Source: an uncultured Desulfosporosinus sp.
GTDB taxonomy: Bacteria > Bacillota > Desulfitobacteriia > Desulfitobacteriales > Desulfitobacteriaceae
Assembly: GCA_927405585.1 (NCBI GenBank)
Contig: CAKMJS010000113.1
Span: forward strand, 1 to 35,044
Length of the DNA stretch: 35,044 nucleotides
Reading direction: 5' to 3'
Part shown: positions 1 through 35,044 of the stretch, piece by piece
How positions within the stretch are numbered: position 1 is the first letter of the stretch
How the letters are laid out: each line of letters opens with the position of its first letter
Position numbers and translations under genes: made by a program
Notes under the pieces: model-generated
Database searches by the model: none
The model's input: only the letters and a program-made list of their open reading frames with translations
What the model was told of the DNA's origin: nothing

Positions 1-278
1 ATTATCGTCTTGATTTAGGAACAGGTAAGCCCTTAAATCCTAATTTTTCGGATTATAAAATTCTAACCTCGGTTGACATGCCGCAAATTGAAACTATTTT
101 AGTCCAGGCTGCTAGTATTACCGGACCTTTTGGAGCTAAGAGCGTGGGAGAGTCAGGGTTAGTGGCTACGGCAGCAGCTATTGCCAATGCTGTTTATGAT
201 GCCATAGGGATAAGATTCAAAGAGCTCCCGCTAACTCCGGAAAGAGTCCTGGCTGCTCTGCAAAGTAAGGATCATTAA
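1..278 (+). CDS. Xanthine dehydrogenase-family molybdenum-binding subunit, C-terminal fragment
   Basis: This is the last ~91 residues of a large molybdopterin-binding subunit; the reading frame is open from base 3, so the start lies left of the window. The stretch KSVGESG (about bases 138-158) matches the conserved C-terminal GVGE-type loop of the xanthine dehydrogenase/aldehyde oxidase family, whose Glu acts as general base at the Mo centre. It is followed by an Ala-rich helix (ATAAAIANAVYDAIG) and the usual tail ending LTPERVLAAL. The family hydroxylates purines or other heterocycles and aldehydes in the cytoplasm together with FAD and 2Fe-2S subunits. The substrate cannot be told from the tail. 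The family call is firm and the exact enzyme is open. Confidence 0.88.
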   Translation, partial: YRLDLGTGKPLNPNFSDYKILTSVDMPQIETILVQAASITGPFGAKSVGESGLVATAAAIANAVYDAIGIRFKELPLTPERVLAALQSKDH

Positions 279-379
279 AAAATTGACATTAGAAGGGTAT
301 TGCCTCTCACTAAGGCGTTAGTTAATGAGAACTACCCTGTGTAAGGTTTGAATGTTAGGGAAATTTTATAAAGATTGAT

Positions 380-422
380 TCTTAGCGTGGTACTAAAAAA
401 TAATGCCAGTTCCACGCTAAGA
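380..422 (+). other. 11-bp hairpin in gene-free stretch
   Basis: TCTTAGCGTGG (380-390) pairs perfectly with CCACGCTAAGA (412-422) across a 21-base A-rich loop. There is no T-run after it, so it is not a classical terminator. It sits four bases upstream of the dispersed repeat at 426-535 and may belong to the same element. The rest of 279-826 holds no convincing gene. Confidence 0.5.
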
Positions 423-425
423 CAG

Positions 426-535
426 TGACCTCGTTCAACTAACGTTGAACATCGAGTCTTCGGTGGGGGACTCTACCACCGAAGTGGAGCCGGGGGTATC
501 CCACTTGTAGAAGTGGGAGTGTAACGATTGGATGA
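426..535 (+). repeat. Dispersed hairpin repeat, copy 1 (fullest copy)
   Basis: Three consecutive hairpins are visible: GTTCAACTAACGTTGAAC (433-450), CTTCGGTGG...CCACCGAAG (458-484) and CCCACTTGTAGAAGTGGG (500-517), followed by AGTGTAACGATTGG. Hairpin 1 and the start of hairpin 2 recur on the minus strand at 6495-6551. The closing GTGGGAGT..ACGATTGG recurs at 8690-8701. Weaker copies occur near 19001, 20720 and 22611. The layout resembles right ends of IS200/IS605-type (tnpB) elements, but no transposase is present. The IS relation is inferred. Confidence 0.6.
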
Positions 536-826
536 AGCAGGGAAAACCTTGGATCTGTAGTTCATTGAATTGTAAGAAGTTTTAACTTTGAGTGTTTATA
601 TTTATGGAATATATTTACATTATTAGTATAACCACTTTACACGGATTACTCAACCATTGGGACGTTTTGTAGCACTTTGTATTATCAGAAACCTACTCCT
701 ACATGTTTCAGTTGTTTCATCGTTGACTTACTTTATAACAAATCAGATGACGAGCATTGTGAATCATGATATTCTGAACATGGCGACCCTTTAGCTGAAC
801 ACGTATCTCGAAGGGATGTGGTGTGA

Positions 827-1168
827 ATGTCATTGGCATTAGAACAATTCCCGTTGTTTGATGGTCTTTCCCCTGAGCTTCTAATTCGCTGGGAGAGCTA
901 CTTTCATGAGCGGGGCTTTACTAAGCGTCAAATCCTGGAGTTTCCCTCGGATTGCACTGAACCGATCTACTTTATCCAGTCAGGCCAAGTTAAAGTATCC
1001 TATTTATCCGAAGAGGGAAAAGAATTCACAGTCGCTTGCCTTTCTCCTGGAGAAGTCTACAGTGTTCACTCGTTAGCCTCAGCCACAGCTCTTGAAAACT
1101 CTGTCGTTGTATACCTCGGGATGGACAAGTTTCGACCGATGCTCGGGGAGTGTCCGGAACTCGCATGA
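827..1168 (+). pseudogene. Truncated Crp/Fnr-family regulator (sensor half only)
   Basis: The 113-residue product matches the N-terminal effector-binding beta-roll of Crp/Fnr regulators: FPLFDGLSPELL at the start, then IYFIQSGQVKVSYLSEEGKEFTVACLSPGEVYS. Family members are normally about 220 residues with a C-terminal helix-turn-helix. Here the frame ends at residue 113, just after FRPMLGECPELA, so the long helix and the DNA-binding domain are missing. Immediately after the stop, reductase coding sequence begins in another frame, which suggests a deletion joined two genes. The fragment cannot bind DNA as a normal Crp protein would. No strong ribosome site is evident upstream (GGGATGTGGTGTGA is weak). 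Confidence 0.8.
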
Positions 1169-1990
1169 CACCCACTCCGAAATTATCGTTCTCACTGCGG
1201 AACAAGAACCGAGTTATTCTCGTTGCTTAACTACCTATTTTTTTCTTCTGGGCAACTCCTCTCTCAAATGCTTAATAAGGGGGCTAGTGACCTAATTCAA
1301 GAGCGTTTAAGTGCTCATGGGGTGAAATTTTTATTACAAACTGATGCTACGGCGATCACTGGAACCGATCATGTTCAAGGTGTGCTGATCGACAATTCTA
1401 CAGAACTTGAGGCTGATCTAGTCATCGTTGGCAAGGGAGTTCGTCCGAATATCGGAAATTTAAAAGATTTCGGCTTCCAGCTTGGTCTTGGAATCCAAGT
1501 TGACTCTTCCTTAGCCACAAATCTCCCCAACATCTACGCTGCAGGAGATATTGCTGAGACTTGGGACCTAGCTCGTCAGGCGTTCACTGTGAATGCCACT
1601 TGGCCGAACGCCACGACCCAAGGCAGAATTGCTGGAGCCAATATGTGTGGAAGACGCTAGGTCTATCCCGGATCCCTTGGCTTAAACTCTGTGGACTTTT
1701 TCGGTCTCTCGGCCATGTCTGCTGGAATCACGAAGCTCCCTGAGTATAAGGAACAGGGGAATTGGGTGCAAGAAGAAAGCCAAACAATGATTGGAGATCT
1801 GCCCATCTATCGTAGCCTAATTTGGCAGAAAAACATTCTCAAAGGCTTCGTACTGGTTGGGGATACGTCACAATGCGGGGTCCTGACAGGCTTAGTTAAA
1901 GCTGGTCGAGCTCTGACCCCGGCTCAAAAGAAGTTGACTTTGGGAAAAAGAGGGACTCTTGCGGTTGGAATAATGAAAAACACTCAATAA
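1169..1990 (+). pseudogene. Decayed NAD(P)/FAD-dependent oxidoreductase (NirB/rubredoxin reductase-like)
   Basis: Pieces of one pyridine-nucleotide disulfide-type reductase are present. SEIIVLTAEQEPSYSRCLTTY is in one frame. Near a run of seven T (1238-1244) the frame changes and continues as SGQLLSQMLNKGASDLIQERL. The jump from the FAD-domain motif to late NAD-domain sequence implies an internal deletion of roughly 100 residues or more. The FAD-binding end LPNIYAAGDIAE is intact. At 1658-1660 a TAG interrupts the frame where homologues usually carry Lys before VYPGSLGLNSVDFFG. The C-terminal domain then runs to 1990. The N-terminal GxGxxG is also gone. Several independent lesions make this a clear pseudogene. 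It was probably a redox partner regulated by the adjacent Crp-type gene. Confidence 0.82.
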
Positions 1991-1995
1991 TGCTT

Positions 1996-2031
1996 AAAAG
2001 GCAGGTGGATTAAATAATCCACCTGCCTTTT
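1996..2031. terminator. Strong bidirectional terminator
   Basis: A 16-bp perfect stem (1996-2011 with 2016-2031, loop AAAT) has A-runs on the left and T-runs on the right. It can therefore stop both the rightward pseudogene and the leftward ABC transporter genes. Confidence 0.92.
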
Positions 2032-2085
2032 TGAACTTGAATACTATTGTTAACGATTGAACCCACCAAAAAGAGCGACTTCTCC

Positions 2086-2793
2086 TTACCTTCGTGCCTT
2101 GACAAGCCTTGTCCCCAAATACAGCCAGGCACTATGCACAAGCAACCCCTTAGAAATCACAATTAAGTTCGCAGGATCTATGACTAGCTGCGTCGTCCAA
2201 TAAAACGGTATGAAGGCTGAAATATTACTGACCCATTTTAAACCAAGTAAATCAGCCAAAGCAGCAAAGACGAATATATTTAGCGCTTTAGAATAGGTCA
2301 AGCCTTGAACTTTGTTATCGGCCAAGGAAAACATAATGAGTGAAACAACAATGCTTTGTATTCCGCTCAATAAGGCAATCAGGATGACTTGAAGCAGTGA
2401 CAATCGAAAAATGTCCAAGAGAATATAGCTCAGCACCGTATAGATGATCGACAAGCTAAAAGGAATTAGCAGACGGTTGGTAATATAACCTACATAGCCT
2501 ATGGGCAAGACGGACATTAACTCATAAATACTCTCGTCCCGTTCATCAATCATGAGGAAAGCCGTCACCGTTCCAAGTATATAGGGTGAAAACGTCAAGA
2601 CAACTGCCAAAATGTAGCCGTAATAAGGACTGAGCACAAAACCAGTTTTCACATTAAGAATGGGTTCTCCAAGCATCAGGAAAAGTTTAACCGCTGCTAG
2701 GGCTAAAAAAGGAACGACCATAAACATCATTAAGATTGGATCGCGTGTCAGTCTCCTCATATCGAAGGAAAAGGCTTTTCCATTCATTGTCAT
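2086..2793 (-). CDS. ABC-2-type transporter membrane subunit (second permease)
   Basis: This 235-residue protein has about six hydrophobic segments (around residues 20-37, 55-80, 100-118, 122-150, 170-185 and 210-225) and no catalytic motif. It is the distal gene of a leftward operon tetR-ATPase-permease-permease, and its start codon overlaps the stop of the upstream permease (2790-2793), which suggests translational coupling. The organisation of one ATPase plus two ~230-residue permeases resembles the fluoroquinolone-type exporters of mycobacteria and Firmicutes, but the substrate here is unknown. The cytosolic motif MIDERDESIYELMSVLPIGY resembles the coupling loop of ABC-2 permeases. Confidence 0.75.
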   Translation of the reverse strand: MTMNGKAFSFDMRRLTRDPILMMFMVVPFLALAAVKLFLMLGEPILNVKTGFVLSPYYGYILAVVLTFSPYILGTVTAFLMIDERDESIYELMSVLPIGYVGYITNRLLIPFSLSIIYTVLSYILLDIFRLSLLQVILIALLSGIQSIVVSLIMFSLADNKVQGLTYSKALNIFVFAALADLLGLKWVSNISAFIPFYWTTQLVIDPANLIVISKGLLVHSAWLYLGTRLVKARR

Positions 2794-3482
2794 CGATGAT
2801 CCCCTCCTCCTCTATGGACCCACAAGGCGACTCTATAAATCGCCCAATTCCACACTGAAATTACTATAATGTAAAACAGTGTCTCCTGCCACGATATGCC
2901 AATAAATGCTCCGATCGTAAGTTTCACTCCCGCGACATTGGGCAAAACGTTGAAAACCCATGAGTATGGAAATTCAAGGACTGCAAAGCAAGGTAAGATT
3001 ATCAGTAGCAAGAAGGGAATCATGCGGAGAAAATATTGATTAATTGTGCGACACCCTGCTGCCACCAAAAAACCGTAGAGCGTAAAGAAGACTGAGACTG
3101 ATGCAATTGCTAAAAGTAGAATTAACCAATTTACTCCGGCGGCATGTGTCGTGAGGGTAATCACAACAGCGGCGCAAATCGATAAAAAGCCGAGGGTCGC
3201 AAGCTTTGCCGTGATGTACTCCTCCGGTGATAAGGGAGTGACCGCCAAATAGTCGATGACCCCTTGTTGTTTTTCAAGCATGATAATTCCGCCAATGAAA
3301 AAGAAACCCAGCATGGCGGGATCTGAAAACACAATTAAGGCTCCTGCGTAATCTTTAATCAAGCCGCCCGGAATTTTATGCATAATAATAATGTACAAAA
3401 CAGTTATGAATGTGTAAACTGCGTAGAAGCCATGCTTATATTGAAATCTTAAATCTGATTTTATTGCCCCGATCAGCCTCAT
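2790..3482 (-). CDS. ABC-2-type transporter membrane subunit (first permease)
   Basis: The 230-residue membrane protein has about six predicted spans. After a short cytosolic start (MRLIGAIKSDLRFQYKHGFY) come hydrophobic stretches near residues 22-36, 48-68, 93-112, 115-140, 152-170 and 200-220. The loop EKQQGVIDYLAVTPLSPEEY is the typical amphipathic coupling segment of ABC-2 exporters. It overlaps the ATPase gene by four bases at 3479-3482 and the second permease by four bases at 2790-2793, so the three chains are probably made in equal amounts and assemble into one exporter. Substrate is unknown. Confidence 0.78.
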   Translation of the reverse strand: MRLIGAIKSDLRFQYKHGFYAVYTFITVLYIIIMHKIPGGLIKDYAGALIVFSDPAMLGFFFIGGIIMLEKQQGVIDYLAVTPLSPEEYITAKLATLGFLSICAAVVITLTTHAAGVNWLILLLAIASVSVFFTLYGFLVAAGCRTINQYFLRMIPFLLLIILPCFAVLEFPYSWVFNVLPNVAGVKLTIGAFIGISWQETLFYIIVISVWNWAIYRVALWVHRGGGDHR

Positions 3483-4333
3483 AGGAGTTCCCTCCCCGTT
3501 ACTTTGATGAAGATATCCTCCAAGCTAGCATCCTGACTGTGGATGCTGATAATTTCTCGATCAAGTATTATCTCTTGAAAGCGTTGATTTCCACCGAGAA
3601 GGTCAAGCCCAAATTCGGACGTCCCTTTTTTGCCGTGCTCAAGATAGTCGACCTTGACCGTTTTTCTTCCGTATTTCAATTTCAGCGCATAAGGACTGTC
3701 GCAGAGCGCAATTTGTCCCTCGACTAAAAAGGCGACCCGGTCGCAGAGCTGCTCGGCAATGGTCATATTGTGGGTCGTGAGGAAAATAGTTTTGCCCTCG
3801 CTTTTCATCTGTAAGATGATGTCTTTGATGATTTTGGCATTCACTGGATCAAGTCCCGAGGTAGGCTCGTCGAAAAACATCAAGGTAGGATTGTGCATAA
3901 TGCTTCGAATAAAGTTTAGCCTCATTTTCATACCCTTCGAAAAGCCCTCAACCACTTTATTCTTATCAGGCAGCAAGCCAACCCTATCGAGCAGGCAATC
4001 TAGCTCCTGAGGAGGCTTCTTATAATAATAAGCAATCAGCTGCAAGTTTTCTTTCGCTGTCAGCTTCAAGTATAGGTTAGGGAAATCAAAGGCGACGCCG
4101 ATCTTTTCGTAAAAATCACGTCCGATATTTTTACGTTCCTTTCCAAATACATTAATACTACCGTTATACCCTTTGAGAAGTCCGATCAGTACCTTTTGAA
4201 TGGTTGTTTTGCCGGACCCACTTGGACCAAGAAAGCCAAAAATTTCACCACGATGAATGTTGAAATCGATGCCTTTGAGCGTGTTGCCTTTGGCCCCACG
4301 ATACTTGAATTCCAAGTTTTTTACATTCAGCAT
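3479..4333 (-). CDS. ABC transporter ATP-binding protein
   Basis: The 284-residue protein is a standard exporter ATPase. It has Walker A GPSGSGKT (residues 36-43), a degenerate signature FSKGMKMRLN, Walker B LMFFDEPTSGLD and the switch histidine in FLTTHN. The C-terminal ~70 residues form the extra domain common in ABC-2 ATPases (DASLEDIFIKVTGREL). The Q-loop region reads GVAFDFPNLYLKLT, with no glutamine where most relatives have one. The gene starts at an ATG preceded by AGGAGG and overlaps the first permease gene. It lies 71 bp downstream of the TetR gene and carries a copy of the putative TetR operator in its leader, so it is probably controlled by that regulator. Confidence 0.9.
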   Translation of the reverse strand: MLNVKNLEFKYRGAKGNTLKGIDFNIHRGEIFGFLGPSGSGKTTIQKVLIGLLKGYNGSINVFGKERKNIGRDFYEKIGVAFDFPNLYLKLTAKENLQLIAYYYKKPPQELDCLLDRVGLLPDKNKVVEGFSKGMKMRLNFIRSIMHNPTLMFFDEPTSGLDPVNAKIIKDIILQMKSEGKTIFLTTHNMTIAEQLCDRVAFLVEGQIALCDSPYALKLKYGRKTVKVDYLEHGKKGTSEFGLDLLGGNQRFQEIILDREIISIHSQDASLEDIFIKVTGRELL

Positions 4334-4351
4334 ATCTTTTCCTCCTAAAAC

Positions 4352-4371
4352 TAATCATCTGCTCATTATTA
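4352..4371 (-). promoter_or_regulatory. Putative TetR operator, ABC operon leader
   Basis: The 20-base sequence TAATCATCTGCTCATTATTA differs at only one position from the site over the tetR promoter (5011-5030). It lies 19 bases upstream of the ABC ATPase start. The shared sequence and placement suggest one regulator binds both; binding is inferred. Confidence 0.6.
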
Positions 4372-4404
4372 CTCCAAGTGAAGAAATGAGACCACACAAT
4401 TTAA

Positions 4405-5007
4405 TTAATACTTTGTCATTTCGTTGATACCCATCATGTAAAATAAGAAAAGGTCCGTCAACAAATCCAGTCGTTCATTTTCGTCGGGAACGCTGCGGAT
4501 GGCATACATTATACCGTCGATAAGCTGTCTAGAAATGAGCTCAGCAAACTTCGGTGAAGTAACCCTCGCTGTCGCTGCATCCTTACTATGCTCCAAAAAA
4601 TGAGCGCTGACGAATTGCACAAACTCTCCCTTAGTATTCTCGTAGTTTGTTCCAGTGCTCATATCAAGCATGATTAAAAACCGCTTAGTAAAAATCGGCT
4701 TTAGGTCCGATAAAAAGTTGCGTAAGAAACCTTTCCACACGCGAATATCCCCTGACCCTCGAGCATCAAGCACAAATTCATGCTCATAATGATGTTTCAT
4801 CATATAGATAAAGTTCTCATGCTCGTTTTTAACAAGCTCATGAAATAACGCTTCCTTACTTTCAAAGTAATGATACAAGTTTCCTATGGTCATACCTGAC
4901 CGTTTGGCAATTTGGCGTAAAGAAGCATTCAAATACCCTTTTTCAAAGAATTCTTGCTCAGCTTCCACTAGAAGACTCTCGCGTAACACGTCTTTTTTAT
5001 ATTGCAT
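4405..5007 (-). CDS. TetR/AcrR-family transcriptional regulator
   Basis: The 200-residue protein has the TetR helix-turn-helix at residues ~8-55, ending in the hallmark IAKRSGMTIGNLYHYFESKEALF. The rest is an all-helical ligand-binding domain typical in length. It is the first gene of the leftward unit that includes the ABC exporter, so it probably represses the exporter until a toxic ligand binds. A consensus sigma-A promoter (-35 TTGACA, 17-bp spacer, -10 TATATT) lies upstream, and a 27-bp near-palindrome overlaps its -10 and the translation start. That fits negative autoregulation. The ligand cannot be predicted. Confidence 0.9.
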   Translation of the reverse strand: MQYKKDVLRESLLVEAEQEFFEKGYLNASLRQIAKRSGMTIGNLYHYFESKEALFHELVKNEHENFIYMMKHHYEHEFVLDARGSGDIRVWKGFLRNFLSDLKPIFTKRFLIMLDMSTGTNYENTKGEFVQFVSAHFLEHSKDAATARVTSPKFAELISRQLIDGIMYAIRSVPDENERLDLLTDLFLFYMMGINEMTKY

Positions 5008-5032
5008 TAATAATCACCTGCTCATTATTAAT
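5006..5032 (-). promoter_or_regulatory. Putative TetR operator at its own promoter
   Basis: ATTAATAAT (5006-5014) and ATTATTAAT (5024-5032) are exact inverted repeats around a centre near 5019. The core TAATCACCTGCTCATTATTA (5011-5030) matches 19 of 20 bases of the site at 4352-4371. The palindrome overlaps the tetR -10 box and start codon. Confidence 0.65.
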
Positions 5033-5058
5033 ATATGTTTTTCCAAGAACATTGTCAA
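5030..5058 (-). promoter_or_regulatory. Sigma-A promoter of tetR-ABC operon
   Basis: Read leftwards, TTGACA (5058-5053) and TATATT (5035-5030) are separated by 17 bases, a near-consensus sigma-A promoter. The -10 box touches the palindromic operator. Confidence 0.8.
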
Positions 5059-5178
5059 GGTTTGCTGTGTGCCAAAACGAGCTGTTCATATTTCAAGCAA
5101 TGCTTGATGCAAGAATTCGCTGTTTTCTTACGCTAAACATGCTAAAATAATAGAATAAATTCAAGTTTATGATCGGAG

Positions 5179-5931
5179 ATGGAGCGATTGCTAAGCCTAG
5201 CTGAAAGAATTAGAGAAGTAATCAATGACCAAACTGAACATGCCGATACGATTACCCAATACCGTAAACCACTTGTCAGATTCGCTTCCGCCCAAGACCC
5301 GTTGTTTGATCAAATGAAGGAAATTATTGGTCCCCATCATATGCACCCTACTGAACTTCTCGCGGATGCTCAAACGGTGATATCCTTTTTCTTGCCCTTT
5401 GCTAAGACTATCGTTACTGCCAATCGCGAAAGTCCCCAAATCGCTCGCGAATGGGCTGTCGCTTATCTCGAAACAAATACCCTTATCGCAACCATTAGTG
5501 CTGAACTCAAACGAGAATTAACATCGCTTGGCATCAATGTAGTGACTCAACCAGCTACTCACAATTTTAATGAACAAGATCTAACGGCGCGTTGGTCTAA
5601 TAAAAGCGTAGGTTTTGTAGCTGGGTTGGGCACCTTCGGTATTAACCATATGCTAATAACTCCCTCTGGCTGCGCGGGTCGTTTTGGTAGTACGGTCATT
5701 TCTGCTGTAATTCCACCCACTCCCCGACCTACACAAGAGAACTGCCTCTATATTCGAGATTCTAAATGTCAATTTTGTGTCAATAATTGTCCCACAGGAG
5801 CCTTGACGCTCCAAGGTCTGGACAAACATCTATGTTATGCTCATTTGCTTGAAATAGACAAACAATTTCCTGACTTAGGGTTATGTGATATTTGCGGCAA
5901 ATGTGCCGTTGGACCCTGCGCTTCAATTTGA
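5179..5931 (+). CDS. QueG-like (epoxyqueuosine reductase family) Fe-S protein
   Basis: The 250-residue protein resembles the family that includes epoxyqueuosine reductase QueG. Its middle contains GFVAGLGTFGINHMLITPSGCAGRFGS, the family's cofactor-domain segment. The C-terminal part binds Fe-S clusters: CQFCVNNCPTGAL (Cys197, 200, 204) and CDICGKCAVGPC (Cys236, 239, 242, 247). It is shorter than QueG proper (about 380 residues) and lacks its C-terminal repeats, so a true queuosine role is doubtful; it may be a related corrinoid or Fe-S reductase. It is a single gene. The ATG at 5179 has GGAG only two bases before it; a TTG nine residues-worth of bases downstream of that motif (5188) is an alternative start. 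Confidence 0.72.
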   Translation: MERLLSLAERIREVINDQTEHADTITQYRKPLVRFASAQDPLFDQMKEIIGPHHMHPTELLADAQTVISFFLPFAKTIVTANRESPQIAREWAVAYLETNTLIATISAELKRELTSLGINVVTQPATHNFNEQDLTARWSNKSVGFVAGLGTFGINHMLITPSGCAGRFGSTVISAVIPPTPRPTQENCLYIRDSKCQFCVNNCPTGALTLQGLDKHLCYAHLLEIDKQFPDLGLCDICGKCAVGPCASI

Positions 5932-5988
5932 AACGTTAAGTGTGCTCTAAGTGAATGCCTCTCTATCCCTTAAAACAATAAACAAAAT

Positions 5989-6012
5989 AAAACCCGCACA
6001 TTAGCGGGTTTT
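5989..6012. terminator. Intrinsic terminator, best on minus strand
   Basis: AAAACCCGC (5989-5997) and GCGGGTTTT (6004-6012) form a perfect 9-bp stem with loop ACATTA. On the minus strand the stem is followed by TTTTATTTTG, giving a proper terminator for the candidate RNA. It can also serve the rightward QueG-like gene. Confidence 0.85.
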
Positions 6013-6494
6013 ATATAAGAGCACGCAATGATCTTACCTAGCACCAATACTGATCCCTTATCACCTAACCATGATCTTTCGACCATAGTCAAGCAAATCA
6101 CAACCAATATTAATGGTTCGTTCGACCTTGAAAGATATCTACACAGCTACATACAACCTTTCGGCTGTATATAACCGACTTTCTTACACATGCATACATC
6201 TACCGACATATGGTTGAGTAAGAAAAACTCAACACCCAACAAAATCTTAGCTCGACCCGTTATGATAAGTTGGAACCTCAAAAACAATCGAAATAGACTG
6301 CATTAAAGCTTTTCCTAACCATAAAAGATCTTCCCGCCGACTATATACAAGCGTTTTAACACCTGCCAATAATCTTTGGCCGACCCATATACACCCGGTA
6401 ATGAGCATATATAAATCTTGGCTCAACCATTACATACCCTTATGATCGTATTATTACCTTTCGTTGCTTATTATATCCTGGTAATTTAAACCAT

Positions 6495-6551
6495 CTTTCG
6501 GAAGCTTTCGTTCCGAAGTCTCGATGTTCAACTTTAGTTGAACGAGTTCAC
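6495..6551 (-). repeat. Dispersed hairpin repeat, copy 2 (5' part of the candidate RNA)
   Basis: Read on the minus strand it gives GTGAACTCGTTCAACTAAAG then TTGAACATCGAG and CTTCGGAAC-GAAA-G-CTTCCGAAAG. Hairpin 1 matches copy 1 almost base for base. Hairpin 2 has different stem bases but still pairs, so structure is kept while sequence drifts. Confidence 0.6.
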
Positions 6552-6718
6552 TATACCGTAAACCGAATTATATTTCTGATAATAGTATCTTCCTATTATC
6601 GTCAAATGTTTTTTGTATTTTACAAAACCATTACACGAGGGTAAACTTGATATTAGATAATTGAATATTCAAATAATAATTCACTAAACTTATTCATCCA
6701 AAGAAAGGAGGATTTTAT

Positions 6719-6796
6719 ATGAAAACTTTGAAATCTTCTTGGAAGTTTTTAGTTTACTTTGGTTCATGGTTTTGGCAAAACGATGAACAAGCTTAA
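6719..6796 (+). CDS. 25-residue micropeptide / possible leader peptide
   Basis: An ATG at 6719 follows the excellent ribosome site AAAGAAAGGAGG with an 8-base spacer and opens a 25-codon frame ending TAA at 6796. The product starts MKTLKSSWKFLVYFGSWFWQ and ends NDEQA. It has a basic start, an aromatic hydrophobic centre with three Trp, and an acidic end. It has no cysteine. A perfect terminator begins two bases after the stop codon. The unit stands alone between the candidate RNA and sufC. It may be a small membrane peptide, or a leader peptide whose translation affects read-through into sufCB. I do not recognise the family. Translation itself is inferred from the ribosome site. Confidence 0.55.
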   Translation: MKTLKSSWKFLVYFGSWFWQNDEQA

Positions 6797-6797
6797 T

Positions 6798-6823
6798 GAA
6801 CGCAATATAGCGTTCTTTTTTTT
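6798..6823 (+). terminator. Terminator directly after the micro-ORF
   Basis: GAACGC (6798-6803), loop AATATA, and GCGTTC (6810-6815) are followed by eight T (6816-6823). A ribosome finishing the micro-ORF would cover the left arm of the stem. Confidence 0.9.
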
Positions 6824-6852
6824 GCCTTATTGAACTTGTTGGGATAGATATC

Positions 6853-6887
6853 AAGAAGCTAGAAATTAATAATTTCTTTAGCTTCTT
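6853..6887 (+). terminator. Second hairpin with T-rich tail upstream of sufC
   Basis: AAGAAGCTA (6853-6861) pairs with TAGCTTCTT (6879-6887), with an inner GAAAT/ATTTC stem. The tail TATTCTTTTT follows. It may back up the first terminator. Confidence 0.5.
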
Positions 6888-6980
6888 TATTCTTTTTCAA
6901 AGGAAAATGATTGTTTACTACAATTAAATGTTGAATTATGGTATTCTAAACCATGGACGAGGACTGAAGGAGGAATATTT

Positions 6981-7733
6981 ATGCTAGATATACAGGGAGT
7001 ATCTCTGGAAATAGAAGGAGATCGAGGAACTGAGATACTAAAGAACATAAGCCTTAAATTTTACGATAAAAAAATATATGTAGTCACAGGTCCCAATGGT
7101 GGGGGCAAGTCGTCCCTAGCCAAGATCATCATGGGAGTCTATAATCCGACCTCGGGTAAAATCCTGCTTGAGGGTCAAGACATTACCTACTTATCAATTA
7201 CAGAAAGAGCACGCCTTGGGATAGGATATGCTTTTCAAAGTCCACCTCGCTTTAAAGGTATAAAAGTTAAGGACCTCCTCAAAATGGCAGCCTCCTATAA
7301 CCCTGAAAAAGTCAATATTTGCGATCTACTTTACAACGTCGGCTTATGCGCGCAAGATTATCTTGACAGGGATGTGGACTCCAGCCTCTCCGGGGGAGAA
7401 ATGAAACGAATAGAGATTGCAACTGTGCTTGCCCGAAATCTAAAAGTTGCCGTTTTCGATGAACCCGAAGCAGGGATAGATTTATGGAGCTTTCAAAAGC
7501 TTGCGGAAACCTTTAAAAATATCAACCAGCAATATGACACGACGATTATTATCATTTCCCATCAGGAGCGGATTATGGAGCTGGCAGATGAAATAATTAT
7601 CATGTCCAATGGAACGATTAGTGCGCAATCCGAAAGAGATATCATTCTTGCTGGAATATTGAACACCGATGATTGTTTATGTAGCACGAAATGCGCGAAA
7701 GGGGTTGGTCAGAATGCTGAATGCATTGGATAA
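6981..7733 (+). CDS. sufC: SufC-like Fe-S cluster assembly ATPase (minimal two-gene SMS type)
   Basis: The 250-residue ABC ATPase carries Walker A GPNGGGKS (residues 37-44), a Q-loop in YAFQSPPR, signature LSGGE (136-140), Walker B VAVFDEPEAGID and the switch histidine in IISHQ (His194). The FDEPEAGID variant and the lack of a transport permease are typical of SufC, which is a soluble partner of SufB in Fe-S cluster assembly. The next gene is a short SufB, giving the two-gene arrangement known as the minimal SUF-like (SMS) system in anaerobes. Oddly, the C-terminus has a Cys-rich tail with Cys at 232, 234, 238 and 248. The start has a GGAGG site. The coding end overlaps sufB by 20 bases. Confidence 0.9.
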   Translation: MLDIQGVSLEIEGDRGTEILKNISLKFYDKKIYVVTGPNGGGKSSLAKIIMGVYNPTSGKILLEGQDITYLSITERARLGIGYAFQSPPRFKGIKVKDLLKMAASYNPEKVNICDLLYNVGLCAQDYLDRDVDSSLSGGEMKRIEIATVLARNLKVAVFDEPEAGIDLWSFQKLAETFKNINQQYDTTIIIISHQERIMELADEIIIMSNGTISAQSERDIILAGILNTDDCLCSTKCAKGVGQNAECIG

Positions 7734-8634
7734 GTTGATGCTTGAGAAAGTGGCCGACCTTCACGAGATTCCCCAAGGGGCTTTCAATATTCGAAAAAAT
7801 GGCCATGGGGTCCAGCGAAATACGACGGCTAATATTGATATCATCACCAAACAGGATAAATCGGGAATTGATGTCATTGTAAAGCCCTATACCAAAGGTG
7901 AAAGTGTTCATATCCCAGTAATCGTGACGGAAGACAACATTAACGATGTCGTTTATAATACCTTTGAAATTGGGGAATATTCTGATGTAGAGATCATTGC
8001 AGGCTGTGGAATCCATAATTGCGGCGACCACAAATCACAGCATGACGGAATCCACACCTTCTACGTTAGAAAAGGCGCCAAACTTAAGTATGTCGAAAAA
8101 CACTATGGTCAAGGTGATGGAAAAGGACAGCGAGTTTTAAATCCCAAGACGGTTATCGAGGCAGAGGCGGGAGCCATTGTCGAACTCGAACTGATTCAAA
8201 TCAAAGGCATTGATCGTACAAATAGAGAGACAGATATTAAACTTATGGGTAATGCCAAACTTGTGGTCACTGAACGTCTCTTGACTTACTTAGATCAAGA
8301 AGCGGAGTCCAGTATTAATGTCGAATTATTAGGTGCAGATTCGTCAGCTCAGATTATTTCACGGTCCGTTGCTCAGGACAATTCTAAGCAAGTCTTCTAT
8401 TTTGATTTGGCCGGGAAGAACAAATGCCGAGGGCATATTCAATGCGATGCAATCATTATGCACAATGCCGTCGTTCTATCTACACCAAGGATTTCTGCTT
8501 ATCATAGTGAAGCACAACTTGTGCACGAGGCAGCCATTGGAAGAATTGAATCCGAGCAGTTAATAAAATTGATGTCGCTTGGCTTCTCGGAGAAGGAAGC
8601 AGAAGATACAATTCTCAACGGCTTTCTTAAGTAA
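7714..8634 (+). CDS. sufB: SufB/SufD-family Fe-S scaffold protein (short form)
   Basis: The 306-residue protein is the short SufB/D core found with SufC in anaerobes; classical SufB is about 470 residues. The segment GCGIHNCGDHKSQHDGIHTF holds several Cys and His suited to binding iron or sulfur. The C-terminal part ISAYHSEAQLVHEAAIGRI and LMSLGFSEKEAEDTIL matches the conserved SufBD end. I chose ATG 7714 because AAAGGGG lies nine bases upstream and homologous sequence begins there; an upstream ATG at 7669 lies well inside sufC. The 20-base overlap with sufC suggests translational coupling. Together the pair would build Fe-S clusters using ATP, in the cytoplasm. Confidence 0.88.
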   Translation: MLNALDKLMLEKVADLHEIPQGAFNIRKNGHGVQRNTTANIDIITKQDKSGIDVIVKPYTKGESVHIPVIVTEDNINDVVYNTFEIGEYSDVEIIAGCGIHNCGDHKSQHDGIHTFYVRKGAKLKYVEKHYGQGDGKGQRVLNPKTVIEAEAGAIVELELIQIKGIDRTNRETDIKLMGNAKLVVTERLLTYLDQEAESSINVELLGADSSAQIISRSVAQDNSKQVFYFDLAGKNKCRGHIQCDAIIMHNAVVLSTPRISAYHSEAQLVHEAAIGRIESEQLIKLMSLGFSEKEAEDTILNGFLK

Positions 8635-8641
8635 GTATACA

Positions 8642-8705
8642 TGTTCACTAAAGTTGAACGTCATAATAACATTCCTGCTAGGTGGGAGTCTCACGATTGG
8701 GTATA
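8642..8705 (+). repeat. Dispersed hairpin repeat, copy 3
   Basis: GTTCACTAAAGTTGAAC, then 30 bases on AGGTGGGAGTCTCACGATTGG, the latter closely matching the 3' end of copy 1 (AAGTGGGAGTGTAACGATTGG). The central hairpin is shortened. It lies eight bases after the sufB stop. Confidence 0.5.
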
Positions 8706-8733
8706 ACAAAACCGGTATATAAATCTTTGCTTA

Positions 8734-8763
8734 GGGCCTGGTACAGTCTACTGCACCGGGCTC
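8734..8763 (+). other. Long hairpin between sufB and the DUF202 gene
   Basis: GGGCCTGGT (8734-8742) pairs with ACCGGGCTC (8755-8763), including G-U pairs, and the loop has an inner CAGT/ACTG stem. There is no T-run, so it is probably a leader or mRNA-end structure rather than a terminator. Confidence 0.45.
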
Positions 8764-8810
8764 GAGCTATCATTTACGGAAAATCTTCGGAGTAAGGAGT
8801 TATCAACACC

Positions 8811-9218
8811 ATGACTGAAACATCAAAACCTAAAAAATTTCCAAAAGTGGGCGACCGACGAGTTCACATGGCTAATGAACGGACATTTCTAGCCTGGATA
8901 CGAACAAGCATCGGGATAATGGCTTTTGGTTTTGTTCTTGAACGATTTGCGTTATTTAGCCAACAAATGTCCTTCGTATTGGAAGCCAGCATAGGAAATG
9001 CCCTACCTTCCCCAGATCTGTCCACGTCTAGCGCAGGAATTTTCCTTGTTGGACTTGGTTCATTAATGTGTATCCTATCCTTGATCCGGTATCTCAAAGT
9101 TAAACGGCAAATTAACGATGATACCTATCAACCATCACCTATACTCAATATACTGCTCACACTTTCAATAGTATCTGTGGGAATTTATCTAATTGTTCAT
9201 TTAATACAAAGTACGTAA
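8811..9218 (+). CDS. DUF202 (YidH-type) small membrane protein
   Basis: The 135-residue protein has the DUF202 signature near its start, HMANERTFLAWIRTSIGIMAFGFVLERFAL. It has three likely membrane segments (about residues 28-48, 75-93 and 108-130). The role of this family is not established; members sit in the cytoplasmic membrane. The ATG is preceded by AAGGAG with a slightly long spacer. It stands alone between sufB and a terminator. The family call is secure. Confidence 0.85.
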   Translation: MTETSKPKKFPKVGDRRVHMANERTFLAWIRTSIGIMAFGFVLERFALFSQQMSFVLEASIGNALPSPDLSTSSAGIFLVGLGSLMCILSLIRYLKVKRQINDDTYQPSPILNILLTLSIVSVGIYLIVHLIQST

Positions 9219-9242
9219 CATACTCCACAACTATTTATAATC

Positions 9243-9286
9243 AATAAATAGGGTAGGAAGCAATTATCGCTCCGGCCCTATTTATT
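9243..9286 (+). terminator. Terminator of the DUF202 gene
   Basis: AATAAATAGGG (9243-9253) pairs with CCCTATTTATT (9276-9286), then TTCATTTTATT follows. The loop is 22 bases and may pair further. Confidence 0.7.
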
Positions 9287-9421
9287 TCATTTTATTAAGC
9301 CTATCCAATTTTCCATATATTGTGTCAGGATATATGTGCACAACTTCCAAATAATAATGAAAAGGCGCATAGTGTATTCTAATAAAATTCGAACAATGTA
9401 TGGGAAATGGAGGCTTAAAGA

Positions 9422-10024
9422 ATGGAAAAAATAAATAATCTATTAAATCTAATGAGTAGATTGCAACGAGTTCTAAGAATGAAAGATTCTGTCACAGTCA
9501 GCATCTTTTCCGGCTTATTAGGAACCTTAGCCATGGACACTTCAAATTGGCTGCTCTGGAAGAAAGGCAAAACTGAAGCCTTGTACGGACATATTGCTGG
9601 TTCAGTTTTTGTAAATCCTTTTAGACTTAATCAACGCAAGAACTTCTGGCTAGGTCAAATATTACATCTTATCACTGGCGCTGTTTTGGCATATCCTTTA
9701 ACTTTACTATTGAAAAAGACTGGAAAAGACAACATTTTGTTAAAGGGAGCGTTTTTTGGTGCAGTGACTTGGGAATTCATCTACGGGATTGGGCAAAGGT
9801 TTAGAATATTTGCCACATCGCCAAGCTTCACCAAGACACACTATGCAGAGTTATTTAATAACATTATCTATGGTTTAACCACGGCTCAAGCATTAGTTAG
9901 CTTTTCAGACCCCGAAATGTTTCCAGATACGCAAAATAAAACACAAACAACCTCAGATCCCAAAAAAATGCAACCAATATATGCTGATGTCAAAGCTGAT
10001 AAGGAAAGTACAGTGTTTATGTAA
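9422..10024 (+). CDS. Uncharacterised multi-span membrane protein
   Basis: The 200-residue product has four likely membrane segments (about residues 28-47, 76-97, 108-125 and 142-160) and a polar, flexible C-terminal tail of ~35 residues. The ATG follows GGAGG at a good distance. It is a single-gene unit closed by a terminator at 10030-10073. The motif GTLAMDTSNWLLW in the first span and HYAELFNNIIYG before the last are the most distinctive parts. I do not recognise a function. Confidence 0.7.
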   Translation: MEKINNLLNLMSRLQRVLRMKDSVTVSIFSGLLGTLAMDTSNWLLWKKGKTEALYGHIAGSVFVNPFRLNQRKNFWLGQILHLITGAVLAYPLTLLLKKTGKDNILLKGAFFGAVTWEFIYGIGQRFRIFATSPSFTKTHYAELFNNIIYGLTTAQALVSFSDPEMFPDTQNKTQTTSDPKKMQPIYADVKADKESTVFM

Positions 10025-10029
10025 CGATC

Positions 10030-10073
10030 AAAAGGGGCGGCCTTGAATGTTTAATTCAGGGCCGCTCTTTTTT
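10030..10073. terminator. Bidirectional terminator between convergent genes
   Basis: AAGGGGCGGCC on the left pairs with GGGCCGCTCTT on the right, with an inner TTGAAT/ATTCA stem and runs of A and T at the two ends. It serves both the membrane-protein gene and the leftward sleL gene. Confidence 0.85.
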
Positions 10074-10097
10074 GAATAGTAAAGTAAGGTGCGCTTA

Positions 10098-11381
10098 CTA
10101 CATCAGTTTGCTGACTATGAAATTATCCTCAATTAAAAGCCAATTCTGAGGAAAGTCGTTTCCTAATACCCAGTAGAAGAAACCACGAAGCCCTAGTTCC
10201 TTGACTAAATCAAATTTTGCTTGTACACTGCGAGCATCTTCAAACCATACTTCATGTCTTTTCCCTTGGTCATCGGTATATCTAAACCAAGGGGCCTGTG
10301 CAGTTTTGTCATAGTTTATGCTTGCACCATAGCGGATGGCAAGCTCTAAAGCTCGTTGTGGACTGACTGACTTAGCAAATTTACCCCCGGCCACATAGGG
10401 AAGAGTCCAGTCATAACCATACAGAGGCATACCCATCATGACTTTTTGGTTTGGTACGACAGATACGGCGTACTTCATTACATTTCTCATCTGGGCAATG
10501 GGTGATACAGCCATCGGTTTACTTCCTGACCATCCCCATTCGTAGGTCATAAAGAAGATGAAATCGACAACTCGACCGATCCCCGCATAATCGTGTCCCT
10601 CGTAAAGAACCCCCTTTTGATCATCTCTATATTTTGGTGCCAATGCTGTGGACGTAAAATACCCTCGGGGCTTCAATAACCGTCGAGCTTTATCTAAAAA
10701 TCGTATATATCGGTCCCTGTTCTCCGCTCCTAGATACTCGAAGTCAAAATCTAGCCCACGATATCCTTTCTCCTCCATGATCCGAAGGGCTTGGGTTAAG
10801 ACGCGATCCTGCAAAGCTTCATTGGTAAGAATCAAGGTAGCTAATTCAGTTCTGAATTGACCCTCTTCAAAATTTGTGAGTACCATCAAGGGAGCAACCC
10901 TATCGTTACGCGCTGCATTTAACGACGGCTGATCCTCCACTGGAGTCAGACTTCCGTCTCGCCTGACAGCATAGCTAAAAATAGCTAGATAGGTTAGATG
11001 CTCTCCAACTTTATCAACCTCTCGACCTGATCGAGAACCAGTCATTCGCGGATCAATGTAGGCGTTCGTTTCAACGGTCTGCTTTGGTTTCTGTGGTAAG
11101 TATAAACGAAGACCTACTGGAATATTATTAGGATCTGAGATCTGATTAATTTGTACAAGGTCATCTAATGATACTTTGTAACGTCGGCTGATGAGCCATA
11201 GGCTTTCGCCCGGCTGGACCCAATGGTATTGACCGTATATTGGTATCACCAGCGTTTGCCCCACGACCAACCGATTACGATCCGGAACTTGATTGGCTAC
11301 TGCAATCTCTTCAACGGAAATTCCATAAGCTTGAGCAATTCTAATAAGAGTTTCCCCAGATCTTATCACATGAATTTGCAT
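10098..11381 (-). CDS. sleL: LysM-GH18 spore cortex-lytic enzyme, SleL/YaaH type
   Basis: The 427-residue protein has two LysM repeats (residues ~2-47 and ~52-96) that bind peptidoglycan, followed by a glycoside hydrolase family 18 barrel. The catalytic motif is GLDFDFEYLG, with the acid Glu at residue 215. Length and domain order equal those of Bacillus YaaH/SleL, an N-acetylglucosaminidase that degrades cortex fragments during spore germination. No signal peptide is seen, as in SleL, which enters the spore coat from the mother cell. Start ATG follows AGAGGAGG. A CATAAATT box ~40 bases upstream could be a sigma-E -10, but no clear -35 is seen. It implies the organism sporulates. Confidence 0.88.
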   Translation of the reverse strand: MQIHVIRSGETLIRIAQAYGISVEEIAVANQVPDRNRLVVGQTLVIPIYGQYHWVQPGESLWLISRRYKVSLDDLVQINQISDPNNIPVGLRLYLPQKPKQTVETNAYIDPRMTGSRSGREVDKVGEHLTYLAIFSYAVRRDGSLTPVEDQPSLNAARNDRVAPLMVLTNFEEGQFRTELATLILTNEALQDRVLTQALRIMEEKGYRGLDFDFEYLGAENRDRYIRFLDKARRLLKPRGYFTSTALAPKYRDDQKGVLYEGHDYAGIGRVVDFIFFMTYEWGWSGSKPMAVSPIAQMRNVMKYAVSVVPNQKVMMGMPLYGYDWTLPYVAGGKFAKSVSPQRALELAIRYGASINYDKTAQAPWFRYTDDQGKRHEVWFEDARSVQAKFDLVKELGLRGFFYWVLGNDFPQNWLLIEDNFIVSKLM

Positions 11382-11462
11382 AAGTATCCTCCTCTAAACG
11401 TGTAAATCTCTTCTCTTAATTTATGTTTAGGGAGTACTAGTCGCGCCTCTGAAATGAAAATG

Positions 11463-11483
11463 AGCGACAAATATTTTGTCGCT
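11463..11483. other. 9-bp hairpin in divergent intergenic region
   Basis: AGCGACAAA (11463-11471) and TTTGTCGCT (11475-11483) are exact inverted repeats with a three-base centre. It lies between the divergent sleL and usp genes and could be a regulator site for either. No T-run follows. Confidence 0.45.
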
Positions 11484-11636
11484 AACATATACAAAATGGT
11501 TATTTAGGATATAATTAGTTAATATCACGGCATAGTCTATATTATTGTTTGGTTATTTATCCAGTCAATGATTTAATTCTTTACTTTGTCGATACATACT
11601 GAAGTAAATCTAAATTTTTTGAAAGTGGTGTTTGAA

Positions 11637-12719
11637 ATGAAAGACTCTAAATTTAATGTGGTTTTCTACTCTGATGGGTCGCAACGGGCCTTTTCTGCAG
11701 CCGTTTACGCTGCTACCTTACTGAAGAATATGCCCAATATGCATTTAACCGTGGTACAGGTACAAGATAAAAATAGCCCCGATTCTATGGGGACACAATA
11801 TAATTGGGTGTTCACCTGGCCTGGTGATAAAACCTCGAACTGGATGAAACAGGTACTCAATCAGTCAACGGATTCAGCTACTAAAGAAAAGTATGAAGAA
11901 ATCCTCACCAAAACCAATGAAATTTTTTCGAATAAAGGCATGCAGGTGACGAACGAAGTAATATATTCTCATTCTAGTATTGGCGAAACAACGGATGCGC
12001 TTATTGAATATGCTGACGAAAATCATGCTAAATTAATCATTATGGGTACTCGTGGACCGAAAGATTTTGACGGTTTGATTCACGGCAGTTTAGCCCATAG
12101 CCTACTTCACAAATCAACGATACCCGTGCTCTTGATCAAAAAGTTACCTCAAGAGTTTATTGATAATTTCTGCGCAGATATTGATAATTCCAATCAATTA
12201 AAGGTACTGCTCTACTCTGATGGTTCCCTGCATTCTTTTTCCGCTGCAGTTTATGCAGCAAAACTTAGACAGCGTATACCCTTTATGCATTTAACCGTCT
12301 TGCAAGTACAAGCCGATCCTTCGATTCCCGATAGTAATAAGACGCCAACCTGGCCAACTAACTCTAAATCAGACTGGATGGACTATATCAATGTAAGTGA
12401 TGCGAGCAAAAAAAAGCAGTATGCACAAGTGCAAGCCAAAATCAATGAAATATTTTCTGAGAAAGGGCACGTCGTCAATCAGGAAATAGTCTTTGCTAAA
12501 ACAAGTATTTCTGAGACTGCAAAAGCAATTCATGAGTATGCTAAAGAAAATCAATTTGAGTTAATCATTACGGGTACACGGGGGCGAAACGATTTACAAG
12601 GTTTGCTGCAAGGAAGTTTGGCACACGACCTGCTTCACATGTCCACTATACCTGTCATATTAATCAAGAAGCTCCCTCAAGAGTTTATTGATAGTTTCTG
12701 CTCAGACGACCATTGCTAA
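11637..12719 (+). CDS. Tandem-domain universal stress protein (UspA family)
   Basis: The 360-residue protein is two UspA domains in a row. Each has the ATP-binding pattern G-x2-G-x9-G-S: GTRGPKDFDGLIHGS in the first and GTRGRNDLQGLLQGS in the second. Each half begins with a similar strand (VVFYSDGSQ / VLLYSDGSL) followed by AFSAAVYAA or SFSAAVYAA, and each ends LPQEFID.FC, so the gene arose by internal duplication. Such proteins act in the cytoplasm during starvation or stress. I chose ATG 11637, which follows AAAGTGGTG, instead of an upstream TTG at 11586 with no ribosome site. It stands alone, closed by a strong terminator. Confidence 0.9.
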   Translation: MKDSKFNVVFYSDGSQRAFSAAVYAATLLKNMPNMHLTVVQVQDKNSPDSMGTQYNWVFTWPGDKTSNWMKQVLNQSTDSATKEKYEEILTKTNEIFSNKGMQVTNEVIYSHSSIGETTDALIEYADENHAKLIIMGTRGPKDFDGLIHGSLAHSLLHKSTIPVLLIKKLPQEFIDNFCADIDNSNQLKVLLYSDGSLHSFSAAVYAAKLRQRIPFMHLTVLQVQADPSIPDSNKTPTWPTNSKSDWMDYINVSDASKKKQYAQVQAKINEIFSEKGHVVNQEIVFAKTSISETAKAIHEYAKENQFELIITGTRGRNDLQGLLQGSLAHDLLHMSTIPVILIKKLPQEFIDSFCSDDHC

Positions 12720-12733
12720 GCTCACTTTAGCAT

Positions 12734-12785
12734 ATAGCCCCGGTAGATTGATTGCGCTAGCGATCCTTCTATCGGGGCTATTTTG
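12734..12785. terminator. Bidirectional terminator between convergent genes
   Basis: ATAGCCCCGGTAGA pairs with TCTATCGGGGCTAT (one G-U pair), with an inner hairpin, followed by TTTTG. On the other strand the stem is followed by TGCTAAAG, so the rightward use is stronger. Confidence 0.8.
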
Positions 12786-12792
12786 TTTGCTC

Positions 12793-13482
12793 TTATTTAT
12801 CATCTGTCGCCGCGCCGTCACCGAAAACAGGTATCGCATCTCCTAGAAAGGTTGGTTTAGGTTTAAAAACATTGGTCCACAAAAAGTCTTTATTCCTTGC
12901 TGCAATTTCCCTGATATTATACATCTTCATAGCTTGTCCATAATCATGTCTGTCAGAGGCAACCCCATACGCTTCCAACCCTAATGCCCTAGCCACATAA
13001 ACTGCTCTCATCAGATGATACTCCTGCGTAACAATGATGACCTTCTGAACTTTGAAAATGTCCCTCGCTCGATAGACACTCTCATACGTGCTAAAACCGG
13101 CATGATCCATAAAAACATCTTCATTAGGCACGCCTTTTTCTTTAAGAAAGTTCTTCATAGAATTGACTTCATCATAATCCGTCTCACCGTGATCCCCACT
13201 CACAATTAGTTTAGCAGCCTTCGCTTGCTCGTATAATTCATATCCTGCTGTTAAACGATCATTTAACATAGTCGATACCGTACCGTTAGGAAAAACATAA
13301 GCACCCAAGACGAGAATTGCATCCGCCATAGGAACTTCTCCTGCGTTGACTATATACTTTGTTCCCACTGACTCAACGTGCTGATTCACAATCAGCGCAG
13401 TGGTACAGGCAAGAATTATAAAAAGAACTGAGAAAACTATCACCCGCTTTAGACGCATCTTAAAGGATATTAGCTTACCCAT
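12793..13482 (-). CDS. SanA/YdcF-type DUF218 membrane-anchored protein
   Basis: The protein of about 229 residues has one N-terminal membrane anchor and a DUF218 domain. Conserved parts are ADAILVLGAYV, the motif LTAGYELY, LIVSGDHGE, the STYESVYRARDIF helix and VTQEYHLMRAVYVARALGLEA. E. coli SanA of the same family affects envelope permeability to vancomycin; the biochemical role is not settled. I prefer ATG 13482, which has AAAGGGTG seven bases before it, over an ATG five codons upstream (13497) with no clear ribosome site. It may be alone in its transcript. A second DUF218 protein lies at 16279-17067 but is not a close duplicate. Confidence 0.82.
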   Translation of the reverse strand: MGKLISFKMRLKRVIVFSVLFIILACTTALIVNQHVESVGTKYIVNAGEVPMADAILVLGAYVFPNGTVSTMLNDRLTAGYELYEQAKAAKLIVSGDHGETDYDEVNSMKNFLKEKGVPNEDVFMDHAGFSTYESVYRARDIFKVQKVIIVTQEYHLMRAVYVARALGLEAYGVASDRHDYGQAMKMYNIREIAARNKDFLWTNVFKPKPTFLGDAIPVFGDGAATDDK

Positions 13483-13742
13483 AGAACACCCTTTCATATA
13501 ACTTTTATTTCGACCTTTGTGTTAAATATACTATTTTTTCAGCAACTTATAAAATAATTATGGTTCTTTTACACCAAATTGAATACTCCTGCATTCAAGG
13601 TATTCATTTAATAAGGCTGAAAGTATTCGCTCCCAGCCTGCATCCTTCCTACTGATACGCAATTACCAAAACGAAAGCTCATGACTATGGCAGATTTAGT
13701 TGCCTCAAATATAGTCTTAAAAATACTTAATTATTCAAATAG

Positions 13743-14267
13743 TTATTTTGACATCATTCTACTTATACCTAAACTGATCTGAGCTAAATGATGATTTCCA
13801 TGCCAAGCATAAAGGTTAATTAACTTCTTGATCGTTAATACCCCATTATCCGGGTGAATTAACTCCCTTTCAAGACCGGACGACGATAGCGACCTCAGTA
13901 GACTAACCCAGCGTTTATGTAATCCTTCCAACAATTTCGTGGATGCTTCAATGGGTAACTTAGAGTCTTCTAGTCCAGCCCACTGAGCTTCATCATAAGG
14001 CTTGATTGTTGGTTTATCCTCTGTCATGGCCAGTTTAAATCTGATATAAGCATTCATATTACTATCTGCTAAGTGGTGAACTACCTGGCGAATCGTCCAA
14101 CCGCCAGGTCTATAGGGAGTGTCAAGCTGCTCTTCCGTTAATTTCTCGACAGCCCTAATTAACAACTCAGGTAGCGCTTCTATATCGTTTGTTAAAGCAC
14201 TGATTTGTGTTTCCGGAACCTCTTCTTCAAAATCAAACGTTCCAATTGGATATCGTAAATCATCCAC
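13743..14267 (-). CDS. DinB/YfiT-family metal-dependent S-transferase-like protein
   Basis: The 174-residue protein matches the YfiT branch of the DinB superfamily: start LRYPIGTF, then PYRPGGWTIRQVVHHLADSNMN and the end YAWHGNHHLAQI. The likely metal ligands are His64 or His65, His156 and His160, the same spacing as in Bacillus YfiT (178 residues). Relatives act as thiol transferases for bacillithiol or other low-molecular-weight thiols. Which thiol is used here is unknown. The ATG has GGGAGAGGA nine bases upstream. A gap of ~160 bases separates it from the HAD phosphatase gene; they may not be co-transcribed. Confidence 0.85.
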   Translation of the reverse strand: MDDLRYPIGTFDFEEEVPETQISALTNDIEALPELLIRAVEKLTEEQLDTPYRPGGWTIRQVVHHLADSNMNAYIRFKLAMTEDKPTIKPYDEAQWAGLEDSKLPIEASTKLLEGLHKRWVSLLRSLSSSGLERELIHPDNGVLTIKKLINLYAWHGNHHLAQISLGISRMMSK

Positions 14268-14429
14268 AAATGTCCTCTCCCTTCCTCTTCTTCAGCGTTT
14301 TCTTCTACCTATCAAGATTCGGCGAAATACAAATGATTCCTCCCATAATATGCGAGAAATTTTTTCATTATCCCAATGCCCTTCACTTCCACTACTGCCA
14401 AGTGGCGACAGAATTATGTGTCGGATGAA

Positions 14430-15110
14430 TCAGGAGCCATCCCTGATTATTTCCCACCCTCTTAGTTTAGCTTCTTTTAGGAGTTCTTGGTCCGGATTAA
14501 CGGCCACAGGGTATCCTACGAGCGATAACAGAGGTAAATCCTGGATGGAATCAGCGTAAGCATAAGCTTTGCCCATGTCAAAAATCACCCCTGCCTCCTT
14601 TTTTTCCTGTAGGAACGTTTTCAAGGCTTGTACCTTTGAAGGCCCATTCATTATCGATGTTATTCGTCCTGTACATACCCCCGCCGATAATTCTATTTCG
14701 GTCCCCAGCCAAAAGTTCATACCTAAATCTCTAGCTACCAAAGCAACAAACTGCGAAAAGGCACCCGAGAGAAGCAAAATCTGATCATCTGACGTGAGGT
14801 GACCCTTCACGCGACTAAGAGATACTGGGCTGAAACTTCCTCTTGCCAACTCTAAACATTGCTTGAAAAAGTCATTTATTTGAGTCTGATTCATCCCACG
14901 CATCATCTTCACTATACCCCCTAGAACTCGCCTAATTGCTAATTGACGGCATAATCCAAAACGATACAAGATATAGACCCAAGACATCGAAATATAAAAC
15001 TTACGGATCTTTTTACGCATCTGTTTGTCTTGTTTTAATACTCGCAAAAAAATGCGAGGAGTTTCCTCAAGATGGATTGTGCCATCAAAATCAAAAATCA
15101 CAAGGCGCAT
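14430..15110 (-). CDS. HAD-IB family phosphatase (SerB-like)
   Basis: The 226-residue protein has all HAD motifs: DFDGT (Asp7 nucleophile and Asp9), motif II in ILLLSGAF, the lysine of motif III in PSKVQAL and the acidic pair in YADSIQDLPLL. The helical cap between motifs I and II and the overall size match the HAD-IB group (phosphoserine phosphatase and relatives). It probably removes phosphate from a small metabolite; the substrate is not defined by sequence. Ribosome site CGGGAGG lies before the ATG. Confidence 0.85.
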   Translation of the reverse strand: MRLVIFDFDGTIHLEETPRIFLRVLKQDKQMRKKIRKFYISMSWVYILYRFGLCRQLAIRRVLGGIVKMMRGMNQTQINDFFKQCLELARGSFSPVSLSRVKGHLTSDDQILLLSGAFSQFVALVARDLGMNFWLGTEIELSAGVCTGRITSIMNGPSKVQALKTFLQEKKEAGVIFDMGKAYAYADSIQDLPLLSLVGYPVAVNPDQELLKEAKLRGWEIIRDGS

Positions 15111-15242
15111 ATAAATACCTCCCGAACCGAATTACACTTAGTCCCAACCTATTTCTTCCACCATTTACCTCTCTTATGAACATTCTCTAACTATTGAATA
15201 TAATCCTTCCCTTCTAGCTATGAAATTTTAACAATGCTGAAA

Positions 15243-15272
15243 GCCAGCAAATCTGTTTTAGATCGCTGGCTA
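15243..15272. other. Hairpin downstream of the radical SAM gene
   Basis: AGCCAGC (15243-15249) pairs with GCTGGCT (15266-15272), with an inner ATCT/AGAT stem. Without a T-run it is at best a weak terminator for the leftward gene. Confidence 0.4.
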
Positions 15273-15338
15273 GATATGTTATCCACCGCAGTATAAAGAG
15301 TCATCAAGAAAAGCAAACCGCGTTATCTAATAATGTAA

Positions 15339-16223
15339 CTAAAACAACGTAAGCTGATGCTCGCCATAGCCTCGCTTGTAACTCTCTATAATGTCTTCCA
15401 TTTTGTAAAGAACTCCAAGCCTATCACATTCACTCTTAAATAGCTTCCAGAGATCATTTGATCTTGCAGAGCGACACTCGTAAGAATTGCCATAGCTACT
15501 AATATACTTCTCTTTCAGATTTGGAAAAATCTCATCCAGCTTTCTGTAATACCAATCTCGTTGATTTTGCCTCAGTGTTACACCAAAGGCTGGGTATATA
15601 AATCTAGCACCATTCTCATAGGCGAGACGAATAATACCGCTAATGTTTTCTTCGTTATCCTCAATAAATGGCAACACAGGCATAAGCAGTATCCCTGCGT
15701 AAATACCGTTCTCAGACAATAGCTTAAGGGCAGAAAAGCGCTTTGAAGATACGGCCACATGAGGTTCTATCTTTTTACAAAGCTCGTCATCCCATGTGGT
15801 GATGGTCAGTTTAATCAGTACGGGTGAATGCTGTCGAATCTTTGTTAACACATCAAGATCCCTTGTAATTAAATTACTTTTTGTAGCAATAGAAACGCCA
15901 AAACCATAGGTGTCAATTAACTCTAATGCTCCTCTGGTCAGCTTCGCTTCCTTTTCAAAAGGGTTATATGGATCACTCATAGCACCCGTTCCTATTACTC
16001 CAGTTCTGCGTTTGGACTTAAGGTCACGGTGAATTAAGGCAAGAGCATTTTCCTTAGCTCTTACCTTATCAAAATTTTCGACATGGTAGCAATCGCTTCG
16101 GCTGTCGCAATAGATACAGCCATGACTACATCCTTTGTAAATGTTCATGTTATAGTTGTTTCCAAACCAATTATTGTTTGCGCTATACCCCGATAGAATT
16201 GTCTTAGCCGGTATTAACTCCAT
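15339..16223 (-). CDS. SPL-type radical SAM protein
   Basis: The 294-residue protein has the radical SAM cluster motif CSHGCIYC (Cys32, 36, 39), spaced C-x3-C-x2-C, preceded by MNIYKGC. It also has GTGAMSDPYNPFE, the segment typical of the spore photoproduct lyase-like (SPL/Rv2578c) group, and ATKSNLITRD. True spore photoproduct lyase is about 340 residues with a distal Cys; here a Cys in NSYECRSAR could be relevant, but the role remains unproved. An earlier TTG (16232) exists, but ATG 16223 is preferred, with AAGG nine bases upstream. It would act in the cytoplasm using S-adenosylmethionine. Confidence 0.82.
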   Translation of the reverse strand: MELIPAKTILSGYSANNNWFGNNYNMNIYKGCSHGCIYCDSRSDCYHVENFDKVRAKENALALIHRDLKSKRRTGVIGTGAMSDPYNPFEKEAKLTRGALELIDTYGFGVSIATKSNLITRDLDVLTKIRQHSPVLIKLTITTWDDELCKKIEPHVAVSSKRFSALKLLSENGIYAGILLMPVLPFIEDNEENISGIIRLAYENGARFIYPAFGVTLRQNQRDWYYRKLDEIFPNLKEKYISSYGNSYECRSARSNDLWKLFKSECDRLGVLYKMEDIIESYKRGYGEHQLTLF

Positions 16224-16278
16224 ACTAACCAACCTTCAATTAATGTTATATACTGATGATTGCTTTTCGATTAATTCT

Positions 16279-17067
16279 CTACCTATCGAAGATCAGAGAT
16301 TTAACGACCGCGAAGTACTCCCGCAAATAGACATTAGGCACGAGATACCACGGGGTCGGGGAGGGAATACCCACCGGAATCAACCCATTACGCCGAGCAA
16401 GGATTTTTGAACGGAAGAGGTGAAAGTCATTCGTGATCACTGCAACGTTTCCTGAGCTTTGAAAACCAGGTTGCTGAACTAATATTTCTTTACTAAAGCG
16501 GAAGTTCTCCATGGTACTAGTCGATTGGTCCTCTTTAAGGATTCGTTCGTTGCTAATCCCATGTTCGACTAAGAAACGCCTCATTCCCTCAGCCTCAGAA
16601 ATGGTTTCTCCAGGACCTTGTCCGCCCGAAAGAACGACTCTCAGATTGGGATGCTCCTCAAGATAGTCTAGTCCCTTTTGCATCCTCTCCCAAAGTGTCC
16701 AAGAAAGCTGATCTCCGTTCAGTCCTGCTCCCAAAATAATCAGATAATCCACCTTGGTCGCCGGGTCAGGACGGGAATTAGTAATGATCAACCCCTCAAC
16801 GACCAGAAATGAGATCAACCCAATCAGAGCTAAGGAAATGACACTCTGCCGAATTATTAAGACCCATGGGTTGTGCTTTTCCGTAGGCATGAGTTTCGGG
16901 AAAAATGCTTTGAGTGAAACCGAAACGATTAACATTCCTCCTGCGACCCCTGGCAAAATCGTGCCCAGATTTACTCCCCCATTAAATAGTAGCAGCAGTA
17001 GTGTATCTAGAATTCCGAGAAGTCCTAAGAGGCAAAGAAACCTTGTCCATATTCGTCGAATTTGCAT
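16279..17067 (-). CDS. YdcF-type DUF218 protein with N-terminal membrane spans
   Basis: The 262-residue product begins with three membrane segments (about residues 9-28, 33-52 and 72-92), followed by a DUF218 domain: VDYLIILGAGLNGD, RVVLSGGQGPGE, SEAEGMRRFLVEHGI and VITNDFHLFRSKILAR. The topology is that of E. coli YdcF-like/ElyC envelope proteins, which influence peptidoglycan or envelope assembly. Exact chemistry is unknown. Strong ribosome site GGGAGGAG. The gene lies 31 bases after the metallophosphatase gene on the same strand, so the two are probably one transcript. Confidence 0.85.
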   Translation of the reverse strand: MQIRRIWTRFLCLLGLLGILDTLLLLLFNGGVNLGTILPGVAGGMLIVSVSLKAFFPKLMPTEKHNPWVLIIRQSVISLALIGLISFLVVEGLIITNSRPDPATKVDYLIILGAGLNGDQLSWTLWERMQKGLDYLEEHPNLRVVLSGGQGPGETISEAEGMRRFLVEHGISNERILKEDQSTSTMENFRFSKEILVQQPGFQSSGNVAVITNDFHLFRSKILARRNGLIPVGIPSPTPWYLVPNVYLREYFAVVKSLIFDR

Positions 17068-17098
17068 ACGACTCCTCCCATCCTTCCTACCTCACTTC

Positions 17099-17824
17099 TT
17101 AGGATTTTCGACCTCTATAGATTGCGGTCTTCAATTCGTTGATGTATTCTTGTTTCTCTGGCATATCTGTTGTGTTCACTTGAGAAATAGCCAAGTCTAT
17201 ATCATAAGGCACTCTAACCAGCGATATTGTAAATGGCTTCAATTTTTCCTCCTCCAACTTCCCTTCAATTATCCCGTAGGAAGCTTGGGGTATATCAAGT
17301 GGATTGCCAACACTTCCAACATTAAAAAGGGTCTTCCCTTGAAAGTGATTGATGTGCGCACCATGAATATCTCCGTACCCCACCACATCTGCCTCAAGCA
17401 TAAGAGTTGGCGTTGCTTCAAATAGTTTCAGACGTTTACTCAGTTCAGTGGAAGGATAAACTCTATGAAAAAGATCATTAGGAGAAGCATGACAGAGCCT
17501 CAGGAGCTTTCCACTCATGTAAAATTCTTGATACATGGGCAGCTCCTTCAAGTACTTCAGTCTCTCAACACCTAGTTTTTTCTGATGCCATATTATAACG
17601 TCATTGCACTCTTCTTCTGTCATATAGTGATCCCAATTACCTTTAAGGACCACTTCACACTGTTCTCGAATTTTATCGACTACCTCAGCTGAACTAGGCC
17701 CTTTTCCAGCTAAGTCTCCCAAACAAACTATTCTCTTAATATATCTGTTCTCAATATCTTCTAATACAGCTTCTAAAGCGGGCATATTTCCATGGATATC
17801 TGAAATGACTGCAATTCTCTCCAT
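17099..17824 (-). CDS. Calcineurin-like metallophosphoesterase
   Basis: The 241-residue protein carries the metallophosphoesterase motifs in order: SDIHGN (Asp9, His11), GDLAGKGP (Asp37), GNWDH (Asn63, His66), a histidine in LCHASP, and GDIHGAH. The N-terminal MERIAVISDIHGNMPALEAVL is typical of the YfcE/MJ0936-like group of small phosphodiesterases. The natural substrate is unknown. The ATG follows AAGGAG. It is first in a likely two-gene leftward unit with the YdcF-type gene and diverges from the hydroxyacid dehydrogenase gene at 18016. Confidence 0.9.
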   Translation of the reverse strand: MERIAVISDIHGNMPALEAVLEDIENRYIKRIVCLGDLAGKGPSSAEVVDKIREQCEVVLKGNWDHYMTEEECNDVIIWHQKKLGVERLKYLKELPMYQEFYMSGKLLRLCHASPNDLFHRVYPSTELSKRLKLFEATPTLMLEADVVGYGDIHGAHINHFQGKTLFNVGSVGNPLDIPQASYGIIEGKLEEEKLKPFTISLVRVPYDIDLAISQVNTTDMPEKQEYINELKTAIYRGRKS

Positions 17825-17954
17825 ACTGAACTCCTTATCTTTATTTTCCTATATACCCAACATTCGTCAGACTGGAATAGATTCCTCTTAAGTCATGAAT
17901 TTTATCCTAAATTCTTGGCTTACTGAATTTTTTCTATTATGCTCATAATACAAC

Positions 17955-17984
17955 TTGTAATTGGGATTAATACTCATATATGAT
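17955..17984 (+). promoter_or_regulatory. Sigma-A promoter of the hydroxyacid dehydrogenase gene
   Basis: TTGTAA (17955-17960) and TATGAT (17979-17984) are 18 bases apart. Transcription would start near 17991, giving a ~25-base leader. Confidence 0.6.
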
Positions 17985-18015
17985 TTAACTAGACTACAGA
18001 TCGGGAGGTTCAAAA

Positions 18016-18999
18016 ATGAATAGATGGAACGTTTATGTTACTAACGAAATTCCTAAGCCAGCTCTTGACATGCTCGAAGAGTCTTGCAACATGGAAGTCA
18101 ATCGTACGGGGCAAGTCCTTACAAAACCTCAACTATTGGAAAAGGTTAAAGGTAGGGATGCCGTGTTAAGTTTGCTGACTGACCCTATCGATGCTGAGGT
18201 AATGGATGCCGCTAAAGGGGCCAAAATCTTTGCTAACTATGCTGTCGGCTACAACAACATCGATATCCCGTCCGCAACAGAACGGGGAATTATGGTCTCG
18301 AATACTCCGGGTGTACTTACTGACACAACCGCTGAAATGACTTGGGCTTTACTGTTTTCTGCAGCCCGGAGAGTCGTAGAGTCAGATAAGTATACAAGAA
18401 TGGGGAAATATAAGGGTTGGGGTCCGATGCTCTTTCTGGGGCAGGGCGTCATGAACAAAACACTTGGCGTAATAGGGGCTGGAAGAATAGGCTTATCGTT
18501 TGCTAAAAGGGCAAAGGCCTTTGACATGCCAGTTCTGTATACCGATGTCTCGGCTAACCCCCAGTTTGAACAAGAAACTGGCGGAAAATTTGTCAGCCTT
18601 GAAACTCTTCTCAAAGAATCAGATTTTGTTTCAATCCATACTCCACTTCTCCCAGAAACACACCATTTGATCAGTGAGCATGAGTTAAAGCTGATGAAAA
18701 AAACTGCGATCTTGATCAATACGTCCCGCGGCCCTGTCGTTGACGAAGCTGCGCTGGTGAACGCTTTAAAAACAGGAGAAATTTGGGCAGCCGGTCTTGA
18801 CGTTTACGAATTCGAGCCTGAATTTAGCGAAGGGCTTATGGAACTCGACAACGCCATTCTTTGTCCCCACATTGCCAGTGCCACCTTTGAGACCCGCACC
18901 AAAATGGGCACAATTGCTGTTTCCAACATCCTAGCAGCGATGAGGGGAGAACTCCCTCCAAATTGTCTAAACCCAGAGGTATATAACTCTAAAAGATAA
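18016..18999 (+). CDS. D-isomer 2-hydroxyacid dehydrogenase (glyoxylate/hydroxypyruvate reductase-like)
   Basis: The 327-residue protein has the NAD(P)-binding Rossmann motif GVIGAGRIG (151-159) and the catalytic Arg238 (TSRGPVVDE), a Glu in DVYEFEP (265-268) and His285 (CPHIASAT). The YAVGYNNIDIPSATERGIMVSNTPGVLTD segment is typical of the glyoxylate reductase GyaR group. It would reduce glyoxylate or hydroxypyruvate, or oxidise the corresponding hydroxyacids, in the cytoplasm. The ATG has CGGGAGG upstream, and a sigma-A promoter lies 30-60 bases before it. The next gene is a class I aminotransferase on the same strand, which suggests a shared 2-oxo/amino acid route. Confidence 0.9.
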   Translation: MNRWNVYVTNEIPKPALDMLEESCNMEVNRTGQVLTKPQLLEKVKGRDAVLSLLTDPIDAEVMDAAKGAKIFANYAVGYNNIDIPSATERGIMVSNTPGVLTDTTAEMTWALLFSAARRVVESDKYTRMGKYKGWGPMLFLGQGVMNKTLGVIGAGRIGLSFAKRAKAFDMPVLYTDVSANPQFEQETGGKFVSLETLLKESDFVSIHTPLLPETHHLISEHELKLMKKTAILINTSRGPVVDEAALVNALKTGEIWAAGLDVYEFEPEFSEGLMELDNAILCPHIASATFETRTKMGTIAVSNILAAMRGELPPNCLNPEVYNSKR

Positions 19000-19000
19000 A

Positions 19001-19085
19001 GAACTTGTTCAACTAAGGTTGAAGTATGGTAAACCACTCATACCAATCTCGCTTAGTCGAAGTGGAGTCTTGCGATGGGATAAAG
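19001..19085 (+). repeat. Dispersed hairpin repeat, copy 4
   Basis: GTTCAACTAAGGTTGAAG (19007-19024), then the hairpin GTATG...CATAC and the tail GAAGTGGAGTCTTGCGATGGG, an eroded version of the common 3' end. It lies between two functionally linked genes. Confidence 0.5.
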
Positions 19086-19105
19086 ATTTTAAAAGGGGTG
19101 TTGAG

Positions 19106-20281
19106 ATGAAAAATATATTTGCGGATAGAATGTCCTTGCTCGGTACCGAAACTGCGTTTGAAGTTTTAGCAAAAGCTAAAAAGCTAGAGGCTCAAGGAAA
19201 AGATATTGTCCATCTCGAAATTGGAGAACCAGACTTTGACACACCTAAAAATATCATCGATGCCGCATGCCTTGCCTTAAATGGTGGCTATACCCACTAT
19301 ACTGCTGCGCCAGGGATTCCAGAAGTACGGGAAACAATTGCTAAATACATCCGTTCCCATAAGAATGTCGATGCTGCTGCCGACGATGTGGTTATCGTTC
19401 CCGGGGGAAAGCCCATCATGTTTTTCTCTATTATGGCGACGGTGAATCCCGGGGATGAGGTCATTTATCCAAATCCCGGTTTTCCCATTTATGAATCCGT
19501 CATTCGCTTTGTCGGCGGTACTCCGATCCCCATCCCTTTGCGAGAAGAAAATCAGTTCCGCTTAGATGTCAATGAACTGGCTCAATTGATTACACCTAAG
19601 ACTAAAATGCTCATTATCAATTCCCCCGGTAATCCTACGGGCGGGGTACTCACCAGTGACGATGTCAAAGCAATCGCCGACTTAGTAAGAGGAAAGGCAA
19701 TCCTTGTGCTGTCCGATGAAATCTATGATCGCATCGTGTATGGCGATACTCACCCACTGTCCATTGCTTCCTTACCAGGGATGAAGGATTGGACCATTAT
19801 TTTAGACGGGTTTTCTAAGACCTATGCTATGACCGGCTGGCGCTTGGGTTACGGGGTGATGCACCCAGAAATTGCTGATAAAATCGCACAGCTTATGGTC
19901 AATTCTAATTCCTGTACCTCTGCTGCTACTCAAATGGCTGGTAAGGAAGCTCTCACAGGGCCCCAACATGAAGTCGAAGCTATGGTTGCTGAGTTTAAAA
20001 AACGTCGTGACATCATGGTTAACGGCTTAAATGCTATTCCTGGGGTTAGCTGTATCTTGCCCGAAGGGTCTTTTTACGTGTTCCCCAATCTTAAATCCTT
20101 CGGTAAAGACTGTAAAGAAATCGCTGACTATTTGTTGAACGATGCAGGAGTTGCTTGCTTAGGGGGTACTGCGTTTGGCGCTTACGGTGAAGGTTACCTT
20201 CGTTTCTCCTATGCTAATTCGGTAGAAAATATCGAGAAAGCCCTAGGGCGAATTGAAACTGCTTTAGGCAAAATGAGATAG
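19106..20281 (+). CDS. Pyridoxal-phosphate class I/II aminotransferase
   Basis: The 391-residue enzyme is a fold-type I aminotransferase. The PLP lysine is Lys238 in DGFSKTYAMTGWRLGYG. Asn176 is in SPGNPTGG, Asp204 and Tyr207 in SDEIYDR, and Arg246 in the phosphate region. GEPDFDTP near the N-terminus and YLRFSYAN near the end bind the substrate carboxylate. Members use aspartate, alanine or aromatic donors; the specificity is not determined by sequence alone. I chose ATG 19106 with AAAAGGGGTG upstream; an ATG at 19019 would add 29 residues that come from the repeat. Pairing with the hydroxyacid dehydrogenase suggests work on glyoxylate, hydroxypyruvate or a similar oxo acid. Confidence 0.9.
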   Translation: MKNIFADRMSLLGTETAFEVLAKAKKLEAQGKDIVHLEIGEPDFDTPKNIIDAACLALNGGYTHYTAAPGIPEVRETIAKYIRSHKNVDAAADDVVIVPGGKPIMFFSIMATVNPGDEVIYPNPGFPIYESVIRFVGGTPIPIPLREENQFRLDVNELAQLITPKTKMLIINSPGNPTGGVLTSDDVKAIADLVRGKAILVLSDEIYDRIVYGDTHPLSIASLPGMKDWTIILDGFSKTYAMTGWRLGYGVMHPEIADKIAQLMVNSNSCTSAATQMAGKEALTGPQHEVEAMVAEFKKRRDIMVNGLNAIPGVSCILPEGSFYVFPNLKSFGKDCKEIADYLLNDAGVACLGGTAFGAYGEGYLRFSYANSVENIEKALGRIETALGKMR

Positions 20282-20296
20282 TCAAAAACCATAACA

Positions 20297-20337
20297 CGGG
20301 ACAAGAACCTGTCCCCTTGTCCCGCTCGCTTGTCCCG
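20297..20337. repeat. GC-rich palindromic repeat with alternative pairing
   Basis: CGGGACAAG (20297-20305) can pair with either of two direct copies of CTTGTCCCG (20316-20324 and 20329-20337). The type resembles short GGGGACGGTTC-like repeats scattered in clostridial genomes; another lies at 21533-21571. Confidence 0.5.
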
Positions 20338-20388
20338 CCTGAGAAAAGATGCCCTGATGATGGGATAAAAACTATATTTAATACAACC

Positions 20389-20417
20389 GAAAACGGGGAC
20401 GATACGTCCCCGTTTTC
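20389..20417. terminator. Bidirectional terminator between convergent genes
   Basis: GAAAACGGGGACG (20389-20401), loop ATA, CGTCCCCGTTTTC (20405-20417): a perfect 13-bp stem with T-rich ends on both strands. It separates the aminotransferase gene from the leftward glutaredoxin gene. Confidence 0.85.
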
Positions 20418-20433
20418 AATAAGCGATTTAAGC

Positions 20434-20661
20434 TCAATGTAAGAGTGCGAGGATCTTGTCCTTGTTGAAACCTACTACGGTTTCATCCCCCACTAAGAAC
20501 GTGGGCACACTCGTGATATTTCGGCGTTGTAATTCCACCAATGCTGCCTCATCTGTACTGATATTCTTCTCCTCAAAGGGAATATTGTTTTGCGAAAGAA
20601 ACTTCTTCGCTACTGAACAGTACGGTCAGGTATTGTTGGTAAACATAGTCACATTTTTCAT
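20434..20661 (-). CDS. Selenocysteine-containing glutaredoxin-like protein (UGA read as Sec)
   Basis: The minus strand from ATG 20661 to TGA 20434 encodes 75 residues with one in-frame TGA at codon 12 (20628-20626). The product starts MKNVTMFTNNT, then U-P-Y-C, then SVAKKFLSQNNIPFEEKNIS; later come the cis-Pro motif SVPTF and VVGF. This is a complete glutaredoxin fold with Sec in place of the first active-site Cys of CPYC. The ribosome site AGGAGGGG is excellent, and the frame after TGA has no lesion, so UGA is probably recoded. Family knowledge: Sec glutaredoxins of this size occur in clostridia, where they reduce disulfides. Automatic callers would miss it or split it. It probably has a SECIS at 20593-20625. 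Confidence 0.8.
20593..20625 (-). promoter_or_regulatory. Candidate bacterial SECIS element
   Basis: Just after the UGA, minus-strand CGAAGAAGTTTCTTTCG (20609-20593) can form a hairpin with a bulged U and the apical loop AGUU holding a G. The loop begins 22 bases after UGA, inside the usual 16-37 base range. A small ACUG/CAGU stem precedes it. The fold is short, so this is tentative. Confidence 0.45.
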
Positions 20662-20719
20662 AGTAGACCCCTCCTGTAACTTTTTCATCTGTTGTTATTA
20701 TTTCATTAATTGTAGTTTT

Positions 20720-20782
20720 CATTCAATCGTAAAACTCCCCTGCCCAAAGTCTTGGATCCAACTTAAGTTGAACAAGTTCACT
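20720..20782 (-). repeat. Dispersed hairpin repeat, copy 5 (eroded)
   Basis: On the minus strand: GTGAACTTGTTCAACTTAAG, TTGGATCCAAGAC, then GGGGAGTTTTACGATTGAATG. The start and the ACGATTG end match copy 1; the central hairpins are reduced. Confidence 0.45.
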
Positions 20783-20868
20783 ACTATTTCAACCCATCGC
20801 TTTTACTTAATTGGCTCTGGCCTAAAACTAGAGGGCTTTCCTTGTTTACACAAGATCTACATATTATG

Positions 20869-21519
20869 TTATTTTACCTCCTCATCCTCAATCGAAAATG
20901 CTCGGACTGGTGACCCATCCGCCTCTATATTTTTCATTGGCATAATGCTCAAAGTGAAATATTCCTTACTAATGGATTCTAAATTCGTAAGATTCTCAAT
21001 TATCAGGACATGCTTCGACATGAATAATTTATGCACTGGGAACGTGATCGTCTTCATACTATCGATCGAAATTGCGTCAATCCCAATCCCTTTTAAGTTA
21101 AACTCTGCTAACCACTGAGCGGATTCTTCACTTAGATAAGGGAAATCTTGATAATACTTTTCCTCCCCCCAATAGTTACTCCAGCCTGTTTTCAGGATAA
21201 CGAACTCAACCTCTTTTAGTTTTTGCTCATAGGGCCTTATACTATCAAGTTCTATTGATGGCACTTTTAGCCCTGTAAAGTCCAGAATAAGTGCCTTGCC
21301 AATAAATTTATCGATACTAAAATCATCTAAATAAGGTCCATTCAGCAACATATGGGCTGGCGCATCAATATGAGTCCCTGTATGCGAGTACATCGTAATT
21401 TTAGCCTCTTGGAAGCCGTCTTTTGCCAAGGTATTTGCTTTTTCAAAAATTGGCCCTTCAGTTCCTGGAAAAACAGGCATGCCTGTATAAATACTATGAG
21501 TTAAATCAGTAACCTTCAT
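20869..21519 (-). CDS. Cyclase-family metal-dependent hydrolase (kynurenine formamidase-like)
   Basis: The 216-residue protein has the family metal-binding motif HTGTHIDAPAH and the conserved start VTDLTHSIYTGMPVFPGTEGP. The segment LKGIGIDAISIDS is also typical. Members hydrolyse amides or lactones, such as N-formylkynurenine, or cyclise polyketides; the true substrate here is unknown. Two ATGs sit together (21522 and 21519); the second has better spacing from AGGAGG. It follows the enoyl-CoA hydratase/isomerase gene on the same strand by 61 bases, with a short palindromic repeat between them, so they may be one transcript in acyl or aromatic compound breakdown. Confidence 0.85.
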   Translation of the reverse strand: MKVTDLTHSIYTGMPVFPGTEGPIFEKANTLAKDGFQEAKITMYSHTGTHIDAPAHMLLNGPYLDDFSIDKFIGKALILDFTGLKVPSIELDSIRPYEQKLKEVEFVILKTGWSNYWGEEKYYQDFPYLSEESAQWLAEFNLKGIGIDAISIDSMKTITFPVHKLFMSKHVLIIENLTNLESISKEYFTLSIMPMKNIEADGSPVRAFSIEDEEVK

Positions 21520-21532
21520 CATAACCTCCTAT

Positions 21533-21571
21533 TGAAACAGTGAAACAGGGGGACGGTTCTGTTGCCTCATT
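21533..21571. repeat. Short dispersed-type element (GGGGGACGGTTC)
   Basis: GAAACAGTGAAACAGGGGGA and CGGTTCTGTTGCCTC lie between two leftward genes. The GGGGACGGTTCTGTT core is of a kind I associate with scattered clostridial repeats. Weak relation to 20297-20337. Confidence 0.4.
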
Positions 21572-21580
21572 CCATCAAGG

Positions 21581-22366
21581 TCAGCGATTCTTAAAGACCG
21601 GTTTACGTTTCTCGGCAAATGCCGCACAGCCCTCTTTGAAATCCTCTGAGGACCAGGCCAATACCTGATACATAGCCTCCAGCTCAGTCTGCTGATAAAA
21701 ATCATTCTTAGCTGCCTCACGTAATAACTTCTTGTCGAGCCCGACAGTCATTAAAGGCTGCTGCGCCAACTTTTCTGCCCATCGTATCGCTTCTGGTAGG
21801 CACTCCTCATGAGGCACGACCTTATTTAGCAAGCCCAATTTTTCAGCTTCCTCAGCATTCAGGATTTTACCAAACCACAGTAATTCCAGTGCCTTGTGAT
21901 AGCCGACCTTCTGAATCAAAAAGTGCGACGTTCCGCTATCAGGGCAAAATGCCAACTGCATGAAAGTAAAACCCATGCGAGCTTTTTCTGAGGCAATAAT
22001 CAAGTCACAGGCCAAACAGGCAGCCACGGAAGCACCTGCTACCACTCCATTAAGCGCTGCAATCACGGGTTTTTTAATTTCAAAGATAGCCTTTACCAGC
22101 TCTCCAGCAGCATCATAAGTAGCCTTGGCACTCAAGGGATCTTTTATAGATGCTAACATCGAAATGTCTCCTCCACTAGACCATCCCTTACCTGATCCAG
22201 TAATGACCACGACTTTAACAGCATCATTTGCGGAGATTACCTTACAAACTGCCTGCACATCCAAGCAAAACTGATCATTGACAGAATTCATGGTTTCAGG
22301 ACGATTAAACGTAAGCACTGACACCCCAGTATCCATAATATCAAGTTTAAGTGTATCCCAATTCAT
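21581..22366 (-). CDS. Enoyl-CoA hydratase/isomerase family protein (PaaG-like)
   Basis: The 261-residue crotonase has both oxyanion-hole segments: SSGGDIS and ALNGVVAGASVAACLACDL. At the catalytic position the sequence is FCPDSGTSHFL with Asp, as in PaaG-type isomerases; hydratases usually have Glu there. So isomerisation or ring-opening of a CoA ester is more likely than simple hydration. Start ATG 22366 is chosen for AAAGGTGG upstream and for fit to homologues. The open frame continues upstream to 22549 without homology. It is probably in one transcript with the cyclase-family gene. Confidence 0.88.
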   Translation of the reverse strand: MNWDTLKLDIMDTGVSVLTFNRPETMNSVNDQFCLDVQAVCKVISANDAVKVVVITGSGKGWSSGGDISMLASIKDPLSAKATYDAAGELVKAIFEIKKPVIAALNGVVAGASVAACLACDLIIASEKARMGFTFMQLAFCPDSGTSHFLIQKVGYHKALELLWFGKILNAEEAEKLGLLNKVVPHEECLPEAIRWAEKLAQQPLMTVGLDKKLLREAAKNDFYQQTELEAMYQVLAWSSEDFKEGCAAFAEKRKPVFKNR

Positions 22367-22503
22367 AACGTTCCACCTTTCCTTTACAAATATTTCAAAT
22401 GTCCTAGCCCAGCGTCTTAATGAGCGACCATTCATTAATAACCATGGAATTCGCCAGATTTTATGAAATCCCTTTATTTTGCTGACTAAAAAACAGTCTA
22501 AAT

Positions 22504-22536
22504 AAAAAAGGCTGGTAGCATTTATGCCTCTCAACC
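22504..22536 (-). terminator. Leftward terminator upstream of the crotonase gene
   Basis: On the minus strand GGTTG (22536-22532) pairs with CAGCC (22514-22510), with an inner GCAT/ATGC stem, followed by six T (22509-22504). It ends transcripts from the 99-residue gene at 22680-22979. Confidence 0.6.
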
Positions 22537-22610
22537 TTGATTGTTTCATGCGTTCACTTATGCATACGTTACTTTCAAGTTAGCAAATCCTAAGCTTATC
22601 AAATCCTAAA

Positions 22611-22645
22611 TCTCCCACCTTTTACAAGTGGGAGTGAGAGTATGT
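22611..22645 (+). repeat. Dispersed hairpin repeat, copy 6 (3' hairpin only)
   Basis: CTCCCAC (22612-22618) and GTGGGAG (22628-22634) followed by TGAGAG resemble only the last hairpin of copy 1. Weakest member; could be an independent hairpin. The 22367-22679 stretch has no other gene. Confidence 0.35.
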
Positions 22646-22679
22646 CCTCAATTCTGTCGGTCGTCTATTCTGTGGGTCA

Positions 22680-22979
22680 CTATTCTATCATAAAGCGTAC
22701 TTCAACATTATTCTTAGCTTCGATCATCAAGCACACATCTTTCTCAGGTGGTGCAAAATTAACGTTGATTATGTCGTTTAATTTAATCCAAAACACTTTT
22801 GAATCGGCACCCCAAATCGACACTTTATCGTCGGCAAAGTCAACATTTTCGACAACTCCAAAGTCTACACAACCTTCTAGGACACTGAGCACATCTATAC
22901 AATACAGGTTTTTGCCTAGGAACTTCTCCCTTATTACCTTTACCAATTCAATTTTCGAAGATAATGTTAACGATAGCAT
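22680..22979 (-). CDS. Small conserved-type hypothetical protein
   Basis: The 99-residue protein has a convincing ribosome site (AGGAGG six bases before ATG 22979) and ordinary codon usage. It has no membrane segment. It is rich in short beta-like stretches (ENVDFADDKVSIWG, VFWIKLNDIINVNF, CLMIEAKNNVEVRFMI), so a small beta-barrel or RNA/DNA-chaperone-like fold is possible. I do not recognise a family. It lies 100 bases downstream of the c-di-GMP protein gene on the same strand. Confidence 0.65.
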   Translation of the reverse strand: MLSLTLSSKIELVKVIREKFLGKNLYCIDVLSVLEGCVDFGVVENVDFADDKVSIWGADSKVFWIKLNDIINVNFAPPEKDVCLMIEAKNNVEVRFMIE

Positions 22980-23079
22980 ATATTTCCTCCTACATTTTCA
23001 CATTTAGCTTGCCCTGATTACTTATGACTTATCAACGTAATGAACTAGGTCTTATTCAATAAAATTGACCCATGCTGCC

Positions 23080-25005
23080 TTATGCTTGGGCCAGTGGATT
23101 GTCCCGCTGCTTGTATAATACCTTTTCAATAAATACTCTCACCAATTCGGGATCAAACTGAGCACCTGAATTTTTTTGTAGCTCTTCAATAGCATTTTCA
23201 TCTGAAAAAGGTCCTCGATAGCTTCGTTCACTGGTCATAGCATCATAGGCATCCGCGATACTGATAATTCTTGATTGAAGAGTTATTTCTTCGCCTTGTA
23301 ACCCTTTGGGATATCCCTTCCCATCCCATCGTTCGTGATGACTTAGGACATATTCCGCCATTTCTGACATGTCATTGACTGTGCTGAGTATCCTATAGCC
23401 TATCTCCGGATGACGCTTAATGTCTGCCCACTCTGCACTTGTCAACTTACCTGGCTTATTGAGTATCGTTTCTTCAATCGCAATTTTCCCAATATCATGG
23501 AGCAACCCAACCGTTTTCAGTTCCTCGATTTCTCCTTCTGATAAACCAAGCGCTTCCCCCATACTTTTACACAATGCCGATACACGATGGGAGTGTTGTT
23601 CTTCCCTTTTGTTTTTTTCATGAAGGGTGTTAATGATAGCATTGATAGTATTTCCCCTTATGCTTGGGCTTTCAAACAGTTTTTTCTTATACATATAATC
23701 TTCTGCTTTTTTCAAAATCACCTGAATTTGTTCTTTCCCATTCTTCTTAGTTTCATATCCAAATGATACCGATATTGCAATCGAACCGACTTTTTCTTTT
23801 GCAACTAAGGCTTTTATGCGTTTAAGGATTTGGTCGGTTTCTGTGGCATTCGTTTTGGGTAATAGAATGACAAATTCATCGCCACCGAGTCGAGCAATGA
23901 TATCATCTTCACGACATGCCTTTTTCATCACTGCCGAGACTGTCTTAAGGAGTTCATCTCCCATGGCATGCCCAAAGGTATCATTAATAAGTTTTAAGCC
24001 ATTCACATCGGCAATAACGATGGTTAGTGGAAAATTCCTTTCAACATCTAACCGCTTCAACTCCTCTTCAAAAAACCGCCTATTATATAAACCTGTCAGT
24101 AAGTCGTGATAGCTAAGATATTCGAGTTTGTGTTCCATTTTCTTACGCTCACTAATATCTCGACACAAACAGTGAAACACTTGTTTTTCATTAAGTAAGA
24201 TCGACGTCAACATCACTTCAACCGGCAATAGAGTGCCGTCTTTTTTCTGATGCCACCATTCAAAGCGTTGATTTTTGTGAGTCGAACTGATTATCTCCAA
24301 CGCTTTTTCTTTAGAATTCTTTTTCTCTGGTTGCATTTCTGGTGAAAGCTCCCAAGGACTTTTACCGACGATGTACTCCTTAGAATCATAGCCTAATAAC
24401 TCGATCGTCGCAGGATTACAATCCACAAACTTATCACCCTCCATGATAAGGACTGCATCGGAGGAGCCTTCAAATAAGGTTCTGAATGTATATTCACTTG
24501 CCCTGACCGCTTGCTCTGCCCGTTTCTGCTCTGTAATATCTTTATAGATTCCAAACACACCTATTTGCTTGGATTCAAATATAAGTGGGTATCCCAAGAT
24601 ATGCACATCGACAACGCTACCGTCTTTTCTCATTCTGAGCGTTTCGTATTCTATGACATTTCCGTCCATTACTTCTGCAGAGATTTGGGTGGCTTCTTCT
24701 CTCGAACCTGCTTGAACAATTTTATCATTAATATAAGTATTAAGTAGTTCTGCTTTAGTGTAGCCAAACGTAGTCTCAAAACTAGCATTCACATTGATAA
24801 ACCGATCTTGATTATCGAGAATGCATATTGCTTCCGGGGAATTTTCAAAAAGTTTACTAAAATAAATCTTTTGCAATTCCAAGGCTTTCATTGAGTTTTT
24901 TATAGTAATGAACTCTTGGTTTTTCTGTTTATGGATGTAGGAAAATGCGAAGATGACTATTATTAATACGATTAGTGTAAAACTAAAAATAATAATTAAA
25001 TCCAT
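23080..25005 (-). CDS. Membrane PAS-PAS-GGDEF-HD-GYP cyclic-di-GMP protein
   Basis: The 641-residue protein starts with one membrane span (residues 3-24). Two PAS domains follow (about 45-160 and 170-290). The GGDEF domain (about 298-450) has an intact LGGDEF at 373-378 and an inhibitory-site RxxD at 365-368, five residues before it. The HD-GYP domain (about 455-630) has HD at 503-504 and HHERWDGKGYP at 556-566. By sequence it could both make and degrade c-di-GMP, with the PAS domains as sensors. Which activity dominates is unknown. A structured DNA segment lies 130-240 bases upstream. It diverges from the liv operon. Confidence 0.92.
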   Translation of the reverse strand: MDLIIIFSFTLIVLIIVIFAFSYIHKQKNQEFITIKNSMKALELQKIYFSKLFENSPEAICILDNQDRFINVNASFETTFGYTKAELLNTYINDKIVQAGSREEATQISAEVMDGNVIEYETLRMRKDGSVVDVHILGYPLIFESKQIGVFGIYKDITEQKRAEQAVRASEYTFRTLFEGSSDAVLIMEGDKFVDCNPATIELLGYDSKEYIVGKSPWELSPEMQPEKKNSKEKALEIISSTHKNQRFEWWHQKKDGTLLPVEVMLTSILLNEKQVFHCLCRDISERKKMEHKLEYLSYHDLLTGLYNRRFFEEELKRLDVERNFPLTIVIADVNGLKLINDTFGHAMGDELLKTVSAVMKKACREDDIIARLGGDEFVILLPKTNATETDQILKRIKALVAKEKVGSIAISVSFGYETKKNGKEQIQVILKKAEDYMYKKKLFESPSIRGNTINAIINTLHEKNKREEQHSHRVSALCKSMGEALGLSEGEIEELKTVGLLHDIGKIAIEETILNKPGKLTSAEWADIKRHPEIGYRILSTVNDMSEMAEYVLSHHERWDGKGYPKGLQGEEITLQSRIISIADAYDAMTSERSYRGPFSDENAIEELQKNSGAQFDPELVRVFIEKVLYKQRDNPLAQA

Positions 25006-25130
25006 CCCTTACACCCCTTTATATTCACGAAGCGCATTATCGAATAATCTTATGGTTAGATTTCGTCATCGATCAATAAATACCTTCAATAGGATCGGTA
25101 ATTTATAGTATCTTTTAAGAAATCGAAGCC

Positions 25131-25250
25131 CCGAAGTCGGCATCACACCAGCAAATCGTTCAGAAAATTAAACTTCTTGACTTCGGTCATGTAAGCATTC
25201 AAGGGATGGTTTCGCTCTGCCGCCAATCCCGAAAGGAATACATCACGGCG
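25131..25250. other. Candidate structured RNA element between divergent genes
   Basis: CCGAAGTC (25131-25138) and GACTTCGG (25179-25186) form an 8-bp closing stem. Next, ATGT (25189-25192), ATTC (25197-25200) and GGGATGG (25203-25209) pair in nested order with CCAATCCC (25223-25230), GAAT (25236-25239) and ACAT (25240-25243). The strand is not decided by wobble pairs. On the minus strand it lies in the leader of the c-di-GMP protein gene; on the plus strand it lies upstream of the liv promoter. I looked for c-di-GMP and T-box motifs and found none. The rest of 25006-25538 holds only the liv promoter and a ~190-base leader. Confidence 0.45.
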
Positions 25251-25315
25251 AAGGAGGTCTCTACTCTAAAGTTGGAGAATAGGGTTTCACTGTTTTAGCA
25301 CACATAAAAAAGGTA

Positions 25316-25344
25316 TTGTCTGTTCTACATACAACTGTTATAAT
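25316..25344 (+). promoter_or_regulatory. Sigma-A promoter of the liv operon
   Basis: TTGTCT (25316-25321) and TATAAT (25339-25344) are separated by exactly 17 bases. A start near 25351 gives a leader of about 190 bases before livK. Confidence 0.8.
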
Positions 25345-25538
25345 AACTTATTCTCTTAAGCAGGTTAGCGGTATCCTTTTAAAGCGAATTATGAATTGGA
25401 ATTAACGCTTAAGGAAGTATTATTTATGAAAGGAAGTATGGTAGGACGGAGACAGACGCTCGATCGACTAGGAACTGTTCAGAGAAACGGAATATTTCTA
25501 TTTTACTTAAACAAACTAAAGCTTGAGGGGGAAATATT

Positions 25539-26792
25539 ATGGTTAGGATGGTAGGAAAGAAGAAATCACTCAATTTAATTCGGTTAGGGTCTCTGCTTCT
25601 GATTACAGCCTTAGTGGCTTCAGGGTGTGGAAGCAGTCCCAACGAAAGTAAAGACACAAAGACAGAGCTAAAACCAACTAAGGTTGGTATTGTCGATACG
25701 TATACCGGGGGGGCAGCTGTGTATGCGAAAGATTCTTTAGATGGCTTTAAACTAGCTGTCAAAGAAATTGCCGATAAAGGTGGTCCGAAGATTGAATTTG
25801 TGACTCGTGACGACGAATTCAAACCGGACAAATCAACCAGTTGGGCGAAGGAACTTGTGATGCGTGAACAAGTTGATTTTCTAGCAGGAACAACGAATAG
25901 TGCAGGCTCTCTCGCTGTCTCTCAATATGCAAAAGAAAGTAAAGTACCCTTCATCGTGTGGGGCGGAATGAGTGACAAGATCACCGGGGCAGCGGGTCAT
26001 CGCTACGTCTTTAGTACCTTGCCAAATACGGCGATCATCGGTAAAGCAGGTGCTGTCCAGCTATCTAAAACGACTCATCAGAAAATCTGGTTAGCCGGAA
26101 GTGATTATGAATATGGTCACTCTGTAATCAATAACCTATGGTCCAATCTAACGACCATTAAACCGGGTGTAGAGAAAATGGGGGAATCTTGGTGGCGTGT
26201 TGGGGAAACGGATTTCACCCCTTACATCAACGCTATTCGCAGTGCTAAGCCCGACATCCTTGTAGTGGGTACCGGGGGAGCCGATATGGTCGCCTTTATG
26301 AAAGCCGTTAAAGCAACAGGGTTGATTCAGGAACTACCCGTTTGGGCACACACCAGTTACGACCCCGCCACCCTCAGACCGTTGGGAGATCAAGCTCCTG
26401 AGGGTGTAATGGGTACTAATCCTTATTTGCATAATTATCCAGACACGGCTGACAACAAGGCCTTTGTTGAAGCCTTTAAGAAGGAATATAATCGGGAACC
26501 CGCTGCCTTTGCTTTGTATGGCTACATGGGGGGTAAATTCCTCGGTGCAGCGATAGAAAAAGCAGGGAGTAACGATAAGGAAAAGATCATTGACGCCATG
26601 GAAGGCTTATCGATCGACACTCCAGTCGGCAAGGCTACCCTACGTAAAGAAGATCATCAGGTTGCGATTCCTATGTCCTACGGTGTCGTAGCAAAAGTAG
26701 AGGGGGTCTTTACGGCCAAAGACCTTCACACCCTGAGTCCTGAAGACATTATGCCCTCGGTAGATGCTATTTTAAAAGCTAGGGCAAAATGA
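25539..26792 (+). CDS. livK: Branched-chain amino acid-type ABC transporter, substrate-binding lipoprotein
   Basis: The 417-residue protein has a lipoprotein signal: a basic start, a hydrophobic stretch (residues ~14-27) and lipobox LVASGC with Cys30. The mature part is a type I periplasmic-binding fold: KVGIVDTYTGGAAVYAKDSLDGFKLAV, then AGTTNSAGSLAVSQYAKES and the VFSTLPNTAIIG segment. It would sit on the outer face of the membrane and deliver ligand to LivHM. The ligand may be a branched-chain amino acid, but also an amide, urea or aromatic acid; the sequence does not say. Ribosome site GAGGGGG. First gene of livKHMGF, with its promoter at 25316-25344. Confidence 0.88.
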   Translation: MVRMVGKKKSLNLIRLGSLLLITALVASGCGSSPNESKDTKTELKPTKVGIVDTYTGGAAVYAKDSLDGFKLAVKEIADKGGPKIEFVTRDDEFKPDKSTSWAKELVMREQVDFLAGTTNSAGSLAVSQYAKESKVPFIVWGGMSDKITGAAGHRYVFSTLPNTAIIGKAGAVQLSKTTHQKIWLAGSDYEYGHSVINNLWSNLTTIKPGVEKMGESWWRVGETDFTPYINAIRSAKPDILVVGTGGADMVAFMKAVKATGLIQELPVWAHTSYDPATLRPLGDQAPEGVMGTNPYLHNYPDTADNKAFVEAFKKEYNREPAAFALYGYMGGKFLGAAIEKAGSNDKEKIIDAMEGLSIDTPVGKATLRKEDHQVAIPMSYGVVAKVEGVFTAKDLHTLSPEDIMPSVDAILKARAK

Positions 26793-26825
26793 ACTAGTTC
26801 AGGCTAAGAGTAAAGGACAGTTTAT

Positions 26826-26849
26826 GGGCGGTGCTGCTAGGTACCGCTC
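26826..26849 (+). other. Intercistronic hairpin livK-livH
   Basis: GGGCGGTGC (26826-26834), loop TGCTAG, GTACCGCTC (26841-26849): nine pairs including two G-U. There is no T-run. Such hairpins after binding-protein genes often protect the upstream mRNA so the binding protein is made in excess. Confidence 0.5.
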
Positions 26850-26884
26850 ATTTACGTAATCACGAATGACGGGGGAGATTACCC

Positions 26885-27763
26885 ATGGATTTTGCCACAC
26901 TCGCTAGTCAGTTTTTTATAGGTTTAAGCCGGGGAATGATTTTCTTTATCGTCGCGGCTGGACTCACTCTCATCTTTGGAGTCTTAAGAATCACCAATTT
27001 TGCTCATGGAGCACTCTATATGTTAGGCGCTTTTATTGCCTATTCAGTCTCAACCCTTTTTGGGCAAGGTCCTTATGGCTTTTGGTTAGCCTTGTTGGTT
27101 GCTCCAATTGCCGTGATGCTTGTTAGTCTAGTTATAGAACGTGGATTGCTTCGATTTATCTATAATAGAAATCATTTGATCCAGATGCTCTTGACGTACT
27201 CGCTCGTGCTCATCGCGGGGGATCTCGTCAAAATAATTTGGGGAACAGAATATAAGTCTATGGATATCCCTGGAGTGCTAAGGGGTTCCTTTAATCTATG
27301 GGGAGCATCTCTGCCTTGGTATAATGCTTTTCTCCTGATCGTGGGACCGATCGTTGCCCTTGGCTTATGGTTGTTCTTATCCAAAACTCATCTTGGCAAA
27401 ATCTGCCGTGCCACGGCTACTGACCGAGAAATGGTGGATGTTTTAGGGATTAACAGCACTCGAGTGTTTGCGATGGTTTTTGCACTCGGTGGTTGGCTGG
27501 CCGGGTTAGGCGGGGCTTTAATTGCGCCGACGACGACCATTTCGATGGGAATGGATGCTAGCATTATCATCTATGCTTTCTTAATTGTGGTCATCGGTGG
27601 CCTAGGCAACATATGGGGCGCCCTGATTAGCTCCATTATTATGGGAGTTGGCGAGGCCTTTGGGATTTTATTCATTCCAAGCATTGCCATTATAATTCCC
27701 TATATGATAGCGGGCGTTCTCCTCATTGTACGACCCTCTGGTTTACTAAAATCTGCCTGGTAG
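26885..27763 (+). CDS. livH: Branched-chain amino acid-type ABC transporter permease LivH
   Basis: The 292-residue permease has about eight hydrophobic segments and the LivH hallmark VLRITNFAHGALYMLGAF near residues 33-50. Near the C-terminus comes VVIGGLGNIWGALISSIIMG, the conserved cytosolic loop that contacts the ATPase. It pairs with LivM to form the channel. The ATG follows GGGGGAG. It starts 92 bases after livK, with a stabilising-type hairpin between, and ends 16 bases before livM. Confidence 0.9.
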   Translation: MDFATLASQFFIGLSRGMIFFIVAAGLTLIFGVLRITNFAHGALYMLGAFIAYSVSTLFGQGPYGFWLALLVAPIAVMLVSLVIERGLLRFIYNRNHLIQMLLTYSLVLIAGDLVKIIWGTEYKSMDIPGVLRGSFNLWGASLPWYNAFLLIVGPIVALGLWLFLSKTHLGKICRATATDREMVDVLGINSTRVFAMVFALGGWLAGLGGALIAPTTTISMGMDASIIIYAFLIVVIGGLGNIWGALISSIIMGVGEAFGILFIPSIAIIIPYMIAGVLLIVRPSGLLKSAW

Positions 27764-27779
27764 AGAAAGGAATACAGCT

Positions 27780-28736
27780 ATGTCCACGAAAAAATTTAGT
27801 AACTATTTGGGCTTGGGTTTGGCAGTAGCCGGAATCCTAATTCTTTTGATACTCCCCAATATGCTCAGCCAATATTATGTCTACTTGATAGCGACTGTTT
27901 TTACAACCGCCCTACTAGCCTCCAGTTTGAACCTAGTTCTAGGCTACGGAGGACTGCTGCATCTACATCATGGCGTATTTTTCGGCGTAGGCGCCTATAC
28001 CGTTGCGATCGTGATGACCAAAACTTCTTGGCCCTTTGCTGTTGCAGTCTTGCTCGCTCCCATAATTGCTGCACTTATCGCCTTAGTGATCGGCTGGTTT
28101 TGCGTACGTTTAAGAGGCCTTTATTTCGGGATGCTGACCCTAGCCCTAGGGCAATTGGTTTGGGCCATTGTTTACCGTTGGAATGCACTGACTGAGGGAG
28201 ACAACGGGATCCATGCGATACCCGTTCCAGAATTCTTGACCTCGATCAATTCAGTCTACTATACGACTCTTGTGGTTCTCGTCCTCGCTCTCATCATTCT
28301 CTATGTAATCAACAAATCACCGTTTGGTCTCACCTTGCTTGCTACTCGTGACAACCCTGTACGATCTGAAAGTGTCGGAATCAATGTCAAGCGGCACCGC
28401 CTGATCGCCTTTGTGATTGCTGGCTTCTTTTCAGGCATTGCAGGTGTCTTATTCGTCTTAGTTGAACGGTCTGTCGCCCCCTCCTTGCTATTTTGGAACA
28501 AATCAGCAGAAATCCTGATCATGTGTTTAATGGGCGGATTGACTGTCTTTATGGGTCCAACATTGGGAGCTGGCATTTTGGTCCTCTTATCGATGGTCGT
28601 TGGCCTTTACACAGAATACTGGCTTCTTGTCCTTGGTCTGTTGCTTCTAATTCTCGTCTTGTTCTTGCCTCAAGGTATTCTTGGTTATGCAATGGAAAAA
28701 TACGACAAACGCCGAAGTATTGGAGGGGAGAATTAG
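27780..28736 (+). CDS. livM: Branched-chain amino acid-type ABC transporter permease LivM
   Basis: The 318-residue permease has about nine membrane segments and the LivM hallmarks NLVLGYGGLLHLHHGVFFGVGAY and LRGLYFGMLTLALGQ. The ATPase-contact loop is LMGGLTVFMGPTLGAGI. The position usually written GLLSLGHG in relatives here reads GLLHLHHG, a small change near the substrate path. It forms a heterodimer with LivH. It starts 16 bases after livH, with AAAGGA upstream, and is followed after one base by livG. Confidence 0.9.
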   Translation: MSTKKFSNYLGLGLAVAGILILLILPNMLSQYYVYLIATVFTTALLASSLNLVLGYGGLLHLHHGVFFGVGAYTVAIVMTKTSWPFAVAVLLAPIIAALIALVIGWFCVRLRGLYFGMLTLALGQLVWAIVYRWNALTEGDNGIHAIPVPEFLTSINSVYYTTLVVLVLALIILYVINKSPFGLTLLATRDNPVRSESVGINVKRHRLIAFVIAGFFSGIAGVLFVLVERSVAPSLLFWNKSAEILIMCLMGGLTVFMGPTLGAGILVLLSMVVGLYTEYWLLVLGLLLLILVLFLPQGILGYAMEKYDKRRSIGGEN

Positions 28737-28737
28737 C

Positions 28738-29475
28738 ATGCTTCAGGTTGAACAGCTTCAGAAAGCCTTCGATGGATTTCAAGCCATTGCCGATGCTCAC
28801 CTTTCAGTTCCTAAGGGAGAAGTCGTGGCAGTCATTGGTCCTAATGGCGCAGGAAAATCAACGTTATTTAATTTGATTACCGGACACTTACAGGCCGACT
28901 CCGGTCATGTTCGCTTTAAAGGTGAAGAAATCACTAAATTGTCACCCTTTAAGATTTGTCATAAAGGGATGGCCAGGTCCTTTCAGTTAATTAATATTTT
29001 TTCCAGTTTAACGGTTTTTGAAAATGTACAAACCTCGGTCCTAGCCATACATCGCTTAGATAAAAACTTTTTTAGACCTTCTAGAAAACTTCTCGTGGAA
29101 GAGACATTGGAGGTTTTGGACAGTTTCGGACTATATGACTTTAAAGATCGTTCTTGCAGTTCCCTATCATATGGGGATCAAAAAGTTCTGGAAATTGCGA
29201 TTGCTCTGGGTAGTAAACCTGAGCTTCTGCTTTTAGATGAACCTACTGCGGGAATGTCTTCGGAAGAAACACGTAAAATCGTCAATCTCATTAAGCGCTT
29301 ATCCCAGGAAAAAGGGCTTACAATTTTGCTCACTGAGCACGATATGGAATTAGTCTTTGATGTTGCCCAGAAAATTATGGTACTTCACCAAGGAAGAACA
29401 ATTGCACAAGGTCTTCCTGAGGCTATCAGAAACGATAAAGCGGTGCAAAATGCCTATTTGGGGGAAACAGGATGA
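28738..29475 (+). CDS. livG: Branched-chain amino acid-type ABC transporter ATPase LivG
   Basis: The 245-residue ATPase has Walker A GPNGAGKST, a variant signature LSYGDQKVLEIA, Walker B LLLLDEPTAGMS and switch histidine LTEHDM. FNLITGHLQADSG and the RSFQLINIFSSLTVFENV segment are typical of LivG. Start ATG 28738 follows GGAGGGGAG; an upstream ATG at 28681 lies inside livM. It overlaps livF by four bases (29472-29475). Confidence 0.92.
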   Translation: MLQVEQLQKAFDGFQAIADAHLSVPKGEVVAVIGPNGAGKSTLFNLITGHLQADSGHVRFKGEEITKLSPFKICHKGMARSFQLINIFSSLTVFENVQTSVLAIHRLDKNFFRPSRKLLVEETLEVLDSFGLYDFKDRSCSSLSYGDQKVLEIAIALGSKPELLLLDEPTAGMSSEETRKIVNLIKRLSQEKGLTILLTEHDMELVFDVAQKIMVLHQGRTIAQGLPEAIRNDKAVQNAYLGETG

Positions 29476-30167
29476 TGTTAGACGTTCGAGACATTCATAC
29501 CTACTACGGGTTAAGCCATATCTTGTTCGGTTTATCCTTACAGGTCAGTAAAGGAGAAGTCGTCTGCCTACTCGGTCGGAACGGGGTCGGCAAGACAACG
29601 ACACTCAGGAGCATTATTGGACTTACCCCGCCAAAAACCGGACAAATCTTTTTCAAAGGCCAGGAAATTACCAAGACTGCTACCAACCGCATGGTTAAAC
29701 TAGGCATTAGTTTTGTCCCTGATAACCGCAGAATCTTTGCAGATTTGTCTGTGCGTGAAAATCTAGAAATCGCAGCAGGCATCAAAGCGGGGGCCTGGGA
29801 TTTAGATAAAGTCCATGGGTTATTCCCTGTCTTGAAAAGAGTTGAAAATCGTCGAGGTGGGAACTTAAGCGGTGGAGAACAGCAAATGTTAAGTATTGCT
29901 AGGGCTCTGCTGGGAAACCCAGAACTGCTGATTTTAGATGAACCAACCGAGGGACTGGCCCCTTTAATCGTGAGGGAACTGGAAGAGCAAATCCTCGAGC
30001 TTTGTTCTACCGGGATATCCATTCTCTTAGCAGAACAAAATCTCAAATCTGCCTTAAAATTGGCCAATCGGTGTTATGTCCTGGAACGGGGACAAGTACG
30101 CTTTGAAGGGACTGTTCAGGAATTAGCCGAAAATGACGACGTTCGGTCGAAGTATTTGTTGGTGTAA
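29472..30167 (+). CDS. livF: Branched-chain amino acid-type ABC transporter ATPase LivF
   Basis: The 231-residue ATPase has Walker A GRNGVGKTTT, signature LSGGEQQMLSIARAL, Walker B LLILDEPTEGLAP and ILLAEQN at the switch (Gln in place of the usual His, as is normal in LivF). GISFVPDNRRIFADLSVRENL is the LivF-specific Q-loop region. It is the last gene of the operon; a strong terminator starts eight bases after the stop. It overlaps livG by four bases, so the two ATPases are probably made together and form a heterodimer. Confidence 0.92.
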   Translation: MMLDVRDIHTYYGLSHILFGLSLQVSKGEVVCLLGRNGVGKTTTLRSIIGLTPPKTGQIFFKGQEITKTATNRMVKLGISFVPDNRRIFADLSVRENLEIAAGIKAGAWDLDKVHGLFPVLKRVENRRGGNLSGGEQQMLSIARALLGNPELLILDEPTEGLAPLIVRELEEQILELCSTGISILLAEQNLKSALKLANRCYVLERGQVRFEGTVQELAENDDVRSKYLLV

Positions 30168-30174
30168 CAGAATA

Positions 30175-30220
30175 AAAAAGGGCTGTAACGAAACGTTAAA
30201 GTTTTGTTACAGCCCTTTTT
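30175..30220 (+). terminator. Terminator of the liv operon
   Basis: AAAAAGGGCTGTAAC pairs with GTTACAGCCCTTTTT, with an inner GAAAC/GTTTT stem and a T-run. It is near-symmetric and may work both ways. Confidence 0.92.
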
Positions 30221-30302
30221 ACTTGAGAATTTTATCCCTCCCTAAAGTTAGCGCATTATATTCGAGACTGACGGCGAAACATCGCGAAAAAGTGAACTCT
30301 TT

Positions 30303-30336
30303 AAAAAAATCCCCTACACCTCTATGTGTGTAGGGG
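30303..30336 (-). terminator. Terminator of the LysM protein gene
   Basis: CCCCTACAC (30311-30319) and GTGTAGGGG (30328-30336) make a 9-bp stem; on the minus strand seven T follow (30309-30303). Confidence 0.85.
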
Positions 30337-30379
30337 AGAATTGTTTCATATTATGTCCATGGGAGCGGCTATAAGCCTT

Positions 30380-30952
30380 TTAATCATTCCGAATAACTAA
30401 CACTTCATCAGATTTTGTACAAATACTATCGATACATGCAACAACATAAACGCGGCCCAAAGTACCTAGTGGTACTTGCCAAAGAATCTCAGCTACCCCG
30501 GTAACTGCACTGGGGCAGTCAACACCTATTAAACGAGCTAATTCGCAAGCTTCTGTACCGGTAGGTTCGAGAAAGAAGAAGGCACGTGAAACGGGACGGG
30601 TAAACGTGGCCCGAACAATAACCCGAGCGGTAAGCTGAACAGTTCCTTCCACCGTGGGAAGCTGTTGACCTGTTTCTGTCAGGAACCGAAGGGAAAGGAC
30701 TCTTAATTGAGCATCTGGCTGTGGTACCGTCGGTATGCAAATCATCTGTCCAATATAGATAAGATTTGGATTAATGATTTGTGGGTTTACAGCTCGAATC
30801 TGCTGAACTGATACTCCAAATCGACTTGCAATAAAAAATAGAGTATCCCCTGCCTGAATAGTGTATAACTGGCCTTGACAATGTCCTGTCAGACACGGAA
30901 TATGCTCGCGTGCTGTAGGAGCCATAGCGTTCATATACTTATTATCACCCAT
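30380..30952 (-). CDS. LysM-domain protein, probable spore or envelope protein
   Basis: The 190-residue protein has one LysM domain (about residues 28-73: LYTIQAGDTLFFIASRFGVSVQQIRAVNP...IYIGQMICIP), which binds peptidoglycan. A ~110-residue C-terminal region of beta character follows, with four Cys that I cannot assign to a family. There is no signal peptide. LysM proteins without a signal are common in the spore coat or cortex layer, which agrees with the sporulating host suggested by SleL; this is an inference. Ribosome site AAGGAGG. It forms a single-gene unit, with its terminator at 30303-30336. Confidence 0.78.
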   Translation of the reverse strand: MGDNKYMNAMAPTAREHIPCLTGHCQGQLYTIQAGDTLFFIASRFGVSVQQIRAVNPQIINPNLIYIGQMICIPTVPQPDAQLRVLSLRFLTETGQQLPTVEGTVQLTARVIVRATFTRPVSRAFFFLEPTGTEACELARLIGVDCPSAVTGVAEILWQVPLGTLGRVYVVACIDSICTKSDEVLVIRND

Positions 30953-31170
30953 TGTAATACCTCCTTGCTTATGTTTTAATTCAGCATATGCAGGAGAGTG
31001 AAATAGTGAAAATAAGTATCTGTCAATTTCCGCGTATTCGATTAATCACCCTAGCTCACAATTTTTTAATACTCTATTCGCGTAGTAATAAGCAAAAATA
31101 ATCCTATTAACAAATATCCTCCATAAACTGACCAAAGTTGGGCCAACGGAATCTCCCCCCACATCTCAAT

Positions 31171-31210
31171 AAAAGGAAGGTGACTCATTCACCTCACTAC
31201 AAGCCTTTTT
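31171..31210. terminator. Probable terminator downstream of glcF
   Basis: AGGTGA (31178-31183) pairs with TCACCT (31189-31194) and the outer AAAAGG (31171-31176) with CCTTTTT (31204-31210). The remaining 30953-31369 region is AT-rich with no gene seen. Confidence 0.55.
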
Positions 31211-31369
31211 ATTTATAGAGCATCTTAAACCAAAACGTATAGAGAATATTTCAGCCACGAATATATAATAATACTCAGGCACTTGAATCTTTGATTGGGT
31301 TCACCACTCCGAATCAGCTAAGCCCCTGCAACCGAAAGGATATTAATACCGCTCCCACTTATACCACCA

Positions 31370-32644
31370 TCAATGCGCTTTCGCTTCATACGCCATCTCT
31401 AAAAGCTGTGCTGTATGCATCACCTTCACCGAAACACCCTGACGATTCAGGCCGTCCGCGATATGCATTCGACAAGCAGAGCACCCTGTCACCAACACCT
31501 CTGCGCCCGTTTGGTTAACATCTTCAACTTTATGGTCATTGATTTTCGTGGAAAGTTCGTAGTGATATAAACTGAAGGAACCCGCACTACCACAGCAGGT
31601 ATCAGGTTTACTCATTTCCTTAAAATCGACTCCAGGAATACTTCGAATAATCTGTCGAGGTTGTTCTTTGACCCTTAATCCTCTGACGAGGTGACAAGGA
31701 TCATGGTAGGTAACCTTCAAAGGCAAAGGGCCCATTTTATCCTCAAACCCGTCCAAGGAAACTACCAGTTCGGCGAAATCCTTGATCATGGATCCCAGAT
31801 GCTTAGCTTTTTCGGCATAGACCGGATCATCCTCGAGTAACTCGGCATACTCTTCCTTCAGACTTAAGCCGCACGTACCACAGGCCACGACGACGGCATC
31901 CACCTCTTCCTTCAGGAAGGCATCGATATTGGCCCTCGCCATCGCTTTTGCCGTTTCATAGTCCCCGTTAATCCGAACGGGAGTACCACAACAGTTTTGG
32001 AGTGCCGGAATAACCACCTCAACTCCAATGCGTTTAAGGACGTTGATCACGGCCCGACCGGTATCCGTATAAATGTAGTTAATCATGCACCCTGTAAAAA
32101 AAGCGACCCTCAGCTTAGCTGCCGGGACTTTGATTACGACTGGATACATTGCTTTAAACGATTTTGCGGCGAGGGGTGAGAGCAGTCGTCTCTTATCGAT
32201 TCCTAAGGACATTCTCGGTAACATGCCTTGGCCGAGAGGTCCTTTACGAAAGACTAAACCTTGAAGTACACTTCCCGCCTTCATTCCCGTGTTAAATACC
32301 CAACGGTTCTTCAAAACCAATCGAAAGATCAAGTTCTTAAGCGGAGAGAGTCCCTTCTTCTCTGCGATTTCCTTGCGGGCTGCTTCCACCAGCTTGTCGA
32401 CTTTCACACCACTTGGACAGTTGACGACGCAGGCCTTACACATTAAACACAAGGACATTTTGTTGATAAAGCCTTCGGTTAATTCCAGATCCTTATCGAT
32501 GACTCCTCGAATCAGCTTCACGCGCCCTCTGGCAACCGTAGATTCTGCCTGTAACTCTTTAAAGACTGGACAGACATTTTGGCAGGCACCACACCGTATA
32601 CAGCGGATGACTTCTTGCTCCCATGAATCAAATGAACGTTCCAT
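31370..32644 (-). CDS. glcF: Glycolate/D-lactate oxidase Fe-S subunit GlcF-like
   Basis: The 424-residue protein has two 4Fe-4S motifs, CIRCGACQNVCP and CLMCKACVVNCPSG, in the first ~95 residues. Two cysteine-rich CCG domains follow, at NCCGTPVRI and, later, HDPCHLVRG...DTCCGSAGSF. This is the GlcF/heterodisulfide-reductase D-type layout. It accepts electrons from the FAD protein GlcD and passes them to the quinone pool or another carrier. I prefer ATG 32644 (GGAG nine bases upstream, five bases past the glcD stop) to a TTG at 32659 that overlaps glcD. The gene is the last of an MBL-glcD-glcF operon. Confidence 0.88.
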   Translation of the reverse strand: MERSFDSWEQEVIRCIRCGACQNVCPVFKELQAESTVARGRVKLIRGVIDKDLELTEGFINKMSLCLMCKACVVNCPSGVKVDKLVEAARKEIAEKKGLSPLKNLIFRLVLKNRWVFNTGMKAGSVLQGLVFRKGPLGQGMLPRMSLGIDKRRLLSPLAAKSFKAMYPVVIKVPAAKLRVAFFTGCMINYIYTDTGRAVINVLKRIGVEVVIPALQNCCGTPVRINGDYETAKAMARANIDAFLKEEVDAVVVACGTCGLSLKEEYAELLEDDPVYAEKAKHLGSMIKDFAELVVSLDGFEDKMGPLPLKVTYHDPCHLVRGLRVKEQPRQIIRSIPGVDFKEMSKPDTCCGSAGSFSLYHYELSTKINDHKVEDVNQTGAEVLVTGCSACRMHIADGLNRQGVSVKVMHTAQLLEMAYEAKAH

Positions 32645-32648
32645 ATCA

Positions 32649-34088
32649 TCACGCTCCAAACATTACTCCGGGATTTAAAATATTGTTAGGGTCAAGGGCC
32701 TTTTTAATCTGGTGTTGTACTTCCAGCCCAACCTCGCCGATCTGGAGGGTAATATACTTTGATTTTGCCCGGCCGATACCATGCTCTCCACTTAAAGATC
32801 CACCCAGTTCTACTGTTGCGATAAAAATCTCGTCGATAGCTTTTTCCACTCGAGCTGCTTCCTCTAGGTCCGTTTCATCCGTAAGAATCGTAGCGTGCAA
32901 GTTACCGTCTCCGGCATGTCCGAGTATGGCGATAATCAGATTATACTTAGCGGCAATTTCCTGAATACGCCTTACCGCAGCTGGAATACTGCTCCGAGGA
33001 ACGGTCGCATCCTCGCCAATAATGGTCGGTTTCACCCTCGACACAGCGGCAAAGGCTGAGCGACGCGCCCGCCATAATTCGTCGGCTTCGTCCTTCGTCT
33101 TGGCTACTCGGATCTGGACAGCCCCTAGTCGCCTGCAGATTTGCTCGATCTTGCCAATCTGCTTCGTTAAGATTTCCGCATCCCCATCAACTTCGATTAA
33201 GAGTACCGCGCCCGCCTCCGTGGGTAGCCCAACCTTAGCATATTCCTCAATATTTCGAATATAGATGTTGTCCAATAATTCAAGTGAACAGGGAACCAAC
33301 CCCATAGCAATGATTTCAGAAACAGTTTCACAGGCTTGATCAATCTCTGGGAAAACCGCCATCATCGTGCTCTTCGCTTCCGGTAACGGGATCAGTTTAA
33401 CAATAATCTTGGTGATAACGCACAAGGTCCCTTCTGAGCCGGTGAATAACTTGGTCATATCATACCCGGTGACATTCTTGAGCGCTCTTCCACCGGTATT
33501 CATAACCTCTCCACTCGGAAGTACCACCTCGAGCCCTATGACATAATCTCGAGTCACTCCGTATTTCACACCACGTGGTCCGCCTGCACATTCCGCCACA
33601 TTTCCGCCCATGGTGGAAAACGCTTGGCTGGCAGGATCGGGAGGATAAAATAGACCGACTTGCTCAGCCTCGCTTTGTAACTGGCTCGTGATCACACCAG
33701 GTTCCACCACAGCAATCAAATTTTTCCGATCCAGCTCCAGTATTTTGTTCATTCTCTTCAGAACCAGAACGATGCAATCTCCTACAGAAATCGATCCTCC
33801 GCTGACATTGGACCCAGCACCTCGAGGAACGACGGGGATTCTTTCTTGATTAGCCAGCTTAAGAATTTGTGCAACTTCCTCAGTGTTAGCTGGATAAACT
33901 GCAACTCCCGCTAAATCCTTTTTAAGATCTGCCTTCACAAAGGATGCGTCATAGGTGTAGCAATATAAATCCTCTAACGATGTATATAAGTTGTCGTTGC
34001 CGACAATTTCACGCAGCTTCTGAATAATTTCCGGCTTCAAACTATTCCCTTCCTTCAGTGGAATCCTTTCGTTCAACAACTCAAACAT
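32649..34088 (-). CDS. glcD: FAD-linked glycolate/D-lactate dehydrogenase GlcD-like
   Basis: The 479-residue protein is a PCMH/VAO-type FAD enzyme. The FAD-binding part contains VVPRGAGSNVSGG, VEPGVITSQL and GNVAECAGGPRGVKYGVTRDYVIGLEVV. The C-terminal cap has LGHAGDGNLH and the end GGSLSGEHGIGRAK...DPNNILNPG. It oxidises glycolate, D-lactate or another 2-hydroxy acid. The ATG at 34088 has a poor ribosome site and lies seven bases past the MBL gene stop; a TTG at 34040 (residue 17), with AAGGAAGGG six bases before it and closer to the usual family start (LKPEIIQKLREIVG), may be the true start. Confidence 0.9.
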   Translation of the reverse strand: MFELLNERIPLKEGNSLKPEIIQKLREIVGNDNLYTSLEDLYCYTYDASFVKADLKKDLAGVAVYPANTEEVAQILKLANQERIPVVPRGAGSNVSGGSISVGDCIVLVLKRMNKILELDRKNLIAVVEPGVITSQLQSEAEQVGLFYPPDPASQAFSTMGGNVAECAGGPRGVKYGVTRDYVIGLEVVLPSGEVMNTGGRALKNVTGYDMTKLFTGSEGTLCVITKIIVKLIPLPEAKSTMMAVFPEIDQACETVSEIIAMGLVPCSLELLDNIYIRNIEEYAKVGLPTEAGAVLLIEVDGDAEILTKQIGKIEQICRRLGAVQIRVAKTKDEADELWRARRSAFAAVSRVKPTIIGEDATVPRSSIPAAVRRIQEIAAKYNLIIAILGHAGDGNLHATILTDETDLEEAARVEKAIDEIFIATVELGGSLSGEHGIGRAKSKYITLQIGEVGLEVQHQIKKALDPNNILNPGVMFGA

Positions 34089-34094
34089 TAAAGT

Positions 34095-35044
34095 TCACTT
34101 GAGTCCGTAAAAGAGCACCCCGTCCTCATCGACCCGCTCTACACATCCGGTATGTACTAAATGTTCTAAATGAGATAGGGCTTCACCAGAAGCGAACCAT
34201 TTTTGGGACGATGGGAAATCGCTCCACGCCTTGTGACTTAGATCCCAGTGCATAGACGCCGCCATTTCAACCGGTGTCTTTCGACCCTCTCTTAAAATAC
34301 CTAAAATTTCTTGAAGGCGCTGCTCATGATGATGCAGTAGCTCAGTAATTCTTTTCTGATGATCCCGGATGAGCTTCCTGTGAGCTGTAAATAGATAATC
34401 AATTTCAAAGCCATATACTCTATTTAAACTCCGGAAATAGGTCGCTAGGATATCCTGTTCGAATCCCCAAAAAATGATATTCGGAGTTATCTCATCGAGG
34501 ATATGGTCTCCACAAAAAAACAACTTGTGGTTACGCTCATATAAGCCGATATGGCCTGGTGTATGTCCGGGAATTTCGACGACCTCGAAGTGATACTCCC
34601 CTATAACTAGTTTATCTCCTTCTAACAAGGGGCTGAATTCAAGCGGTTCAGTCGGCCGGGCGCCAAACTCTTTGCCAAACTTTATTGTATTATTGCTATC
34701 AAACCCTAATTGTTGATGAAGTAATTTTAAAAAAATGTCCCTTTTAGAGGTTTGATTATAGATATCTGCATCAATCTGGCTAAAATATACGACTTGTACG
34801 CCGCGATCTTTAAGGAAAGATGCTAAACCTGAGTGATCTGTATGCATATGGGTAATCAGAAGTTCCGTCTTACTGAGGTCAACGTTGAGCTCTTCTAGGC
34901 CTTTCATTAACTCAGTCTGGCATTCTAGGGTGTTAAACCCCGTATCGATAATTAAATTCCTATGCTCAGACGTAATCATGTAACTATTGATCGCTTTTAA
35001 GGGGTTTTTAGGGAGAGGTATTTCGTTCTTGAAGATATTTGGGT
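34095..35044 (-). CDS. Metallo-beta-lactamase-fold hydrolase (N-terminus outside window)
   Basis: The protein has the metal-binding motif THMHTDHSG, a further His in GHTPGHIG, an Asp in CGDHIL and a His in FTAHR. A C-terminal helical region follows with WFASGEALSHLEHL, typical of a winged-helix-like tail in this group. The frame is open to the window edge: upstream of the internal Met at 34979 it reads PNIFKNEIPLPKNPLKAINSY, which is normal family sequence, so the true start lies beyond 35044. The family includes glyoxalase II-like and other hydrolases. It is first in the operon with glcD and glcF, and may process the substrate or product of that oxidase. Confidence 0.88.
   Translation of the reverse strand, partial: PNIFKNEIPLPKNPLKAINSYMITSEHRNLIIDTGFNTLECQTELMKGLEELNVDLSKTELLITHMHTDHSGLASFLKDRGVQVVYFSQIDADIYNQTSKRDIFLKLLHQQLGFDSNNTIKFGKEFGARPTEPLEFSPLLEGDKLVIGEYHFEVVEIPGHTPGHIGLYERNHKLFFCGDHILDEITPNIIFWGFEQDILATYFRSLNRVYGFEIDYLFTAHRKLIRDHQKRITELLHHHEQRLQEILGILREGRKTPVEMAASMHWDLSHKAWSDFPSSQKWFASGEALSHLEHLVHTGCVERVDEDGVLFYGLK

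Follow-up and report, generated by a model that had tools for sequence, protein, structure and literature searches.

A large structured RNA gene of Bacillota with a putative forespore promoter

On the minus strand of a contig from an uncultured Desulfosporosinus sp., positions 5985..6442 encode a noncoding RNA of about 455 nt that belongs to a class previously undescribed and without an Rfam family (positions are those of the window, by which we mean the whole 35,044-nucleotide stretch analysed). The reading that we favour, with moderate confidence, is that of a stand-alone gene which is transcribed in the forespore and whose product would serve in trans as a ribonucleoprotein scaffold. The RNA was recognised from its folding, its homologues and their covariation. 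An earlier note on this DNA had proposed that the minus strand encodes a large structured noncoding RNA and, having no family it could name, had thought of a new class; both suggestions are strongly supported, the first by homologues far outside Desulfosporosinus in which all helices covary, and the second by the lack of any Rfam match.

As minus-strand RNA the intergenic stretch folds to -219 kcal/mol, compared with -143 +/- 6 for its shuffles (z = -12.7), whereas the plus strand reaches a z of only -3.2, in agreement with the claim that it folds on one strand only. The stretch is also gene-free, as had been stated, since no credible gene was found in it and its sole open reading frame is a spurious one of 59 aa. 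In contrast, the unit of about 575 nt originally proposed proved too long: conservation begins near 6480, and the 5' end of the RNA is placed near 6442 because the conserved promoter described below sets the start there. The 3' end is given by an intrinsic terminator hairpin followed by a T tract (5984..6012, minus strand), which bears out the strong terminator predicted at 5989-6012, and terminator-like sites were found downstream of 105 of 206 homologues as against 7 in shuffles. A TATAAT string does occur at 6572-6567 but is not conserved, and we rejected a promoter at that place, as upstream homology stops short of 6572 and the adjacent 6513-6552 is a dispersed repeat. The third GAAA hairpin of the original proposal (6495-6518), beside the dispersed repeat, is likewise not conserved. 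The repeat itself, AGTGAACTCGTTCAACTAAAGTTGAACATCGAGACTTCGG, is a REP-like palindromic element of about 40 nt that is found in the window at 6513-6552 and 424-463 and in at least 40 places in the genome, often with a second hairpin after it.

An order-level alignment of 38 sequences (A2) yielded a consensus structure of 132 pairs, in which the conserved core (6016..6442) forms a six-way junction made of a closing stem, P1, and five arms, P2 to P6, all on the minus strand. P1 pairs 6442-6425 with 6033-6016. Arm 1 (6379..6422) consists of helix P2, with two-sided changes in 8 of its 18 pairs and mutual-information z-scores of up to 29, and arm 2 (6339..6374) consists of helix P3, which is closed one loop further out by the covarying pair 6379-6334 (z 17.7, 100% Watson-Crick or G-U); this pair at the base of P3 supersedes the pair 6422-6379, which was the last of P2 in the order-level model. 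Arm 3 (6254..6330) contains helices P4a and P4b, defined by the helix table and mutual information, arm 4 (6124..6246) contains P5a, a variable P5b and P5c, defined by the consensus structure and covariation, and arm 5 (6042..6115) contains P6a and P6b, defined by covariation and mutual information. Across homologues P5c carries a GNRA and P6b a GNAA tetraloop. These two helices (P5c, 6178-6163/6158-6143; P6b, 6095-6081/6076-6062) are the long GAAA-capped hairpins that the earlier note had placed at 6144-6177 and 6061-6096, and they are indeed rich in G-U pairs and covary throughout the phylum. The 7-bp stem that it saw near 6212-6232 falls in the variable part of P5, which is missing from some genera (L058, L061, L062).

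Homologues with covarying helices had been named beforehand as the test of the proposal, and they were found. In the order-level alignment 57 pairs showed compensatory two-sided change, compared with 27.5 +/- 3 in shuffled and 20-29 in slid controls, and 96.2% of cells could pair. Similarly, in a phylum-wide alignment of the 3' part (A3), two-sided change was seen in 36 of 46 pairs and in 930 cells against 281 +/- 24, with several G-U wobbles near-invariant. Compensatory changes thus stood above phylogenetic noise in both alignments, as is expected of a structured noncoding RNA, and the strongest mutual-information signals among 233 sequences fell in P1-P6.

The arms are also related to each other. 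A covariance model of arm 5 matched arm 3 of the window's own RNA at 25.2 bits (E 2.6e-5, a rough value, like all those from the shortened calibration), and such a match within the same molecule recurred in many species; the RNA therefore contains an internal duplication, with P4 and P6 as internal repeats. A junction motif, GUCGAGCNAAGRU, recognised by its recurrence and clearest at 6244..6256 (minus strand), is repeated in most molecules, with related strands before each arm. The recurring junctions and repeated arms may provide several similar sites where one protein binds or RNA-RNA assembly takes place. By this anatomy, and by analogy, the function is probably that of a ribonucleoprotein scaffold, which, with less certainty, would act in trans in the forespore. 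An alternative is a self-assembling, homo-oligomeric particle of RNA formed in the forespore, as GOLLD, ROOL and OLE form homo-oligomers (PMC12286853). The similar size, multi-arm junction, internal pseudo-symmetry and conserved GNRA tetraloops all speak for such a particle, but raiA, another large RNA, was a monomer in the same study (PMC12286853), and we consider the particle unlikely, although worth bearing in mind. A bolder form of the scaffold reading, in which a widespread RNA class is dedicated to the forespore and a pseudo-repeated, multi-arm RNA builds a ribonucleoprotein or RNA-only particle in developing endospores of Clostridia-like Bacillota, is put forward tentatively, at somewhat less than even confidence.

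The RNA is common in the genus and widespread beyond it. Within the genus, DNA searches recovered it from 29 of 30 genomes, frequently in two copies and with up to five matches per genome, and at family level from 37 of 46. R1, a covariance model that spans the 3' 161 positions, detected it in 48 of 74 genomes of the order and 55 of 398 of the phylum, and R2, a further model for which 93 sequences from across the phylum were used, in 160 of the 398 genomes and 114 of 266 genera of this phylum sample, the members of which are not phylogenetically independent. R2 gave no hit in six genomes from other phyla that had matched the pattern by chance (0/6), as against 6/6 Bacillota genomes searched alongside. 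Nearly all of the divergent loci examined in profile searches were colinear, essentially full-length homologues, and carriers among the matches listed included Desulfosporosinus, Pelotomaculum, Desulfofundulus, Carboxydocella, Caloramator, Caldicoprobacter, Fervidicola and Clostridium aestuarii. Paired nearby copies (L237, L249, L227) were seen about 0.5 kb apart in Sporotomaculum, 5 kb apart in Caloramator sp. mosi_1 and 2 kb apart in a Pelotomaculum.

An unsupervised EM fit to 207 non-redundant upstream sequences revealed a conserved element, GNATA-(14-15 bp)-GGNYANAMTA, which scores above 8 bits in 195 of the 207 homologues and in most of them is separated from P1 by 7-10 nt. In the window it comprises GGATA at 6474..6478 as the putative -35 element and, 15 bp downstream, GGTAATAATA at 6449..6458 as the putative -10 element, found de novo, both on the minus strand. 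A matrix built without the window's genus gave the RNAs of that genus a median of 11.9 bits compared with 1.5 for 203 ordinary gene starts, and the promoter of the window scored 13.9 bits where the 99th percentile of control genes was 10.65. Promoters of sigma-F and sigma-G have a GYATA-like -35 and a GGNNANAHTR-like -10 element with a spacing of about 15 bp. Judged by its sequence, the upstream element matches this sporulation type, having both elements about 15 bp apart. In C. difficile sigma-F and sigma-G promoters are alike, and a conserved G upstream of the -10 element marks those of sigma-F (PMC3789822); the element found here carries this G (0.82, followed by a G at 0.73; about 80%). 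The spoIIR promoters of the genus have, in part of the genomes, a related GYTTA-15-GGRCANACTR, but with the RNA-trained matrix the genus's promoters of spoIIR and SASP genes were recognised only in part. Based on the promoter sequence, we infer that RNA polymerase with sigma-F, perhaps also with sigma-G, would transcribe the RNA in the forespore from P1 as far as the terminator.

The distribution of the RNA is consistent with forespore transcription. The spore marker SpoIVA was present in 155 of the 160 RNA-bearing genomes as opposed to 181 of the 238 others (Fisher p 2e-9, with phylogeny ignored), and many sporulators in the phylum are without the RNA; the cross tables for SpoIVA and OLE were compiled by reading the hit lists of the phylum sample. 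These data also bear on a rather unlikely alternative, an OLE-like RNA with a housekeeping or stress role in vegetative cells and a sigma-A promoter, whose -10 element would be the GNATA block. This block does allow the reading TGTATAAT, and OLE was also detected in 142 of the 160 RNA-bearing genomes (283 of the 398 overall). However, in this putative -10 element the last T is weak (0.54) and G.ATA strong, the block has no TTGACA upstream of it, and the second block, GGNYANAMTA, follows at a fixed 14-15 bp and ends just before P1. Moreover, the RNA is nearly confined to genomes with SpoIVA, whereas OLE is also found in several that lack it. We set the co-occurrence with OLE aside as a sign of shared function: the two are associated, but 18 genomes, that of the window included, have the RNA without OLE. 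OLE was detected in the genomes of two other members of the genus but not in that of the window (G000), which may reflect either loss or an assembly gap.

The comparison with Rfam that had been recommended, with OLE, ROOL, GOLLD and HEARO in mind, gave no match at gathering score (Rfam 15) in the window or in 36 further homologous loci, and no credible one in the window with E raised to 10. A trans-acting ribozyme or metabolite-binding RNA might be suspected from the highly conserved junctions and internal loops and the near-invariant G-U wobbles, which suggest a precise tertiary core, but there was no ribozyme or riboswitch match in Rfam and no associated gene, and we regard such an activity as improbable. 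Conservation of the neighbouring genes stops at the genus; between genera they are unrelated and their orientation differs as well, and no conserved neighbour across genera offered a functional clue. Because the neighbours differ between genera and Rfam holds no match, we consider the RNA to be a stand-alone class. In two genomes (L085, that is G015:C40, and G025:C213) the sigma-F-type sporulation gene spoIIR closely follows the RNA gene on the same strand, an adjacency that we treated as coincidence. Those two cases and the occurrence of up to five matches in a genome could point to a cis-acting leader or part of a mobile element, but this is most improbable, given that neighbours and orientation vary between genera while positions are conserved within a genus, that half of the copies have a terminator-like site of their own, and that neither 50,697 phage records nor the plasmid records contained a match. 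A single pattern match among IMG/VR viral contigs (L297) was not confirmed by R1.

Two other features of the plus strand of the window were recorded. A tiny ORF at 6720-6797, MKTLKSSWKFLVYFGSWFWQNDEQA, has a strong ribosome-binding site and is directly followed by a hairpin and T run; it had no NCBIfam match and was absent from the other loci compared. A QueG-like protein encoded at 5179-5931 scored 35.8 bits against a QueG cut-off of 200 and is probably a paralogue.

Few large structured bacterial RNAs are known that lack an assigned function, and all of them have been taken up in structural and genetic work. The stand-alone RNA described here was seen in about two-fifths of the genera sampled in the phylum, has no Rfam family, and represents a cryo-EM target supported by covariation. 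The putative promoter gives a directly testable cue to the place and time of action, namely the forespore, and if this is true, a large RNA would join the endospore programme, which so far has been described almost wholly in terms of proteins.

We found no published description of the RNA in the open-access literature on large or new structured RNAs, to which the search was confined. Sporulation-specific noncoding RNAs have precedents in csfG and Bvs196, the former a sporulation sRNA of Bacillus. Bvs196, with 294 nt, is a sporulation-specific noncoding RNA of Bacillus as well (PMC9147052); both differ in being shorter and were described from Bacillus. The raiA motif, or ModT RNA, is another conserved structured RNA of Bacillota, the disruption of which in another species is reported to affect sporulation and aggregation (PNAS 2024; PMC11706538), but it has about 205 nt and a different fold, and the new RNA has no Rfam match. 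The smtA motif (Soda Lake RNA) resembles ours as a large orphan structured RNA of >350 nt; reported only from Thioalkalivibrio (PMC11109978), it was rejected as a different RNA. HEARO was similarly rejected, as there was no Rfam match and the neighbours scanned were unrelated metabolic genes and not an IsrB-type endonuclease. With ROOL and GOLLD, which were described from phages and prophages (PMC12286853), the RNA shares its size class, multi-arm fold and GNRA loops, but in contrast to them it is absent from the phage and plasmid records searched, and identity with either was rejected for lack of a model match in the window and the 36 loci. Identity with OLE (RF01071) was rejected on the same two sets, that in the window at E up to 10. 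Like OLE, the new RNA is large, stand-alone and highly structured and occurs in anaerobic or extremophilic Bacillota, often in the same genomes, but it has no sequence or structure match to OLE at gathering score and differs from it in its forespore-type promoter and its near-confinement to genomes with SpoIVA.
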